Shown piece after piece: positions 1 through 64,000 of a stretch of 64,000 bases of DNA. Position 1 is the first letter of the stretch, and every line of letters begins with the position of its first letter. Made by a program: the position numbers and the translations under genes. Under the pieces are notes generated by a model. It saw only the letters and a program-made list of their open reading frames with translations. It had not been told where the DNA came from and made no database searches. This stretch comes from Psychroserpens algicola (GTDB lineage Bacteria; Bacteroidota; Bacteroidia; Flavobacteriales; Flavobacteriaceae): NCBI RefSeq assembly GCF_014526325.1, contig NZ_JACNMJ010000005.1, positions 62,001-126,000 of the forward strand. Reading direction: 5' to 3'.

Positions 1-124
1 CAAATTTAAGTAATTTTTGTAAATTACCAATAATTATTTTCTTTTTTTATTTTAATTAAAAATGTAACGTTTGAATACAAATGTACACTAACCAATCATA
101 TTAACTAAATAATCAACTCAAACT

Positions 125-640
125 ATGGAATCAGTAAAAATATCAACTGGTAAATTTGGAATGAATTACGGCATCATCTTAGGTGTTGTCATGATTGCCC
201 TTTCTGTTATAGGCTATGTTACAGGACAAACATTAGAAGGTGCGCAATGGCCGCAATTATTGTATTACATTATCTTTCCGGTAGTAATCATTTTTGCGAT
301 AAGTAAATACAAAAAGCATAATGCTAATACCTTAACTTTAGGAGAAGCTATTAAATTAGGTGTCATAATCGCTATGATTAGTGCCATTGTATATATCATT
401 TATGGTTTGCTATTTAATTATGTAATTGACCCAGAGTTTATGGGACAAATGAAAGAAGTCGTAAGAGATCAAATGCTCGAAAACCCGAACTTAACTCAAG
501 ATCAGGTCGACCAACAAATGGTTTGGGTAGAAAAAATGATGAGTCCAGTAATCGGTTCAGCGTTTTGGATTGCTGCCAGTGCTATTTTTGGATTAATCTG
601 GTCATTAATTGGCGGATTAGTAATGAAAAGCAGTCAATAG
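125..640 (+). CDS. DUF4199 family membrane protein
   Basis: A 171-aa integral membrane protein of the DUF4199 family, which is widespread in Bacteroidota and has no known biochemical function. Hydrophobic segments lie near residues 14-35, 43-61, 74-97 and 140-168. Between the third and fourth is a polar stretch rich in Met, Gln and Glu (about 103-137) that would be a soluble loop. The glycosyltransferase gene follows after 54 bp on the same strand, a pairing often seen in flavobacteria, but that gene has its own promoter-like box. The 124 bp before the start are AT-rich and show no clear box or hairpin. Family assignment is confident; function is unknown. Confidence 0.88.
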   Translation: MESVKISTGKFGMNYGIILGVVMIALSVIGYVTGQTLEGAQWPQLLYYIIFPVVIIFAISKYKKHNANTLTLGEAIKLGVIIAMISAIVYIIYGLLFNYVIDPEFMGQMKEVVRDQMLENPNLTQDQVDQQMVWVEKMMSPVIGSAFWIAASAIFGLIWSLIGGLVMKSSQ

Positions 641-661
641 TCAGAGCTTAAATAAATTCAG

Positions 662-669
662 TATTTTTG
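662..669 (+). promoter_or_regulatory. -7 box TATTTTTG before the glycosyltransferase gene
   Basis: A perfect match to the Bacteroidota -7 consensus TAnnTTTG, ending 25 bp before the ATG at 695. No clear TTG is seen at -33. It suggests that the glycosyltransferase can be transcribed separately from the DUF4199 gene. Confidence 0.5.
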
Positions 670-694
670 AACTTTAAACATTCAAAATCACTAA

Positions 695-1642
695 ATGAAT
701 ATATCAGTAGTCATACCACTACTTAACGAACAAGAATCATTATCAGAACTACACGATTGGATTGCTAAAGTTATGCAGTCCAATCGTTTTTCTTATGAAA
801 TCATTTTTATAGATGATGGTAGTACAGACGATTCCTGGTCAATTATTAAACAGTTATCTCATAAAGACACTAATGTTAAAGGGATTCGGTTTTTAAAAAA
901 CTTCGGAAAATCTCAAGCCTTACATGCTGGTTTCGCTAAAGCTGAAGGCGATGTTGTCATTACTATGGATGCCGATTTACAGGATAATCCTGAAGAAATA
1001 CCAGAGCTTTACAATATGATTATCGCTGAAAATTATGATTTAGTGTCTGGTTGGAAAAAGAAACGATACGACTCTGTGATCGCTAAAAACCTTCCGTCAA
1101 AACTATTTAATTGGGCTGCTCGTCGTACCTCAGGAGTTAAACTCAATGATTTTAATTGTGGACTAAAGGCCTACAACAAAAATGTTGTTAAGCATATTGA
1201 CGTTAATGGTGAAATGCATCGATATATCCCAGTGCTTGCTAAAAATGCTGGATTCACAAATATTGGCGAAAAGGTTGTACAACATCAAGCCCGAAAATAC
1301 GGTGAAACTAAATTTGGTATGGACAGATTTATTAATGGTTTTCTCGATTTAATAACCATTTGGTTTTTATCACGATTTGGTAAACGGCCTATGCATCTAT
1401 TTGGTGCTCTTGGTGTACTTATGCTGGCCATTGGTTTTGCTTTTGCTATCTATTTAGGAATTGACAAACTATTTCTTAATCCTTCTGGACGACTCATAAC
1501 CCAGCGTCCGCAATTTTATATTGCACTAACAACCATGATTTTAGGTTCACAATTTTTTGTTGCTGGTTTTTTAGGAGAAATTATATTACGTAGTAAAAGA
1601 GATAAAAACCGTTATTTGGTTAAGCAAGAACTCAATTTTTAA
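695..1642 (+). CDS. GT2 family glycosyltransferase (DPM1/GtrB-like)
   Basis: A 315-aa family 2 glycosyltransferase of the polyprenyl-phosphate type, which transfers a sugar from a nucleotide sugar to a lipid carrier at the inner face of the cytoplasmic membrane. The N-terminal GT-A domain starts with SVVIPLLNEQESL and carries FIDDGSTDDSW near residues 38-48 and the DxD metal site in TMDADLQDNP near 91-100. HQARKYGETKFG is the typical motif near the membrane boundary (about residues 200-212). Two transmembrane helices follow (about 232-257 and 275-298), as in GtrB and ArnC-like enzymes. Sugar and acceptor cannot be told from the sequence. The next gene is a phosphohexomutase, which would fit supply of sugar precursors, but it has a separate promoter box. 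Confidence 0.92.
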   Translation: MNISVVIPLLNEQESLSELHDWIAKVMQSNRFSYEIIFIDDGSTDDSWSIIKQLSHKDTNVKGIRFLKNFGKSQALHAGFAKAEGDVVITMDADLQDNPEEIPELYNMIIAENYDLVSGWKKKRYDSVIAKNLPSKLFNWAARRTSGVKLNDFNCGLKAYNKNVVKHIDVNGEMHRYIPVLAKNAGFTNIGEKVVQHQARKYGETKFGMDRFINGFLDLITIWFLSRFGKRPMHLFGALGVLMLAIGFAFAIYLGIDKLFLNPSGRLITQRPQFYIALTTMILGSQFFVAGFLGEIILRSKRDKNRYLVKQELNF

Positions 1643-1715
1643 GTTCAAGCGATTTATCGCAATCGTTTTAGACGAATTTATTAAAATCTTAATCACCCAA
1701 ACTAATTCATTTACT

Positions 1716-1723
1716 TACTTTTG
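1716..1723 (+). promoter_or_regulatory. -7 box TACTTTTG before the phosphohexomutase gene
   Basis: Perfect TAnnTTTG match ending 18 bp before the ATG at 1742, giving a leader of about ten bases. It probably drives the mutase-ABC exporter pair. Confidence 0.55.
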
Positions 1724-1741
1724 TAGTATAAATTTAAGACT

Positions 1742-3472
1742 ATGACACACATTGAACCTCAATTATTGGAACGCGTTAATACATGGCTGACGCCAACTTT
1801 TGATCAAGAGACTCAAAATCATATTAAACACTTAATTGCAAATAATACAAGTGAACTCAAAGAGAGCTTCTACAAAGATCTCGAATTTGGAACTGGTGGA
1901 ATGCGCGGCATTATGGGCATAGGCACCAATCGCATCAACAAATATACACTTGGTAAAAACACACAGGGATTAAGTAACTACCTGAAACAAACATTTCCTA
2001 ACGAAAAACTCAAAGTTGCAATCGCCTACGATTGTAGACATAACAGTCAAACTCTGGCTAAAGTTGTTGCAGACGTATTTTCTGCCAATGGTTTACAGGT
2101 ATATCTTTTTGAAGATTTAAGAGCGACTCCAGAATTGTCATTTGCAGTAAAACATTTAAACTGCCATTGTGGAATTGTACTTACAGCATCTCACAATCCT
2201 CCAGAATATAATGGTTACAAAGTATATTGGCAGGATGGCGGACAATTAGTACCTCCGCAAGATGCAGAAATTATTGCTGAAATTAATCGTTTAGAATATG
2301 CTGAAATTAAATTTGAAGCCAATGACACTAATATTGAATATATAGGCAAGACTGTTGATGATGTTTTCATTAACGAATCTGTAAAAAATGGAAGTTTTGA
2401 TACCGCTACCGAAGCTAGAGAAAATTTAAACGTTGTTTTCACTTCCTTACACGGAACTTCAATCACTGCTGTACCAGAAACCTTAAAACGTGCTGGTTAT
2501 ACCAAGGTTAATATTGTTGAAGAACAACGCGAGCCTAATGGTGATTTTCCAACAGTAAAATCTCCAAATCCTGAGGAACCTGAAGCCTTGAAAATGGCTA
2601 TGGAGTTAGCCAATAAAACTGATGGTGATATTGTTATAGGAACCGATCCTGATTGTGATCGTTTAGGTGTCGTTGTTAGAAACTTAGAAAATGAACTGGT
2701 TATTCTTAATGGAAACCAAACCATGTTACTTATGACTGATTTTCTATTAAAACAATGGAAAAATTCTGGCAAAATTAATGGCAATCAATTTATTGGTTCT
2801 ACGATAGTATCTACACCAATGATGGCGGTTTTAGCTGAAGCTTATAACGTTGAATGTAAAATTGGACTCACTGGTTTTAAATGGATTGCTAAAATGATTA
2901 AAGACTTTCCGCAACTTGATTTTATTGGTGGTGGAGAAGAAAGTTTCGGATTTATGGTTGGTGATTTCGTAAGAGATAAAGACGCTGTGACATCGACGCT
3001 ATTAGCTTGTGAAATTGCAGCTCAGGCAAAAGCTAAAGGCATTTCTATGTATAAAGAATTAATCGAATTGTACGTCGCTCATGGTTTTTATAAAGAGCGT
3101 TTAATTTCACTTACAAAAAAAGGTATTGAAGGTGCTCAGGAAATTAAGCAAATGATGATTGATGCTCGTGAAAATCCTTTAGAGGAAGTTAACGGTTCTA
3201 AAGTTATCCGAATTGAAGACTATCAATTATCAATAGTTAAAGATGTTATCTCAGGAAACACCTCAACCATTGATATCCCGAAGTCAAACGTACTCATTTA
3301 TTATACTGAAGACGGAAGTAAAATTGCTTTACGTCCAAGTGGAACCGAACCTAAAATAAAGTTCTACATAAGTGTAAATACAACATTAGACAATCTGGCA
3401 GCATTTAAATCTACGGAACAAAAATTGGAGACTCGTATTGACAATATTCTAAAGGATATGAATCTCGATTAA
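1742..3472 (+). CDS. Phospho-sugar mutase (phosphoglucomutase/phosphomannomutase)
   Basis: A 576-aa cytosolic alpha-D-phosphohexomutase that interconverts hexose 1- and 6-phosphates through a phosphoserine intermediate. All four signature sites are present in order: the phosphoserine loop [11 protein letters not shown] near residues 148-158, the metal loop GTDPDCDR near 300-307, the sugar-specificity loop GGGEESFG near 396-403 and the phosphate-binding loop RPSGTEPK near 530-537. Length matches the long Bacteroidota/Firmicutes PgcA-like group. Substrate preference (glucose or mannose) cannot be settled from sequence. The stop codon abuts the ATG of the ABC exporter with no gap, so the two are almost certainly translationally coupled. 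Confidence 0.94.
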
Positions 3473-5299
3473 ATGAATTACATAAAGAAACTTTTTCGCT
3501 TTATAATTCCTTACAAGCGTTATGGTATTTTAAATATTATAGCAAATGTATTTTACGCCTTGTTTAGTACTCTGGCTATGATATCATTAATGCCTATGCT
3601 GAAAGTATTATTTGGAGAAGGCGAAAAATTAACCCAAAAACCAATCTTTACTGGTTTTTCAAACATTAAGACTTTTGCCGAAGATTATATAAATTATATT
3701 ATCACAACAACATCTGAAATGCATGGGCCACAACGGTCTTTGCTATACATGATTGTCTTAATAATAAGTCTGTTCTTACTTAAAAATGTCTTTAATTATT
3801 TAGGCTTATACTTCATTACTTTTTTGCGCAACGGAGTTTTAAAAGATTTGAGAAATGAGATTTATGACAAGGTTACCAGCTTGCCCATTTCTTATTATTC
3901 AGAAAAGAAAAAAGGAGATATTATTGCCCGAATTTCGGGAGATGTCAACGAAGTAAAAGGATCACTACTGGCTATTTTAGAACTAATTGTAAAAGAGCCA
4001 TTAACGATTTTGTTTGCTATTATTGCCATGTTTATGATTTCGGTTAAACTCACCATTTTTGTGTTTATATTTATTCCAATTTCAGGGTTTATAATTTCAA
4101 GAATTGGAAAAAGTTTAAAGAAAAAGTCTAACCGCGTTCAAACTGAGCAAGGGATCTTTTTATCAACTTTAGAAGAGACACTTGGCGGACTCAAAGTGAT
4201 TAAGGGTTTTAATGCTGAAAAGCAATTTAATGAGACCTTTCAAAAATCAACTAATCGGTTTTATAATTTCTCAAACACACTGATGAATCGTCAAAACCTG
4301 GCTTCACCTATGAGTGAAGTTTTGGGGATTATTACAATTGCAGTCCTCCTCTGGTATGGTGGTAGTATGGTGCTCGTTGATCAAACCTTATCTGGTAGCG
4401 CGTTTATAATTTACATCGGTTTAGCATGGCAAATTTTAACACCAGCTAAAGCTATCAGCAAAGCAAGTTACAAAGTAAAGGCTGGAAATGCAGCTGCAGA
4501 CCGTATTCTCGAAATACTAGAAACGGAAAGCCCATTAAAGGATCGCGGAAATGCCATAGCCAAAAATGATTTCACGTCAGATATTTCAGTTGAAAATATT
4601 TCATTTAAATACGAAGATGATTTGGTACTTAAAAACTTCAGTATCAAAGTTCCAAAAGGAAAAAGTGTCGCTCTTGTTGGGCAATCTGGAAGCGGAAAAT
4701 CAACTATAGCCAATCTGGTTACACGTTTTTATGATGTTAATCAAGGACGCATCTCAATTGATGGAACAGATATTAGAGACCTTAAAAAACATTCACTCAG
4801 AAGCTTAATGGGTTTGGTAACTCAAGACTCAATTTTATTTAATGAGAGTATAAAAAACAACTTACGTATTGGTAAAGAAGATGCTACTGATGATGAAATT
4901 ATCGAGGCTTTGAAAATCGCTAATGCCTGGGAATTTGTAAAAGATTTACCTCAAGGTATTGACACTAATATAGGTGATTCTGGTGGTAAATTATCTGGTG
5001 GACAACAACAGCGTCTTAGTATTGCAAGAGCTGTTTTAAAGAATCCTCCAATCATGATTTTAGATGAAGCTACTTCTGCTTTAGATACTGAAAGTGAACG
5101 CTTAGTTCAAGATGCTTTAGAAAATATGATGAAAAACAGAACCTCTATTGTCATTGCGCACAGACTATCTACGATTCAAAATGCAGATGAAATTATTGTT
5201 ATGCATAAAGGTGAAATCGCCGAACAAGGCACACATGCACAACTCATAGCAAAACAAGGCGTCTATAAAAAATTAGTCGATATGCAAAGTTTTGAATAA
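3473..5299 (+). CDS. ABC exporter, fused permease and ATPase (MsbA-like)
   Basis: A 608-aa half-transporter with an N-terminal six-helix permease domain (about residues 15-330) and a C-terminal nucleotide-binding domain. Walker A GQSGSGKST is near residue 403, the signature LSGGQQQR near 506, Walker B IMILDEATS near 526 and the switch histidine in IAHRLS near 563. It would act as a homodimer in the inner membrane. Relatives in this group are usually annotated as lipid A or multidrug exporters; the substrate is not evident. It starts directly after the mutase stop codon and is followed by a strong hairpin, so it ends that transcript. Confidence 0.94.
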   Translation: MNYIKKLFRFIIPYKRYGILNIIANVFYALFSTLAMISLMPMLKVLFGEGEKLTQKPIFTGFSNIKTFAEDYINYIITTTSEMHGPQRSLLYMIVLIISLFLLKNVFNYLGLYFITFLRNGVLKDLRNEIYDKVTSLPISYYSEKKKGDIIARISGDVNEVKGSLLAILELIVKEPLTILFAIIAMFMISVKLTIFVFIFIPISGFIISRIGKSLKKKSNRVQTEQGIFLSTLEETLGGLKVIKGFNAEKQFNETFQKSTNRFYNFSNTLMNRQNLASPMSEVLGIITIAVLLWYGGSMVLVDQTLSGSAFIIYIGLAWQILTPAKAISKASYKVKAGNAAADRILEILETESPLKDRGNAIAKNDFTSDISVENISFKYEDDLVLKNFSIKVPKGKSVALVGQSGSGKSTIANLVTRFYDVNQGRISIDGTDIRDLKKHSLRSLMGLVTQDSILFNESIKNNLRIGKEDATDDEIIEALKIANAWEFVKDLPQGIDTNIGDSGGKLSGGQQQRLSIARAVLKNPPIMILDEATSALDTESERLVQDALENMMKNRTSIVIAHRLSTIQNADEIIVMHKGEIAEQGTHAQLIAKQGVYKKLVDMQSFE

Positions 5300-5607
5300 C
5301 AAAAACTTAGTATCAAGTTTGAAAACTTCATGAATAACTGAGTTTTGCTTATCATAAGCTCTTGAAACCAGAAAAGGATGCAACTTTATGTTGCATCCTT
5401 TTCATTTTATTGTCATCATTTGGGGACAATGACAATACTTAAGTAGGTTAGGCTGAGACAAACATAATTTAAATAAATGGTCTATGCAAGAAAAAAATGC
5501 ATTTCATCGTTATTTTTTACTTTTAATCGATGTTTTTAATTGCACATATCTAATTATCAAGTATTTATAAAATATATTATTTTTCATTAAACTTTCTGTA
5601 CATTGAA
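5300..5607. other. Gene-free 308 bp between the ABC exporter and the first ECF sigma gene
   Basis: Holds the terminator at 5372-5402 and a second, weaker inverted repeat TTGTCAT/ATGACAA at 5410-5416 and 5429-5435. The rest is AT-rich leader DNA before the sigma gene. No open reading frame worth calling was seen, and no TAnnTTTG box or copy of the CACAAGT/CATCTAAA element found at the other sigma gene. Confidence 0.6.
5372..5402 (+). terminator. Intrinsic terminator after the ABC exporter gene
   Basis: A perfect 13-bp stem, AAAAGGATGCAAC with its complement, around a 5-nt loop TTTAT, located 72 bp after the stop codon and ending in a T run. Confidence 0.8.
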
Positions 5608-6174
5608 GTGTCTATAATAAAAACGTTTTTATTGGATAACGAACAAGATTTTATACACCGCTTAACGACTCCTTCTAGTAAAGAATTGGCTTTTAGAGAA
5701 TTATTATCACTCTATAAAGAGAAATTGTACTGGCATATTCGTCATATTGTGAAATCGCATGACGATGCTGATGATGTATTGCAAAATACTTTTATTAAGG
5801 TCTATAAAAATATTCATAACTTTAAAGGAGATAGTAAATTGTATTCTTGGATGTATCGCATTGCAACCAATGAATCGATAACACATATTAACAAAAATGC
5901 AAAGCGCTTAAATATTTCTGATGAGCAAACGCATCAACTCATGATAAATAACTTAAAAGCCGATGTTTATTTTGAAGGTGATGACATTCAGTATAAATTA
6001 CAACAGGCAATTTCCGTGTTACCTGAAAAGCAACAATTGGTATTTAATATGAGGTACTTTCAAGATATAAAATATAAAGATATGGCAGACATATTAGACA
6101 CAAGTGAAGGTGCTCTAAAAGCATCTTATCATATTGCCGTAAAAAAGATAGAAGCATTTTTAACTCAAGATTAA
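5608..6174 (+). CDS. ECF-type RNA polymerase sigma factor
   Basis: A 188-aa sigma-70 family protein of the extracytoplasmic function class, with only regions 2 and 4. Region 2 runs from about residue 25 to 92 and includes DDVLQNTFIKVYKNI and the -10 reading segment FKGDSKLYSWMYRIATNE. Region 4 (about 128-183) contains LPEKQQLVFNMRYFQ and the helix-turn-helix IKYKDMADILDTSEGALKASYHIAVKKI. The start is GTG; no in-frame ATG exists before region 2. It heads a three-gene unit with a one-TM protein and a Spy-like exported protein, the same order as at the second sigma locus near 13-14 kb. Confidence 0.93.
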   Translation: MSIIKTFLLDNEQDFIHRLTTPSSKELAFRELLSLYKEKLYWHIRHIVKSHDDADDVLQNTFIKVYKNIHNFKGDSKLYSWMYRIATNESITHINKNAKRLNISDEQTHQLMINNLKADVYFEGDDIQYKLQQAISVLPEKQQLVFNMRYFQDIKYKDMADILDTSEGALKASYHIAVKKIEAFLTQD

Positions 6175-6204
6175 ACCAATTACAGACTTTAGAGTCTTAA
6201 TGAT

Positions 6205-6711
6205 ATGAAACAGAAAAAATTAGATAGTCATATAACTTCAGGATTTAAAACCCCTAAGGATTACTTTTCTCAAGTAGAAGAGCAAATTCTAAATGAAGTA
6301 CATCTAAAAAAGAAGGTTGAAACATCTGGGTTTGATTTACCTGAGTCTTATTTTGAATCTCTTGAAGATCGTATTTTGGATCGCATAGAAACTAAAGATG
6401 ATGCCAAAGTCATTTCGATTTTTAATTGGAAAAAAGTGATTTATACATCTGCTGTTGCAGCATCCATAATATTAATATTTAATCTGTTTTATTCTTCGGA
6501 AACTATAACCTGGGAATCTATAGAAACAGCTTCTATCGAAAACTATATAGAACAAGAAGATTATACTGGCTATGAACTGGCCTCCCTTTTAACTGAAGAT
6601 GAACTCAACAAAGCAAATTTTATTGACAACCAAATACCTGAAAGTTCTCTTGAAAATTACTTAATAGAAACCATAGAAATTGAAGATTTAATTTTAGAAC
6701 AAGCTCAATAA
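6205..6711 (+). CDS. One-TM protein next to ECF sigma, possible anti-sigma factor
   Basis: A 168-aa protein without a family I can name. The N-terminal cytoplasmic part holds an internal repeat: GFKTPKDYFSQVEEQIL near residues 14-30 and GFDLPESYFESLEDRIL near 42-58. A single transmembrane helix follows (about 75-93), then an acidic extracytoplasmic tail. Position 30 bp after the sigma gene and the single helix suggest it restrains that sigma factor, but no zinc-binding anti-sigma motif (HxxxCxxC) is present, so this is inference from context. It is followed by the Spy-like gene in the same unit. Confidence 0.75.
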   Translation: MKQKKLDSHITSGFKTPKDYFSQVEEQILNEVHLKKKVETSGFDLPESYFESLEDRILDRIETKDDAKVISIFNWKKVIYTSAVAASIILIFNLFYSSETITWESIETASIENYIEQEDYTGYELASLLTEDELNKANFIDNQIPESSLENYLIETIEIEDLILEQAQ

Positions 6712-6759
6712 ATTATAATGGTCATCTTAGATATCGTAAAGATCAAAACATATACACCT

Positions 6760-7206
6760 ATGAAAAAAACATTTATATCACTATTTTTTATCGCTCTAAC
6801 TCTTAGTGCTTTCGGACAAAAGAAAGAGCGCCAAGAGCGTATTAAAGCTTTGAAAATAGCTTTCATTACCGAAAAGTTAGAACTAACTAAAGCTGAAGCT
6901 CAAAAATTCTGGCCAATCTACAACGCGTATGAGGACGAAACGGATATGCTTCGTCATAATGCTCGTGAAAAACGACGTGGCTTAAAAATGGAATCGCTTA
7001 GCGAAACTGAAGCAAAACAAGCATTGCAAGATTTTTTAGCTTTCGAAAAAGAGCAATTAAATTTAAAAACAGATTTAGTAGAAAGCTTATTAACAGCAAT
7101 TCCTGCAAAAAAAATCATTCTTCTTAAGATTGTAGAAGAACAATTTAAAAAGCAAATGCTGGAAGAGTTCCAAAAGCGACGTGAGAAATTTAAAAATAAA
7201 GGATAA
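6760..7206 (+). CDS. Exported Spy/CpxP-like protein, putative sensor for the ECF module
   Basis: A 148-aa protein with signal peptide MKKTFISLFFIALTLSAFG and a mature part that is almost entirely charged helix, including LTKAEAQKFWPIYNAYEDE and LLTAIPAKKIILLKIVEEQFKKQMLEEF. Flavobacterial relatives are commonly named sensor of ECF-type sigma factor and resemble the LTxxQ proteins Spy and CpxP. I use the ATG at 6760: a longer frame from 6718 would put 14 unlikely residues before a clean signal peptide. It is the third gene of the first ECF module and ends 4 bp from the convergent YCF48-like gene. Confidence 0.82.
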   Translation: MKKTFISLFFIALTLSAFGQKKERQERIKALKIAFITEKLELTKAEAQKFWPIYNAYEDETDMLRHNAREKRRGLKMESLSETEAKQALQDFLAFEKEQLNLKTDLVESLLTAIPAKKIILLKIVEEQFKKQMLEEFQKRREKFKNKG

Positions 7207-7210
7207 GAGT

Positions 7211-8332
7211 TTACTCTTTAAACGTTAATTTCGATAATCTACCGTTTCCTGCAGCATAAGCGACACTGTCATTTAAAAAGCGAATGGTATAAAAACCTTC
7301 ATCACTTAAATGCGTCCAGGAGTTACCTGCATCACTAGAATAATCGATACCGTTAAAACCAATAGCTACCAAGGCTTTACCTTCTCCATTTGGAACATAT
7401 TGCACACAACTCCTGTATCCAGGTGATTGATTTATTGCTACAAGTTGCCAAGTTTTTCCACCATCATGAGTTCTTATTTTATTAGCACTACTGTCAGCAG
7501 GTCTTGTATAGTCACCTCCAATGCCAAAGCCGTTTAATCTGTCATAAAAATCAATAGAATACATCCCAGTAGTTTCTAAACCCTGAACTATAGGTGTATC
7601 ATAAACTTCCCAGGTCTTACCTTTATCAGACGAATATAAAATACGACTCACTTTTCCGCCTGTAGCAATCCAAGTATGAGTTCCAACAATGGCAATATTA
7701 CTATCGCTTGCCGCAAAAGCAGCTTCACCTTCTTTAATTTTAGGCAGATCTTCACACAATAATTTTGTCCAGGTTTCTCCTCCATCTCGAGTAATAATGA
7801 TACTCATGCAATCCGCTGTAGGATCACCAATAGCAATGCCTTCATCATCATTCCAGAATTCCATAGCATCATAAAATGCTTTTGGGTGGTGTTCCTCATA
7901 CACTATTTTGTTTTTCTCTAAATCGGCATTAAGCTGATATAGTAATGCTGGAGAACCTATCGTGATACCAAAACCCTTTTCTTTTAAAGCACTTAAGGCT
8001 CTAAAGTTTAATTGTAGTGTATCATTAGACAAATTAATTTTGTGATGATAAAACGATTTCTCCTTTAGGCTGTCTACATGATTAATAAACGAATTCGGCA
8101 AAAGAATTCCAAACTCGCCTCGCGAGGTTAAGTACGTTGGTCCTATGGAGTCTACAAGCTCCAGAGCTCTTATATTAAGTGTCGAATCCTGAACTAGAGT
8201 TTCGATGTGTACACTTCTAAATTGTTTTAGTGATGGTAGCTGTTTTCTATAAGATGTATAACTCAATAATCCGTAGCACATGATACTCATAGTTACAATT
8301 GAGACAAACACCAATAACTTTTCTTTTTTCAT
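7211..8332 (-). CDS. YCF48-like exported protein with Asp-box (BNR) repeats
   Basis: A 373-aa predicted beta-propeller with an N-terminal membrane anchor or uncleaved signal (KKEKLLVFVSIVTMSIMCYGLL). Four Asp-box motifs are visible: TRDGGETWTKL, SSDKGKTWEVY, THDGGKTWQLV and SSDAGNSWTHL. Relatives are annotated as YCF48-related or oxidoreductase; no enzymatic motif is seen. The start is placed at the ATG at 8332; a longer frame to 8368 would run into the terminator hairpin of the upstream Sco operon. It lies head to tail behind that operon and converges with the first ECF module. Confidence 0.85.
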   Translation of the reverse strand: MKKEKLLVFVSIVTMSIMCYGLLSYTSYRKQLPSLKQFRSVHIETLVQDSTLNIRALELVDSIGPTYLTSRGEFGILLPNSFINHVDSLKEKSFYHHKINLSNDTLQLNFRALSALKEKGFGITIGSPALLYQLNADLEKNKIVYEEHHPKAFYDAMEFWNDDEGIAIGDPTADCMSIIITRDGGETWTKLLCEDLPKIKEGEAAFAASDSNIAIVGTHTWIATGGKVSRILYSSDKGKTWEVYDTPIVQGLETTGMYSIDFYDRLNGFGIGGDYTRPADSSANKIRTHDGGKTWQLVAINQSPGYRSCVQYVPNGEGKALVAIGFNGIDYSSDAGNSWTHLSDEGFYTIRFLNDSVAYAAGNGRLSKLTFKE

Positions 8333-8361
8333 AAACATGAGATTTTTATAAAAATAGAAAA

Positions 8362-8384
8362 GCTCCATGACATAATCACGAAGC
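8362..8384 (-). terminator. Terminator of the YHYH-YwqK-Sco transcript
   Basis: On the minus strand GCTTCGTGA pairs with TCATGGAGC (9 bp with G-U pairs) around TTATG, followed by a T-rich tract. It lies 45 bp after the Sco stop codon and resembles the terminator at 12413-12438. Confidence 0.65.
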
Positions 8385-8429
8385 CTTTCAAACTATTAAT
8401 CAGCAATACACTAATTAACATCAAACTAA

Positions 8430-9137
8430 TCACAATGTTTTATAATTTTCCTTTTTCAAAGCTTTAACATCGGTTATCAACTGCAACATTGAAGCGCGGT
8501 TTAAACCATTGTAAATCCCTCTAATATGTTTATGTTTATCGATGAGTAAAAAGTTTTCAGTATGTAAAAAATCATCTATATTTTTAGGTTCACCTAAATC
8601 ATTTTCAACAAAATACTGTGTTCTACCTAAATTATAAATCTCTAATTTATCACCTGTTACCAGATGCCATTTGTCATCTATAACGCCATGTTTATCAGCA
8701 TAATTTTTAAGAACTGAAACAGAATCTCTTGTTGGCGTAACTGTATGTGATAACAACAAAACGTCATCATCTTCTTTAAATTCTTCTTGAAGTTTAAACA
8801 TGTTTCCAGTCATTTGAGGACAAATTCCCGGACAGCTAGCAAAAAAGAAATCAGTAATATAAATCTTATTTTCAAACGTTTTTTGCGTAACCGTATCACC
8901 CAACTGATTGATGAATCTGAAATCAGGAATTTTATGAAATTGTTGTTCTTCATCTGTTCCTGGTGTTATCCATCTAGGCGTAAATGATTCTTCATTATAA
9001 TATGGCAAATACGCTACTCTGCTCGTTTCTTCAGTTTTAAAATGCTCTTTTTTATTTTGCTCTTTACAGCTCAAACAAACCAGAGTACAACCGATTAAAA
9101 CAAATGCAATTTTAATTCTCTTTAATAACTGTTTCAT
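8430..9137 (-). CDS. SCO1/SenC family copper lipoprotein
   Basis: A 235-aa thioredoxin-fold protein of the Sco family, which delivers copper to or reduces the CuA site of cytochrome oxidase, or serves in copper handling and redox sensing. A lipobox ending in LSC near residue 24 predicts a lipoprotein in the envelope. The copper site CPGIC with SCPGICPQM is present near residues 100-108, and the conserved histidine is in LHTENFLLID near 190. It overlaps the preceding YwqK gene by 26 bp and is the last gene of a unit that begins with a YHYH protein and an ECF-type promoter. The window's cbb3 oxidase has no CuA site, so this Sco may serve another oxidase or a sensing role. Confidence 0.93.
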   Translation of the reverse strand: MKQLLKRIKIAFVLIGCTLVCLSCKEQNKKEHFKTEETSRVAYLPYYNEESFTPRWITPGTDEEQQFHKIPDFRFINQLGDTVTQKTFENKIYITDFFFASCPGICPQMTGNMFKLQEEFKEDDDVLLLSHTVTPTRDSVSVLKNYADKHGVIDDKWHLVTGDKLEIYNLGRTQYFVENDLGEPKNIDDFLHTENFLLIDKHKHIRGIYNGLNRASMLQLITDVKALKKENYKTL

Positions 9138-9729
9138 TGTCTAACTTATAACAAGAATTAGCACGCATCATTCCGAAGATCCTTCCATTTTTAGCCTCAT
9201 AATTGACATACAGTTTACCATTAGGCAGCCAGGCTTTTTGAATACCATCTTCGACTCCATCTTTAAACCAAAGTAATTTAGAAAGCTCTCCATTTGAGTA
9301 CCATTGCTGCTCTTCGCCCTGCTTTTTACCATTTTCATAACTCACTTGCAATGCCAAATTTCCATTGTCCCAAAAACTTTTATACTGACCGGTTAATCTG
9401 TTTTGATGATAATAAGATACCATACGCAACACTCCATTTTCTGACCATCTTTGGGCAATACCTTGCCTTTTTCCCTTATAAAAGCCTAATTTTTCCATTA
9501 AAGTATCATTCTCGTGATATTTTAATGAATAGCCGTTATAAGGTTGATTGTGATAGTACCAAATGCCTTCTAATTGATTTAAGATTAAGTCTGACTTAAG
9601 AACTTCTTTAGTATCAATAGCAATTTTATCCCCTTCTTTTATGACAGCTGCGATATCTGATGGTTTCTGTATTGATGCGTTTTGACAACTCAATACACAA
9701 ATTAAAATTGCTACTACTACTTGCTTCAT
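9112..9729 (-). CDS. YwqK-family MORN-repeat lipoprotein
   Basis: A 205-aa exported protein with a lipobox (VLSC) near residue 15. The body consists of repeats of the W/YxNGxL type, such as WSENGVLRMVSYYHQNRLTG, WDNGNLALQVSYENGKKQG, WYSNGELSKLLWFKDGVEDG and WLPNGKLYVNYEAKNG. Databases often call these toxin-antitoxin system YwqK family antitoxin, but no toxin gene is adjacent and the name should not be taken as a function here. It begins 2 bp after the YHYH gene and overlaps the Sco gene, so all three are one transcript. Confidence 0.85.
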   Translation of the reverse strand: MKQVVVAILICVLSCQNASIQKPSDIAAVIKEGDKIAIDTKEVLKSDLILNQLEGIWYYHNQPYNGYSLKYHENDTLMEKLGFYKGKRQGIAQRWSENGVLRMVSYYHQNRLTGQYKSFWDNGNLALQVSYENGKKQGEEQQWYSNGELSKLLWFKDGVEDGIQKAWLPNGKLYVNYEAKNGRIFGMMRANSCYKLDNETVIKEN

Positions 9730-9731
9730 GA

Positions 9732-10481
9732 TTAATACCCTTGGTAAGGTCCTGCAAATGCAATATAAGACCCTGTGGTAGAATAGACTTCATTAATAAT
9801 ATGGTAATGATATTCTTCTTCTCCATCGGTATATTGTGTCGTTGATGTATGTCCGCCAGAAACATCCAAATCTGTAGGATATGTTCCTGTAGAGCTACAT
9901 TGTCTTCCATAGAGAAAAACACCATCTAATAATACACCAACTAAAGCGTCATCATCATCTGAAAATGCTTTAGGCTCTAGGTGATAATGATACACACCTG
10001 GACCAATATGAGCTCCTGTCCAGTCTAAACTGGCTGCAGCCTGATCTAATGGTCCACCTCCTTCTTGATCATTAAAAATAGAAGCGCCACTAACAGCAAT
10101 TCCTATAGTATTAAAATTTGTAGCAACAGTACTACCTGACAAATCAGGAGTAGCGTCAACAGTTAGCGTTACAGCATTATTATTACTAGACATAATTGAA
10201 GGTGTTAACTGTACATCTGGCTCTTCTCTGTAAAGTTCATGACCAACACCCCAATATACCGTCTCGTGATCTGGTAAACCTGTCGTTTCAATGACCACAT
10301 TTGAACCATCAAGATAAATGGTTGTTGCATCGGTATTGAATGCTGCAAAAGCTGCATGAAGTTCTGTTACTTCACCATCATCTCCATCATCGGTTGTGTT
10401 TGCGCTGTCATCGCTAGAACATGAAATTCCTAAAGCTAACAACATAAAAATTAAAGCTAAATTTTGAAATACATTTTTCAT
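9732..10481 (-). CDS. YHYH-domain lipoprotein
   Basis: A 249-aa protein with lipobox LGISC near residue 21, followed by an acidic Ser/Asp linker (about 22-40) and a YHYH domain. Two copies of the name-giving motif are seen: GVYHYHLEP near residue 165 and EEYHYHIINE near 228. The His-rich motif suggests metal binding, but the molecular function of this family is not established. It is the first gene of a unit with the YwqK and Sco genes and lies behind a copy of the CACAAGT/CATCTAAA element. It is a paralogue of the neighbouring gene at 10574-11707. Confidence 0.88.
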   Translation of the reverse strand: MKNVFQNLALIFMLLALGISCSSDDSANTTDDGDDGEVTELHAAFAAFNTDATTIYLDGSNVVIETTGLPDHETVYWGVGHELYREEPDVQLTPSIMSSNNNAVTLTVDATPDLSGSTVATNFNTIGIAVSGASIFNDQEGGGPLDQAAASLDWTGAHIGPGVYHYHLEPKAFSDDDDALVGVLLDGVFLYGRQCSSTGTYPTDLDVSGGHTSTTQYTDGEEEYHYHIINEVYSTTGSYIAFAGPYQGY

Positions 10482-10531
10482 AATTGGGTTTTGTTAGTTT
10501 TTTTAATCTATTGTTTAAAGTTGTTTTGTTA

Positions 10532-10560
10532 TTAGATGTGATTACAAATAAAAACTTGTG
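10532..10560 (-). promoter_or_regulatory. ECF-type promoter element, copy 5 (YHYH-YwqK-Sco unit)
   Basis: Minus strand reads CACAAGT, 15 nt, CATCTAA. Spacing is identical to the four other copies. The -10-like part lies about 50 bp before the ATG at 10481, the longest leader of the five. Confidence 0.75.
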
Positions 10561-10573
10561 CCTTATTGAAAAT

Positions 10574-11707
10574 TTAATTTCTGTTTCCACTACGTCTTCC
10601 ACCTTTTGCCAACTCTTCTTCTGTTAAAAAGTTATCATTATTGGCATCAATTTGAGAGAAATTTTCGGCTAATGGCCCTTTAGCTTCTTGCTTGGATAAT
10701 TTTCCATCTTTATTGTCATCCATTTGTTCTAGCAACTGACTAAAACTTGGACGACCTCTCTGTCCATTAGAACCTCCGCCTCTACCTTGTTTACCATGCA
10801 TTCCCGATTTTCTTTGTGTGTCTTCATTTACTTCGCCCATAAGGCAGCGACTTACATAAGGAAACTCATTGGTGATAAGATACATGTATGAGCCATTAAT
10901 TGTAATTCCGTTGCATTCATCTAAATCACCATAACCTTCAACATATTCGAAATCTGAAGTAAAAGTTCCATCGTGATGTCCTCCAACTGAAATATCTAAA
11001 GAGGTATGAGGATTTTCATACGAACAATCTTCACCCTCGCGATTACCGTCAAGGGCTTTATAACTTGGCTTATAGGCGCCACTTTTTGAGTAATACATAG
11101 GAAAACCATCATGCGCAAAACCCACATGAACTAAATCTTCAGTAGAGTCAACAGATTCAATAATTGAAGTTGGTGAGCCATGATAGTGGTATTCGCCAGT
11201 AGGTTGCACATGTGCATGATTAAAATCTAAACCTAAATCGATAATATCTTGCAATGCCTCTACACGATAATTCTCTCCTGTATCACAAACAACAACTTCG
11301 GCTGTTCCTGGTTCAAATTTCACACCATTTAAAGCAATACCAGGCTCTCGTATCCACTGAGGTTCTCCTTTATATTTTGGATTTACAGGAAATGTATAGG
11401 TCTTATTTTGTTCAGAAATCGTATTAGGATTTCCTGGATTAGGAAATGTTCCTGTATTATGATTTGGCAACGAATTGGTTACCATAGTTCGTGTATCACC
11501 AGAAACGGTAACCACAGTTTTTGTACCAAAACCTGGATTATTGAGTTCATAACTTCCAAAATAATCTTGGTGTTCCTTAGTCAAAACTTCATCCTCATGC
11601 GAATGACTTCCTAATCCATCATGGCTATGAGATTTAGATTTTTTACTACTATTACAACTCAATACCATACTGGCAATTAAAGTTGTTATTAAAAATTTAT
11701 GTTTCAT
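10574..11707 (-). CDS. YHYH lipoprotein with C-terminal EF-hand pair and His-rich N-terminus
   Basis: A 377-aa protein. After a lipobox (MVLSC near residue 18) comes a His-rich segment, SKSHSHDGLGSHSHEDE. The YHYH domain follows, with GEYHYHGSP near residue 165 and GFAHDGFPMYY after it; the second YHYH motif of its paralogue is not conserved. A Gly-rich linker leads to two EF-hands, DDNKDGKLSKQE and DANNDNFLTEEE, near the C-terminus. These suggest Ca2+ binding plus a transition-metal site; this is inference. ATG at 11707 is used; the TTG two codons upstream is less likely. It starts 16 bp after the EF-hand gene at 11724, so the two share a transcript. Confidence 0.88.
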   Translation of the reverse strand: MKHKFLITTLIASMVLSCNSSKKSKSHSHDGLGSHSHEDEVLTKEHQDYFGSYELNNPGFGTKTVVTVSGDTRTMVTNSLPNHNTGTFPNPGNPNTISEQNKTYTFPVNPKYKGEPQWIREPGIALNGVKFEPGTAEVVVCDTGENYRVEALQDIIDLGLDFNHAHVQPTGEYHYHGSPTSIIESVDSTEDLVHVGFAHDGFPMYYSKSGAYKPSYKALDGNREGEDCSYENPHTSLDISVGGHHDGTFTSDFEYVEGYGDLDECNGITINGSYMYLITNEFPYVSRCLMGEVNEDTQRKSGMHGKQGRGGGSNGQRGRPSFSQLLEQMDDNKDGKLSKQEAKGPLAENFSQIDANNDNFLTEEELAKGGRRSGNRN

Positions 11708-11723
11708 TTTCAATTCTAAAATA

Positions 11724-12239
11724 TTAATCCCTTTTTCTTCGTTTTGGTTTCTCTTTTGTAGCGTAAAACACTTTCAATTCATCTAAATCAAGTTCGTTAT
11801 CTTGATTGGTGTCAATGTCTTTAAAATTTTCTATCAAATCACGTTTATTTTTAGCGGCGACTTCCAACTCATTTAAAGTTCCATCATTATTATCATCAAC
11901 AGTTTTGATGATGTTTTCTGCTGAAATCTGCTTAGGCTTTTTATTGTTTAAAGACGCTTTTAACTCATCTAAATCAATGACATCATCTCCGTTTGCATCA
12001 ATATCATCGAAATCTTCTGATATTTTACCGCGTTTATCCTTAGATGCTTCATCTCTATCGATGACCTCATCTTTATTAGTATCTAATAATGATAGGATTT
12101 CAGAAGCGTCGGGTTTTGAATTTCTTTGTTGCCCTCTTCCCTGACCTCGACCTCCTCCAGGAGGACCTTGAGCGTACACGCCAATAGTTAGCAGTGTTAT
12201 AAATAGGCTAAGTTTTAATTGTAATGTGCTGGTTTTCAT
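11724..12239 (-). CDS. Exported protein with four EF-hands
   Basis: A 171-aa protein with signal peptide ending near VYAQ and a Gly/Arg/Gln-rich segment (GPPGGGRGQGRGQQ). Four EF-hand loops follow: DTNKDEVIDRDE, DANGDDVIDLDE, DDNNDGTLNELE and DTNQDNELDLDE. The tail is basic. It probably binds Ca2+ outside the cytoplasm. An in-frame ATG exists at 12257, but the -10-like element of the upstream promoter ends at 12263, so transcription would begin at about 12256; the ATG at 12239 is therefore chosen. First gene of the unit with the YHYH/EF-hand gene. Confidence 0.88.
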   Translation of the reverse strand: MKTSTLQLKLSLFITLLTIGVYAQGPPGGGRGQGRGQQRNSKPDASEILSLLDTNKDEVIDRDEASKDKRGKISEDFDDIDANGDDVIDLDELKASLNNKKPKQISAENIIKTVDDNNDGTLNELEVAAKNKRDLIENFKDIDTNQDNELDLDELKVFYATKEKPKRRKRD

Positions 12240-12262
12240 TTTATATTTTTTTTGCATAATGT

Positions 12263-12292
12263 TTTAGATGCGTTAGTAGTAAAAAACTTGTG
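12263..12292 (-). promoter_or_regulatory. ECF-type promoter element, copy 4 (EF-hand/YHYH unit)
   Basis: Minus strand reads CACAAGTTTTTTAC, then CATCTAAA, with 15 nt between CAAGT and CATCTAAA. It ends 23 bp before the ATG at 12239. Confidence 0.8.
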
Positions 12293-12412
12293 TTCAAACT
12301 GAAAAAATTGATAATATATACTTCAACTATTTTTCAATCCTATATTTTACTTTTATATAGTTCTTAATCTTGGTTTTCATTATACTGAGAGTCATAATTT
12401 TAAAAGAAAAAA

Positions 12413-12438
12413 GCTCCATGAAGTTTATTTCATGAAGC
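12413..12438 (-). terminator. Terminator after the small EF-hand gene
   Basis: On the minus strand GCTTCATGAA pairs with TTCATGGAGC (one G-U pair) around a 6-nt loop, followed by six T. It isolates the small EF-hand gene from the next unit. The rest of the 250-bp gap 12258-12507 is AT-rich and holds promoter copy 4. Confidence 0.75.
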
Positions 12439-12507
12439 CTTTAACTACTAACCAATCAAAATCAATAATTTTTGGACTAACTCAAATTCTTGTTTTTTTT
12501 AAGGTTT

Positions 12508-12792
12508 TTAATTACGTTCTCGTCTTTGAGGTTTAGGTGCTTTTTTAAATTCTTCTTCTGTGATAAATCCATCTTCATCAGTATCCACCTTAGCAAAATC
12601 TTCTTTTAAAGGTCCCTTAAGTTCGCTTTTTGAAAGTTTGCCATCTTCATTTTTATCCATTTCTTTAAGTAACTCGCTAAATGTTGGAGGTTCTTTTCGT
12701 TCTTTTCTATCTTGCGGTTGTCCGAAAGATATATTTGAAATCATCATAATTCCGAATACTACTACTGCTGTTTTAAACCCGTTGCTTTTCAT
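12508..12792 (-). CDS. Small exported protein with one EF-hand pair
   Basis: A 94-aa protein with a signal peptide (to about residue 25, SFGQ) and two EF-hand loops, DKNEDGKLSKSE and DTDEDGFITEEE, then a basic tail. The mature part matches the C-terminal domain of the YHYH/EF-hand protein almost position for position (FSELLKEMDKNEDGKLSKSE against FSQLLEQMDDNKDGKLSKQE). So one exists as a free domain and one as a fused domain in the same regulon. It is a single-gene unit between its own promoter copy and terminator. Function beyond likely Ca2+ binding is unknown. Confidence 0.88.
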   Translation of the reverse strand: MKSNGFKTAVVVFGIMMISNISFGQPQDRKERKEPPTFSELLKEMDKNEDGKLSKSELKGPLKEDFAKVDTDEDGFITEEEFKKAPKPQRRERN

Positions 12793-12816
12793 GTTTTAAG
12801 TTTTAAGTTATATACC

Positions 12817-12846
12817 TTTAGATGTACTTATGCTTCTAAACTTGTG
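12817..12846 (-). promoter_or_regulatory. ECF-type promoter element, copy 3 (small EF-hand gene)
   Basis: Minus strand reads CACAAGT, 15 nt, CATCTAAA; ends 24 bp before the ATG at 12792. Confidence 0.8.
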
Positions 12847-12875
12847 CCTGTCTTTGTTAAATAAATCACAAAAAA

Positions 12876-12900
12876 AAGACCTTCAAAATTTGAAAGTCTT
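12876..12900 (-). terminator. Terminator after the Spy-like gene of the second ECF module
   Basis: Minus strand AAGACTTTCAA pairs with TTGAAGGTCTT (11 bp, one G-U pair) around ATT, followed by a run of T. Confidence 0.75.
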
Positions 12901-12920
12901 AAAATACTTTTAGTGCTATT

Positions 12921-13421
12921 TTAATTATTGCGTGGTGGTCTATGTCCTCCAACTTCTCCTGGAGGAGGCGGTCCTTCTCCTCGCTCTCCTTGCCTTAGGG
13001 CATCCATTATAATCATCTTGAATTTTTCCTTTTGTTTGTCATCAGATAACTCCTGAATCATCTTAAAATGAGAAAAGACTTCTTTATCCTTTTCCTTTTC
13101 CTTGTCACAAATTAAAGAGGTTATAGAATCTATAACAGCATCACTTACTGCATCTTCAGACAGTTTACTAAACAGTTCATCCTTAAGATTTTTGACATCG
13201 TCATTTAAACGTACAATAGTTTCATGATGCCCTACACTATTTTCTCTAAATTGGGCAATTTGCTCTTCGTTAAACCCAAGTTCTTTTACAATAAAGTTTT
13301 TATCTTTTTGTTTGCTATGTCCTTTTTTACTCTTGCCTTTTCCAATATAATTAAATAGAAAAAAACCATTAACTATAATTAAAAAGAAAAGTAAAACGTA
13401 CAGAATTGTATTTTTTTTCAT
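12921..13421 (-). CDS. Spy/CpxP-like membrane-anchored protein, putative metal or stress sensor
   Basis: A 166-aa protein with an N-terminal transmembrane anchor (about residues 6-25) and a mainly helical, charged extracytoplasmic part. KELGFNEEQIAQFRENSVGHHETIVRLNDDVKNL resembles the LTxxQ-type helices of the Spy/CpxP/CnrX group, which includes heavy-metal sensors next to ECF sigma genes. The C-terminus is Pro/Gly/His-rich (GPPPPGEVGGHRPPRNN). ATG at 13421 is preferred over the TTG two codons earlier. It starts 2 bp after the one-TM gene, so the two are coupled. A sensing role is inferred from this context. Confidence 0.8.
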   Translation of the reverse strand: MKKNTILYVLLFFLIIVNGFFLFNYIGKGKSKKGHSKQKDKNFIVKELGFNEEQIAQFRENSVGHHETIVRLNDDVKNLKDELFSKLSEDAVSDAVIDSITSLICDKEKEKDKEVFSHFKMIQELSDDKQKEKFKMIIMDALRQGERGEGPPPPGEVGGHRPPRNN

Positions 13422-13423
13422 AA

Positions 13424-13720
13424 TCAATATAATATTGAGGATTCGCTACTTGTTGACAACCCATAAGATTCTGCAAAAGTATTTACAGTCTCATCATAAG
13501 TAGTTTCTTGTAAGTTATTAAAAGCCATTATATTTAAAACAACAACACAAACCAAAGTCGCCAGTTGCAACTTAGGCGTAAACCATGACCAGGTTTTATC
13601 TTGTATATCTTCAGAGGCATTACGAATGCGATGCATGACCTTTTCCTTTAAAAAAGGAGACACTTCAGCTTCTTCAATAAAGTCAACCGAATTCAATGTA
13701 TTTTTAACTCTTTTATTCAT
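13424..13720 (-). CDS. Small one-TM protein of the second ECF module, possible anti-sigma factor
   Basis: A 98-aa protein (104 aa if the ATG at 13738 is used). It has a charged N-terminal part with SPFLKEKVMHRI, a single transmembrane helix near residues 53-70 and a short extracytoplasmic tail. No known anti-sigma motif is present; the role is inferred from position directly after the sigma gene and from the parallel layout at 5.6-7.2 kb. The promoter's -10-like element ends at 13748, so a start at 13738 would leave almost no leader; ATG 13720 gives a leader like those of the other units. This choice is a judgement. Confidence 0.68.
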   Translation of the reverse strand: MNKRVKNTLNSVDFIEEAEVSPFLKEKVMHRIRNASEDIQDKTWSWFTPKLQLATLVCVVVLNIMAFNNLQETTYDETVNTFAESYGLSTSSESSILY

Positions 13721-13747
13721 TTCTACATTAAGTTTCATAAGTATGTC

Positions 13748-13777
13748 TTTAGATGTAATAATTAAAAAAAACTTGTG
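13748..13777 (-). promoter_or_regulatory. ECF-type promoter element, copy 2 (one-TM/Spy-like unit)
   Basis: Minus strand reads CACAAGTTTTTTTTAA, then CATCTAAA, with 15 nt between CAAGT and CATCTAAA. Confidence 0.8.
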
Positions 13778-14356
13778 TTACATTTCATTTTTATAAAAAT
13801 TTTCCAGAACACTTTGCAGGTTCTTTTTTGCTCTAAACATGATAGATTCTACTGAAGATAAGCTTCGTTGTGTAATTTCAGAAATTTCCTGATAACTTTT
13901 ACCATCAATTTTATGAAGCGTAAAAACAACCGACTGATTTTCAGGCAGGTTATTTATAGCTTTAAACAACGTTTCATTCAATTCTTTATGTTCTAACAGT
14001 ATTCCAGGGTGATTTATTTCAGTAAAATAATTTGTTTTATCCATCGGAATCGCATTTCCAGTTATAGATTGCAAAAAAGCAAATCGCTTTTTAGTATTTC
14101 GTTTTCTGATAAATTCTAAACATTTATTTGTTGTAATTCTGTAAATCCATGTCGATAATTTTGAATCACCTTTAAATTTTGAAATCGAATTAAAAACTTC
14201 AATAAATACATCTTGCGCTATATCTTCAGCATCCTCTTTATTAGGCACAAAAGAAATACACGTACTAAAAACTTTTTGTTGATAATCGTCCAAAAGCTGA
14301 CTGTAAGCCATTGGGCTTTTCAATTTTAGTTCCTCTATAAATTTAGTTTCAGTCAA
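13778..14356 (-). CDS. ECF-type RNA polymerase sigma factor
   Basis: A 192-aa ECF sigma factor. Region 2 (about residues 15-85) includes EDAEDIAQDVFIEVFNSISKFKGDSKLSTWIYRITTNKCLEFIRKR split over the core and -10 reading helices; region 4 (about 128-185) includes LPENQSVVFTLHKIDG and the helix-turn-helix KSYQEISEITQRSLSSVESIMFRAKKNL. The start appears to be TTG at 14356: the TETKFIEELKLKSPMAYSQLL beginning is typical of the family and the first in-frame ATG would remove it. It is preceded by its own copy of the shared promoter element, so it probably activates itself and the four units downstream. Confidence 0.93.
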   Translation of the reverse strand: MTETKFIEELKLKSPMAYSQLLDDYQQKVFSTCISFVPNKEDAEDIAQDVFIEVFNSISKFKGDSKLSTWIYRITTNKCLEFIRKRNTKKRFAFLQSITGNAIPMDKTNYFTEINHPGILLEHKELNETLFKAINNLPENQSVVFTLHKIDGKSYQEISEITQRSLSSVESIMFRAKKNLQSVLENFYKNEM

Positions 14357-14382
14357 AAAAAAGGTGGTTAAATACTAATAGG

Positions 14383-14412
14383 TTTAGATGCGGTTCTAAA
14401 TAAAAACTTGCG
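14383..14412 (-). promoter_or_regulatory. ECF-type promoter element, copy 1 (sigma gene itself)
   Basis: Minus strand reads CGCAAGT, 15 nt, CATCTAAA. It has one change from the CACAAGT of the other copies. It ends 26 bp before the TTG start, giving a leader of about 20 nt. Confidence 0.78.
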
Positions 14413-14479
14413 CTACATATTATTTTTTTTGAAAAGATAAGACTTTATGAGAAACCTATAAATATCTCAACTTTTAATG

Positions 14480-14487
14480 TACCTTTG
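14480..14487 (+). promoter_or_regulatory. -7 box TACCTTTG before the methyltransferase gene
   Basis: Perfect TAnnTTTG match ending 18 bp before the ATG at 14506. Confidence 0.55.
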
Positions 14488-14505
14488 CATGCTTAATTTT
14501 TTATA

Positions 14506-15720
14506 ATGCGTTTACACAGAAACTTATGCTTTGCTGTTATTGATGGTTTAACACTCATTTTTAACGAAGGAAAGTACGCCGACAAAGTCATTCAACAACT
14601 TCTAAAACGGGATAAACGTTGGGGAAGTCGTGATCGTGCGTTTGTTGCTGAAACCACCTACGATATCGTACGTTGGAAACGGTTATATGCTGAAATCGCT
14701 GAAGTAAAAGCACCTTTCGATAGAGATAATTTATGGCGTATTTTTGCAGTTTGGGCTACATTAAGAGGTATTAAATTACCCGACTGGAAATATTTTGAAC
14801 ACACACCTCAACGTAAAATTAAAGGGCGTTTTGATGAATTAACTCAAACAAGAAAATTCAAAGAAGCCATTCCAGATTGGTTGGATGAACTCGGCGTTAA
14901 AGAGTTAGGAACAGCGATATGGTCTAAAGAAATTGCTGCTTTAAACGAACAGGCTGATGTTATCTTAAGAGTAAATACCTTAAAAACAACCAAAGATAAT
15001 TTACAATCGCTTTTATTTGACGATGGTATTGAAACCGAAAGCATTAAAGGCTATCCTAATGCCCTTAAACTAAAAGAAAGAGCTAACGTATTTCAAACGG
15101 AAGCGTTTAAAAACGGCTTCTTTGAAGTGCAGGATGCTTCTTCACAATTAGTGGCAGAGTTTTTGGATGTAAAACCAGGAATGAGAGTTGTTGATACTTG
15201 TGCTGGAGCTGGTGGTAAAACACTACATATTGCTTCTTTAATGGAAAATAAAGGGCAAATTATCGCCTTAGATATTTATGCCAATAAATTGAACGAACTT
15301 AAACGTAGAGCAAAACGTAATGGAGCGTTTAATATTGAAACACGACCAATAGAATCTACTAAAGTTGTAAAAAAACTATACGATAAAGCCGATAGAGTAT
15401 TAATTGATGCGCCATGTTCTGGATTAGGTGTTATTAGACGAAATCCGGATGCTAAATGGAAATTACAACCTGAATTTATTGAAACCATTAAAATAACTCA
15501 ACAGGAAATACTACAACAATATTCGAGAATTGTAAAGCCTGGCGGACAGTTAGTATATGCGACGTGTTCTATTCTCCCTTCGGAAAACAAAAACCAAGTT
15601 GACACTTTCTTAACAACAGATTTAGGAAAAGAGTTTACCTTTGTAAAAGACAAAAGTATTTTGTCACATAAATCTGGTTATGACGGATTTTATATGGCGC
15701 TATTAGAAAAGAAAAAATAA
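14506..15720 (+). CDS. RsmB-like rRNA cytosine-C5 methyltransferase (NOL1/NOP2/Sun family)
   Basis: A 404-aa SAM-dependent RNA m5C methyltransferase. The N-terminal part (about 1-135) resembles an RNA-binding domain. The catalytic domain shows the SAM loop DTCAGAGGKT near residue 229, the catalytic-site motif DAPCSGLGVIRRNPD near 302, and the YATCSILPSEN motif with the nucleophilic cysteine near 352. The most likely substrate is 16S rRNA, as for RsmB, but other family members act on tRNA or different rRNA positions, so the exact target is open. It has its own promoter box and is followed 7 bp later by the endonuclease gene, which may be read from the same transcript. Confidence 0.92.
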   Translation: MRLHRNLCFAVIDGLTLIFNEGKYADKVIQQLLKRDKRWGSRDRAFVAETTYDIVRWKRLYAEIAEVKAPFDRDNLWRIFAVWATLRGIKLPDWKYFEHTPQRKIKGRFDELTQTRKFKEAIPDWLDELGVKELGTAIWSKEIAALNEQADVILRVNTLKTTKDNLQSLLFDDGIETESIKGYPNALKLKERANVFQTEAFKNGFFEVQDASSQLVAEFLDVKPGMRVVDTCAGAGGKTLHIASLMENKGQIIALDIYANKLNELKRRAKRNGAFNIETRPIESTKVVKKLYDKADRVLIDAPCSGLGVIRRNPDAKWKLQPEFIETIKITQQEILQQYSRIVKPGGQLVYATCSILPSENKNQVDTFLTTDLGKEFTFVKDKSILSHKSGYDGFYMALLEKKK

Positions 15721-15727
15721 GATTACT

Positions 15728-16867
15728 ATGAAACACATCTACTTTATAATTACAGTATTAATTACTACTACATTAGCTGCTCAAGTTCCTACAGGATACT
15801 ACAGCTCTGCTACCGGAACTGGCTTCACTCTAAAAACACAGCTAAAAGAGATTATTGATAATAGTGATGACGGACTTACAAATGAATATCTCGCTCTAGA
15901 TTTAGGATATAGTGCACTTTACGATACATTTCAAAACTCTGATGTCGATTTGTATTATGAAAATAATGGAACCTTATTAGACATGTACTCTGAAAGAGTT
16001 ATCCAAAACCCAGATAACACTAACACAAATCTTCCTGATGCCTATGAGTATACTTATGGTGTTAATCAAGATGATGGTACTTTAGGAACTGCCGAAGGTC
16101 AACGTTATAACAGAGAGCACACCATTCCTCAATCGTCTTTTAACAGTGGATCTCCAATGCGTAATGATGCTCACTTTGTAATTCCATCTGATAAATATGT
16201 AAATGCACAACGTGGAAATTTACCATATGGTATCGTTAATACATCATTACAACATGACGAATATTCTAACGGAAGTTTAAGAGGAGAAAACATTAATTCA
16301 GGTGTAGTTGCTGGTTATTCAGGAGATGTATTTGAGCCTATTGATGAATTTAAAGGAGACATTGCAAGACTATACTTTTTCTTTGTAACACGTTACGAAG
16401 ATCAAATGACAGGTTTTAACTACGTCATGTTTGACGGCTCAGCAAGTCAGGCCATTGACCAACCTTTTTTAGATATGCTCTACGATTGGCACGTTAATGA
16501 TCCTGTTTCTCAAAGAGAACTTGACAGAAATAATGCCATATTTGCGCAGCAAAATAACAGAAACCCTTTTATTGACAACCCGCAATTTGTTTTTGATATC
16601 TGGCAAAGTACGTTATCTGTAAATGAAATTGAAGCTTTAGAGGCGGTAAAAATGTATCCAAATCCAGCTAACGGGAATGAAGTTACTATCGAATCAAACT
16701 ATGATTTAAATGTCGAAGTTTATGATGTTCTTGGTAAAAAGATTACCATTCAAAAGATTACCTCTAATCAAAAGAAATTAAATATCTCAACATTATCGAG
16801 AGGTGTTTATTTAGTAAAATTAAATTCGGAAAACGGAAGTATCATAAAAAAATTAATCAAACAGTAA
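15728..16867 (+). CDS. Secreted endonuclease I family nuclease with T9SS sorting domain
   Basis: A 379-aa secreted nuclease. A signal peptide (MKHIYFIITVLITTTLAAQ) is followed by an EndA/NucM-type domain with the catalytic histidine in REHTIPQSSF near residues 130-140, then SPMRNDAHFVIPSDKYVNAQRGNLPYG, which provides the family's Asn and metal-site residues. The last 80 residues, beginning at MYPNPANGNEVTIES and ending in KKLIKQ, are a type A T9SS C-terminal domain, so the enzyme should be exported across the outer membrane. It probably degrades extracellular DNA for nutrients. A strong terminator follows. Confidence 0.93.
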   Translation: MKHIYFIITVLITTTLAAQVPTGYYSSATGTGFTLKTQLKEIIDNSDDGLTNEYLALDLGYSALYDTFQNSDVDLYYENNGTLLDMYSERVIQNPDNTNTNLPDAYEYTYGVNQDDGTLGTAEGQRYNREHTIPQSSFNSGSPMRNDAHFVIPSDKYVNAQRGNLPYGIVNTSLQHDEYSNGSLRGENINSGVVAGYSGDVFEPIDEFKGDIARLYFFFVTRYEDQMTGFNYVMFDGSASQAIDQPFLDMLYDWHVNDPVSQRELDRNNAIFAQQNNRNPFIDNPQFVFDIWQSTLSVNEIEALEAVKMYPNPANGNEVTIESNYDLNVEVYDVLGKKITIQKITSNQKKLNISTLSRGVYLVKLNSENGSIIKKLIKQ

Positions 16868-16889
16868 TACAACCTGTTTCATATCAACA

Positions 16890-16919
16890 AAAAAGCGACG
16901 TTATTGGGTCGCTTTTTTT
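16890..16919 (+). terminator. Intrinsic terminator after the endonuclease gene
   Basis: Perfect 10-bp stem AAAAAGCGAC/GTCGCTTTTT with an 8-nt loop and a T run, 22 bp after the stop codon. Confidence 0.8.
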
Positions 16920-16990
16920 GTTAGTTAATAAATCGTGAATAACTCATAATTTTCAATCTGATTATCTTAATAAATTACATTGAAAAAATG

Positions 16991-16998
16991 TAAATTTG
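16991..16998 (+). promoter_or_regulatory. -7 box TAAATTTG before purL
   Basis: Perfect TAnnTTTG match ending 23 bp before the ATG at 17022. It lies inside a longer open frame starting with TTG at 16980, so it argues for the ATG start. Confidence 0.55.
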
Positions 16999-17021
16999 TG
17001 CTTTCAAAAACACGACACATA

Positions 17022-20000
17022 ATGATTCATTTCTTCGGAAACCAAAACAGCAAGGTATTTGCTGTTCAAGCAACAAAAGAATTAACTAATGAAACCATCT
17101 CAAAATTGGTTTGGTTATTTGGCAACCAACCCAAATTAGAACAAGCATCTGTAGATGCTTTTTTTGTTGGTCCACGTGCAGCAATGATAACTCCTTGGAG
17201 TACTAATGCTGTCGAAATCACACAAAATATGGGAATTGAAGGCATCATTCGTATAGAAGAATTTGAATCCTGCTCAGAAGATTTCAAAGGCTATGACCCG
17301 ATGATTTCTGAAAAATATTCCAGTTTAAATCAAGACTCTTTTACCATTGATATTCAACCAGAAGAGATCCTCAATATTGAAGATATTTCAGCCTATAACC
17401 AACAGGAAGGTCTGGCATTAAATGATGAAGAAATAGCATACTTAGAAGGAGTTTCAAAAAAAATTGGTCGACCATTAACAGATTCGGAAGTTTTTGGGTT
17501 TTCGCAAGTTAATTCTGAACATTGCCGACATAAAATCTTTAATGGTACTTTTATCATCGACGGAAAAGAACAACCGACGTCCTTATTCAAAATGATTAAA
17601 GAAACGTCCAAACAACATCCTAATGATATCGTTTCAGCATATAAAGACAATGTCGCTTTTATCAAAGGTCCGAAAATTGAACAATTTGCTCCAAAGCGCG
17701 CTGATGTGCCAGACTTCTACGAGAAAAAAGCATTTGAATCTGTCATTTCTTTAAAAGCCGAAACCCATAATTTTCCAACTACTGTAGAGCCCTTTAATGG
17801 TGCCGCTACAGGTTCTGGAGGTGAAATTCGCGATAGATTAGCTGGAGGAAAAGGATCTTTACCATTAGCAGGAACTGCCGTGTATATGACCTCCTATTCG
17901 CGATTAGAAGAGAATCGCCCTTGGGAACAAAACCTTAAAGCGCGTCCATGGCTGTACCAAACACCAATGGACATCCTCATAAAAGCAAGTAATGGTGCAT
18001 CAGATTTTGGTAATAAGTTTGGACAACCGCTAATTTGTGGTTCTGTTTTAACTTTTGAAAATAAAGAAGATGGTAGAACCCTTGGCTATGATAAAGTCAT
18101 TATGCAAGCTGGCGGCATTGGCTATGGAAAACTAGATCAGGCTATCAAAGCAACTCCAGAATCTGGTGATCAAATTGTGGTACTTGGTGGCGAAAATTAC
18201 CGCATAGGAATGGGTGGCGCTGCAGTATCAAGTGCTGATACCGGAGAGTTTTCAACAGGTATCGAATTAAACGCTGTACAACGTTCTAATCCTGAAATGC
18301 AAAAACGTGCAGCTAATGTGGTCCGTGGAATGGTTGAAAGTGATGACAATCACATCATTTCTATCCACGATCATGGTGCTGGTGGCCATCTTAACTGCCT
18401 TAGTGAATTAATTGAAGATACAGGTGGATGCATCGATTTAGACAAACTTCCTGTAGGCGACCCAACCCTTTCTGACAAAGAAATTATTGGTAACGAATCT
18501 CAGGAACGAATGGGATTATTAATTGCTAAAAAACATTTAGACCATATTAGTAAAATTGCACAACGTGAGCGCTCACCTCTCTATACCGTTGGACATGTCA
18601 CTGACGATAAACATTTCTGTTTTAAATCTGAAACCAAAGGCAATACGCCTATGGATTTAGATTTGGAGGATATGTTTGGAAGTTCTCCAAAAACAATAAT
18701 GTCTGATACGACTCTACATAGAACTTATAGCGATTTAAATTATGATTCTAATAAGTTCTATGATTATCTCGATCAGGTGTTACAGTTAGAAGCGGTTGCG
18801 TGTAAAGACTGGCTAACAAATAAAGTTGACCGCTGTGTTGGTGGTAAAGTCGCCAAACAACAATGTGCTGGAGCCTTACAACTTCCACTAAATAATCTAG
18901 GCGTCATGGCTTTAGATTTCAATGGAAAAGAAGGTATCGCAACATCAATTGGACATTCGCCAATATCTGGATTGGTTAATCCTGAAGCTGGAAGTAGAAA
19001 TAGCATCACTGAAGCCTTAACCAATATAATCTGGGCGCCTTTAAAAGATGGCTTAAAAAGTGTTTCCCTTTCAGCCAACTGGATGTGGCCTTGTAAAAAC
19101 AAAGGTGAAGATGCACGTTTATATACAGCAGTAAAAGCTATTTCTGAGTTTGCGATCGATTTAGGCATTAATGTTCCAACAGGTAAAGATTCGCTTTCAA
19201 TGAAGCAGAAATATCCTAACGAAGAAGTTATTTCTCCTGGAACCGTTATCATTTCGGCAGCTGCAAATTGTAATGACATCAAAAAAGTTGTCGAGCCCGT
19301 TTTAAAACTAAACGCTGGAGATTTATATTATATCAATATATCTCAAGATGACTTTAAACTTGGCGGAAGTTCATTTGCTCAAATTTTAAACAAAGTCGGT
19401 AATGAGGTTCCTAATGTTCAACATCCAGCTTACGTTAAAACTGTTTTTAACACCATGCAACAACTCATCAAAGACGAACAAATTGTTGCTGGTCATGATG
19501 TTGCTTCTGGCGGATTAATTACGACTTTATTAGAATTGTGCTTTGCTGAAGTCAATTTAGGCGCTGAATTAGACCTTACTCAATTAGGCGAAAAAGATTC
19601 GCACAAACTCTTGTTTTCTGAAAATGCTGGTATTGTATTTCAGGCTAAAGACCATACCATTGAACGCATCCTTTCCGAAGCTAATATCGATTTTTTTAAT
19701 ATTGGTAAAGTCACTAACACTGATGTATTAAGTGTGATTAATAACAACGAAGTCTTTACCATGACGGTTTCGAGATTAAGAGACATGTGGTATAAAACCT
19801 CGTTTTTACTTGATGAAAAACAAACCGCAAATGGATTGGCTAAAACACGCTATGAAAATTTTGTTCAGCAGCCATTAGTTTTTAACTTTCCAAAACATTT
19901 CACAGGAAAACTCCCAGAAATTGATACGACCAAACCAAGACCCAAAGCTGCAATTTTGCGTGAAAAAGGAAGCAATTCAGAACGCGAGATGGCAAACGCT

Positions 20001-20690
20001 ATGTACCATGCTGGTTTTGATGTAAAGGACGTTCATATGACCGATTTGATTTCTGGTCGTGAAACTCTAGAAGACATTCAGTTTTTAGGAGCTGTGGGTG
20101 GTTTTTCTAATTCTGATGTTTTAGGTTCTGCTAAAGGTTGGGCTGGTGCCATCAAATACAATGACAACGCGAATAAAGCCATCAAGAATTTTTTCAAAAG
20201 AGACGACACACTATCTGTTGGTATCTGCAATGGCTGTCAATTATTTATGGAACTCGAATTGATTAATCCTGAGCATGACCAACATGGTAAGATGCTCCAT
20301 AATGATTCTAAAAAACATGAAAGTGCTTTTACTTCAGTGACAGTTCAAGAGAATAATTCGGTGATGTTATCCAGCTTAAAAGATGCTACATTAGGCGTTT
20401 GGATAAGTCATGGCGAAGGAAAGTTTAACCTTCCGAAGAACGAAAACGATTATAACATTGTTGCAAAATATGGTTATGACAGTTATCCTGCAAATCCTAA
20501 CGGTTCAGATTATAATACAGCGATGCTATGTGACACAACAGGACGTCATTTGGTGATGATGCCACATATTGAACGTTCAACATTTCAATGGAATTGGGCT
20601 AATTATCCTGAAGGTAGAAAAGATGATGTTTCTCCATGGCTAGAAGCATTTGTAAATGCAAAAAATTGGATTGAACATCAAAATTTATAA
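17022..20690 (+). CDS. purL: Phosphoribosylformylglycinamidine synthase, single-chain PurL
   Basis: A 1222-aa enzyme of purine synthesis that turns FGAR, glutamine and ATP into FGAM. It is the large, single-chain form: N-terminal PurS-like and linker region, two AIRS-type ATP-binding halves (for example SLKAETHNFPTTVEPFNGAATGSGGEIRD split around the first active site), then a C-terminal glutamine amidotransferase with KAAILREKGSNSEREM, the nucleophilic cysteine in GICNGCQLFMEL and the histidine in MMPHIERSTFQW. All key motifs are intact. ATG 17022 (MIHFFGNQNSK) is preferred to TTG 16980 because the promoter box lies between them. Flanked by an endonuclease and a regulator, not by other pur genes. 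Confidence 0.96.
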   Translation: MIHFFGNQNSKVFAVQATKELTNETISKLVWLFGNQPKLEQASVDAFFVGPRAAMITPWSTNAVEITQNMGIEGIIRIEEFESCSEDFKGYDPMISEKYSSLNQDSFTIDIQPEEILNIEDISAYNQQEGLALNDEEIAYLEGVSKKIGRPLTDSEVFGFSQVNSEHCRHKIFNGTFIIDGKEQPTSLFKMIKETSKQHPNDIVSAYKDNVAFIKGPKIEQFAPKRADVPDFYEKKAFESVISLKAETHNFPTTVEPFNGAATGSGGEIRDRLAGGKGSLPLAGTAVYMTSYSRLEENRPWEQNLKARPWLYQTPMDILIKASNGASDFGNKFGQPLICGSVLTFENKEDGRTLGYDKVIMQAGGIGYGKLDQAIKATPESGDQIVVLGGENYRIGMGGAAVSSADTGEFSTGIELNAVQRSNPEMQKRAANVVRGMVESDDNHIISIHDHGAGGHLNCLSELIEDTGGCIDLDKLPVGDPTLSDKEIIGNESQERMGLLIAKKHLDHISKIAQRERSPLYTVGHVTDDKHFCFKSETKGNTPMDLDLEDMFGSSPKTIMSDTTLHRTYSDLNYDSNKFYDYLDQVLQLEAVACKDWLTNKVDRCVGGKVAKQQCAGALQLPLNNLGVMALDFNGKEGIATSIGHSPISGLVNPEAGSRNSITEALTNIIWAPLKDGLKSVSLSANWMWPCKNKGEDARLYTAVKAISEFAIDLGINVPTGKDSLSMKQKYPNEEVISPGTVIISAAANCNDIKKVVEPVLKLNAGDLYYINISQDDFKLGGSSFAQILNKVGNEVPNVQHPAYVKTVFNTMQQLIKDEQIVAGHDVASGGLITTLLELCFAEVNLGAELDLTQLGEKDSHKLLFSENAGIVFQAKDHTIERILSEANIDFFNIGKVTNTDVLSVINNNEVFTMTVSRLRDMWYKTSFLLDEKQTANGLAKTRYENFVQQPLVFNFPKHFTGKLPEIDTTKPRPKAAILREKGSNSEREMANAMYHAGFDVKDVHMTDLISGRETLEDIQFLGAVGGFSNSDVLGSAKGWAGAIKYNDNANKAIKNFFKRDDTLSVGICNGCQLFMELELINPEHDQHGKMLHNDSKKHESAFTSVTVQENNSVMLSSLKDATLGVWISHGEGKFNLPKNENDYNIVAKYGYDSYPANPNGSDYNTAMLCDTTGRHLVMMPHIERSTFQWNWANYPEGRKDDVSPWLEAFVNAKNWIEHQNL

Positions 20691-20758
20691 TAAAGTGACA
20701 ACATAGTTTCTTTATTTTTAAATTATTGTGTTATTTTACCTACAATTAATCCATTTCT

Positions 20759-21559
20759 ATGACACTGAGATATTTTGAAAATAATGTACCTGACCTCATA
20801 GAAGAATATTATCAATTATCATTTTCTGAAAATATCATTCCTTTTCAATCGGCTATCCTCCCTTTAGGTTTCACTCACATTACACATGTGTTCTACGGAG
20901 AACAAAAGGCTGTCTTGAATAAAAAGGAAATGCCATTAAAAGATACTATTTTAAGCGGACAGTTTTTTAGATCTTATCAGTTTCACTGCCTTTCAGAGTC
21001 TATGTCGTTTGGAATCAGTTTTCACCCAACGGCCTTATTCAAAATTTTAAATACTAATATCTCTAAACTGGATAATACCCACTTGTCATTATTAGAATTT
21101 CATCCAACATTTTACCATAAAATCAAATCCGTTTTTGATGAGTTCACTAATGCTGATCAATTTGTAAAAGAATTAAATAATTTTTTTTCAAACTTAAAGC
21201 TGACAACAAACAAATACACCGAGATTATTGATCTTGTGATAAATTTAATCATAAAAAATGACGGATTAATAAACATCCAAGACATCTTAAATCATATAAA
21301 CATATCTCAAAAAACTTTGGAAACTCAATTCAAAATAATTGTAGGACTTACTCCAGGAAAATATATCAGACTCTATCGGTTTATCAAATTAATGCGTAAA
21401 TATGAGAGTCAGGAAATAGCCATAAAAGATCTAATGTATATGTTTGATTATTATGACAGGTCACATTTTTCAAAAGATTTTAAACTGTTTATGAACGAAA
21501 CACCTAAGTCCTATTTCAAAAAAGACTATCCGTTAATTAAAGCTGTATTTAAAAATTAA
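20759..21559 (+). CDS. AraC family transcriptional regulator
   Basis: A 266-aa regulator. The N-terminal half (about 1-150) contains a cupin-like, DUF6597-type region (LPLGFTHITHVFYGEQ, GQFFRSYQFHCLSESMSFGISFHPTALF). The C-terminal AraC-type DNA-binding domain spans about 170-260 with two helix-turn-helices, INIQDILNHINISQKTLETQFKIIVGLTPGKYIRLYRF in two parts and IKDLMYMFDYYDRSHFSKDFKLFMNETPKSYF. No ligand can be named. It stands alone after purL; targets are unknown. Confidence 0.88.
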   Translation: MTLRYFENNVPDLIEEYYQLSFSENIIPFQSAILPLGFTHITHVFYGEQKAVLNKKEMPLKDTILSGQFFRSYQFHCLSESMSFGISFHPTALFKILNTNISKLDNTHLSLLEFHPTFYHKIKSVFDEFTNADQFVKELNNFFSNLKLTTNKYTEIIDLVINLIIKNDGLINIQDILNHINISQKTLETQFKIIVGLTPGKYIRLYRFIKLMRKYESQEIAIKDLMYMFDYYDRSHFSKDFKLFMNETPKSYFKKDYPLIKAVFKN

Positions 21560-21719
21560 CAACCCTTACGATTTTTTACACCATTTAAACAGCTATAAGT
21601 CTTAAATTTACAGATGTTAGAATGTTATTAGTCTTAAAATTAATTATTAAGGGTTTATTAGTTTTTAGTTATTTGTAGTAAAAATTAGACGATTCATTTT
21701 AGTTAAAATTCAAAAAATT

Positions 21720-21750
21720 AAGGAGTTGTGTCATTGCATCTCCTTTTTTT
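21720..21750 (+). terminator. Possible weak terminator before the acyl-CoA ligase gene
   Basis: AAGGAG and CTCCTT (21720-21725 and 21740-21745) flank a 14-nt loop, followed by T residues. The 255-bp gap 21560-21814 is otherwise AT-rich with no clear promoter match. Confidence 0.4.
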
Positions 21751-21814
21751 ATGCACACATTTGATATTCTCTTAATATTTCATAATTTGCAATACTACAA
21801 TCCTTACAAAGACG

Positions 21815-23587
21815 ATGACAGAAATAACACGACTATTTGACTTCCCTTACCACCAATTAGAAGTTCATAATTTAGATGCCGCTTTAGTTACTAAATATGA
21901 TGGCGAGTGGGTAAAAACTTCTACTAAAGATTATATAGAAAAGTCAAATGCCATGAGTAGAGCTCTGCTCAAACTAGGTATTCAAAAAAACGATAAGATT
22001 GCTGTCATTTCTTCAACAAATAGAACCGAATGGAATATAATGGACATCGGTATCTTACAAACTGGAGCTCAAAATATTCCCATTTACCCAACAATATGTG
22101 CTGAAGATTATGAATATGTCCTTAATCATAGTGAATCTATTTACTGTTTTGTTTCTGATATTGAGGTCTATGAAAAAGTAAAAAAGGTACAAGCCAACAC
22201 CAAAGTTAAAGAGGTCTATTCGTTTGACCATATCGAAGGTTGTAAACATTACTCCGAATTATTAGAACTCGGTAAAGATGACAGCACACAAGCCGATGTT
22301 GAAGCTAGAAAAGCTCAAGTTTCTCCCGATGATTTAGCGACCATTATTTACACCTCAGGAACTACAGGTAGACCTAAAGGTGTGATGCTTACCCATTGGA
22401 ATATCACAAGCAATGCTTTAGATGCCTCTGAGCGATTGCCAAAAATGGGTAAAGACACAAGAATTTTAAGCTTTTTACCTATCTGTCATATCTTTGAACG
22501 TGTACTCATATATATATATCAGTATTCTGGAACAACAATATATTTTGCTGAAGGCATTGATAAAATTGGAGACAATGCTAAAGAAATTAAACCAAACTTA
22601 ATGAGCGTTGTGCCTCGTTTACTCGAAAAAGTATTCGATAAAATTATGCTCAAAGGTGAAGAACTTTCTGGAATAAAAAAAGGCTTATTTTTCTGGGCTG
22701 TGAAATTAGGTGAACAATGGGAACCTTATGGTGCTAATGGTGCATGGTATGAATTTAAACTTAAGATTGCCAATGCCTTAATTTTTAATAAATGGAGGGC
22801 TGCACTAGGAGGAGAATTAACGACAATGGTTTCTGGAAGCGCACCACTACAACCTAGGTTGTCCCGAATATTTTCTTCTGCTAAAATGAAAGTCATGCAA
22901 GGCTATGGTCTTACTGAAACCTCTCCCGTTGTTTCTGTAGAAATGTATGATAACAATCATTTTAGAATTGGTACCGTGGGAAAACCTATAAAAAATGTTG
23001 AAGTCAATATAGCTGAAGATGGTGAAATATTAATTAAAGGTCCTAACGTGATGAAAGGATATTATAAAGATCCTGAAAAAACAGCAAGCGTTATGACTGG
23101 TGATTATTTTCATACAGGAGATAAAGGCGAAATAGATAACGACGGATTTCTAAAAATAACCGGACGTAAAAAAGAAATGTTTAAAACCTCAGGTGGAAAA
23201 TATGTCATTCCTCCACTTTTAGAAAACGACATGAAACAATCTCTGTTTATAGAGCAAATTATGGTTGTTGGAGAAAGTGAAAAAATGCCTGCAGCCATCA
23301 TACAACCTAATTTTGAATTTATTCGAGACTGGATTGACCATAAAGGTTTAAACATTGGTACATCTAATGCTGAAATTGCAAATTCTGAAATTGTCATTAA
23401 ACGGATTCAAAAAGAAATTGACAAATACAATAAACACTTCGGAAAATGGGAACAAATTAAACGCTTTGAACTCACTCCTGATGTTTGGTCAATTGATGGT
23501 GGTCACCTCACTCCTACCATGAAAATGAAACGAGATATCATTAAAGGTATATATCAAGAACTCTACGATAAAATATATCGAATTTAA
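21815..23587 (+). CDS. Long-chain fatty acid--CoA ligase
   Basis: A 590-aa AMP-binding enzyme that activates fatty acids to acyl-CoA through an acyl-adenylate. The P-loop-like motif IIYTSGTTGRPKGVMLTH is near residue 180, GYGLTETSPVVS near 366, and the hinge region with FHTGDKGEIDNDGFLKITGRKKEMFKTSGGKY is split over about 428-460. Length and motifs match the long-chain ligases of Bacteroidota. It lies directly before the MarR gene and beta-oxidation genes on the same strand but is separated from them by 139 bp with an operator-like palindrome, so it is probably its own transcript. It supplies substrate to the pathway downstream. Confidence 0.93.
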   Translation: MTEITRLFDFPYHQLEVHNLDAALVTKYDGEWVKTSTKDYIEKSNAMSRALLKLGIQKNDKIAVISSTNRTEWNIMDIGILQTGAQNIPIYPTICAEDYEYVLNHSESIYCFVSDIEVYEKVKKVQANTKVKEVYSFDHIEGCKHYSELLELGKDDSTQADVEARKAQVSPDDLATIIYTSGTTGRPKGVMLTHWNITSNALDASERLPKMGKDTRILSFLPICHIFERVLIYIYQYSGTTIYFAEGIDKIGDNAKEIKPNLMSVVPRLLEKVFDKIMLKGEELSGIKKGLFFWAVKLGEQWEPYGANGAWYEFKLKIANALIFNKWRAALGGELTTMVSGSAPLQPRLSRIFSSAKMKVMQGYGLTETSPVVSVEMYDNNHFRIGTVGKPIKNVEVNIAEDGEILIKGPNVMKGYYKDPEKTASVMTGDYFHTGDKGEIDNDGFLKITGRKKEMFKTSGGKYVIPPLLENDMKQSLFIEQIMVVGESEKMPAAIIQPNFEFIRDWIDHKGLNIGTSNAEIANSEIVIKRIQKEIDKYNKHFGKWEQIKRFELTPDVWSIDGGHLTPTMKMKRDIIKGIYQELYDKIYRI

Positions 23588-23648
23588 TACAACTGTTGTC
23601 TCACGCATATTAACTATTAATTACTCTTACATAAGTTAGAGCATATTT

Positions 23649-23664
23649 ACTATGCGTGCATAAT
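23649..23664. promoter_or_regulatory. Imperfect second operator half-copy upstream of marR
   Basis: ACTATGCGTGCATAAT matches 14 of 16 bases of the core of the perfect palindrome 28 bp downstream. It may be a second binding site of the MarR-type regulator. Confidence 0.5.
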
Positions 23665-23672
23665 TTTTTCTT

Positions 23673-23696
23673 AAATACTATGCATGCATAGTATTT
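23673..23696. promoter_or_regulatory. 24-bp perfect palindrome, likely MarR operator
   Basis: AAATACTATGCA is followed directly by its reverse complement. It ends 6 bp before the -7 box at 23702 and covers the -33 region, where bound repressor would block RNA polymerase. The MarR gene starts 30 bp further on, so autoregulation is the simplest reading. Confidence 0.75.
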
Positions 23697-23701
23697 TTTA
23701 G

Positions 23702-23709
23702 TATATTTG
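23702..23709 (+). promoter_or_regulatory. -7 box TATATTTG of the marR-beta-oxidation operon
   Basis: Perfect TAnnTTTG match ending 17 bp before the ATG at 23727, just after the palindrome. Confidence 0.6.
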
Positions 23710-23726
23710 GACTTCAAATTGAAAAT

Positions 23727-24182
23727 ATGAAGGATAAAACTATAGACTACGTTTTAAGAACTACTTGGTTAGCAGTTAATAAAATGTATAACGAGGAAGC
23801 TTCTCAATTTGGGACGACAATGGCTACAGGTTTTGCCTTACTTAGTATAGACCCAGAAGATGGAACACCTTCAACTTCATTAGGTCCCAAAATGGGAATG
23901 GAAGCTACCAGTCTTTCTCGTACATTAAAAACCATGGAAGAAAAAGGCCTTATCATCCGTAAGCCTAATCCTGAAGATGGTAGAGGTGTATTAATACACT
24001 TAACCAAATTTGGAAGAGAAAAACGAGCCTACTCAAGAGAAAAAGTTCTCACTTTTAATGAAACGATTAAAGATAACGTTTCCGAAGAAGAACTGAATAA
24101 CTTTTACAAAGTCGCAGAAATCATTAACAATATGATTTCAAACAAACAGATATACAATAAAAAAGAACACACTTTAAAATAA
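23727..24182 (+). CDS. MarR family transcriptional regulator
   Basis: A 151-aa winged-helix regulator. The core runs ATSLSRTLKTMEEKGLIIRKPNPEDGRGVLIHLTKFGRE, with recognition helix near residues 55-66 and the wing DGRGVLIHLT near 82-91. It is the first gene of the beta-oxidation operon and ends 1 bp before the multifunctional enzyme. By position it likely senses fatty acids or acyl-CoA and represses the operon by binding the palindrome in its own promoter; this is inference from arrangement. Confidence 0.92.
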   Translation: MKDKTIDYVLRTTWLAVNKMYNEEASQFGTTMATGFALLSIDPEDGTPSTSLGPKMGMEATSLSRTLKTMEEKGLIIRKPNPEDGRGVLIHLTKFGREKRAYSREKVLTFNETIKDNVSEEELNNFYKVAEIINNMISNKQIYNKKEHTLK

Positions 24183-24183
24183 C

Positions 24184-26592
24184 ATGGGTAAACGTAGAAT
24201 CAAAAAAATCGCTATTATAGGATCTGGTATCATGGGAAGCGGTATCGCCTGCCATTTTGCCAATATTGGCGTGGATGTCCTACTATTGGATATCGTTCCA
24301 AGAGAACTCAACGATAAAGAAAAAGCAAAAGGCTTAACTTTAGAAGACAAAATAGTTAGAAATCGTTTAGTTAATGATGCTTTAACGGCTTCAATTAAAT
24401 CGAAACCTGCACCACTCTATCACCCTTCTTTTGCAAATCGTATCACTACAGGAAATCTTGAAGATGATATAGCTAAAGTAAAAGATGTGGATTGGATTAT
24501 GGAAGTTGTTGTTGAACGCCTAGACATTAAACAACAGGTATTTGAAAAACTAGAACAATATCGTACACCAGGAACGTTAATTACATCTAATACCTCAGGA
24601 ATACCTATTAAATTTATGAGCGAAGGCCGAAGTGAAGATTTTCAGAAACATTTCTGCGGAACACACTTCTTCAATCCTGCACGTTATTTAAAATTATTTG
24701 AAATCATTCCTGGTCCAAAAACGGAGGCGTCTGTTTTAGAATTCTTAAACGAATATGGTGAAAAATTCCTCGGAAAAACATCTGTAGTTGCTAAAGATAC
24801 ACCTGCTTTCATTGGAAACCGAATCGGAATTTTTAGCATCATGAGTTTGTTCCATACAGTTAAAGATTTAGACTTAACGATTGAAGAAGTCGATAAGTTA
24901 TCGGGTCCTGTTATTGGTCGCCCAAAATCGGCAACCTTCCGTACGGTTGATGTTGTTGGTTTAGATACGTTGGTACATGTCGCCAACGGTATCAAAGAAA
25001 ACTGTCCGAACGATGAACGCAACGAATTATTCGTTTTACCAGACTTCATCAATACCATGATGGAGAACAAATGGTTGGGAAGTAAAACTGGTCAAGGGTT
25101 CTATAAAAAATCGGTTTCTGTTGAAGGTAAAAAGGAAATATTATCACTCGACTTAAATACATTAGAATACCGATCGGCTCAAAAAGCAAAATTTGCAACC
25201 TTAGAATTGACCAAAACGGTAGACAAAGTGGTTGACCGTTTTAAAATATTAGTCAAAGGAAAAGATAAAGCTGGAGAATTCTACAGAAAAAGTTTCTCAG
25301 CATTATTTGCTTATGTTTCTAACCGTATTCCTGAAATCACTGACGATTTATACAAAATTGACGACGCTATGAAAGCAGGTTTCGGATGGGAACACGGTCC
25401 TTTCCAGATCTGGGATGCGATTGGTGTTGAAAAAGGAATCGAAATGATGAAAGCCGAGGGTCTAGAACCTAACGCTTGGGTTAACGAGATGTTAGCTTCT
25501 GGAAGCACCTCATTCTACACTGTAAAAGATGGTGCAACTTATGCTTATGACATTCCAAAGAAATCGCAGGAGAAAATTCCTGGACAAGATAGTTTCATCA
25601 TTCTGGACAATATCAGAAAATCAAATGAAGTCTTTAAAAACTCAGGTGTAGTTGTTGAAGATTTAGGTGACGGTATTTTAAATGTAGAATTCCAATCTAA
25701 AATGAATACTATTGGTGGTGACGTTCTAGCTGGTTTAAATAAAGCAATTGATTTAGCTGAAAAAGACTTTGCTGGTTTAGTCGTTGGTAACCAAGCGGCA
25801 AACTTCTCTGTTGGTGCAAATATCGGAATGATTTTCATGATGGCTGCCGAACAGGAATATGACGAACTTAATATGGCGATCAAATACTTCCAGGACACAA
25901 TGATGCGTATGCGTTACTCAGCTATCCCAACCGTTTCTGCGCCTCATGGCATGGCACTTGGTGGTGGATGTGAATTATCGATGCATGCTGATAAAGTGGT
26001 TGCTGCTGCAGAAACCTATATCGGATTAGTAGAATTTGGTGTTGGTGTGATTCCTGGTGGAGGTGGTTCTAAAGAAATGGCCTTACGCGCACAGGATACT
26101 TTTAGAAAAGGTGATGTAGAATTGAATGTACTACAGGAATATTTCTTAACCATTGGTATGGCTAAAGTGGCAACTTCAGCTTATGAAGCATTCGATTTAG
26201 GGATTCTTCAAAAAGGAAAAGATATAGTTGTGGTCAATAAAGACCGTCAAATTGCTACGGCTAAAGCACATGCCAAATTAATGGCAGATGCTGGATATAC
26301 ACAACCTGTAAAGCGAACTGATGTTAAAGTTCTTGGTAAACAAGCTTTAGGAATGTTTTTAGTAGGAACCGATGCTATGGAAGCGAGTCACTACATCAGT
26401 GAACACGATCATAAAATTGCTAACAAACTAGCCTACGTAATGGCTGGTGGTGATTTATCTGAACCAACATTAGTAAGTGAACAATACTTATTAGATCTAG
26501 AACGTGAAGCATTCTTATCGCTTTGTACAGAGCGTAAAACCTTGGAACGCATTCAGCATATGTTAAAAACTGGAAAACCACTTCGCAACTAG
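24184..26592 (+). CDS. 3-hydroxyacyl-CoA dehydrogenase/enoyl-CoA hydratase fusion (FadN-type)
   Basis: An 802-aa bifunctional beta-oxidation enzyme. The N-terminal part is the NAD-dependent 3-hydroxyacyl-CoA dehydrogenase: IAIIGSGIMGSGIACHFANIG (dinucleotide fold, near residue 8-28), EVVVERLDIKQ and the catalytic-region GTHFFNPARYLKLFEI near 160-175. The C-terminal part (from about 490) is a crotonase-fold hydratase, with the oxyanion region FSVGANIGMIF and glutamates in GGGCELSMHAD and YIGLVEFGVGVIPGGGG near 595 and 617. This order is reversed compared with E. coli FadB and agrees with Bacillus FadN. It follows marR by 1 bp. Confidence 0.94.
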   Translation: MGKRRIKKIAIIGSGIMGSGIACHFANIGVDVLLLDIVPRELNDKEKAKGLTLEDKIVRNRLVNDALTASIKSKPAPLYHPSFANRITTGNLEDDIAKVKDVDWIMEVVVERLDIKQQVFEKLEQYRTPGTLITSNTSGIPIKFMSEGRSEDFQKHFCGTHFFNPARYLKLFEIIPGPKTEASVLEFLNEYGEKFLGKTSVVAKDTPAFIGNRIGIFSIMSLFHTVKDLDLTIEEVDKLSGPVIGRPKSATFRTVDVVGLDTLVHVANGIKENCPNDERNELFVLPDFINTMMENKWLGSKTGQGFYKKSVSVEGKKEILSLDLNTLEYRSAQKAKFATLELTKTVDKVVDRFKILVKGKDKAGEFYRKSFSALFAYVSNRIPEITDDLYKIDDAMKAGFGWEHGPFQIWDAIGVEKGIEMMKAEGLEPNAWVNEMLASGSTSFYTVKDGATYAYDIPKKSQEKIPGQDSFIILDNIRKSNEVFKNSGVVVEDLGDGILNVEFQSKMNTIGGDVLAGLNKAIDLAEKDFAGLVVGNQAANFSVGANIGMIFMMAAEQEYDELNMAIKYFQDTMMRMRYSAIPTVSAPHGMALGGGCELSMHADKVVAAAETYIGLVEFGVGVIPGGGGSKEMALRAQDTFRKGDVELNVLQEYFLTIGMAKVATSAYEAFDLGILQKGKDIVVVNKDRQIATAKAHAKLMADAGYTQPVKRTDVKVLGKQALGMFLVGTDAMEASHYISEHDHKIANKLAYVMAGGDLSEPTLVSEQYLLDLEREAFLSLCTERKTLERIQHMLKTGKPLRN

Positions 26593-26672
26593 TTGCGAAA
26601 AGTAAAAAGGGATTAGTCATTAGGAGCAAGTAGCTCACTAACTACTAATTACTAACAACTAAATACAAAAAA

Positions 26673-27863
26673 ATGAAACAAGCATATATAGTAAAAGCAT
26701 ACAGAACAGCAGTTGGTAAAGCACCAAAAGGCGTGTTCCGTTTTAAAAGAGCCGATGAGTTAGGTGCTGAAACCATTCAGCATATGATGAAAGAATTACC
26801 ACAACTTGACGTTAAACGTATTGACGATGTCATCGTTGGAAATGCTATGCCAGAAGGCTCTCAAGGCTTAAACATGGCTCGATTTATTTCACTTATCGGA
26901 CTAAATAGTGTGGATGTTCCTGGTGTAACCGTTAACCGTTTTTGTTCTTCGGGAATTGAAACTATCGGAATTGCAACAGCTAAAATTCAGGCTGGAATGG
27001 CCGATTGTATTATCGCTGGTGGTTCAGAAAGTATGAGTTCGGTTCCAATGACCGGCTTCAAACCTGAACTTAATTATGACACGGTTAAAGCTGGACACGA
27101 AGAATATTATTGGGGCATGGGGAACACAGCAGAAGCGGTTGCCAATCAGTTTAATGTCTCTCGTGAAGATCAAGATGAGTTTGCATACAACTCACATATG
27201 AAAGCCTTAAAAGCACAAGCCGAAAATCGTTTTCAAGATCAAATTGTTCCTATTACTGTAGATCAAACTTATATTGATGAAAACGGAAAAAAAGTCACAA
27301 AATCTTATACTGTTACTAAAGATGAAGGTCCGCGTGCAGGTACAAATAAAGAAGCTTTAGCAAAACTTAGAGCGGTTTTTGCTGCTGGCGGAAGTGTCAC
27401 AGCAGGTAACTCGTCTCAAATGAGTGATGGTGCCGCATTTGTTATGGTCATGAGTGAAGACATGGTAAAAGAGTTAAATATCGAACCTATAGCTCGCTTA
27501 GTGAATTATGCTGCTGCTGGCGTTGAACCTCGCATCATGGGAATCGGACCTGTAAAAGCGATTCCTAAAGCATTAAAACAAGCTGGATTACAACAATCTG
27601 ATTTGAGTTTAATAGAACTTAATGAGGCTTTCGCGTCACAATCGTTAGCTGTCATTAGAGAGTTAGACTTAAATCCTGATATCATTAACGTTAATGGTGG
27701 TGCTATTGCATTAGGACATCCATTAGGTTGCACTGGAGCAAAATTATCGGTACAGTTATTTGATGAAATGCGTAAGCGTGATATGAAAGGAAAATATGGT
27801 GCTGTAACCATGTGTGTTGGTACTGGTCAAGGTGCTTGTGGGATATTTGAATTTTTAAACTAA
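26673..27863 (+). CDS. fadA: Acetyl-CoA C-acyltransferase (3-ketoacyl-CoA thiolase)
   Basis: A 396-aa thiolase that performs the last step of beta-oxidation, releasing acetyl-CoA. The nucleophilic cysteine is in VNRFCSSGIETI near residue 92, the active-site histidine in IALGHPLGCTGAKL near 350 and the second cysteine in MCVGTGQGACGIFEF near 382. All three catalytic positions are intact. It sits 80 bp after the FadN-type gene; the gap carries repetitive ACTAACTACTAATTACTAAC-like sequence and no terminator. Same operon as the dehydrogenases on both sides. Confidence 0.95.
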   Translation: MKQAYIVKAYRTAVGKAPKGVFRFKRADELGAETIQHMMKELPQLDVKRIDDVIVGNAMPEGSQGLNMARFISLIGLNSVDVPGVTVNRFCSSGIETIGIATAKIQAGMADCIIAGGSESMSSVPMTGFKPELNYDTVKAGHEEYYWGMGNTAEAVANQFNVSREDQDEFAYNSHMKALKAQAENRFQDQIVPITVDQTYIDENGKKVTKSYTVTKDEGPRAGTNKEALAKLRAVFAAGGSVTAGNSSQMSDGAAFVMVMSEDMVKELNIEPIARLVNYAAAGVEPRIMGIGPVKAIPKALKQAGLQQSDLSLIELNEAFASQSLAVIRELDLNPDIINVNGGAIALGHPLGCTGAKLSVQLFDEMRKRDMKGKYGAVTMCVGTGQGACGIFEFLN

Positions 27864-27878
27864 AAGAATAAAGAAGCT

Positions 27879-27947
27879 AGTATTAAGTACAAAGACGAAA
27901 ATCTTCAACTTTAGAACCTTAATACTTTGTACTAAATACTTAATACT
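27879..27947. repeat. Inverted repeat in the fadA-acyl-CoA dehydrogenase gap
   Basis: AGTATTAAGTACAAAG at 27879-27894 is matched by CTTTGTACT at 27925-27933 and TACTTAATACT at 27937-27947, so the right arm contains two overlapping complements of the left arm. The loop is about 30 nt. It could be a small intergenic repeat or an mRNA hairpin between two operon genes. Confidence 0.6.
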
Positions 27948-27957
27948 ATTTAAAAAA

Positions 27958-29766
27958 ATGGAAACAACTGAAAAAGACATCCTACGTGGAGGTCAGTTCT
28001 TAGTAAAAGAAACTAAATGTGAAGACGTATTCACTCCTGAAGATTTTTCAGAAGAACAAAAAATGATGAAAGATGCCGTTATGGAATTTAACGAGCGTGA
28101 AATTATTGCCCACAAACCGCGTTTTGAAGCTAAAGATTATGCCTTAACTGAAGAGGTGATGCGTAAAGCTGGTGAATTAGGCTTTTTAGGCGTGGCTGTT
28201 CCTGAAGCGTATTCTGGATTAGGAATGGGATTTGTCTCTACCTGTTTAACATGTGACTATATTTCAAGTGGAACAGGATCTTTCAGCACTGCTTTTGGTG
28301 CACATACAGGCATTGGAACCATGCCAATAACACTTTATGGTACCGAAGAACAAAAACAAAAATATGTTCCTAAATTAGCGACTGGAGAATGGTTTGGTGC
28401 GTATTGCTTAACCGAACCTGGTGCTGGATCTGATGCCAATTCTGGGAAAACTACAGCTGAATTGTCTGCTGATGGGAAATCTTATAAAATTAACGGACAA
28501 AAAATGTGGATTTCAAATGCAGGATTCTGTAGTTTGATGATCGTTTTTGCGCGTATTGAAGATGATAAAAATATCACAGGTTTTATCGTAGAATATGACA
28601 AGGATAATCCTAACGGCATTACTTTAGGTGAAGAAGAACACAAACTTGGTATTCGAGCAAGTTCGACACGTCAGGTCTTCTTTAATGATACTGTTGTTCC
28701 TGTTGAAAACATGTTAGCTGGTCGTGGTGAAGGATTTAAAATTGCCATGAACGCCCTTAATGTTGGTCGTATAAAATTAGCGGCAGCTTGTTTAGATTCT
28801 CAACGTCGCATTTTAACTACAGCGGTCCAATATGCTAATGAGCGTAAACAATTTAAAACGCCTATTTCAGAATTTGGAGCTATCAAAGTGAAATTAGCTG
28901 AAATGGCTGCAAGTGCCTATGCTGGTGAATCGGCAACCTATAGAGCCGCAAAAAATATTGAAGATCGTATCGCTATTCGTGAAGCTTCAGGAAATACACA
29001 TCAGGAAGCTGAGTTGAAAGGTGTTGAAGAATATGCTATTGAATGTTCGATACTAAAAGTAGCTGTTTCCGAAGATGTTCAAAACTGTGCAGATGAAGGT
29101 ATCCAGATTTTTGGTGGAATGGGATTCTCTGAAGAAACACCGATGGAAGCTGCCTGGAGAGATGCGCGTATTGCTCGTATTTATGAAGGTACTAATGAAA
29201 TCAACAGAATGCTATCTGTTGGAATGTTGGTTAAAAAAGCCATGAAAGGTCACGTTGATTTATTAGGTCCAGCTCAAGCTGTTCAAGAAGAGTTAATGGG
29301 GATTCCATCGTTCGACACGCCTGATTATTCGGAATTATTTTCCGAAGAAAAGGAAATGATTAAGAAGTTAAAAAAGACCTTCTTAATGGTTGCTGGTGGA
29401 GCTGTTCAAAAATATGGACCTCAATTAGAAGATCACCAACAGTTATTAATTGCTGCGGCCGATATTTTAATTGAAATCTATATGGCAGAATCGGCAATTT
29501 TAAGAACCGAAAAGAATGCAAAACGTTTTGGCGAAGAAGCGCAATCTGCTCAAATTGCCATGGCAAAATTATACCTATATCACGCTGTTGATATCGTTGA
29601 AGAAAAAGGAAAAGAAAGTATTATTTCTTTTGCTGAAGGTGACGAACAACGTATGATGCTTATGGGACTTAAGCGTTTTACAAAATATGCTAACTATCCA
29701 GATATCGTAGATTTACGCAAGGAAGTTGCTGAAAAAGTTAAAGCAGAAAATAAATATTGCTTTTAA
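27958..29766 (+). CDS. Acyl-CoA dehydrogenase
   Basis: A 602-aa FAD-dependent acyl-CoA dehydrogenase, first oxidative step of beta-oxidation. Seen in order: N-terminal helical domain, the FAD/substrate signature YCLTEPGAGSDANSGKT near residue 155, the middle beta domain (MWISNAG near 182), and the C-terminal helical domain with GIQIFGGMGFSEETPMEAAWRDARIARIYEGTNEINR (about 380-420) containing the catalytic-region glutamate YEGTNE. It has about 180 extra C-terminal residues beyond short-chain enzymes, as in VLCAD-like enzymes. Last gene of the marR operon, with a terminator behind it. Confidence 0.95.
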   Translation: METTEKDILRGGQFLVKETKCEDVFTPEDFSEEQKMMKDAVMEFNEREIIAHKPRFEAKDYALTEEVMRKAGELGFLGVAVPEAYSGLGMGFVSTCLTCDYISSGTGSFSTAFGAHTGIGTMPITLYGTEEQKQKYVPKLATGEWFGAYCLTEPGAGSDANSGKTTAELSADGKSYKINGQKMWISNAGFCSLMIVFARIEDDKNITGFIVEYDKDNPNGITLGEEEHKLGIRASSTRQVFFNDTVVPVENMLAGRGEGFKIAMNALNVGRIKLAAACLDSQRRILTTAVQYANERKQFKTPISEFGAIKVKLAEMAASAYAGESATYRAAKNIEDRIAIREASGNTHQEAELKGVEEYAIECSILKVAVSEDVQNCADEGIQIFGGMGFSEETPMEAAWRDARIARIYEGTNEINRMLSVGMLVKKAMKGHVDLLGPAQAVQEELMGIPSFDTPDYSELFSEEKEMIKKLKKTFLMVAGGAVQKYGPQLEDHQQLLIAAADILIEIYMAESAILRTEKNAKRFGEEAQSAQIAMAKLYLYHAVDIVEEKGKESIISFAEGDEQRMMLMGLKRFTKYANYPDIVDLRKEVAEKVKAENKYCF

Positions 29767-29884
29767 AAAGTTTTAGTTGAGATGTCGATTAAGATGCCAT
29801 CAAGAGCCATAACATATTGATAGTACTTAAACGACAAAAGATTGTTTTTAAAATTTAAGGCTAATTCAAATTTTCTAAACAACG

Positions 29885-29917
29885 AAAGCCAATTCATTAA
29901 GTTGAATTGGCTTTTTT
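29885..29917 (+). terminator. Terminator of the beta-oxidation operon
   Basis: 12-bp stem AAAGCCAATTCA/TGAATTGGCTTT, 6-nt loop, T run. It lies 118 bp after the last stop codon. Confidence 0.8.
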
Positions 29918-29953
29918 ATTTTTATTATCTTCGAGAACATTAAAATAATATAT

Positions 29954-31189
29954 ATGACATACCAAGCTTATCTAAAGTTTCTGTTTGTTTTTATGATGTC
30001 TGGGATTATATCAGCACAGGAAATTTCTATTGGCGAACGACATAGTTTTTCATCTGAAATATTAAACGAACAACGCTCGTATCAGGTATATTTACCACCT
30101 AGCTATCATGAAAACCCTGAAGCAAAATTCCCTGTAATTTATGTGCTTGATGGCGACTATAATTTTCATTATGACAGTGGTTTGATTGAATTTTTATCCA
30201 ATTCGGCATTTACAATTCCTGAAGCGATTTTAATTGGTATTTCTGACAATGGAAGTACTAAACAACTGGAAAATAGCGATCCTAAAAAAAATGCAGATAC
30301 CTTTATTCGGTATATTCAATCTGAATTGAAACCGAAAATAAATACATCGTACAGAACATCACATTTAGACATCCTTATCGGACATTCAAAATTTGGAATA
30401 TTGGCCACCCATTACTGGATGACTAATCCAAAAGATTTTGATGTATTTTTGGCTATAGACCCTTCATACTGGTTTAATGATTATGAGATTGTTAAACGCT
30501 TAGAAAGTGAATTACAAAATGGATTCACAACCAACTCAAAACTTTATATCGCCCAAGCCAATACAAAAGGAATGGGTATTGATGAGCTCGTTTCAGTGTT
30601 ACAAAAGGAAAGCCCTGAACAAACCAACTGGCATTTAAATTCTTATCCAGAAGACAACCATGGGTCCTTACATTTAAAAGCAATTACAGATGTTTTAAAT
30701 ACAGTATTTAAAGGCTGGGATTTAAACCGTGAGACCTTTTACTCGTTTAAAAATGGCAATGATGTTATTAATCACTATAAAGTCATAAGTGACAGATATG
30801 ACTCTGAGTTTTTACTGCCTTGGTATAGTTTAGGAAATATTACCTATTACTACATTCGTCAAAATAAAACTGAGGATTTAGCACAAATGGAATCTGGTAT
30901 AAAAACACATTTTCCAGCTAGTTTAGAACAATTTCATATTCAGTTAGCAAATAACTATTTAAGTTTTGAAAACTTGGAAGAGGCCGAAAAACGTTTTAAA
31001 GTTTGCTTATTTGCTAATCCAGATTCGTATAAAGCATTAGAAGGTTTGAGTAAAATAGCTGCTATAAACGAAGACACTAAAACTGCAATTAATTATCTAG
31101 AACAATCCATAGCTATTGCAAAAGACAAACAAGTAAGACAGTATTATCTCAACGAATTAAAAGCAAACTTAAACCAACTCAAACAATAG
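29954..31189 (+). CDS. Exported alpha/beta-hydrolase (Fes/IroE-type esterase) with C-terminal TPR-like region
   Basis: A 411-aa protein with a signal peptide ending near ISAQ (residue 22). The hydrolase domain of the esterase D/IroE type includes YQVYLPPSYHENPEAKFPVIYVLDGDYNF (split near residues 42-70), the nucleophile region IGHSKFGILATHYW near 138, and the histidine in YPEDNHGSLHLKAI near 235. The usual elbow GHSxGG reads GHSKFG here. From about 300 on, helical repeats such as LANNYLSFENLEEAEKRFKVCLFANPDSYKALEGL look like TPRs. First gene of a five-gene run of exported proteins. Substrate unknown. Confidence 0.86.
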   Translation: MTYQAYLKFLFVFMMSGIISAQEISIGERHSFSSEILNEQRSYQVYLPPSYHENPEAKFPVIYVLDGDYNFHYDSGLIEFLSNSAFTIPEAILIGISDNGSTKQLENSDPKKNADTFIRYIQSELKPKINTSYRTSHLDILIGHSKFGILATHYWMTNPKDFDVFLAIDPSYWFNDYEIVKRLESELQNGFTTNSKLYIAQANTKGMGIDELVSVLQKESPEQTNWHLNSYPEDNHGSLHLKAITDVLNTVFKGWDLNRETFYSFKNGNDVINHYKVISDRYDSEFLLPWYSLGNITYYYIRQNKTEDLAQMESGIKTHFPASLEQFHIQLANNYLSFENLEEAEKRFKVCLFANPDSYKALEGLSKIAAINEDTKTAINYLEQSIAIAKDKQVRQYYLNELKANLNQLKQ

Positions 31190-31222
31190 TTTCATTACCT
31201 TTAAAGGATTAAATATCTTCCT

Positions 31223-32485
31223 ATGAAATACATCTTTAAATTATCATGCATCCTTTTATCAATAGCATCTTATGCGCAATCAGATACGGAAGTGTTCTTA
31301 TTTGATTTGGAAACTACAAGCTCTAAAATAGAACTTAAAAATGCTAAGAATTTATCTAATAATGAAGGCTACGATAATCAACCCTCATTTTTGGATAATC
31401 GTTATATCTTATTTGCGTCTACAAGAAATGGTCAAACTGACATATCAAAATATGATATGAGATACGATTCAAGGTCTTGGTTAAATTTTTCGCCAGGAGG
31501 TGAATATACACCGCTAAAAATTCCTAATAAAAATGAAGTGTCTGCTGTTCGATTGGATACAGATGGTCTGCAGCGTTTGTATCGTTACAACATGAGTAAT
31601 GGTGAAGCTATAGAACTTATAGAGGATTTAGTAGTTGCCTATTATACATGGTATGACGATCATACTATTGTTTCGGCTGTTATTGAAGGAGATGATTTAA
31701 ATCTCTATGCCACAAATTTAGAGGACGGCAGTAGTAGAAAGTTTGCAACTAAAGTTGGTCGATCATTTCATAAAATTCCTAATTCAAATTTAGTAAGTTT
31801 TATTTCCAAAGACAATGAAAACCAGTGGCAGATAAAATCACTGAATCCTGAAACTGGAATAACAAAAGTTATTGCAAATACTCTTGAAGGCGTTGAGGAT
31901 ATCTGCTGGCTAAACAGTACAACGATACTTTCTGGAAAAGATAATATGCTATATAAATTGACCTTACAGCGTGACAACAACTGGAAACAGGTGACTGATG
32001 TTTCTGTTAACGGGATTACTAAAATTACACGTATAGCAGTGAATGATACATCTGACAAATTATTACTCGCCGGAGAAATTAGCGCAACAGCAACTACTGA
32101 AACTTCAGAATCATCTAGCGAATCTGAAGAATCTACATCTGAAAATACAGCGACTAATTCTGAAGTTGAAGCTATAGTTCAACAACAACTTGATGCCTAC
32201 AACGCCAGAGATATTGACGCCTTTATGGCAACTTATGCCGAAGACATCAAACTATATAACTACCCAAATGAACTTCATACGGAAGGTCAAACTAAAATGC
32301 GGGAAAATTACATCGATTGGTTTAAACGTGTACCCGATTTAAGAGCCTACGTAAAACAACGTATTGTTATTGGAAACAAAGTCATCGATGAAGAGCAGGT
32401 CACTGCTAATGGCAAAATTTTTAATGCTGTTGCCATATATGAAGTCAGTGACGGAAAAATAACTAAAGTCACATTCATTCAGTAA
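31223..32485 (+). CDS. Exported PD40 (TolB-like) beta-propeller fused to an NTF2-like domain
   Basis: A 420-aa protein with signal peptide ending at SYAQ near residue 19. Residues about 20-285 form WD40-like PD40 repeats (FLDNRYILFASTRNGQTDISKYDM is typical). A Ser/Glu/Thr-rich linker (about 287-310) joins this to a C-terminal SnoaL/NTF2-like domain beginning VEAIVQQQLDAYNARDIDAFMATYAEDIKLYNYP, which resembles nuclear transport factor 2 family proteins or steroid delta-isomerase-like folds. The combination is unusual; I know no function for it. Second gene of the exported-protein operon (33 bp gap before, 39 bp after). Confidence 0.82.
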   Translation: MKYIFKLSCILLSIASYAQSDTEVFLFDLETTSSKIELKNAKNLSNNEGYDNQPSFLDNRYILFASTRNGQTDISKYDMRYDSRSWLNFSPGGEYTPLKIPNKNEVSAVRLDTDGLQRLYRYNMSNGEAIELIEDLVVAYYTWYDDHTIVSAVIEGDDLNLYATNLEDGSSRKFATKVGRSFHKIPNSNLVSFISKDNENQWQIKSLNPETGITKVIANTLEGVEDICWLNSTTILSGKDNMLYKLTLQRDNNWKQVTDVSVNGITKITRIAVNDTSDKLLLAGEISATATTETSESSSESEESTSENTATNSEVEAIVQQQLDAYNARDIDAFMATYAEDIKLYNYPNELHTEGQTKMRENYIDWFKRVPDLRAYVKQRIVIGNKVIDEEQVTANGKIFNAVAIYEVSDGKITKVTFIQ

Positions 32486-32524
32486 GTACCATTAGTATTA
32501 AAAGAATCTAATTCAAAACCTCAT

Positions 32525-33010
32525 ATGAAACTTATAACCATAATTGCATTTATATGTAGTATTTCTCTAAATGCTCAAATAGAAAAAGAGCCTTTAGCTT
32601 CAGACACATTAGCACCAACACTCGAAAACATTAAATGGATTTCTGGCAACTGGAAAGGTGAGGCTTTTGGCGGACAAGTTGAAGAAAACTGGAGTGAACC
32701 TTCAGGAGGTTCTATGATGGCGACGTTTAAATTGATAAACGATGATAAGGTTTCGTTTTATGAAATAGAAATTATTAGAGAAATTGAAAATTCTTTGATT
32801 CTTCAGCTTAAGCATTTTGATAATGATTTAAAAGGCTGGGAGACCAAAAATGAAACTGTAGATTTTTCTCTGATAAAAATTACTCCCACTCAAGTCATTT
32901 TTGAAGGTATGAGTTTTGAAAAAGTGAGCGATAATGAAATGAATGTTTTTGTCGATATTGAAAATGCTGAAGGCCAAGTAGAAATCGTAAAATTTAATTA
33001 TAAGAAATAA
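32525..33010 (+). CDS. DUF6265 family exported protein
   Basis: A 161-aa protein with a short signal peptide (to SLNAQ near residue 18). The mature part begins with LENIKWISGNWKGEAFGGQVEENWSEPSGGSMMATFKL (split around 35-70), the hallmark of the DUF6265 lipocalin-like family: a WxxGxW opening and the ExWxxPxGG motif. Function is not known; the family probably forms a small beta barrel. Third gene of the exported-protein operon, 4 bp from the CBM9 gene. Confidence 0.82.
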   Translation: MKLITIIAFICSISLNAQIEKEPLASDTLAPTLENIKWISGNWKGEAFGGQVEENWSEPSGGSMMATFKLINDDKVSFYEIEIIREIENSLILQLKHFDNDLKGWETKNETVDFSLIKITPTQVIFEGMSFEKVSDNEMNVFVDIENAEGQVEIVKFNYKK

Positions 33011-33014
33011 TCCT

Positions 33015-33770
33015 ATGAGGTGTATGTTACTGCTTTTAATTTTAGTACACCTATCGAGCTGTGGCATCAACTCAAACCACAAAAAAATAACGTCACTAAA
33101 ACCTGAGAACCAACTTATAAAAGTTCGTCAATCAAAATCACCTATCGTCATTGATGCACTTATGAATGAAAATGTTTGGACCGATGCAATTTGGCATCCA
33201 ATTGATCAATTATGGCTCGGTCAGCCTTATACAGACAAGGATTTTTATGGACGTTATAAACTCGCCTGGACAGAAGAAGCTCTTTATCTTCTAGCTGAAA
33301 TAACTGATGACGTTCTTTTCGATAAAGAAGATAATCCTTTAGTAGCTTGGTGGGACGACGATTGTCTGGAAATTTTTGTAGATGAAGACAACAGCGGCGG
33401 AAATCATCAATACACTCATAATGCATTTGCATATCATGTTGCTCTAGACGGAAATGTCGTTGATATGTCTACTTCAAAAGAAGGTAAATTATATAATACT
33501 CACATCGATTCTGAACGAAAAACCAATGGACAAACGACGGTTTGGGAAGTAAAAATTTCCCTCTATGCAGATACGTATGAAGATGATGGTAATAATGTAC
33601 CTGTCACCTTAAACAGAGCTAAAAAAATAGGATTTGCTTTGGCTTACTGTGATAATGACGGCAGTTCTAATCGTGAAAATTTTATAGGTTCAATTCCTGT
33701 AAATGGTGAGGACAAAAACAGAGGTTGGATAGATTCAAATATTTTTGGAACTTTATTACTTACTAAATAA
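33015..33770 (+). CDS. CBM9-like domain lipoprotein
   Basis: A 251-aa lipoprotein (lipobox LSSC near residue 16) whose mature part is a family 9 carbohydrate-binding-like domain: IVIDALMNENVWTDAIWHPIDQLWLG, then KLAWTEEALYLLAEITDDVLF and WWDDDCLEIFVDEDNSGG. The DDDCLEIF strand is characteristic of this fold. Ligand unknown; other members are found beside peptidases and glycosidases. It lies in the exported-protein operon, 4 bp after the DUF6265 gene and 18 bp before the M28 peptidase. Confidence 0.86.
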   Translation: MRCMLLLLILVHLSSCGINSNHKKITSLKPENQLIKVRQSKSPIVIDALMNENVWTDAIWHPIDQLWLGQPYTDKDFYGRYKLAWTEEALYLLAEITDDVLFDKEDNPLVAWWDDDCLEIFVDEDNSGGNHQYTHNAFAYHVALDGNVVDMSTSKEGKLYNTHIDSERKTNGQTTVWEVKISLYADTYEDDGNNVPVTLNRAKKIGFALAYCDNDGSSNRENFIGSIPVNGEDKNRGWIDSNIFGTLLLTK

Positions 33771-33788
33771 TAGAAAAAAATTAGGCCT

Positions 33789-35120
33789 ATGAAACGATTG
33801 ATGATATTAGCATTTATGGCACAAAGCATGTTTGTAATTGCTCAGTCCAATTTAGATATATATGATATTATTGACACAGTTTCTGAGGAACGTTTACGTC
33901 AAGATGTTAAAACGCTGGCGAATTTCGGAACACGTCATACCTTAAGTGACACGCTCTCCAATACAAGAGGAATAGGAGCTGCAAGGCGCTGGATTAAAAC
34001 ACAGTTTGAGGATATTTCAAAAGCTTGTGATGACTGTTTAGACGTGTTTTACCAAAAAGATTTAGTAAAAAAAGGCACCAACCAACGCATAGTAAAAGAT
34101 GTCATGGTTGTTAATGTCGTTGCGATACAGCGCGGTGCAAAATACCCTAACCGATTTATCATAATGAGTGGTGATATAGATTCTAGAGTTTCAGACCCAA
34201 ATGACTTTACTTCAGATTCACCTGGTGCTAATGATAATGCAACAGGAATGGCAGGTACTATAGAAGCAGCTCGTGTTTTATCTAAATATCAATTTGAAAA
34301 CAGCATTATTTATGTTGGTCTTTCAGGTGAAGAGCAAGGTCTATTTGGAGGTCAGGGATTAGCAAAATATGCCATAGATAATGATTGGGATATTATAGGT
34401 GTCCTTAATAATGATATGATCGGAAATATCACAGGTGTTGATGGAGTCATTGATAATCGTACATTTCGAATATTCTCTGAACCTGTTCCTCCAACTGAAA
34501 CAGAACAACAACGAAAAGCCAGACGTTTTTATGGAGGTGAAGTCGATGGGATCTCACGACAACTGGCAAGATATGTTCACAAAACGGTTAAATCCTATAT
34601 GCCTGAAATGAATCCAATGATGGTATATCGATTAGACCGTTTTGGACGAGGTGGACACCATAGACCTTTTAATGACGTTGGTTTTCCTGGTATAAGAATC
34701 ATGGAAGCACACGAAAATTACACGCAACAACATCAAGATATTCGTACTGAAAATGGTATGGATTATGGTGATACTTTTGAGCATGTTAATTTTGCCTATA
34801 CAAAAAAATTGACCGCTGTTAATGTTATTACCATGGCAAGTTTAGCTTCGGCTCCTCCTGCTCCAACTACTGTTGAAATAGGTGGAATTGTAGAACCTTC
34901 TGCAAAGTTAAAATGGAATACAGTTGAAGGTGCTAAAGGTTATAAAATATACTGGAGAGATACAACTTCGCCTACTTGGGACAATAGCAGATATGTAGGC
35001 AATGTTACAGAATTTACATTAAAAGGTATCGTCATCGATAACTTCTACTTTGGAGTAGCTTCTGTTGGTGATGATGGATTTGAAAGTGTTATTGTATTTC
35101 CTAATAAAATTATGAGGTAG
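33789..35120 (+). CDS. Exported M28 family metallopeptidase with C-terminal fibronectin III-like domain
   Basis: A 443-aa aminopeptidase-type protein with signal peptide (to VIAQS near residue 19). The di-zinc site is largely intact: D149 in SPGANDNATG, the GEEQG pair E181-E182, D209 in LNNDMIG and H308 in MEAHENYTQQH. The first ligand position, normally HxD, reads D129-I-D131, so a histidine is replaced by aspartate. Residues from about 355 onward (PPAPTTVEIGG to FGVASVGDDG) look like a fibronectin III domain. Last gene of the five-gene operon; followed by a bidirectional terminator. Confidence 0.9.
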   Translation: MKRLMILAFMAQSMFVIAQSNLDIYDIIDTVSEERLRQDVKTLANFGTRHTLSDTLSNTRGIGAARRWIKTQFEDISKACDDCLDVFYQKDLVKKGTNQRIVKDVMVVNVVAIQRGAKYPNRFIIMSGDIDSRVSDPNDFTSDSPGANDNATGMAGTIEAARVLSKYQFENSIIYVGLSGEEQGLFGGQGLAKYAIDNDWDIIGVLNNDMIGNITGVDGVIDNRTFRIFSEPVPPTETEQQRKARRFYGGEVDGISRQLARYVHKTVKSYMPEMNPMMVYRLDRFGRGGHHRPFNDVGFPGIRIMEAHENYTQQHQDIRTENGMDYGDTFEHVNFAYTKKLTAVNVITMASLASAPPAPTTVEIGGIVEPSAKLKWNTVEGAKGYKIYWRDTTSPTWDNSRYVGNVTEFTLKGIVIDNFYFGVASVGDDGFESVIVFPNKIMR

Positions 35121-35140
35121 CTAGTCATTATAATTAAAAC

Positions 35141-35169
35141 AGAAAGACCACCAATATGGTGGTCTTTCT
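35141..35169. terminator. Bidirectional terminator between the M28 gene and the T9SS protein gene
   Basis: 12-bp perfect stem AGAAAGACCACC/GGTGGTCTTTCT with loop AATAT, between convergent genes. Confidence 0.8.
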
Positions 35170-35195
35170 CTTAAAAACTAATTCTAAAAAACTAA

Positions 35196-35999
35196 CTAAT
35201 TAACTAAAATCTTCTTTGAGTTGATGCCATTTTCAGCTGTCACAATCACGACATAAGCTCCAGTGCTCATATGACTAGCATTAATTTGTAACTCATTGTT
35301 GGTATGTGTTGCATTAGACGTGTGCACCGACTGACCTAAAATTGAATACACTTGAACACCTTCTATCTTTAAATTTGAATTGTTCATTATTTTAATTTGG
35401 TCTGTTTGCATATCAAAACGAATATCTAATGATTTATCTTCTGTATGAAATTCTGTAGTACTTAATGTATCAGGCTGCATAAACACAACTTCAAATCTGT
35501 TTAAATAAGCACCTGCATTTAAGCTTACTTGATAAGCACCATCTTTTATACTATGGTAAACTCCTAAAGCCTTATCGTGAACAAATATTTTCATGTCACT
35601 AGGAATGTTGTCTAATTTGTCAATAGCAATAGAGTTAATGCCATCTTCATTTGTATTAATTCCTAATTGAAGAACTGTCTCTTCATTGATTTCAGAAATA
35701 CCCTGATCTATATATTTACCTGAATCAATCAACCAGTACATATCATCTTCCTGAACATTTTCTAAAGCTGAATCAAATTCAGAATCAAAACCATCAGTTG
35801 CACTTTCATCTGCAATAACAGATATCTTTCTAGTGAAGGTATTTACTGAGTTAAATACTAATCTGATCTTCATTCTTTGATCTCCAGATTCCTGGTTATC
35901 ACTTGTTTCATCAGAATTTGAATTAAATGCACACACATTTGATAAACTAAGCATAATACATGCTAATAAAATCGATACTCTTTTAGTAGTTGTTTTCAT
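35196..35999 (-). CDS. T9SS cargo protein, stand-alone paralogue of the LamG protein's C-terminus
   Basis: A 267-aa exported protein with a signal peptide (to about residue 24) and a T9SS type A C-terminal domain ending in SKKILVN. The mature region (MKIRLVFNSVNTFTRKISVIADESATDGFDSEFD, DDMYWLIDSGKYIDQGI, YLNRFEVVF) aligns along its whole length with the last ~250 residues of the 1398-aa protein at 36519-40715 (MRLVFESATTYKRKILITVDENASAGYDWGYD, DDMYWLINDTKYVIQGI, YLSRFEIVF). It thus looks like a duplicated C-terminal module with its own signal peptide. The function of this module is not known to me. Confidence 0.85.
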   Translation of the reverse strand: MKTTTKRVSILLACIMLSLSNVCAFNSNSDETSDNQESGDQRMKIRLVFNSVNTFTRKISVIADESATDGFDSEFDSALENVQEDDMYWLIDSGKYIDQGISEINEETVLQLGINTNEDGINSIAIDKLDNIPSDMKIFVHDKALGVYHSIKDGAYQVSLNAGAYLNRFEVVFMQPDTLSTTEFHTEDKSLDIRFDMQTDQIKIMNNSNLKIEGVQVYSILGQSVHTSNATHTNNELQINASHMSTGAYVVIVTAENGINSKKILVN

Positions 36000-36012
36000 A
36001 ATAATAATTTTT

Positions 36013-36031
36013 AATGATGACTTACATCATT
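36013..36031 (-). promoter_or_regulatory. Leader hairpin before the 267-aa T9SS protein gene
   Basis: AATGATG/CATCATT with loop ACTTA, 13 bp upstream of the ATG. A hairpin of the same size and position but different sequence precedes the paralogue. The inner 14 bp (36017-36030) also read ATGAC-N4-ATCAT, the form of the Fnr-like boxes near ccoI; its position beside the start codon makes that meaning uncertain. Confidence 0.5.
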
Positions 36032-36468
36032 CAATTAGTTAAATTCTCTTGTTTAATAAAATTGGTGTTACTGTTTTAACTGCATTTAGCAGATAACACG
36101 TTGAGGGAGAATACTTTTTATTATGAAAAGTATTTTGGATTAATCTGATATTGAAAATATTATGAAAGTGTAAATAGGTATTTAAGTTTCATAGGCTTGG
36201 GGCCAAATATTTTTGTATGCTTCTGACATACAATTCAATAACACTTCAAATATAGAATGGATAAATCATGAGTGGACAAATATTCGTTCATGTGGAATAT
36301 TTACTCGTTATGGAGTACTAAAATGCATAAATTATCGTTAAAACGATTGCTTGAAGCACCTCAAAAATACAAGCTAACCTACTGTATTTCAGTATTAAAT
36401 TTCAAAAAACACACCTTACGAGTCTGAGATGTGCATTATTAATAAAGTTGTACATGGTATAAAAACGA

Positions 36469-36492
36469 AAAGACCGCTCGAAAGCAGTCTTT
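36469..36492 (-). terminator. Terminator of the LamG/T9SS gene
   Basis: Minus strand AAAGACTGCT, tetraloop TTCG, AGCGGTCTTT: a 10-bp stem with one G-U pair and a stable UUCG loop, 27 bp after the stop codon and followed by T-rich sequence. Confidence 0.8.
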
Positions 36493-36518
36493 AAGTTGAC
36501 ATAAAATTAAAAAACTAA

Positions 36519-39500
36519 CTAATTAACTAAAATTTTCTTAGTGTAACTTCCTGTTTCTGTTTCCACCTTTATGATGTATGTTCCTGTACTAAATGTTTTC
36601 GCATCAATTTTAAGTGTCTGTTCTGACACGTATTCATCTGACGCAAATACTGATTGCCCCAGAATGGTAAAAACCTCAACATTATCAATGATCAAATTTT
36701 TCGGATTATTTATAGTGATACTTTCGTCTTCATTATCATAAAATACTTGTAATGTATCGTCATCTACTTCAGCGGTCTCAACACTAAGTGATTCTGGAAT
36801 ACTAAATACAATCTCAAAGCGACTTAAGTATACACCTTGTCCTGAATTAAAACTATAGACTCCGCTTTTTAAATCATGGTATATTCCTAAATCAATATCA
36901 TGTAAATAAATTTGCATTGGATCAACAACATTTTCAATTTTATCTAATGAAATTTTTTGTTCACCTGAGGAAGATAAATTTACTCCTAAAGGCAGTACGG
37001 TTTGACTGGTCAATGCATTGATACCTTGAATGACATATTTAGTATCATTGATTAACCAATACATATCATCAACTTGGTTATCATATAACTCAGCATCGTA
37101 ACCCCAATCGTAACCAGCAGATGCATTCTCATCGACTGTAATCAATATTTTTCTTTTGTAAGTGGTTGCAGACTCAAAAACCAAACGCATTTTTAATCGC
37201 GTGTCTTCTTCTCCATTTACATCTTGATTAGTTTGAGCTGTATCAGATCCATCGGTACGCATAAAAACTGAAGAACTTCCAGCTTCTGTTACAAACACAC
37301 GCTGATCATTATTAAACTTAATTGTACCTGTGTTTTCACCAACAACAAAGAATCCTTGTCCTACCGGTATATATCGACCAGGCAGTTTTGTTCCTATTAA
37401 ACTTGTTTGATCTACATCAGGATCTGCAGTTCCAAAAGCTACAGCTGGCACTGCTCCTGCCAGGTTATAAGTTGCATATCCGCCTTGATATTCGGCTAAC
37501 ACATGAGAACCTCCTCCCCAATGTTCCCAGAAATAAAGTGTTCCGGTGGTATTTCCCGGCGCATCAATGGTAGGCGCATTATCGAGAATAAACTGGTGAG
37601 CATCTATTGCTGAAGCATAAGGGTTACCTATTAAGTAATCATTCCCAGCATTTAGTGGCAATGTAATATCACCATTATTAGGCTTTCCTTTTACGACATA
37701 ATTTTGTTCTAAGGAGACATTTCCGGAGGTATTAGCAATACCTTTCATTGTAAATCCTTCTCCAGGTTTCATAACTCCAGTACTTCTAACATGTTGCCAT
37801 GCCGAATAATCATCATCGGGTTGATTAGCGAATTTCCATATCCAGTAATCAGCGATGCCAATAGGTGAACCTGAAGTTCCATCATAACCATTGGTAATAA
37901 AATTAATACCAATAGGAGACGACGGGTTAGTACCATCTTTAAACGTATTTTTTATTGCATAATTTGTGTTATTAGCAGATGTACTTGGTGCTCCAACAGG
38001 TGACGACCAGTAATTATAGGTATACTTATCTCGCGTTCCCTGTTGATCTTTTTCTAACTGTCCGGCACTTGTTACATCTAAATCACTGTCTAGTGTTTGG
38101 ATTAATTGAGATTCTCCATTTAAATCGATATCACCATCTAGTTTTAAATAATGCGTTACTGTTAAACCATTACCAGTATGCAAAGCATTATCTCCAGATA
38201 CTGTAATGGTATTCGACTCAACAAATAGCCCGAGTAAGGATCTGTTTTTGTTATTAACACTCGTATTATCCATAGTAATATTGTGAGATGTCTCTACAAT
38301 ATTCCAATCTACATTAAGGCTGGTATTGACTATAGATTTAGCTCCAGGGATAGGCTGAATAGTACCATTTTCCCAAGAAGAACTTGAATCCCAACTTCCG
38401 TTTTGTGTCGATATATATGGTAATGGAGCTGTTTGAATGTCAATTGAACTGTTTGGTACATTATATAATCTTCCGTTTTTTGATACTTGAGAAGATTTAT
38501 TAAACAGGCAATTTCCTCTCACATGCGAAAATGGCATATACAATTCTAAACTATTCCATGGGACTGTAGCCACTTCATTTTTAGTTGGTGAAACACCCAT
38601 TTTCTCAAAATATGAACCTGTAACAGTATTAGACTTATTTTCTATCTCTTGATTCATTATAAATCGTAATTGATCTAAAGATAAATCTGTATTAAATATT
38701 CGCACTTCATCTATATCTCCATCAAAAAACCTTCCTGGAATATCACCTGAAGCACCAATCAATAATGGTTGACTAGATGAACCTGGCTGCGCTTTTACTC
38801 GTGATCTTGCCAGAATACCATCAATGTATAAGCTAATAGTTGTACCATCATAAATGGCAGCTACATGATGCCATTTTCCAATAGGTACGACAGCATTTGT
38901 ACTAACAGTTTGATAGGTATTGGTAAGTGATCTCCACGACATTTCTAAACGTCCTGAAGCATCTAATTTAAAATCATAACCCTGACTATTAGTTGCATTT
39001 CGTTTTCCTAAAATGGATGTGTTATTTGAATTTGAGGTTCTGTTAATCCAAGCAGAAACAGTAAACCCTGTTGGGTTTAAATCAAAATTATCTCCTAAAT
39101 CAACATAGTTCGAAGTTCCTGTAAAATTAAAATGATAAGAATCTTGTAATTCCTCTAATTTTGCTAAGGTAAAATAATCACCATCCTCTAAGTTTAGACC
39201 TGTAAAAGTAACTGTTTTTGTAGATGAATTATAAGTTCCTGTTATGTTCTTATAATTTGACAAATCACTGTTCTTAGATACAATCATTTCTAAATCTGAA
39301 CTTCCAGAAATACTCCATTGGCTCAAATCAAAATCTAATTTGATGGTTCCGACATCATTAGAACTTTCTCGGGCTTTCCATATTCTACCAATTGTAGAAG
39401 TGATTCTTTCTGGCACAGAAGCAGATTGAAGACTTACTTGAACGCCATTATTTCCAACTAATAAATAATCTCTATCATTAGAAATACTGCCCGATTCATC

Positions 39501-40715
39501 TTCCATAGTTAAAACAGAAGTTTCTTTAGTAATCTCTGCTACGTGGACACTCTTTGATTTTAATTGTAATAGTCCTGAATTATCATCTCGTGCGATACCA
39601 AATACATTATAACCAAATCCAGCATTATCAGAACCCGTCCAGGCATACGCATTATTTGAAAGCACATAGTCGTTACTTGTTCCTGAATATCCAAATGTTG
39701 TCGTGTGATTTGGAGAGTTTTCCCATCGGTAATATTCGTCATTATAGCCAAGAGTAATACCATATTTGATAGCCATATAGGTTTCAACCTTTTGCCTTTC
39801 CATTGCTGACAAAGCTCTGTCATAAACTATAATTTCTGCAACTCTACCTTGAAGCAGGTTACCAACATCAGTATTGTTAGAGTTTCTTCGTCCACCAATT
39901 ATAACATCCATATTTGTGGTTTCTCCAGTTCCAAAACCTGCATCACCATCAGTATATGTTGTTAAGGGATCTAAATAGCCATTAACGTATTTTTTAATTT
40001 TTCCGGTCGCTTCATTTGGGTCATTTGCTAATGAAGCACCATTAATATCAACAACCAAAGATGAAATTTTCGGATCGTTTCTCGCATGTGTTATTCCGTA
40101 GTTAATCCCACTATTTGGATCACCTTGACCCGTTCCTGAAGTTCTTGCCAAAGTATAATGAACCACTCGATCACGATCTCCCAACCACAATTGGTAACTT
40201 CTGCTACTACTTGTTGCTCGAGATAATATGGTTCCTGCTCCGCTTTGATCTGTTAAAAAGGCGGCAAAGATAGACATACTCGAAGGGTTAGTAATACCAG
40301 CATCTGGTGATGGTGTCACATCTAAACCAGTACCTGAAACCGATGCAGTTGCAATTTTCATATACTCACCTCCACTTCTTGTAAACCTTAAAGCTGGATT
40401 AAAATTAATAGCATTAGTAAGATATGTTGGACCATTAGTAGATCCTTTAACGACACTAAATGAGTTTCCAGAATTATCACCCCAACTAGTAACACGTTGA
40501 TTGTTAGTAGTTGTACTGGTAGAGGCATCGGCTTTCATCCAAAGTTGTAATTGAGTACTTACACTACCTGGTGAGGCTGGAACAACGACTGAAGCTGATG
40601 GAAAAGTTTGAGATGCATCTTGTGCAAACGCAACAATAGCATTAAAGGTTAAAAACCAGATTAGAACTACAAACTTTGTAATCACTGACCTTCCAAAATT
40701 GTTAATCATTTTCAT
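36519..40715 (-). CDS. Large LamG-domain surface protein with T9SS sorting domain
   Basis: A 1398-aa cell-surface or secreted protein. After a signal peptide (to FAQD near residue 33) comes a concanavalin-like region (LQLWMKADAST at about 52 through ERQKVETYMAIKYGITL near 320, a motif common in Bacteroidota surface proteins), a linker beta domain, a LamG jellyroll (YVDLGDNFDLNPTGFTVSAWI near 540, WHHVAAIYDGTTISLYIDG, DGDIDEVRIFN, to about 690), a long repetitive-looking beta region, and from about 1150 the module shared with the 267-aa protein, ending in a type A T9SS domain (SYTKKILVN). Probably an adhesin or polysaccharide-binding protein. Monocistronic, with a long upstream region. Confidence 0.88.
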   Translation of the reverse strand: MKMINNFGRSVITKFVVLIWFLTFNAIVAFAQDASQTFPSASVVVPASPGSVSTQLQLWMKADASTSTTTNNQRVTSWGDNSGNSFSVVKGSTNGPTYLTNAINFNPALRFTRSGGEYMKIATASVSGTGLDVTPSPDAGITNPSSMSIFAAFLTDQSGAGTILSRATSSSRSYQLWLGDRDRVVHYTLARTSGTGQGDPNSGINYGITHARNDPKISSLVVDINGASLANDPNEATGKIKKYVNGYLDPLTTYTDGDAGFGTGETTNMDVIIGGRRNSNNTDVGNLLQGRVAEIIVYDRALSAMERQKVETYMAIKYGITLGYNDEYYRWENSPNHTTTFGYSGTSNDYVLSNNAYAWTGSDNAGFGYNVFGIARDDNSGLLQLKSKSVHVAEITKETSVLTMEDESGSISNDRDYLLVGNNGVQVSLQSASVPERITSTIGRIWKARESSNDVGTIKLDFDLSQWSISGSSDLEMIVSKNSDLSNYKNITGTYNSSTKTVTFTGLNLEDGDYFTLAKLEELQDSYHFNFTGTSNYVDLGDNFDLNPTGFTVSAWINRTSNSNNTSILGKRNATNSQGYDFKLDASGRLEMSWRSLTNTYQTVSTNAVVPIGKWHHVAAIYDGTTISLYIDGILARSRVKAQPGSSSQPLLIGASGDIPGRFFDGDIDEVRIFNTDLSLDQLRFIMNQEIENKSNTVTGSYFEKMGVSPTKNEVATVPWNSLELYMPFSHVRGNCLFNKSSQVSKNGRLYNVPNSSIDIQTAPLPYISTQNGSWDSSSSWENGTIQPIPGAKSIVNTSLNVDWNIVETSHNITMDNTSVNNKNRSLLGLFVESNTITVSGDNALHTGNGLTVTHYLKLDGDIDLNGESQLIQTLDSDLDVTSAGQLEKDQQGTRDKYTYNYWSSPVGAPSTSANNTNYAIKNTFKDGTNPSSPIGINFITNGYDGTSGSPIGIADYWIWKFANQPDDDYSAWQHVRSTGVMKPGEGFTMKGIANTSGNVSLEQNYVVKGKPNNGDITLPLNAGNDYLIGNPYASAIDAHQFILDNAPTIDAPGNTTGTLYFWEHWGGGSHVLAEYQGGYATYNLAGAVPAVAFGTADPDVDQTSLIGTKLPGRYIPVGQGFFVVGENTGTIKFNNDQRVFVTEAGSSSVFMRTDGSDTAQTNQDVNGEEDTRLKMRLVFESATTYKRKILITVDENASAGYDWGYDAELYDNQVDDMYWLINDTKYVIQGINALTSQTVLPLGVNLSSSGEQKISLDKIENVVDPMQIYLHDIDLGIYHDLKSGVYSFNSGQGVYLSRFEIVFSIPESLSVETAEVDDDTLQVFYDNEDESITINNPKNLIIDNVEVFTILGQSVFASDEYVSEQTLKIDAKTFSTGTYIIKVETETGSYTKKILVN

Positions 40716-41276
40716 AATAATAGTTTTTTATTGATGTGTCGCATCAATTGTCAAGTAAAATCTCCCTTACTTTTATATTTTAAATATTAAATATCATTTT
40801 TATATTCTCAACTACAATAGCTAAAACATAATGAGGGAACTTACTTTCTATTATGAAAAGTAATTTGGATTAATTTCGATATTGAAAAATAATTATGAAA
40901 GTAGAATACCAGATTTATGGCATACGTTAAGATAAAATTTTCAGGAATTTCTGCATTATACAGACAAGAAAGTATTTAACATAACGTTACAGCAATTGCT
41001 GTTTTAAAATAGGTATTTTAGTTTCATAGGCTTGGGGCCAAATATTTCATTGTATGATTTAGGGTACAATGTCAATATCTTTGTAAAATTATACTTACAC
41101 TAAACAAACATAGTTAAAATATCGATTAAACGCATAATAAATTCGACGAAATACACAAAAAAGTTATTTTTAACGTTGAAACACATTATCTTAAATGGTA
41201 TAAATTATATCTTGAAAACTGAAAAACCTATATATTTACCCTTTAAATATTCTTGAGATACTAATTTTAAACTGAA
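40716..41276. other. Gene-free 561 bp upstream of the LamG gene, with conserved upstream block copy 2
   Basis: Divergent region between the LamG gene and the YdeI-like gene. It holds the leader hairpin, a region at about 40832-40903 similar to 36101-36176, then about 100 bp with no counterpart at the other locus, then TTTCATAGGCTTGGGGCC at 41021-41038 with flanking AAATATT as at the other locus. No convincing open reading frame. Confidence 0.7.
40730..40748 (-). promoter_or_regulatory. Leader hairpin before the LamG gene
   Basis: ATTGATG/CATCAAT around TGTCG, 14 bp upstream of the ATG. Compared with the hairpin at 36013-36031 a base pair has changed on both sides (A-T for T-A), so pairing is kept. 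Confidence 0.5.
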
Positions 41277-41840
41277 ATGGAACATTACTTTAAAACCGAA
41301 ACAGAATGGAGAGTATGGCTTGATAAAAACCATGACAGTTCAAAAGGGATTTATTTAATTTTTTATAAAGTTGAAAACGAGGAAACATCTATGCGTTGGG
41401 AAGAAGCTGTAAAAGTAGCATTATGTTATGGATGGATCGATTCTACAGTTAAGAGCTTAGGTGGCGGCAAACGCAAACAATATTTTTGTCCGAGAAAACC
41501 CAAAAGTGTCTGGAGCGCTTTAAATAAAAAGCATTTAATTGATCTTAAAAATAATAACTTAATGCATGAAAGCGGACTCAAATCTATTGAAGTTGCTAAA
41601 CAAAATGGCAGTTGGACCGCTCTTGATGCTGTTGAAAAAGGGATTATTCCTGAAGCGTTACAAGAAGCTTTTGATCACCATCCTGAGGCCTTTAAAAATT
41701 TTAACAACTTTGCACCTTCCTATAGAAAAGGTTATCTCTATTGGTTAAATCAAGCGAAACGAGAAACGACACGTGAAAAGAGAATTTCAGAAATTATCAA
41801 ACTCTGTAAAGCCAATATTAAGAGTAGATCGACTTGGTAA
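41277..41840 (+). CDS. YdeI/OmpD-associated family protein
   Basis: A 187-aa soluble protein of the YdeI family (bacteriocin-protection, OmpD-associated). Typical strings are WLDKNHDSSKGIYLIFYK, RWEEAVKVALCYGWIDSTVKSL near residue 40-60 and the C-terminal YRKGYLYWLNQAKRETTREKRISEIIKLCKANI. The family has been linked to antimicrobial peptide tolerance in enterobacteria, but its biochemical role is not known. It stands alone, divergent from the LamG gene. Confidence 0.88.
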   Translation: MEHYFKTETEWRVWLDKNHDSSKGIYLIFYKVENEETSMRWEEAVKVALCYGWIDSTVKSLGGGKRKQYFCPRKPKSVWSALNKKHLIDLKNNNLMHESGLKSIEVAKQNGSWTALDAVEKGIIPEALQEAFDHHPEAFKNFNNFAPSYRKGYLYWLNQAKRETTREKRISEIIKLCKANIKSRSTW

Positions 41841-41916
41841 TCTTGATTTTTGTATTAACGTCTCCTTAAGAGATTATTAGTAGTAAATGTTTTAGATTCG
41901 TAGTTTGTATCGTACG

Positions 41917-42468
41917 ATGAAAAATAAATCCTTAGCAAAATCTACACGTTGGTATCGCAAATCACATCGCTTGGTTGCTATTCCTTTATTACTTTTTATT
42001 ATCGTGATGAGTATCACAGGTCTGCTCTTAACTTGGAAAGATCAATTAGGATTTAAACCCTCAGCAGCTTACATAGAATCTGAAAAAAGACCTTTAATTT
42101 CTTTAGCTGACATTGAACAGAATGCCATAGCTTATATAGACAGCTTAAAACTCTCCAACGATATCAACAGAATAGATTACAGACCAAAAAAAGGGATTGC
42201 AAAAGTTAGATTTGAAGACCATTTCACCGAACTGCAAATCGATTGCTATACAGGTGCTGTTATTTCTGAAAAAACAAGAACTGCAGATCTTATTGAAATG
42301 ATACACGATGGTTCTATTGTTGATAATGTATTCAATTCTGAAGGCAACCCAACAAAGTTATTTTACTCTACACTTATTTCTCTAGGCTTGTTGTTTCTTG
42401 CGTTTAGCGGATTTTGGTTATGGTTAAAACCCAAACAAATAAGAAAAAACAAAGCCAAAACGACTTAA
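41917..42468 (+). CDS. PepSY-associated transmembrane protein
   Basis: A 183-aa membrane protein with two helices (about 17-38 and 147-167) flanking an extracytoplasmic PepSY-like region (DINRIDYRPKKGIAKVRFEDHFTELQIDCYTGAVIS). The first helix is preceded by the WYRKSHRLVAIP motif common to PepSY-TM proteins, whose larger relatives are linked to iron-siderophore uptake or ferric reduction. The ATG at 41917 is used; the TTG four codons upstream is less likely. No siderophore receptor is nearby, so the substrate link is open. Confidence 0.82.
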   Translation: MKNKSLAKSTRWYRKSHRLVAIPLLLFIIVMSITGLLLTWKDQLGFKPSAAYIESEKRPLISLADIEQNAIAYIDSLKLSNDINRIDYRPKKGIAKVRFEDHFTELQIDCYTGAVISEKTRTADLIEMIHDGSIVDNVFNSEGNPTKLFYSTLISLGLLFLAFSGFWLWLKPKQIRKNKAKTT

Positions 42469-42486
42469 GCCATCCCATCGTTTAAA

Positions 42487-43953
42487 TTACAAACCACTGA
42501 TATAACTGCCGTAAGGATCCTTAAACTGAAGGCCTTCCGTGAAACGGTATTTGCTTAATTGCTTAAATTCTACTAAAGCCCAAAGCACAAATTCTTTTAC
42601 AAAATAGCTTTCTTCAGGTTTTAAATTAGGCTGATATTCGCCTAGTAAATCATCTAAAGGTGACACTGCATCTAATAAAGATTTATATACTTTATCTCTC
42701 GAATCGTCTAAAAGCTCAAATCCATCTTGCTGATTAAAAAACCAAGACACAATCGCATCATAAGGCGTTTCTTCATCGTCTTTTTTCAGCTTTTCTATCT
42801 TCGGAAAAAATTCTGGAAACAAACTTTTTACGGCTTCTCCAATCAAGTTGTAAGCTACCATGGCAGCACCTTCTTGTTCGCCTTCGTAAACCAGTTCGAC
42901 TTTTCCTGTAATAGAAGGAATAATCCCAACAAAATCACTCAATCGCACTGTCGTTTTAGCATCTCCAGATATTAAAGCTCGACGCTCGGCTGTACTTAAT
43001 AAATTCTCCAAAGCCGTAATACTTAAGCGGGCACTGACGCCACTTTTTGCATCTATGTATTCGCTTTCACGGGCTTCAAAAACGATTTGTTCTAATAGAT
43101 CTCTAGCTAAATCTGGAACCATAACCATGGTGTTCTGGCTCTCAACTAATTTTGCTTCTTGTGCTGTGATTAATTTGGCGGTTTCAATATCGATAGGATA
43201 ATGGGTTAAAATCTGACTACCAATCCTATCTTTTAGAGGTGTAACGATGCTACCTCTATTGGTATAATCTTCAGGGTTTGCCGTAAATACAAATTGCACA
43301 TCTAAAGGCAAACGTAACTTGAACCCACGAATTTGAATATCTCCTTCTTGTAAAATATTAAATAAAGCCACTTGAATTCTTGCCTGTAAATCGGGAAGTT
43401 CATTAATGACAAAAATGCAACGGTTAGCTCTCGGAATCATCCCATAATGAATCACACGATCATCGGCATAACTCAGTTTTAAATTGGCAGCTTTTATAGG
43501 GTCAACATCACCAATTAAATCGGCAACAGTCACATCTGGAGTTGCTAATTTTTCGGCAAAACGCTCGCTTCTGTGTAACCATGCTATAGGTGTATCATCT
43601 CCTTTTTCCGCAAGTAATTCGGTAGCAAAGCGTGATATAGGTTGAAACGGGTCGTCATTAATTTCGGAACCTGCGATATACGGAATATAATCATCCAAAA
43701 AATTCAGCATCAAACGTGCAAGACGTGTTTTTGCTTGTCCGCGAAGTCCTAACAAATTAATATTATGTCGCGACAAAATCGCACGTTCTAATTCTGGAAT
43801 GACTGTGTTTTCATAACCATGAACACCCTCAAAAGCGGTTTCATTATTTTTTATTTTCGCTATTAAATTATCACGTAGCTCATCTTTTATAGATTTCGAC
43901 TGATAACCTGATGCTTTTAGTTCTCCAAAGGTTTTTATTGTTTCTATATTCAT
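42487..43953 (-). CDS. AAA+ ATPase of the MoxR/magnesium chelatase ChlI type
   Basis: A 488-aa ATPase. The P-loop reads LLGLRGQAKTRLARLML near residue 70 (GxxGxAKT, as in ChlI and MoxR), Walker B is CIFVINELPDLQARIQ near 180 with Asn-Glu, and the sensor region FVFTANPEDYTNRGSIVTPLKDRIG is near 215-240. It lies 73 bp after the gene of a von Willebrand A protein, the standard partner of this ATPase type. Such pairs act as chaperone-like or metal-insertion machines; no chlorophyll or cobalamin gene is near, so a MoxR-like role is more likely. Partner proteins unknown. Confidence 0.88.
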   Translation of the reverse strand: MNIETIKTFGELKASGYQSKSIKDELRDNLIAKIKNNETAFEGVHGYENTVIPELERAILSRHNINLLGLRGQAKTRLARLMLNFLDDYIPYIAGSEINDDPFQPISRFATELLAEKGDDTPIAWLHRSERFAEKLATPDVTVADLIGDVDPIKAANLKLSYADDRVIHYGMIPRANRCIFVINELPDLQARIQVALFNILQEGDIQIRGFKLRLPLDVQFVFTANPEDYTNRGSIVTPLKDRIGSQILTHYPIDIETAKLITAQEAKLVESQNTMVMVPDLARDLLEQIVFEARESEYIDAKSGVSARLSITALENLLSTAERRALISGDAKTTVRLSDFVGIIPSITGKVELVYEGEQEGAAMVAYNLIGEAVKSLFPEFFPKIEKLKKDDEETPYDAIVSWFFNQQDGFELLDDSRDKVYKSLLDAVSPLDDLLGEYQPNLKPEESYFVKEFVLWALVEFKQLSKYRFTEGLQFKDPYGSYISGL

Positions 43954-44026
43954 GTTTTAATACCTATCTAGTTTATATTTCTCAATTGCTCTTCTCTTAA
44001 ATTTAAGAGGAGAATGAATTTTGATG

Positions 44027-45154
44027 TTATCCTTTTATTCGTTTTTTTCTGTTGGTTTCATAATCTTCAAAAATCATTTCTCCCAAACCTTTTAGCCCTG
44101 TGTAAAACGCCTTTCCTTGATTAGCTCTGGTAAATTCCTGAACAAACTGCATCAAATAGTGATCTTGCGCAATCATAAACGTGGTAATCGGAATATGCAG
44201 TTTTCTGGCTTGCTGCGCCATAGCATAGCACTTGTTGGTGATGTAAGGATTGAGTCCGTTGCTATCTTTATAATATTGACCATCAGGTAAACGCAAGCAA
44301 CTGGGTTTGCCATCGGTAATCATAAAAATTTGTTTATTGGTATTGCGTTTTCTTCGGAGTAAATCCATCGCCAATTGCAAACCAGCAACCGTATTCGTGT
44401 GATACGGACCAACTTTTAAATAAGGTAAATCCTTAATTTCAATTTGCCAGGAATCATTTCCGAAGACAATTATATCTAACGTATCTTTTGGATACCGCGT
44501 TGTGATGAGTTCGGCCAGAGCCATGGCTACACGTTTGGCTGGTGTGATACGATCTTCGCCATACAAAATCATACTATGGCTTATATCAATCATTAAAACG
44601 GTACTCATCTGAGATTTATGCAAGGTTTCTTCAACGACCAGATCATCTTCTGTTAGGCTAAAGTTTCCAATACCATGATTAATTTGTGCATTTCTTAAAC
44701 TTTCGGTCATCGACACTTTATCTAAGGCGTCGCCAAATTGATACGCTCTAAAATCTCCTGTATGCTCGTCTCCTATTCCCGGACTCTTACTCTTGTGGTT
44801 TCCTTGTCCGCTACGCTTAATCTTTCCGAAAATATGTTCTAAAGCCTGTTGCCTGATAGCGCGTTCGGTTTTAGCAGTTATGGCCATTCCTCCATTACCA
44901 TCGGGATCAATAGTTTCTTTGATATACCCTTTCTTTTTAAGGTCTTCGATAAAATCTTCTATGGTGTATTCTGCTGTAGTGAGCTTGTACTCTTTATCCA
45001 ATTCACGAAGCCAAGAAATTGCTTCATCAAAATCACCTGAAGTATGGGTGATTAACTCCTTAAAAATTTCAAAAAGTGTCTCAAAAGGAGATAAATCAGG
45101 TGCTTTGTAAGCGGTAAAAGAAAAGCCTTTTCTAAAATTATTGTTTTGTGTCAT
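44027..45154 (-). CDS. VWA-domain protein, partner of the MoxR/ChlI-type ATPase
   Basis: A 375-aa protein. The C-terminal half is a von Willebrand A domain with the metal site (MIDAS) in VLMIDISHSMILYG near residue 188 (DxSxS) and IFMITDGKPSCLR later. The N-terminal half is helical and charged. It precedes the AAA+ ATPase gene on the same strand, the arrangement of ChlD/ChlI-like and MoxR-associated pairs. ATG 45154 is chosen; the TTG six codons upstream is unlikely. It follows the Fnr-type gene by 54 bp, so co-transcription is possible. Confidence 0.87.
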   Translation of the reverse strand: MTQNNNFRKGFSFTAYKAPDLSPFETLFEIFKELITHTSGDFDEAISWLRELDKEYKLTTAEYTIEDFIEDLKKKGYIKETIDPDGNGGMAITAKTERAIRQQALEHIFGKIKRSGQGNHKSKSPGIGDEHTGDFRAYQFGDALDKVSMTESLRNAQINHGIGNFSLTEDDLVVEETLHKSQMSTVLMIDISHSMILYGEDRITPAKRVAMALAELITTRYPKDTLDIIVFGNDSWQIEIKDLPYLKVGPYHTNTVAGLQLAMDLLRRKRNTNKQIFMITDGKPSCLRLPDGQYYKDSNGLNPYITNKCYAMAQQARKLHIPITTFMIAQDHYLMQFVQEFTRANQGKAFYTGLKGLGEMIFEDYETNRKKRIKG

Positions 45155-45208
45155 AGCTCTATAAAAATACAACTATTACTATTCAATTTTAATAAAGTTT
45201 TTATAAAA

Positions 45209-45886
45209 CTATTCGACGCGTTTTAATTTTTGAAGATTCTCAATTTTAATCTGTTTTCCTTGTGTAGAAATTAAGCCTTCTTTTTTAAACTGAGAGATAA
45301 TGCGAATGGCTGATTCGGTTGCAGTTCCGACAATATTAGCGTAATCTTCTCGAGATAAGTTAATCGCTAAAAAACCTTGGTCATCAACACCAAAATGTTC
45401 ACTGATATACACAAAAACATCAGCTAATCTGTTTTTAACCGATTTTTGGGCCATGTCTACAATCACATTATCAGACTCTTTTAAATCGTGAGCCATTTGT
45501 TGCAACATGTCTAAGGTAAACTTTGTGTTTTTTTGAAGGTCGCTCATAATTTCATGCTTCGGAATAAAGCAAACTTCCATATCGTTAAGTGCTACAGCAC
45601 TCAAATTTGCCGACTCCTCTCCTACTAAAGACCGTTGTCCTAGCAAATCACCTTTGACAACGAGTTTTACTATTTGATCTCTTCCATTAGAACTCAACTT
45701 TGATAATTTACAAACTCCATCTTTAACACAAAACACGCCATTTATGGTATCACCTTCTTCAAAAATGACTTCGCCCTTTTTAATAATTCGCGAAGTTTTA
45801 CAACCAGATATGCGAACCAACTCCTCTTTTGTTAACGCTTTTAGAGAATTAAATTGTCTAATTATACATTGTTCGCATTTACTCAT
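45209..45886 (-). CDS. Crp/Fnr family regulator, likely Fnr-type
   Basis: A 225-aa regulator with a cyclic-nucleotide-binding fold (about 22-145) and a Crp-type helix-turn-helix (about 165-215, SREDYANIVGTATESAIRIISQFKKEGLI). The N-terminus has C4-x2-C7 (SKCEQCIIRQF) and the body C106 in MEVCFIPKHEI, which line up with C20, C23 and C122 of E. coli FNR; C29 is present but in a shifted position. This suggests an oxygen-sensitive iron-sulfur cluster. It is divergent from the cbb3 gene cluster, whose promoters carry the palindrome ATGAC-N4-ATCAT. Confidence 0.9.
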   Translation of the reverse strand: MSKCEQCIIRQFNSLKALTKEELVRISGCKTSRIIKKGEVIFEEGDTINGVFCVKDGVCKLSKLSSNGRDQIVKLVVKGDLLGQRSLVGEESANLSAVALNDMEVCFIPKHEIMSDLQKNTKFTLDMLQQMAHDLKESDNVIVDMAQKSVKNRLADVFVYISEHFGVDDQGFLAINLSREDYANIVGTATESAIRIISQFKKEGLISTQGKQIKIENLQKLKRVE

Positions 45887-45923
45887 AGTTGAATTTTAAA
45901 TCCTAGGTAAAAATAATCAAAAC

Positions 45924-45937
45924 ATGACAAAAATCAT
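45924..45937. promoter_or_regulatory. Fnr-like box before ccoI
   Basis: ATGAC-AAAA-ATCAT. Its centre is 36.5 bp before the last base of the -7-like box AACCTTTG (45960-45967), i.e. about -43 from the likely start of transcription. Confidence 0.7.
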
Positions 45938-45993
45938 ATTTTAAGAGGCCTTCATTTTCAACCTTTGTAAAAGGTATAAATGAGCAAAAAATT

Positions 45994-48369
45994 ATGGAAA
46001 AACTAACGTGTTTCCACTGTGGTGATCCTTGTGATTCTACCATAATCACATCTAATGACAAACACTTTTGTTGCAAAGGTTGTAAGACGGTTTATGAAAT
46101 TTTTTCAGAACATGATTTAAGCTGTTACTACGATTTGCAAACATCGCCAGGTGCAGCTCCTAAAGAAATTCAGGGGAAATATGATTTCTTAACTCAGGCT
46201 AATATCATTGAAAAACTCACCGAATTTAATGACGGAAACTTACAAATCGTCACTTTATATATTCCGCATATCCACTGTAGTTCGTGTATCTGGATTTTAG
46301 AAAACCTCAATAAATTAAATCCGCACATTACCTCCTCTCAAGTAAACTTCGGAAAAAAGACGGTGAGGATTACTTATAATTCTGAACACCTATCGCTCAA
46401 AGAGGCTGTGTTGCTTTTAAGTACTATCGGTTATGAACCTTATATTTCATTAGATGATTATAAAACAGGTCAGCAAAATGTGAACAGGAGTCTGATTTAC
46501 AAATTAGGAATTGCTGGTTTTGCCTTCGGAAATGTGATGTTTTTATCCTTTCCCGAATATTTTGAAGTTGGAGAATTCTGGTTAGAACAGTACAAGCATT
46601 TATTTCGCTGGCTTATGTTTGCCTTCTCAATTCCAGTAGTGTTTTATGCTGGTCGCGATTATTTTATTTCAGCTTATAAAGGTTTAGGTGCTAAACTTCT
46701 CAATATTGATGTTCCGATTGCTTTAGGCATCGCCGTATTGTTTATTAGAAGTACCGTTGAAATTAGTTTTGATTTAGGTTCAGGATTTTTTGATAGTCTT
46801 ACTGGTCTGGTCTTCTTTTTATTACTCGGTAAGTTTTTTCAGCAAAAAACCTATTCATTTTTATCCTTTGAACGCGATTACAAATCCTATTTTCCTATTG
46901 CAGTTACTACAATGGATTCTAATAATGAAGAAACCTCAACTCAGGTCTATGACATAAAAAAAGGAGACCGATTGCTAATTCGAAATGAAGAATTGATTCC
47001 TGTAGATGGCATTTTAATTAAAGGAAAAGCGAGAATTGATTACAGCTTTGTAACTGGCGAATCTGAAACGATTAGCAAAACTTCTGGAGAAAAGCTCTTT
47101 GCTGGAGGAAAACAAACCTCTGGCGTGATTGAAATGGAAGCTCTAAAATCTGTGGAGCAAAGCTATCTCACGCAATTGTGGAGTAATGATGTATTCAGTA
47201 AAAATAAAGAAGATGGTTTTACAACATTAACAAATAAAATCAGTAAACGTTTTACCATTACTATTTTAAGCATCGCTGTAATTGCTACTTCTTATTGGTT
47301 ATTTTCTAATGCTTCTAAAGCCATGAATGTATTTACAGCCGTTTTGATTATTGCCTGTCCTTGTGCCATCGCATTATCGGCACCTTTTACCTTCGGAAAT
47401 TTGCTGCGCATCTTCGGAAAGTTAAAATTTTATGTCAAAAACGCTTCAGTCATCGAGCAATTAGCTAGTATAAACACTATAATTTTTGATAAAACCGGAA
47501 CCATAACCTCCAACAAAAAAAGTAATGCAACTTATGAAGGTATTGCTTTAAATCCTTCCGAAGAAAGTCTGCTAAAAAATACGCTTCGAGGTTCAAATCA
47601 TCCGCTGAGCAGAACCCTCTACGAGATTCTGGATGCCCACAACATTATTACTCTCAATCATTTTGAAGAACATCTTGGTAAAGGTATTGAAGCAACACAC
47701 AATAACGATCATATTAAAATTGGTTCGGCAAGTTTTGTAGGCGCTACAGAAACGTCTGTATTAAATACGACTGTTCATGTGAGCACCAATAATCAATACA
47801 AAGGAAAATTCACCTTTTACAATAAGTATAGAAAAGGGCTTTCTAAACTATTTAACAGGCTCAAAAAAGAGTATGATCTGGTTATTCTTTCTGGAGATAA
47901 TGAAGGTGAATTAGAAAATCTCAAAAAGCTATTACCCTCAAAAACAAAATTGATTTTTAATCAGAAACCAAACGACAAATTAGAGTACATCAAATATCAT
48001 CAAACCGAAGGTGCCAAAGTACTTATGATTGGTGACGGACTTAATGATGCAGGTGCTTTAGCGCAAAGTAATGTTGGTATTGCACTTTCTGAAAATGTCA
48101 ACGTGTTTTCACCTGCTTGCGATGCCATTCTGGACGCCTCAAAATTTAATCAATTACATGCATTTATAAAGGCTTCAAAAAGCGCTATAAAAATTATTAA
48201 ATGGAGTTTTTTACTGTCTTTCATTTATAATAGCATTGGTCTTTATTTTGCCGTTACTGGGCAATTAGCACCTGTAATTGCCGCCATTTTAATGCCTTTA
48301 AGTTCTATTAGCATTGTTGTGTTTACGACCATTGCTACCAATCTTTTGGGTCGGAGAATGAATGTATAA
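45994..48369 (+). CDS. ccoI: Copper-type P1B ATPase of the cbb3 cluster (CcoI/FixI-like)
   Basis: A 791-aa membrane ATPase that supplies copper for cbb3 oxidase assembly. N-terminal CFHCGDPC and CCKGC cysteine motifs are followed by a heavy-metal-associated domain with C95-S-S-C98 (HIHCSSCIWILENL), eight predicted helices, the ion-path motif C455-P-C457 (IACPCAIALSAPF), the phosphorylation site D499 in DKTGTIT and the hinge GDGLNDAGAL near 685. All catalytic motifs are intact. First gene of the cluster, divergent from the Fnr-type regulator and behind an Fnr-like box. Confidence 0.95.
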   Translation: MEKLTCFHCGDPCDSTIITSNDKHFCCKGCKTVYEIFSEHDLSCYYDLQTSPGAAPKEIQGKYDFLTQANIIEKLTEFNDGNLQIVTLYIPHIHCSSCIWILENLNKLNPHITSSQVNFGKKTVRITYNSEHLSLKEAVLLLSTIGYEPYISLDDYKTGQQNVNRSLIYKLGIAGFAFGNVMFLSFPEYFEVGEFWLEQYKHLFRWLMFAFSIPVVFYAGRDYFISAYKGLGAKLLNIDVPIALGIAVLFIRSTVEISFDLGSGFFDSLTGLVFFLLLGKFFQQKTYSFLSFERDYKSYFPIAVTTMDSNNEETSTQVYDIKKGDRLLIRNEELIPVDGILIKGKARIDYSFVTGESETISKTSGEKLFAGGKQTSGVIEMEALKSVEQSYLTQLWSNDVFSKNKEDGFTTLTNKISKRFTITILSIAVIATSYWLFSNASKAMNVFTAVLIIACPCAIALSAPFTFGNLLRIFGKLKFYVKNASVIEQLASINTIIFDKTGTITSNKKSNATYEGIALNPSEESLLKNTLRGSNHPLSRTLYEILDAHNIITLNHFEEHLGKGIEATHNNDHIKIGSASFVGATETSVLNTTVHVSTNNQYKGKFTFYNKYRKGLSKLFNRLKKEYDLVILSGDNEGELENLKKLLPSKTKLIFNQKPNDKLEYIKYHQTEGAKVLMIGDGLNDAGALAQSNVGIALSENVNVFSPACDAILDASKFNQLHAFIKASKSAIKIIKWSFLLSFIYNSIGLYFAVTGQLAPVIAAILMPLSSISIVVFTTIATNLLGRRMNV

Positions 48370-48385
48370 AAAATAGTTTTTAAAC

Positions 48386-48399
48386 ATGACTTATATCAT
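48386..48399. promoter_or_regulatory. Fnr-like box before ccoS-ccoNO
   Basis: ATGAC-TTAT-ATCAT, centred 36.5 bp before the last base of the -7 box at 48422-48429, exactly as at ccoI. Confidence 0.75.
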
Positions 48400-48421
48400 G
48401 TTTTAAGAATCTATTCAAACG

Positions 48422-48429
48422 TAATTTTG
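48422..48429 (+). promoter_or_regulatory. -7 box TAATTTTG before ccoS
   Basis: Perfect TAnnTTTG match ending 20 bp before the ATG at 48450, downstream of the Fnr-like box. Confidence 0.6.
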
Positions 48430-48449
48430 AACCATAACTTCTAATAGGT

Positions 48450-48638
48450 ATGAGTGTTATATATGTTTTGTTAAGTATCAGCATTAGTGTTGCTATTGTT
48501 TTTTTTGTGGCGTTTATAACGGCAGTTAAAAAAGGACAATTTGATGACGGCTATACACCTTCTGTTAGAATGCTTTTTGAAGACGAGCTTGTTAAAGAGC
48601 AACAAAAACCATCTGTTAAAATAAAAAAGACTAATTAA
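48450..48638 (+). CDS. ccoS: cbb3-type cytochrome oxidase assembly protein CcoS
   Basis: A 62-aa protein with one N-terminal helix (about 3-26, VIYVLLSISISVAIVFFVAFI) and the typical KKGQFDDGYTPSVRMLFED segment, matching CcoS (FixS). CcoS is needed for cofactor insertion into the oxidase core subunit. Short, but the family pattern is clear; it sits between ccoI and the ccoNO gene, 6 bp from the latter. Confidence 0.92.
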   Translation: MSVIYVLLSISISVAIVFFVAFITAVKKGQFDDGYTPSVRMLFEDELVKEQQKPSVKIKKTN

Positions 48639-48644
48639 ATTATT

Positions 48645-50834
48645 ATGGAAGTTCAACAATTTAAATACGATAACAAAATCGTAAAAAATTTCCTCTATGC
48701 AACCATGCTTTGGGGAGTAGTAGGAATGTTAGTAGGTTTATTACTGGCGTTCTTGTTTTTATTCCCTAACCTTACCGACGGTATCTCGTGGCTTAGTTTT
48801 GGGCGTTTAAGACCATTGCATACCAATGCTGTCATTTTTGCCTTTGTTGGAAATGCTATTTTTGCGGGTGTATATTACTCTTCACAACGGTTGCTAAAAG
48901 CCAGAATGTTTAGTGATACATTGAGCAAAATCAATTTTTGGGGCTGGCAGCTTATAATTGTAGGCGCAGCAATCACACTTCCTCTAGGGTATACAACATC
49001 TAAAGAATATGCCGAATTAGAATGGCCTTTTGATATTGCCATCGCAGTAATTTGGGTTGTTTTTGGCTGGAACCTTATCGGTACCATCTTAAAAAGAAGA
49101 CAACGTCATTTATACGTAGCTATTTGGTTTTACCTAGCAACATTTGTTACTGTGGCTGTTCTTCACATTTTTAATAGTTTAGAATTACCCGTTAGCGGTA
49201 TGAAAAGTTATTCAGTATATGCCGGTGTGCAAGATGCTTTGGTACAATGGTGGTATGGTCATAATGCCGTTGCATTCTTCTTAACAACTCCATTTTTAGG
49301 TTTGATGTATTATTTTGTTCCTAAAGCTGCGAACAGACCTGTTTATTCTTACAGACTATCTATAGTTCACTTCTGGTCTTTGATATTTATTTATATCTGG
49401 GCTGGACCACATCACCTATTATATACGGCTCTTCCTGGATGGGCACAAAATCTGGGTGTTGCTTTTTCAGTTATGCTTTTAATGCCGTCTTGGGGAGGAA
49501 TGATTAACGGACTCCTTACACTACGTGGTGCTTGGGATAAAGTACGTACTGATCCTGTTTTAAAATTTATGGTCGTTGCCATTACTGGTTATGGGATGGC
49601 CACATTTGAAGGACCGATGTTATCTCTAAAAAGTATGAATGCCATGGCGCATTTTACAGACTGGATTATTGCTCATGTGCATGTTGGAGCCTTAGCATGG
49701 AATGGGTTCTTAACCTTTGGTATGATTTATTACTTAGTTCCTAAACTTTTCAAAACAAAATTACATTCTATAGCGTTGGCTAATGCTCACTTCTGGATTG
49801 GGACTTTAGGTATCATTTTTTATGCATTACCTATGTATGTTGCCGGATTTACACAATGGGCAATGTGGAAACAATTTAATCCAGATGGAACTTTAGTATA
49901 TGGTAATTTTCTGGAAACTGTAACTGAAATCATACCAATGTACTGGATGCGTGCTATTGGTGGTACATTATTTCTTACTGGAATGATTATCATGATTGTT
50001 AACGTCATCATCACCATAAAAAATGGTAGTAAAGTACATGATGAACTAGCAGAAGCTGCAGCTTTAAAACGAGTATCAAAAAGACGTGTTGCTGGAGAAG
50101 GATGGCATACATGGTTAGAGCGTAAACCAATCAAATTAACGATTTATGCTACTATAGCTATTCTTATTGGTGGTATTGTTCAAATTGTTCCTACGCTATT
50201 AGTCAAATCTAATATCCCAACAATTACAAGTGTTAAACCATATACACCATTAGAACTTGAAGGAAGAGATATATACATTAGAGAAGGTTGTGTAGGCTGC
50301 CACTCTCAAATGGTGCGTCCTTTTAGAAATGAAGTAGAGCGCTATGGTGAATACTCTAAAGCTGGTGAGTTTGTTTATGATCATCCATTCCTTTGGGGAA
50401 GTAAACGTACCGGACCTGATTTACATCGTGTAGGTGGTAAATACTCCGACAACTGGCATCTAAACCATATGTATGATCCGCAAAGCACTTCATCGGGATC
50501 TATAATGCCTTCTTATAAATGGTTAATTAAAAATGAGCTTGATACATCTCAAATCGAAGCTAAAATGAGAGCTATGGTATCACTTGGTGTTCCTTATACC
50601 GAAGAAGAGATTTTAAATGCGCAACAATTAATGTTAGAACAAGGCACACAAATAGAACAGAATCTGTATACAGATCCAGATTTTGCAAAAACCTATGAAG
50701 CTGATAAAAAAGCTGGAGGTGATGCATTTATAGAAATGCGAAACAGAGAAATTGTAGCTATCATAGCTTATTTACAACGACTTGGAACAGACATCAAAGT
50801 TAAAGACCAAGACGTATCAACAACTCAAAACTAA
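48645..50834 (+). CDS. ccoN: cbb3-type cytochrome c oxidase, fused subunits I and II (CcoN-CcoO)
   Basis: A 729-aa fusion of the catalytic subunit and the mono-haem cytochrome c subunit of a high-affinity terminal oxidase in the inner membrane. The CcoN part (to about 475) has many helices and the haem/copper histidines in RPLHTNAVIFAFVGN, WWYGHNAVAFFL, WAGPHHLLYTALPGW and DWIIAHVHVGALAWNG. The CcoO part has one anchor helix (about 493-512) and haem site C549-VG-C552-H553, with MVRPFRNEVERYGEYSKAGEF and GPDLHRVGGKYSDNWH. Fusion of the two is known in Bacteroidota. Confidence 0.95.
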   Translation: MEVQQFKYDNKIVKNFLYATMLWGVVGMLVGLLLAFLFLFPNLTDGISWLSFGRLRPLHTNAVIFAFVGNAIFAGVYYSSQRLLKARMFSDTLSKINFWGWQLIIVGAAITLPLGYTTSKEYAELEWPFDIAIAVIWVVFGWNLIGTILKRRQRHLYVAIWFYLATFVTVAVLHIFNSLELPVSGMKSYSVYAGVQDALVQWWYGHNAVAFFLTTPFLGLMYYFVPKAANRPVYSYRLSIVHFWSLIFIYIWAGPHHLLYTALPGWAQNLGVAFSVMLLMPSWGGMINGLLTLRGAWDKVRTDPVLKFMVVAITGYGMATFEGPMLSLKSMNAMAHFTDWIIAHVHVGALAWNGFLTFGMIYYLVPKLFKTKLHSIALANAHFWIGTLGIIFYALPMYVAGFTQWAMWKQFNPDGTLVYGNFLETVTEIIPMYWMRAIGGTLFLTGMIIMIVNVIITIKNGSKVHDELAEAAALKRVSKRRVAGEGWHTWLERKPIKLTIYATIAILIGGIVQIVPTLLVKSNIPTITSVKPYTPLELEGRDIYIREGCVGCHSQMVRPFRNEVERYGEYSKAGEFVYDHPFLWGSKRTGPDLHRVGGKYSDNWHLNHMYDPQSTSSGSIMPSYKWLIKNELDTSQIEAKMRAMVSLGVPYTEEEILNAQQLMLEQGTQIEQNLYTDPDFAKTYEADKKAGGDAFIEMRNREIVAIIAYLQRLGTDIKVKDQDVSTTQN

Positions 50835-50840
50835 CACGTT

Positions 50841-51026
50841 ATGCTAAAATTTGTAAAAAATCATATGGAAAGCATCACAGGTATAGAAATCTATCCTTTG
50901 ATCTCCTTACTCATATTTTTCAGTTTTTTCGTCATCCTTTTCTGGTGGGTAATTACTGCAAAAAAAGACTATATCACAACGGTGAGTCAAATTCCTTTAG
51001 ATAATCAAAACACTACAGATTTATGA
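50841..51026 (+). CDS. CcoQ-like small subunit
   Basis: A 61-aa protein with one transmembrane helix (about 18-40, IYPLISLLIFFSFFVILFWWV) and a polar C-terminus. Position between ccoNO and ccoP and the helix with following WWVITAKKDYI match CcoQ/FixQ, although sequence identity of such small proteins is hard to judge by eye. Its stop overlaps the ccoP start (ATGA). Confidence 0.82.
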   Translation: MLKFVKNHMESITGIEIYPLISLLIFFSFFVILFWWVITAKKDYITTVSQIPLDNQNTTDL

Positions 51027-51973
51027 GACAGATACCATCATGGATAAGAGTACCTCTTGTATTTTTTATCATTTTCGGACTTACAGAATATGTTATCGAT
51101 TCGGGTGATGAACCCGCTTTTATAGCTGAACCTTTAATTGGACTATTCTTACTACTCGTATTTCTGATTCTTGTAGCTATAGAAGCGATTGTTGGTGCTC
51201 TCGATAATATCTTATATCAAAGCTTAGACGAAGCTGCCAAAGCCAGATATGAAGCAAGACGAAATGCGCCTTCTAAAATTTTGAATTGGATCAACAAAAC
51301 ATACACTAAACTTGTTGGAACGAAACCTATTGAAGAAGAACATGATCTTGTACTGGACCATAATTACGATGGCATAAAAGAATTAGACAATGATTTACCA
51401 CCATGGTGGTTATATGGGTTTTATGCCTCTATCATTTTTGGAGCTGTGTATTTAGCAAGATTTCACATTTTTAGTGGTGAAAATCAATTTCAAGAATTAG
51501 AAGCCGAAATCGCTCAAGCTCAAATAGAAATAGAAGAATATAAAAAAACAGCTAAAGATCTTGTCGACTTTAATACTGTAACTGTTTTAACTGAAGCCTC
51601 AGATATTGCCAACGGAAAATCCATTTTTGAAACCAATTGTATCGCTTGTCATAAAGTTGATGGTGGTGGCGGAATTGGTCCTAACCTTACTGATAAACAC
51701 TGGATTTTAGGAGGAGGCATAAAAAATGTATTTAAAACCATTTCTGAAGGTGGACGTGATGGAAAAGGTATGATTGCCTGGAAACAGAGTTTAAAACCTT
51801 CGGAAATCGCACAAGTTGCAACCTATGTATTACAATTTGAAGGCACGACTCCTGCAGAACCTAAGGCTCCAGAAGGTGAGATTTGGATTGACGAAGAAGC
51901 ACCAGTTAAGGATATCCCTACTGAAGCTATTGAAGTTAAAACAGACTCTGTAATTACCATAGAAGAACATTAA
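51023..51973 (+). CDS. ccoP: cbb3-type cytochrome c oxidase subunit III (CcoP), single haem
   Basis: A 316-aa subunit. N-terminal helices (about 8-25 and 33-60) precede the FixP-type segment YDGIKELDNDLPPWWLYGFYASIIFGAVYLARFH, an anchored coil (about 150-175) and one cytochrome c domain with C206-IA-C209-H210 and the axial methionine region GKGMIAWKQSLKPSEIAQVATYV. Proteobacterial CcoP usually has two CxxCH sites; only one is present here, so this is a mono-haem form. Overlaps ccoQ by 4 bp and lies 2 bp before ccoG. Confidence 0.94.
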   Translation: MRQIPSWIRVPLVFFIIFGLTEYVIDSGDEPAFIAEPLIGLFLLLVFLILVAIEAIVGALDNILYQSLDEAAKARYEARRNAPSKILNWINKTYTKLVGTKPIEEEHDLVLDHNYDGIKELDNDLPPWWLYGFYASIIFGAVYLARFHIFSGENQFQELEAEIAQAQIEIEEYKKTAKDLVDFNTVTVLTEASDIANGKSIFETNCIACHKVDGGGGIGPNLTDKHWILGGGIKNVFKTISEGGRDGKGMIAWKQSLKPSEIAQVATYVLQFEGTTPAEPKAPEGEIWIDEEAPVKDIPTEAIEVKTDSVITIEEH

Positions 51974-51975
51974 AA

Positions 51976-53400
51976 ATGGAAACACCCAATAACGAAAGTT
52001 TTAGAGACACCATCGGAACAGTTACCGATGAAGGAAAACGTGCTTGGGTGTATCCTAAAAAACCAAGCGGACGTTATTATGAAAAGCGCAAAATCGTTAG
52101 TTATGGTCTTCTTATATTTTTATTCGCCGCACCATTTATAAAAATTAATGGCAATCAGTTTTTACTGTTTAATGTATTAGAACGTCGTTTTAATATTTTC
52201 GGGTTTCCGTTCTGGCCACAAGACTTTCATTTGTTTGTCATTTCAATGCTAATTGGTGTCATTTTCGTCACCTTATTTACTGTTGGCTTTGGTCGTATTT
52301 TCTGTGGATGGATTTGTCCGCAAACCATATTTATGGAAATGGTATTTCGAAGAATTGAATATTGGATTGATGGTGATAGAAACAAGCAGAGAAAGCTGGA
52401 TAAACAAAAATGGGACGCAGAAAAAATTAGAAAGCGACTACTAAAATGGTTTGTCTTTTTAGTGATTTCATTTCTTATTGCAAATATCTTTTTGGCCTAC
52501 CTAATTGGAAGCGACAAACTCTTAAAGTACATCACAGATGGTCCTTTTGAGCATTTAGGCACTCTGTTTCCGCTTATTATTTTTACAGCTGTATTTTACT
52601 TTGTGTTTGCCTGGTTTAGAGAACAGGTTTGCATTATCGCTTGTCCGTACGGACGCTTACAAGGTGTATTACTCGACAATAAATCTATTGTAGTCGCCTA
52701 CGATCATAAAAGAGGTGAAGGCGATAATGGACGTAAAAAGTTTAGAAAAAATGAAGACCGTCAGGCACTTGGTCATGGCGATTGTATTGATTGCTTACAA
52801 TGCGTTCATGTATGTCCTACAGGCATAGATATTAGAAATGGAACACAACTAGAGTGTGTGAACTGTACAGCTTGTATTGACGAATGTGATCATATTATGG
52901 AAAGTATTAACCTTCCTAAAGGTTTGATTCGATATGCGAGTGAGGACAATATTGAGAAGAAAAAGAAATTTCAATTTACACCCAGACTTAAAGGTTATAC
53001 TGCTGTTTTGGTGATTTTAATTGGCGTTTTATCTGGTATGCTTCTCCTTAGAAATGATGTAGAAGCAAGAATATTAAGACTTCCTGGACAATTATATGAA
53101 CATAAAGGAGAGGACATTATCAGCAATGTCTTTACCTATAAATTGATTAACAAAACTACTGATACGATATCTGATGTTAGTTTCAAATTACGCCATTATA
53201 AAGGAGATATAAAACTGGTATCGACATCAGAAAAATTTATGGTGCCAGCACAAGGTTTAGCAGAAGGCACACTATTTATTGAAATTGATAAAAAGGAACT
53301 TAAAGGTGATAAAAACAAGCTTTTAATTGAAGTATATAACAACAATGAATTGATTGAAACAACAACGGTTAATTTTTTAGGACCGAGAAGTTATAATTGA
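51976..53400 (+). CDS. ccoG: Cytochrome c oxidase accessory protein CcoG (RdxA/FixG)
   Basis: A 474-aa membrane ferredoxin-like protein needed for copper handling in cbb3 assembly. Several helices (about 36-54, 80-105, 155-175, 195-213, 335-352) surround the FixG motifs GRIFCGWICPQTIFMEMVFRRIEYWIDG (near 110-135), CIIACPYGRLQG and two ferredoxin-type clusters, CIDCLQCVHVCPTGIDIR and CVNCTACIDECD near 270-305. The C-terminal part is an Ig-like periplasmic domain. It is followed by a 205-bp gap with palindromic repeats before fixH. Confidence 0.94.
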   Translation: METPNNESFRDTIGTVTDEGKRAWVYPKKPSGRYYEKRKIVSYGLLIFLFAAPFIKINGNQFLLFNVLERRFNIFGFPFWPQDFHLFVISMLIGVIFVTLFTVGFGRIFCGWICPQTIFMEMVFRRIEYWIDGDRNKQRKLDKQKWDAEKIRKRLLKWFVFLVISFLIANIFLAYLIGSDKLLKYITDGPFEHLGTLFPLIIFTAVFYFVFAWFREQVCIIACPYGRLQGVLLDNKSIVVAYDHKRGEGDNGRKKFRKNEDRQALGHGDCIDCLQCVHVCPTGIDIRNGTQLECVNCTACIDECDHIMESINLPKGLIRYASEDNIEKKKKFQFTPRLKGYTAVLVILIGVLSGMLLLRNDVEARILRLPGQLYEHKGEDIISNVFTYKLINKTTDTISDVSFKLRHYKGDIKLVSTSEKFMVPAQGLAEGTLFIEIDKKELKGDKNKLLIEVYNNNELIETTTVNFLGPRSYN

Positions 53401-53449
53401 TACCTATTGAGCATAAAAAGACAATCGCATTAAGGATTGAAACGGCATC

Positions 53450-53587
53450 CTTTTTATTTGAGGACTGAGCGCAGTCGAAGACAGCAAATAAAAAGATACA
53501 GTAGAAAGCCTGACCCTTTTGATTGGAATGAGAAAGGGTAATGCACAACAAATAATTAATAATGAGATCCTGAAACAAGTTCAGGAT
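53450..53587. repeat. Composite palindromic intergenic element between ccoG and fixH
   Basis: Three hairpins in a row. First, CTTTTTATTTG (53450-53460) pairs with CAAATAAAAAG (53485-53495) and encloses GACTG-AGCG-CAGTC. Second, ACCCTTT (53513-53519) pairs with AAAGGGT (53533-53539). Third, ATCCTGAA-ACAAG-TTCAGGAT (53567-53587). The strings GAGCGCAGTCGAAG and ATCCTGAAACAAGTTCAGGAT look like short repeats I have seen in many Bacteroidota genomes, but I have not checked this. Confidence 0.65.
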
Positions 53588-53605
53588 GATCAAATAAATA
53601 AGGAT

Positions 53606-54052
53606 ATGAAACTAAATTGGGGAACAGGAATTGTACTGGCATTTATAGGCTTTATTAGCTTTATCATGTATTTCGTAATAAATATGAATACCGTTAAAAA
53701 ATATGACACATCATTAGTAACTGAGAATTATTATAAAGCCGAATTAGAATATCAAAATGATATTAATAAGGAAACTAATGCTAAAGAATTAACCACAAAT
53801 ATCACTTGGAAAAGAACCGAACAAGGTTTAGAAATTTCGTTTCCTGAAACCATGGAGGCTAATCAGATTACAGGAAAAGTGTTCCTATATAGACCATCTA
53901 ATGAACATGTAGACTTTGAAACTGCAATTTCATTGTCTCACCACAATTTGCTCATACCTGACAAGCGTTTGTTAGATGGTCGTTGGAACATTAAAGTGGA
54001 CTGGCAATATAACGGAAAATCATATCTCTACAAAAAAGAAATCGTTTACTAA
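53606..54052 (+). CDS. FixH family protein (CcoH)
   Basis: A 148-aa protein with one N-terminal helix (about 6-26, TGIVLAFIGFISFIMYFVIN) and a FixH-type extracytoplasmic part: YYKAELEYQNDINKETNAKEL near 45-65, then a small beta domain (GKVFLYRPSNEHVDFETAISL). It probably assists cbb3 oxidase assembly. The ATG at 53606 (MKLNWGTGIVL) is chosen; a longer frame from 53519 would translate the palindromic repeat. It ends 4 bp before the next gene. Confidence 0.88.
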   Translation: MKLNWGTGIVLAFIGFISFIMYFVINMNTVKKYDTSLVTENYYKAELEYQNDINKETNAKELTTNITWKRTEQGLEISFPETMEANQITGKVFLYRPSNEHVDFETAISLSHHNLLIPDKRLLDGRWNIKVDWQYNGKSYLYKKEIVY

Positions 54053-54056
54053 AATC

Positions 54057-54758
54057 ATGCTTTGGTCTGCACTCATATTTGGTCTTTTAGGTAGCTTTCA
54101 CTGCGTTGGCATGTGTGGCCCTATTGCTTTTATGCTTCCTGTAGACAGAACTAATTCGATAAATAAGTTGGTTCAAATTTTCTCTTATCACTTCGGAAGG
54201 CTCATGGCTTACGGACTTATCGGACTTGTTTTTGGCTTAGTAGGTAAAGGGTTATATCTCTTCGGAATACAGCAACAGTTATCTATAGTTATTGGGGTTT
54301 TAATGATTGCTGTCGTGTTGATTCCTGTGCAAACTTTTAACACATATAACTTTTCTAAACCCATACACAGAGTCATTTCAAAAGTTAAATCGGCGTTGGG
54401 ACAAGCTTTAAAAAAGAAAACAGCTGACACCTTTTTAACCATTGGATTTTTAAACGGGTTTTTACCTTGCGGATTAGTATATATGGCTGTTTTTGCTTCT
54501 TTAGCCATGCAGAATGCTGCACAAGGAAGCTTGTACATGATGTTGTTTGGCTTGGGAACTATACCATTAATGACCACAGCGATTTACCTGGGTAAGTTTT
54601 TAAATTCTGGCATCAAACAACGCATTCAAAAAGCAATTCCTGTGTTTGTGATCATCATAGGAATCTTATTTATTATTCGCGGTATGGGATTAGGGATTCC
54701 TTACGTATCGCCTGCACCATTTACAGATATGGCTTCCAGTACGATTGAGTGTCATTAA
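54057..54758 (+). CDS. Sulfite exporter TauE/SafE (UreH-like) family membrane protein
   Basis: A 233-aa membrane protein with about six helices. The opening LWSALIFGLLGSFHCVGMCGPIAF carries the GxxHCxGMCGP signature of this family, which is associated with copper/heavy-metal handling in cbb3 clusters and is sometimes called the CcoH-neighbour or SafE. FLPCGLVYMAVFASLA is the second conserved half. The exported species is unknown. ATG 54057 is used; longer frames overlap fixH. Its stop codon overlaps an Fnr-like box for the next gene. Confidence 0.86.
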   Translation: MLWSALIFGLLGSFHCVGMCGPIAFMLPVDRTNSINKLVQIFSYHFGRLMAYGLIGLVFGLVGKGLYLFGIQQQLSIVIGVLMIAVVLIPVQTFNTYNFSKPIHRVISKVKSALGQALKKKTADTFLTIGFLNGFLPCGLVYMAVFASLAMQNAAQGSLYMMLFGLGTIPLMTTAIYLGKFLNSGIKQRIQKAIPVFVIIIGILFIIRGMGLGIPYVSPAPFTDMASSTIECH

Positions 54759-54771
54759 TGACATATATCAT
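54758..54771. promoter_or_regulatory. Fnr-like box before the universal stress protein gene
   Basis: ATGAC-ATAT-ATCAT. Centre 36.5 bp before the last base of TAACTTAA (54794-54801), a partial -7 box, the same spacing as at ccoI and ccoS. Confidence 0.68.
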
Positions 54772-54820
54772 AGTTTTTATACATCATTCTTGGTAACTTA
54801 ATGTTCAAAATTAGAAAACG

Positions 54821-55618
54821 ATGAAAAACATTTTACTTCTTACAGATTTTTCTGACAATTCATTAAATGCGATACGTTATGCCTTGCGTTTTTTTAAATC
54901 AGACAGCTGTAATTTTTACCTGATGAATGTCTGTAAAGTCAAATCTTTTATTTCTGATGATTTGATGCTTTCGTCTCAAAACAGTATTTATGAATCTATA
55001 ATTGCAGAGCCTAAAGATAAACTCAGTCAACTTATAAAAGAATTACGAGAAGAGTTTAATAATGTAGAGCTAAATTTTGAAACTATTATAGATTTTGATC
55101 TCTTTACTGATGCCATTAATCAAGCCGTCAACACAAAAGACATTGATTTTGTGGTAATGGGAAGTAATGGCATTACTGGAGCTAGCGAAATCATTTTTGG
55201 CTCTAATACAGCTAATGTCATCAGAAAAGTAAAATGTAAAACATTGATAATCCCTGAAGGCTATCGTTTTAAAAATGTAAAGGAGCTATTGTTTCCTATA
55301 ACATCTGATGATGACCTAACGGAAAGCACATTAGAAGACATCGTTACCTTTATTAATTCGTATAAACTGCATACACATGTTTTACAACTTAACTCGCAAA
55401 ATAATCAGGCAGAAACCATATTGTATAAACTACCCGATAGTAATTTCAAAACCATAGATGATGTGCCTGTCGAATATGCAATTTCTAGTTATCTCCAAAC
55501 TAACACTATCGATTTGACCCTGTTTTTAGAACATTCGAAACCTTTTTTAGAACGGATTTTTAAGGCTTCACCTGCAAAAAACATCGCTAGTCCTTTATTA
55601 ATTTTTCATACCAACTAA
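54821..55618 (+). CDS. Universal stress protein (tandem UspA domains)
   Basis: A 265-aa cytosolic protein with two UspA-like domains. The first begins MKNILLLTDFSDNSLNAIRYAL and has the ATP-binding-type motif MGSNGITGASEIIFGSNTANVIRKVKCKTLIIP near residue 110-145. The second half (from about 150) is more divergent and lacks a clear glycine motif. Such proteins help survival in energy-limited or low-oxygen conditions. It starts behind an Fnr-like box at the end of the cbb3 cluster and is followed by a PNPOx-fold gene 24 bp later. Confidence 0.9.
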   Translation: MKNILLLTDFSDNSLNAIRYALRFFKSDSCNFYLMNVCKVKSFISDDLMLSSQNSIYESIIAEPKDKLSQLIKELREEFNNVELNFETIIDFDLFTDAINQAVNTKDIDFVVMGSNGITGASEIIFGSNTANVIRKVKCKTLIIPEGYRFKNVKELLFPITSDDDLTESTLEDIVTFINSYKLHTHVLQLNSQNNQAETILYKLPDSNFKTIDDVPVEYAISSYLQTNTIDLTLFLEHSKPFLERIFKASPAKNIASPLLIFHTN

Positions 55619-55642
55619 TTCTAATCTTTAATACCTAAACCC

Positions 55643-56095
55643 ATGATTATAAATTTAAAATCTAAAGACTGTGACTTTATTTTAAGTCATAATTATATAG
55701 GTTATTTATCTTATATCTATTTAAATAAACCTTATGTCGTTCCGATTACCTATTTTTTTAAAGATAACAGCATCATTTGTTATTCTTCTACAGGTCATAA
55801 AATAAATGCCATGCGAAAGCATCCGCATGTATCATTACAGGTGGCTTCAATTGATTCAGTATCAGAATGGAAATCTGTTTTAGTACATGGCGTTTACAAC
55901 GAAATAGAAGGCAGTGAAGCCAAAGCATTACTCCATGAATTTTCTTTAGGCATTAAAGATATTATCATGAGGATTGAACAAAAAGACTTAGATTACATAA
56001 GTGAATTTTCAGCTAAAATCTATAAAGAAGACTTACCAATAGTTTTTAAAATTGAAATAGAAGGTATTACTGGAAAATTGAGAAAAAATAATTAA
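55643..56095 (+). CDS. Pyridoxamine 5'-phosphate oxidase family (FMN-binding split barrel) protein
   Basis: A 150-aa protein of the NimA-like/PNPOx-like group: GYLSYIYLNKPYVVPITYFFKDNSIICYSSTGHKINAMRKHPHVSLQV, with the SxxGHKxxxMRxxP strings typical of flavin-binding split barrels (near 52-70). It likely binds a flavin, but the substrate is unknown; a role in nitroreduction or redox stress is possible. In the same unit as usp and 9 bp before deoD. Confidence 0.85.
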   Translation: MIINLKSKDCDFILSHNYIGYLSYIYLNKPYVVPITYFFKDNSIICYSSTGHKINAMRKHPHVSLQVASIDSVSEWKSVLVHGVYNEIEGSEAKALLHEFSLGIKDIIMRIEQKDLDYISEFSAKIYKEDLPIVFKIEIEGITGKLRKNN

Positions 56096-56104
56096 GTTCG
56101 TCCT

Positions 56105-56809
56105 ATGAGTACACATATAGAAGCAAAAAAAGGTGACATTGCCGAAACCGTTTTATTACCTGGTGATCCTATGAGAGCCAAATGGATTGCAGAAACCTTT
56201 TTTGAAAATCCAAAACAATATAATGATGTACGAGGCATGTATGGATATACTGGTACTTATAAAGGGAAACGTGTTTCAGTGCAAGGAACAGGTATGGGGA
56301 TTCCTTCATGTTTAATTTATTGCCATGAGCTCATCAATGATTATGGCGTTAAAAACTTAATTCGGGTTGGCTCTGCTGGCTCTTATCAAAAAGATATTCA
56401 ACTCCGTGACATTGTATTGGCCATGTCTGCCTCTTCTAATTCTGGAATTAATAATTCTCGATTTATAAATGCAGATTATGCACCAACAGCAAATTTTGAA
56501 CTATTTATAAAAGCTTGCGACTATGCCAAAGCGCATCATATTCCAATTAAAGCAGGCAATATTTTATCTTCTGATGAATTCTACCAAGATGACTTTGATG
56601 AATATAAAAAATGGGCCGAATTTGGTGTTTTATGTGTCGAAATGGAAACTGCAGGTTTGTATACCATAGCTGCAAAACACAATGTTAGCGCTTTATCCAT
56701 ACTGACCATTTCAGATTCTTTAGTTACTAATGAACACACCTCAGCAGATGAACGAGAATCAACTTTTAGTACAATGATTGAAATTGCATTAGGCACGCTA
56801 GACTACTAA
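56105..56809 (+). CDS. deoD: Purine-nucleoside phosphorylase DeoD-type
   Basis: A 234-aa phosphorylase that splits purine (deoxy)nucleosides with phosphate. Signature strings: VLLPGDPMRAKWIAETFFEN near residue 17, TGMGIPSCLIYCHELINDYG near 63 and RVGSAGSYQKDIQLRDIV near 88, with the base-binding/catalytic motif CVEMETAGLYTIAAKHN near 178 and the aspartate in TISDSLVT near 203. Length matches the hexameric bacterial form. Follows the PNPOx gene closely, though its metabolic link to the oxygen-response genes is not obvious. Confidence 0.95.
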   Translation: MSTHIEAKKGDIAETVLLPGDPMRAKWIAETFFENPKQYNDVRGMYGYTGTYKGKRVSVQGTGMGIPSCLIYCHELINDYGVKNLIRVGSAGSYQKDIQLRDIVLAMSASSNSGINNSRFINADYAPTANFELFIKACDYAKAHHIPIKAGNILSSDEFYQDDFDEYKKWAEFGVLCVEMETAGLYTIAAKHNVSALSILTISDSLVTNEHTSADERESTFSTMIEIALGTLDY

Positions 56810-56929
56810 TAATTCTTTTTTATTCTGAAAATAATATCATACAATAACGCTCTGCAATTCTTTTAACTTTTTTGCTTCATTATCTCTTCATTTGTTTTAG
56901 TATCTTTAAAGCAACTAAACCAAAAAATA

Positions 56930-59900
56930 ATGAAAAAATCTTTATTCCTGATGCTTTTCTTAGCATCTCTTTCCCTTATTGCACAAGACATTTCTCTGGA
57001 TGTTTTAAAAAACATGAAGCCTCGTAATATTGGTCCTGGCGGTATGTCTGGTCGTGTTACAGCTATCGATGCTGTTCATGAAAATCCGGATATAATGTAT
57101 GTTGGCACAGCTTCTGGAGGACTCTGGAAAAGTGAATCTGGAGGTATTACCTGGACCCCTATTTTTGACAACCAAGTTACCGCTTCTATTGGAGCCGTTG
57201 CTATTCAACAATCAAACCCGAGTGTCATTTGGGTTGGAACCGGAGAAGGTAATCCTAGAAATAGTTTAAATGGTGGTTATGGTATTTTCAAATCCTTAGA
57301 TGGAGGAAAAAGCTGGAAAGCCATGGGTTTAGAAAACACAAGACATATTCATCGTGTCATTATCGATCCGACAAATCCAGATATAGTTTATGTTGGAGCT
57401 ATTGGTTCTCCTTGGGGAGAACATCCTGAGCGTGGCGTATATAAAACGACAGATGGAGGAGTTACCTGGAAAAAAATATTATTTGCTAATAACAAAACCG
57501 GAGCTGCCGATTTAGTCATGGATCCTAAAAATCCTAATAAACTCATTGCTGCTATGTGGGAACACAAACGTGATCCTTGGTTTTTTAACTCAGGTGGTGA
57601 AGGCTCAGGATTACATATAACTCATGATGGCGGAACTACCTGGAAAAAGATTACAGATAAGGAAGGTTTTCCTGAAGGGAATCTCGGACGTATTGGTGTT
57701 GCCATAGCTCCAAACAAACCTAATATTATATATGCCTTGGTTGAAGCTAAAAAAAATGCACTGTATAAAAGTGAAGATGGTGGGTTCAACTGGAAAAAAA
57801 TTAATGATAAAAGTGATATAGGAAATCGACCATTCTACTATTCTGAGATTTATGTCGATCCGCAAAATGAAAATAGGGTCTACTCTGTATTTACGTATGT
57901 AAATGTTTCAGAAGATGGTGGAAAAAACTTCACTCAACTAATGCCAGCTTATGGAGTGAGTAATGGTGTACATCCCGATCATCATGCGTGGTGGATTCAT
58001 CCTGAAAATGGAAATTTCATGATTGATGGTAATGACGGAGGAATGAATATTACCAAAGATGGTGGAAAGTCATGGCGTTTTATAGGGAACTTACCAGTGG
58101 CTCAGTTTTACCATATAAACGTCGATAACGACATTCCATATAATGTCTATGGCGGAATGCAAGATAACGGTTCCTGGAGAGGTCCTGCTTACGTATGGAG
58201 AGATCAAGGCATTAGAAATAGCTATTGGCAAGAGATTAGTTTTGGAGATGGTTTTGACGTGGTTCCAGATCGTGACGATTCAAGATATGGTTGGTCTATG
58301 AGTCAGCAAGGTTATGTAAGTCGTTATGATTGGGAAACGGGAAACAACTATCTGGTAAGACCAACACATCCAGATCCAGAAGTTAAATTACGTTTTAACT
58401 GGAATTCGGCAATAAATATTGACCCCTTTAATAATAGTACGATTTACTTCGGAAGTCAGTTTGTCCATAAATCAACCGACAAAGGTGACACATGGAGCAT
58501 TATTTCACCTGATTTAACTACAAATGACCCTGAAAAACAAAAGCAATCAGAAAGTGGAGGACTTACAATGGATGCGACAGGTGCTGAAAATCACACCACT
58601 ATTTTAGTTATTGAACCTTCAGAACTTGAACAAAATATGCTTTGGGTTGGAACCGATGATGGAAAAGTACATTATACAACCAATGGAGGTAACTCCTGGA
58701 CCGATGTTACAAAAAACATTAAAGGTTTACCTGCCGGAAGTTGGATTGCTCAAATTAAAGCGTCTAACAAAACTAAAGGAGAAGCTTTATTAATCGCTAA
58801 TGATTACAGACGATTTAATTACACACCTTACGCTTATAGAACTAAAGACTATGGTAAAACCTGGACACGCATTGTAGATGCTAACGATGTTGAAAGCTAT
58901 ACCTTATCAATTGTCGAAGACCCTGTAGAATCAAACCTCTTGTTTTTAGGAACAGATGACGGACTCTATATATCGTTTGATGCAGGAAATAAATGGACGA
59001 AATGGACGAATGGTTTCCCTACCGTTTCCGTAAAAGATTTAGTTATTCATCCGCGTGAACACGACTTAATAATCGGAACATTTGGTCGTGCTGCCTGGAT
59101 ACTCGATGATATTCGCCCGCTAAGAGCTATTGCTAAAAACAAACAAGTTGTCAATCAAAAATTAGAGTTATTTGAACCTCCAACAGCCTACCAGGCCGCT
59201 TACCAACAACCAACCGGAAGTCGATTTGGAGCAGATGCCATGTATCATGGCGAAAACAGAGGTTATGGTGCAAGACTATCTTATTTTGTGAAAATTGATG
59301 ATATGAAAAAAGCTACTGATGCTAAAATGGAAGACAAAGCAGAGGATGATGACACTGACGATTCAGAAAAAAAAGACGCCAAATTTAAATGGGATTCTAT
59401 TCACCTTAAAGTATATGATGGTGATCGTTTGATACGCACTTTAAAACAAAAAGCTCCAGACTCGACTGGATTGTATAAATGGTCATGGTATATGGATGAA
59501 GCTGGAGTAGATTATCCTTCAAAACGTATCCGCAAACGTACTAATGAACGTGGTGGTATAAGTGTAAAACCAGGAACTTATAAGGCCGTTATGAGTTTTG
59601 GAGACCAGTCTTCTGAAACAATGATAACTGTAAAATTAGATCCGAGGTTAAACACATCTATAGCCAATGTGAATCAGGTTTACGATCATTATAAGAAACT
59701 AGAGACCATGCAGCAAACTGCTGCCGATGCTGTGCAGCAATTAGTTGAAAGTAAAACGATTGCCTTAGACTACCAATCATCACTTAAAAAACTAGATAAA
59801 GACAAGTACAAAGAAGATATCAAAGCTTCTAAAGCCATTGTTAAGCAAATGGATAGCATTATTGATAAATTCTTAGGAAAAGAAGACAAACGACAAGGGA

Positions 59901-60145
59901 TTACCAGAAATCCTGAAGTCACTGTTATGCAACGTTTAAATCTAGCTAGAAACTATGTGGGAAGTCGCCAGAATGGAATTTCATCTACCGAAACCACTTT
60001 AATTAAAAATGCGAAAGCAGCTTTAGAAAGTGTTTTAAACGAAACAAATACATTCTTTAATACGACTTGGGCACCTTACCGCAACAAAATGGAACAGCTA
60101 CAAACCAATCCTTTTAAGGATATTAAAACATTCAAATTAGATTAA
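56930..60145 (+). CDS. Large exported BNR/Asp-box repeat protein (VPS10/sortilin-like propellers)
   Basis: A 1071-aa exported protein with signal peptide ending near LIAQD (residue 20). About ten Asp-box motifs are seen, for example ESGGITWTPI, SLDGGKSWKAM, TTDGGVTWKKI, THDGGTTWKKI, SEDGGFNWKKI, TKDGGKSWRFI, STDKGDTWSII, TTNGGNSWTDV and TKDYGKTWTRI, so the first ~720 residues should form one or two beta propellers. A DxD/E-rich acidic stretch (about 798-815) and a long helical C-terminus follow. No T9SS tail. Commonly annotated as glycosyl hydrolase, but no catalytic residues are evident. It precedes an S9 peptidase gene by 21 bp and may be in one operon. Confidence 0.87.
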   Translation: MKKSLFLMLFLASLSLIAQDISLDVLKNMKPRNIGPGGMSGRVTAIDAVHENPDIMYVGTASGGLWKSESGGITWTPIFDNQVTASIGAVAIQQSNPSVIWVGTGEGNPRNSLNGGYGIFKSLDGGKSWKAMGLENTRHIHRVIIDPTNPDIVYVGAIGSPWGEHPERGVYKTTDGGVTWKKILFANNKTGAADLVMDPKNPNKLIAAMWEHKRDPWFFNSGGEGSGLHITHDGGTTWKKITDKEGFPEGNLGRIGVAIAPNKPNIIYALVEAKKNALYKSEDGGFNWKKINDKSDIGNRPFYYSEIYVDPQNENRVYSVFTYVNVSEDGGKNFTQLMPAYGVSNGVHPDHHAWWIHPENGNFMIDGNDGGMNITKDGGKSWRFIGNLPVAQFYHINVDNDIPYNVYGGMQDNGSWRGPAYVWRDQGIRNSYWQEISFGDGFDVVPDRDDSRYGWSMSQQGYVSRYDWETGNNYLVRPTHPDPEVKLRFNWNSAINIDPFNNSTIYFGSQFVHKSTDKGDTWSIISPDLTTNDPEKQKQSESGGLTMDATGAENHTTILVIEPSELEQNMLWVGTDDGKVHYTTNGGNSWTDVTKNIKGLPAGSWIAQIKASNKTKGEALLIANDYRRFNYTPYAYRTKDYGKTWTRIVDANDVESYTLSIVEDPVESNLLFLGTDDGLYISFDAGNKWTKWTNGFPTVSVKDLVIHPREHDLIIGTFGRAAWILDDIRPLRAIAKNKQVVNQKLELFEPPTAYQAAYQQPTGSRFGADAMYHGENRGYGARLSYFVKIDDMKKATDAKMEDKAEDDDTDDSEKKDAKFKWDSIHLKVYDGDRLIRTLKQKAPDSTGLYKWSWYMDEAGVDYPSKRIRKRTNERGGISVKPGTYKAVMSFGDQSSETMITVKLDPRLNTSIANVNQVYDHYKKLETMQQTAADAVQQLVESKTIALDYQSSLKKLDKDKYKEDIKASKAIVKQMDSIIDKFLGKEDKRQGITRNPEVTVMQRLNLARNYVGSRQNGISSTETTLIKNAKAALESVLNETNTFFNTTWAPYRNKMEQLQTNPFKDIKTFKLD

Positions 60146-60166
60146 TAACATACAAAAGCAATAATT

Positions 60167-62119
60167 ATGAAAACAAAAATCTTAGGATTATGCCTCACCA
60201 TACTTATGTTTTCCTGCAAAGAGGAATCTAAAGAAAAAGCTATGGCAGAACGTGAAATACAAGAATACAGTATCGAACAATTTATGGATAATGAAGCCGT
60301 TGGAGGTGGAAGTTTTTCTGCTGACAACAGTAATCTTCTTGTCTCAAGTAACCGTTCAGGTATTTATAACGCTTACACCATTCCCGTTACAGGAGGTGAT
60401 ATGACAGCGATTACAACATCTGACAGTACTTCTGTATTTGCAGAGTCTTACTTTCCTAATGACAATAGAATGTTACTTAGTGCAGATGGAAATGGTGACG
60501 AAATTGATCATCTTTTTGTAAGAGAAACTGACGGAACTGTAAAAGACATTACTCCAGAAAAAGGTGCGAAATCTAGTTTCTACGGATGGTCTGAAGATGA
60601 CAACTATTTATATTATGGATCTAATAAAAGAAATCCTAAGTATTTTGATGTCTACAAAATGTCTATTTCAGATTATACGTCTGAAATGATTTATCAAGAT
60701 GATAGCGGACTTACCTTTTCAGGGATGTCTGATGATGAAAATTATTTTGCTTTAACACAGTCTTTAAACACGAATGATAGTGACCTCTTTCTTTATAACG
60801 TCGCGACCAAAGAGAAAATTAAGATTAATGATAATCAAAGTAAAAATTCTGCTCAGGACTTTTCCAAAGATAATAGCCTATTTTACTATTCAACCGATGA
60901 TGGCTCAGAGTTTTCATACCTTATGTCATACAATTTAAAGACAAAAGAAAAAAAGAAAGTTTTAGAAAAAGCCTGGGATATTATGGGAAGTGGATTTACA
61001 TCTAACGGAACATATATGGTTGTGTATGTTAATGAAGATGGAAAAAATGCAATTGATGTTTTAGATGCCGAGACAATGACACCTATTGAATTGCCTGATT
61101 TTGGTGAGAAAAGTATCACCAGTGTTAGTTTTAGCGATGATGAAACATGGATGCGTATGTATGTAGGAGGCTCAAACTCTCCATCTGATTTATACACCTA
61201 TAATTTAGATACAAAAGCACAGCATAAACTTACAAGCGTACTAAATAAGGAAATCAATGGTGACGATTTGGTGACTGCAAAAGTAATTCGTTATAAATCA
61301 TTTGATGGTACAATTATTCCAGCAATTTATTACCTACCACATCAGGCTTCAGAAGATAACAAAGTTCCTGCTATGGTTTGGGTTCATGGTGGTCCTGGAG
61401 GTCAAACACGTCAAGGCTTTAGCTCACTAATTCAGTATATGGTCAATCATGGTTATGCAGTTTTGGCTGTCAATAATCGCGGAAGTAGCGGCTATGGAAA
61501 AACGTTTTATCAAATGGATGATTTAAATCATGGAGAAAAAGATTTACAAGATTGTGTAGAGGGCAAAAACTGGCTCGCTACACAGTCAGAAATTGATGCA
61601 GATAAAATTGGAATTATTGGAGGCTCTTATGGAGGCTACATGACTATGGCAGCCCTTACCTACACTCCTGAAGAATTTGATGTTGGAGTTAATATATATG
61701 GTGTTACCAATTGGATAAGAACACTTAAAAGCATTCCACCATATTGGGAATCATTTAGAGAATCATTATATAAAGAACTAGGTGATCCTTATTCTGCAGA
61801 TTCGGTTCGATTAAAGCGTATTTCACCATTATTCCACACAGATAAAGTCACAAAACCACTTATGGTATTACAAGGTGCACAAGATCCTAGAGTGTTACAA
61901 GTGGAGTCTGATGAAATTGTTGAAGGAGTAAGAAAAAATAACGTTCCTGTTGAATATGTATTATTTGAAGACGAAGGTCATGGTTTTATTAAAAAAGAAA
62001 ATCAGATTGAATCCTACAGTAGGATTTTAAAGTTTTTAGACAAACACCTCAAAAAAGAAAATGCGCCTTTAGATGGAGAAACTGAAAGCACTGAAATTGA
62101 AGTCGAAACCACAAAATAA
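60167..62119 (+). CDS. S9 family peptidase (prolyl oligopeptidase type), lipoprotein
   Basis: A 650-aa serine peptidase, anchored by a lipobox (MFSC near residue 17). The N-terminal beta propeller of PD40-type repeats (about 40-370) is followed by an alpha/beta-hydrolase domain: VWVHGGPGGQTRQGF near 405, nucleophile Ser in IIGGSYGGYMTMAAL near 485, the Asp in LQGAQDPRVLQ near 570 and His in EDEGHGFIKKEN near 605. The catalytic triad is intact. It probably releases dipeptides from imported oligopeptides in the periplasm. A strong terminator follows. Confidence 0.94.
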   Translation: MKTKILGLCLTILMFSCKEESKEKAMAEREIQEYSIEQFMDNEAVGGGSFSADNSNLLVSSNRSGIYNAYTIPVTGGDMTAITTSDSTSVFAESYFPNDNRMLLSADGNGDEIDHLFVRETDGTVKDITPEKGAKSSFYGWSEDDNYLYYGSNKRNPKYFDVYKMSISDYTSEMIYQDDSGLTFSGMSDDENYFALTQSLNTNDSDLFLYNVATKEKIKINDNQSKNSAQDFSKDNSLFYYSTDDGSEFSYLMSYNLKTKEKKKVLEKAWDIMGSGFTSNGTYMVVYVNEDGKNAIDVLDAETMTPIELPDFGEKSITSVSFSDDETWMRMYVGGSNSPSDLYTYNLDTKAQHKLTSVLNKEINGDDLVTAKVIRYKSFDGTIIPAIYYLPHQASEDNKVPAMVWVHGGPGGQTRQGFSSLIQYMVNHGYAVLAVNNRGSSGYGKTFYQMDDLNHGEKDLQDCVEGKNWLATQSEIDADKIGIIGGSYGGYMTMAALTYTPEEFDVGVNIYGVTNWIRTLKSIPPYWESFRESLYKELGDPYSADSVRLKRISPLFHTDKVTKPLMVLQGAQDPRVLQVESDEIVEGVRKNNVPVEYVLFEDEGHGFIKKENQIESYSRILKFLDKHLKKENAPLDGETESTEIEVETTK

Positions 62120-62140
62120 TTCTTCTCAATTAACATCATT

Positions 62141-62173
62141 AAAAAGCTTGAGCATATAACTCAAGCTTTTTTT
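62141..62173 (+). terminator. Terminator after the S9 peptidase gene
   Basis: Perfect 12-bp stem AAAAAGCTTGAG/CTCAAGCTTTTT with loop CATATAA and a T run; it may also serve the converging usp gene. Confidence 0.8.
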
Positions 62174-62201
62174 GTTTTAGATAAAAATCTAATACTTAAA
62201 A

Positions 62202-63023
62202 CTAAATCTTAAATGTGATTACAGGCAGTGTCGCATGATTTGCAACATCTTCAGAAATGCTTCCTGTAAAGAAATGTGCCAGACCTTTTCTTCCATGAGT
62301 AGGCACTGCAATTAAATCGGCTCCCAAAAGGCTTGAAGCGTTCAATATTCCTTTTTCTACAGTATAATCTGATATGTAATGTACATCATTAAGTTTATCT
62401 AAATTCCCATCGGCTTTTTGAAGAAAATTAGCTACTGTTTGTTCCATTTCAGCTGAACTCTTAAAACCTTCACCAGGCACATTAACATAAATAAGTTTAA
62501 TACTATCAAATAACTGACGTGCTTTTAGATAGGGTTCAACCATGCTTTCAGAGAAATCACTAGCAAAAGTTACGGTTTCAAAATCTAATTTAGTAGGCTT
62601 TTGTTTGACTACTAAAACTGGTATTTCAGAATATCTCACCACTTTTTCTGTATTTGAACCAACAAAAATTTCCGATAAACCACTTGTTCCGTGCGATCCC
62701 ATAACAATCATATCAGCATTGTGTTCTTGAGCTACTTCAGCAACTTCGCTAAACACTTTAAAATGTTTAACTATTGGTGTGACCTTGATGCCTTCTAAAT
62801 AATCTTTATCTAAGTATGTTTCAAACTTTTGCTCTGCAAGTTTTAAATAGAATACCATTTTTTCATTTTGATCATTACTGGAGTTAATTAAGCTTCCCTT
62901 TTCAAGTTCAAGCATATGTAAAACTATTAGATCTGCATGATTTCGTTTTGCTAAAATGGCAGCAGTTTCTAGTGCATATTCAGAGTATTCAGAAAAATCT
63001 ATTGGTACTATTATCTTGTCCAT
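62202..63023 (-). CDS. Universal stress protein (tandem UspA domains)
   Basis: A 273-aa protein with two Usp domains. The first starts DKIIVPIDFSEYSEYALETAAILAKRN and has the ATP-binding motif MGSHGTSGLSEIFVGSNTEKVVRYSEIPVLVV near 108-140 (GxxGxSG, GSxT). The second ends with VPTHGRKGLAHFFTGSISEDVANHATLPVITFKI, also well conserved. It lies 44 bp downstream of hemN on the same strand and is probably co-transcribed with it. No ATGAC-N4-ATCAT box is seen in that short gap. Confidence 0.92.
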   Translation of the reverse strand: MDKIIVPIDFSEYSEYALETAAILAKRNHADLIVLHMLELEKGSLINSSNDQNEKMVFYLKLAEQKFETYLDKDYLEGIKVTPIVKHFKVFSEVAEVAQEHNADMIVMGSHGTSGLSEIFVGSNTEKVVRYSEIPVLVVKQKPTKLDFETVTFASDFSESMVEPYLKARQLFDSIKLIYVNVPGEGFKSSAEMEQTVANFLQKADGNLDKLNDVHYISDYTVEKGILNASSLLGADLIAVPTHGRKGLAHFFTGSISEDVANHATLPVITFKI

Positions 63024-63067
63024 AATTACTATATTTAGTGTTTGTTTTATAAAAGTCAGACCATCAC

Positions 63068-64000
63068 TCAGACAGTCATTGAAAATAATTTTGTGCTAGG
63101 TTGTTTTCGCTGGAGTAATACATCAAAAGCCATACAGACATTCCTAACAAAAGGTTGCCCTTTGTGCGTTACTTTAATCTGTTTATCGTTAATAACCACT
63201 AAGCCATCGGCTTCCATTTCTCTAAGTGAAAAAACAATATCCTCTAACGCATCAATATAAAGTGTTTTAATTGTCCATGAGGTTTCAAAATGACACATCA
63301 AATTTAAAATATGCTGTCTCACAATTAAATCTTCCCTGTTTAAAATATGACCTCTAAATACAGGAATAATATCTTGCTCTACCAAATGATAATACGCTTC
63401 AATTCCTTTCACATTTTGAGCAAACCCATACCAACTATCACTTATAGATGATACGCCTAAACCTATCATTGTTTGGGTTTTAGATGCTGTATAACCCATA
63501 AAATTGCGATGTAGGCTATTGGTTGACATTGCTTTGAATAACGAATCGGTTTTTAAGGCAAAATGATCCATTCCAATCTCATGATATCCCACTTCACTTA
63601 AAAGTCTTTTGCCTAATTCATATTGTGCTCGCTTAGATTCGCCTGAAGGCAAATCGGTTTCCTGATATCCTCGTTGCCCATTCCCTTTTAGCCATGGCAC
63701 ATGCGCATAACTATAAAATGCAATTCGATCGGGTAACAACTCCTTAGTCATTTCAATGGTTTTTTTAACATGAGTTTCCGTTTGAAATGGGAGACCAAAA
63801 ATAATATCATGTCCTACAGAAGTATAACCTATAGCTTTTGCCATTGAAGTTACAGCTTCGACATTTTCAAAAGGTTGGATACGATTGATCGCTTTTTGAA
63901 CAGTTGCATTATAATCCTGAACTCCAAAACTCACTCTGGTAAATCCCAAATTGTACAATGTTTGAAGCTGGTTTTGAGTGGTATTATTAGGATGACCTTC
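63068..64000 (-). CDS. hemN: Oxygen-independent coproporphyrinogen III oxidase, N-terminus cut by the window edge
   Basis: The C-terminal 310 residues of a radical-SAM enzyme that decarboxylates coproporphyrinogen III in haem synthesis without oxygen. The reading frame stays open to position 64000, with HPNNTTQNQLQTLYNLGFTR at the edge, then VSFGVQDYNATVQKAINR, VGHDIIFGLPFQT, DRIAFYSYAHVPW and the HemN C-terminal domain with LHRNFMGYTASKT and MIGLGVSSISDSWYGFAQN. The iron-sulfur CxxxCxxC motif would lie beyond the window. Low-oxygen haem supply fits the cbb3 cluster. Confidence 0.93.
   Translation of the reverse strand, partial: EGHPNNTTQNQLQTLYNLGFTRVSFGVQDYNATVQKAINRIQPFENVEAVTSMAKAIGYTSVGHDIIFGLPFQTETHVKKTIEMTKELLPDRIAFYSYAHVPWLKGNGQRGYQETDLPSGESKRAQYELGKRLLSEVGYHEIGMDHFALKTDSLFKAMSTNSLHRNFMGYTASKTQTMIGLGVSSISDSWYGFAQNVKGIEAYYHLVEQDIIPVFRGHILNREDLIVRQHILNLMCHFETSWTIKTLYIDALEDIVFSLREMEADGLVVINDKQIKVTHKGQPFVRNVCMAFDVLLQRKQPSTKLFSMTV

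Follow-up and report, generated by a model that had tools for sequence, protein, structure and literature searches.

Among the closest described parallels to the locus reported here is the CnrYXH system of Cupriavidus metallidurans, which comprises the sigma factor CnrH, the one-TM anti-sigma factor CnrY and the sensor CnrX. A second comparison is with RpoE (sigma-E), whose promoters have a -10 element like TCTAA or TCTGA, a spacing of about 16 and the -35 element GAACTT. In the excerpted text of PMC9045368, a CnrH-dependent promoter, cnrYp, stands before the anti-sigma and sensor genes. The excerpts of PMC9723704 describe the SM6 sigma-ECF promoters of Flavobacterium psychrophilum and name a CGT box as typical of ECF promoters, whilst those of PMC7406223 give class I anti-sigma factors as rare in Bacteroidota and seldom beside ECF genes (6% of ECFs).

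The locus compared with these systems belongs to Psychroserpens algicola and lies in a 64,000-nt window (the whole stretch of DNA that was analysed) of NZ_JACNMJ010000005.1. The block at 8362-14412, minus strand, holds nine genes in five transcription units, each preceded by one exact copy of the element CAAGT-N15-CATCTAA. Element coordinates in the following list are those of the 12-base core.

14384..14410, minus strand: site 1, before the sigma gene; exact, with 0-1 mismatch at the same place in 44/80 relatives
13778..14356, minus strand: ECF sigma factor SIG, RpoE/SigW-like (Pfam Sigma70_r2, Sigma70_r4_2)
13749..13775, minus strand: site 2, between the sigma gene and ASIG; exact in 74 of 80 relatives, with one mismatch in the other 6
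13424..13738, minus strand: one-TM protein ASIG, putative anti-sigma factor; conserved small protein, one hydrophobic stretch by eye
12921..13421, minus strand: membrane-anchored Spy/CpxP/CnrX-like protein SPY, putative sensor (profile and predicted fold)
12876..12900, minus strand: terminator-like hairpin (terminator scan)
12818..12844, minus strand: site 3, before the small EF-hand gene; exact match
12508..12792, minus strand: EF-hand protein, 94 aa, signal-like N-terminus (Pfam EF-hand_1)
12409..12442, minus strand: terminator-like hairpin (terminator scan)
12264..12290, minus strand: site 4, before the EF-hand/YHYH pair; exact match
11724..12257, minus strand: EF-hand protein (Pfam EF-hand_1)
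10574..11713, minus strand: YHYH protein, C-terminal EF-hands, lipoprotein-like N-terminus (Pfam YHYH 4.1e-53, EF-hand_5)
10532..10558, minus strand: site 5, before the YHYH-MORN-SCO unit; exact match
9732..10481, minus strand: YHYH protein (Pfam YHYH 1.4e-6)
9112..9729, minus strand: MORN_2 (YwqK-like) protein, lipoprotein-like (Pfam MORN_2)
8430..9137, minus strand: SCO1/SenC protein, lipoprotein-like (Pfam SCO1-SenC 9.1e-24)
8357..8389, minus strand: third terminator-like hairpin, ending the last unit of the block (terminator scan)

The element in the window and the genome

The five copies lie where the original prediction had placed them, all on the minus strand, with a spacer of exactly 15 nt and each before a transcription unit; the first reads CGCAAGT and the fifth lacks the final A, again as described there. 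Five exact sites, spanning 3.9 kb, compare with an expected mean of 0.03 in shuffles of the window, 0/100 of which reach five. The whole 3.8 Mb genome holds six exact sites, five of them in the block, against two for a reversed-pattern control; the sixth, distant site precedes another YHYH gene, with arsR and acr3 next in line, and each of the three YHYH genes found in the genome belongs to a unit with a site in front. A relaxed search of the genome (14-base form, two mismatches) gave 58 matches, fewer than the 71 of the reversed control, and the regulon was therefore not extended on that basis; sites stand out only when exact or nearly so, and weaker targets are not distinguishable. Site 2 leaves only about 10 nt before the ATG of ASIG, so that either the leader is a few nucleotides long or the start lies further in.

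A terminator scan of 5000-15000 returned 10 terminator-like sites (shuffle mean 4.9, sd 2.1) and recovered both hairpins named earlier, one at 12900-12876 and the other, formerly given as 12413-12438, at 12442-12409. Ten genes had been claimed for the block, where we count nine; the gene that comes next, for a BNR-repeat protein (7211-8368), lies beyond the third terminator, with no site upstream of it in the P. algicola genome. A second cluster of ECF sigma, TM protein and Spy-like protein adjoins convergently, with its sigma gene at 5608-6174. Structure prediction for the YHYH/EF-hand protein reached a mean pLDDT of 46 and a pTM of 0.26 and was set aside.

Conservation and co-occurrence

The relatives named here represent the 80 best among 390 confirmed loci and, as many are Winogradskyella, they are not independent. 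The element with a spacer of 15 is found in 80/80 of them, 276 times in sense and 0 in antisense, whilst other spacers from 10 to 21 occur at most three times each in these best 80 of 390 loci. Aligned sites show two conserved blocks around a barely conserved spacer, with the extended consensus C[GA]CAAGTTTT...RCATCTAAA. A plus-strand ORF follows within 150 nt in 236/272 sites (median distance 27 nt), and by a crude test 151/155 of the genes directly behind sites appear to encode exported products, versus 156/428 flank genes. Unrelated genes are among them, namely sigma, ASIG, CotH, VTC and sulfatase; no CotH was found in the P. algicola genome itself. A site with 0-1 mismatch occupies the sigma-ASIG junction in all 80 relatives and precedes the sigma gene in 44, being absent there in 36. 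The self-activation of the sigma gene that had been predicted may hold for P. algicola, whose own genome has the site, but the site recurs in only those 44 relatives.

Across 149 genomes of the family, nearly all of different genera, the sigma gene was counted present in 19 (identity about 60% or more), five genomes with a match at 34-49% identity being counted as without it. The strict form of the motif occurs in 15/19 genomes with the gene versus 3/130 without (Fisher 2e-14). Of the four remaining sigma-bearing genomes, three carry the locus site in its 12-base form, whilst L049 has a one-mismatch copy only; strict matches total 30, four of which fall in genomes without the gene. One sigma-bearing genome, L147, has a site without a clear gene behind it. 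YHYH genes are present in 17/19 genomes with the sigma gene versus 23/130 without; in G045, of the same genus, sigma and sites occur with no YHYH gene.

The sigma factor and its putative partners

SIG has the composition of an ECF sigma factor (sigma-70 regions 2 and 4 only, ~190 aa), its 192 aa scoring above the cut-off for both Pfam domains and for the sigma70-ECF superfamily. Its profile best matches E. coli sigma-E amongst solved structures (3.4e-28), with CnrH weaker (1.9e-8). RpoE regulons are alike in sigma sequence and in their envelope-directed targets, and their promoters in the -10 (TCTAA/TCTGA) and spacing; the -35, however, is CAAGTT here and GAACTT there, and the Pfam scan of ASIG revealed no RseA-like protein. 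The SM6 promoters come from the same bacterial family and likewise have a sigma/anti-sigma pair among their targets, but they carry a CGT box and serve secretion-system targets, and no TCTAA or CATC string occurs in the excerpted text of PMC9723704. The shared two-part element before targets that include the sigma and putative anti-sigma genes gives the locus the predicted form of a self-activating ECF regulon.

ASIG belongs to no family in Pfam or NCBIfam and lacks the recognisable anti-sigma domain of class I factors: at E up to 0.1, no Pfam anti-sigma family was seen in 44 ASIG relatives (17 families were listed, each in at most three members). A profile search of the PDB found no match to any solved anti-sigma factor, nor any other credible one; the best, to a photosystem chain (E 0.0047), was rejected, no single stretch passing. 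The ASIG profile, compared with that of the neighbouring cluster's TM protein, gave a probability of 0.5%, with no relation seen. ASIG is likely to be the anti-sigma factor of SIG.

At E up to 0.1, relatives of SPY match Metal_resist (27/48) and LTXXQ (26/48). Neither family is matched by the P. algicola protein, and the SPY profile matches solved Spy at 1.2e-4. The predicted fold (pLDDT 84) has CnrX as its leading structural match with Z 11.3, on a scale where designed helical bundles reach 10.1, and Foldseek gave no E below 0.001. The helical-hairpin model, together with family matches for roughly half the relatives, places SPY in the Spy/CpxP/CnrX superfamily, subject to the model. It shares this fold and these matches with Spy, CpxP and ZraP, from which it differs in its N-terminal TM anchor and its fixed place behind the sigma and one-TM genes. 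Besides E63 and M123, the metal ligands of CnrX include H42, H46 and H119. In a register estimated only from the alignment range (model 41-147 on CnrX 43-148), the positions equivalent to E63 and M123, which are named in PDB titles, are not conserved in SPY (62 mixed; 122 I/V in 48/48), whilst H118 is His in 27/48 relatives and H65 in 45/48. A CnrX-type metal site is not supported as far as this register could be estimated. SPY is likely to be the sensor of the circuit.

CnrYXH and the present locus both unite in one cluster an ECF sigma, a small one-TM protein and a membrane-anchored protein, of CnrX fold or, for SPY, of a CnrX-like predicted fold. In both, the genes for anti-sigma factor and sensor have a promoter dependent on the sigma in front of them, cnrYp in the excerpts of PMC9045368 and a predicted one here. 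They differ in gene order, here sigma-TM-sensor, and in targets, which here are exported proteins and not an efflux pump; SIG is also nearer RpoE in profile, ASIG has no match to a solved anti-sigma factor and the E63/M123-equivalent positions are not conserved. The circuit would work in the manner of CnrYXH and is a candidate member of that type.

Distant loci

The search for distant loci matched 38 genomes besides the own one, and 24 loci were examined: four from the search itself and 20 drawn from the remaining 34 genomes. All 24 keep the order sigma-ASIG-SPY. A related promoter is described in 17/24, by a pattern fixed after reading those junctions, with region shuffles (74/9600) as the sole control; it failed in 5/5 loci of family f23 and in the single f16 locus. 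With a spacer of 12 the pattern was found in 11 loci, an effect we attribute to TC occurring twice in TGTCGTC. CGTC is the ending of the distant forms, and a related form is thus kept in further classes of the phylum. As the sigma factor, its probable brake and its probable sensor stay together in such far relatives, the circuit looks old.

Discussion

That the block and the distant unit form one ECF regulon is well supported by these sequence comparisons. The single regulon of the original prediction stands in promoter geometry, placement, rarity and co-occurrence with the sigma gene; it has to be amended to nine genes and extended by at least one distant unit outside the window. Very probably CAAGT-N15-CATCTAA is the promoter read by SIG, ASIG holds the sigma factor, SPY senses and the regulon is one of exported proteins. 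We infer recognition of the element by SIG, the roles of ASIG and SPY and the direction of the response: RNA polymerase with SIG would read the element as a two-part promoter, and ASIG would hold the sigma at the membrane until an envelope signal sensed by SPY set it free. Free sigma would then have ASIG-SPY transcribed, as a feedback brake whose site is present in all relatives, and in the P. algicola genome its own gene too, together with the units for exported EF-hand, YHYH, MORN and SCO proteins and the distant YHYH-arsR-acr3 locus. Copper or calcium was considered as a candidate for the signal, prompted by SCO, the EF-hands, arsR/acr3 and the CnrX fold.

The sites might instead be promoters of another sigma factor, such as that at 5608-6174, whose cluster adjoins the block and is often a neighbour in relatives too. 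That gene, however, is present in 133/149 genomes and the strict motif in 18; only three of the 114 genomes that have it without SIG carry the motif, and in the window no site precedes it, making this explanation very improbable. A conserved short element at a fixed distance before genes could also be the binding site of a repressor or activator, which we regard as scarcely plausible: it is not palindromic, consists of two blocks with a fixed 15-nt spacer and is always in sense, it tracks a sigma gene, and the CGTC ending of the distant forms recalls the CGT given as ECF-typical in the excerpts of PMC9723704. Multiple copies within a short block that also has paralogous EF-hand and YHYH genes would suit a repeat, or a remnant of recombination, multiplied together with amplified exported-protein genes; yet spacers and flanks differ between copies, which precede unrelated genes such as sigma, ASIG, CotH, VTC and sulfatase, and with the related form in other classes of the phylum such an origin is barely conceivable.

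A promoter read by SIG thus remains the preferred reading. In the literature searched, no paper dealt with this promoter, with the regulation of YHYH genes or with this anti-sigma factor; the group may already figure in the 2021 ECF re-classification. More broadly, we give an even chance to sigma-ASIG-SPY being an old, phylum-wide envelope-sensing circuit, built like CnrYXH and with an anti-sigma family undescribed so far, whose feedback promoter would have preserved the -35 and the 15-nt spacing from class to class whilst its -10 shifted from CGTC to CATC, and which in marine Flavobacteriaceae would have captured a surface programme (YHYH, EF-hand, CotH, VTC, SCO). If true, this would explain by what means part of the RpoE-like ECFs of Bacteroidota are kept in check, and would give a proposed anti-sigma/sensor pair to a phylum whose class I anti-sigma factors are, by the excerpts of PMC7406223, rare and seldom beside ECF genes. 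The uncharacterised YHYH family would gain a predicted regulator, and an ECF sigma factor of marine Flavobacteriaceae a predicted promoter that is searchable at single-base precision.

Results

The element in the window and in the genome

Five elements of identical geometry had been claimed in the original prediction, and a pattern search of the window found CAAGT, 15 nt and CATCTAA as exact copies at all five places, each on the minus strand, against a mean of 0.03 exact sites expected in the shuffled window:

14384-14410, minus strand, site 1, exact CAAGT-N15-CATCTAA
13749-13775, minus strand, site 2, exact CAAGT-N15-CATCTAA
12818-12844, minus strand, site 3, exact CAAGT-N15-CATCTAA
12264-12290, minus strand, site 4, exact CAAGT-N15-CATCTAA
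10532-10558, minus strand, site 5, exact CAAGT-N15-CATCTAA

The block behind these sites holds nine genes and not the ten claimed, namely those for the ECF sigma factor (13778-14356, minus strand), the one-TM putative anti-sigma ASIG, the Spy/CnrX-like putative sensor SPY, two EF-hand proteins, two YHYH proteins, MORN and SCO; a third terminator, at 8389-8357, was added to the two already named.

A genome-wide scan, proposed as a check, gave six exact sites and, for the reversed pattern as a control, two (3,795,616 bases, 17 contigs). With two mismatches allowed there were 58 matches compared with 71 in the control, and because the former do not exceed the latter, the regulon claim is restricted here to exact or nearly exact sites. 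The sixth site, which extends the proposed regulon to targets beyond the window, lies 31 nt upstream of the ATG of a further YHYH gene (by Pfam), followed on the same strand by genes for an ArsR/SmtB-type regulator and an ACR3 arsenite transporter. At this locus (L190, 4666-7165, minus strand, contig C14) the YHYH gene is lipoprotein-like and the other two stand directly behind it. All three YHYH genes found in the genome by family search lie in units beginning with a site.

The element among relatives of the sigma locus

Related genomes, whose scanning had likewise been proposed, were represented by 80 loci, the best among 390 confirmed in named genomes, fetched with the sigma gene as query and mainly from Winogradskyella, Algibacter, Lacinutrix, Psychroserpens, Tamlana and Polaribacter. 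The element with spacer 15 was present in 80/80 of these loci, with 276 sense and 0 antisense sites, compared with 0 to 3 sense sites for spacers of 10 to 14 and 16 to 21. Both end blocks were conserved and the middle was not, the extended form being C[GA]CAAGTTTT ... RCATCTAAA. The next plus-strand ORF began no more than 150 nt away at 236 of 272 sites, the median distance being 27 nt.

Of the 276 sites, 74 were followed first by an ASIG-like gene, 70 by a gene resembling EF-hand proteins (52 and 18), 56 by one resembling YHYH proteins (40, 10 and 6), 25 by a sigma-like gene and 2 by one like the BNR protein; for 43 the first gene was without assignment, part of these being sigma genes taken in the wrong frame by the ORF rule, and 6 sites had no ORF under the rule used. 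Representatives of the remaining first genes and of other block genes were CotH kinase, Cthe_2159, VTC, DUF4956, di-haem peroxidase, sulfatase and DUF2490 proteins. By a crude rule, which also misjudged one trimmed sigma sequence, a signal-like N-terminus was found in 151/155 first genes (sigma and ASIG left out) compared with 156/428 upstream-flank genes. In some relatives (L088, L105, L110, L114, L116, L127) VTC, DUF4956, DUF2490 and CotH genes stand in a row within the block, a polyphosphate-polymerase-like and surface-kinase-like set. A BNR-repeat gene adjoins SCO in the window (7211-8368, minus strand) and is common in relatives (45 of the 80 loci); since it stands first behind a site in 2 of the 276, some species may include it in the regulon.

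Which sigma factor goes with the element

Among 149 genomes of the family, the sigma gene was found at 61% identity or more in 19 and the strict element, ACAAGTT-N14-CATCTAA, in 18, the latter occurring in 15/19 genomes with the gene as against 3/130 without it (Fisher 2e-14). Genomes with the gene held 26 of the 30 strict matches; the reversed control gave 4 matches there and 7 in the remaining genomes. Four genomes have the sigma gene without the strict form: three of them carry, at the locus, the 12-base form (CAAGT and the CATCTAA core), and the fourth has a one-mismatch copy. The element's distribution might instead be due to the neighbouring, convergent sigma gene (5608-6174), but this is found in 133/149 genomes and therefore cannot account for it. 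YHYH genes were found in 17/19 genomes with the sigma gene of the block (13778-14356) and 23/130 others; one genome of the same genus (G045) has sigma and sites and lacks a YHYH gene.

In the neighbouring cluster (5608-7206, plus strand), which is convergent toward the block, the second ECF sigma gene is accompanied by genes for a one-TM protein and for a Spy-like protein with weak Metal_resist and LTXXQ matches. Profile comparison of its TM protein with ASIG revealed no relation.

Proposed feedback sites, ASIG and SPY

The sigma-ASIG junction carried a site in 80/80 of the same best 80 loci (74 exact, 6 one-mismatch), compared with 44/80 before sigma (38 exact, 6 one-mismatch); 240 control windows, 2 of them empty, gave 1 exact and 0 one-mismatch sites. 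Feedback on the ASIG-SPY genes thus appears to be the constant part and sigma self-activation the variable one; the latter, as originally predicted, has its site here but is not general.

ASIG has 104 aa and, as judged by eye, a single hydrophobic stretch, and family searches gave no match to any known family. SPY is predicted (pLDDT 84) to carry a TM helix at its N-terminus and a domain shaped as a helical hairpin. At E up to 0.1, its relatives matched Metal_resist (27/48) and LTXXQ (26/48), and the window's own protein matched neither; the SPY profile matched solved Spy at 1.2e-4. CnrX was the solved structure closest to the model (Z 11.3; 105 residues at rmsd 3.0), followed in order by ZraP, designed bundles, STV, Spy and CpxP; Foldseek E values were 0.06 and above. 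Since such Z values are not decisive for helical bundles, the fold assignment leans on sequence and structure jointly. A CnrX-like metal site in SPY, for which the register was judged only approximately, was not supported.

Distant relatives

The ASIG profile matched 39/296 genomes of the phylum at 1e-6, own genome counted in, and distant loci were inspected in 24 of the 38 others. The order sigma gene, ASIG relative, Spy-like gene was found in 24/24. A related element was present in 17/24 compared with 74/9600 shuffled regions, by a pattern set after those sequences had been read. In family f17, of another class, it lay at the sigma-ASIG junction in 13/13 loci, e.g., CACAAGTTTT-N-CGTC, with a spacer again of 15; in f34 it lay before sigma in 2/2, f4 had weaker matches in 2/3, and by this pattern it was absent in f23 (0/5) and f16 (0/1). 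Two consecutive Spy-like genes often follow the ASIG relative in f17 (L166, L169, L174, L177, L179, L180).

Discussion

Comparison gives good support to the promoter and to the regulon, and on these sequence grounds both are highly probable. RNA polymerase carrying the sigma factor would initiate at the sites, ASIG would keep hold of sigma and SPY would act as sensor, such that release of sigma would switch on the brake together with a set of exported proteins; the holding and sensing roles are likely, though less firmly so. As to the signal, metals are weakly hinted at by SCO, by the fold resembling CnrX and by the arsR/acr3 genes next to the sixth site, and calcium, again weakly, by the EF-hands.

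The circuit would work like CnrYXH, to which cnrYp and the membrane-bound CnrYX complex belong (PMC9045368), a likeness claimed here for its working only. The ECF promoters of Flavobacterium psychrophilum, as described in PMC9723704, differ in having a CGT box and other targets. According to PMC7406223, a class I anti-sigma lies near only 6% of ECFs in Bacteroidetes, and for this reason it would be of interest if the anti-sigma here were of another class.
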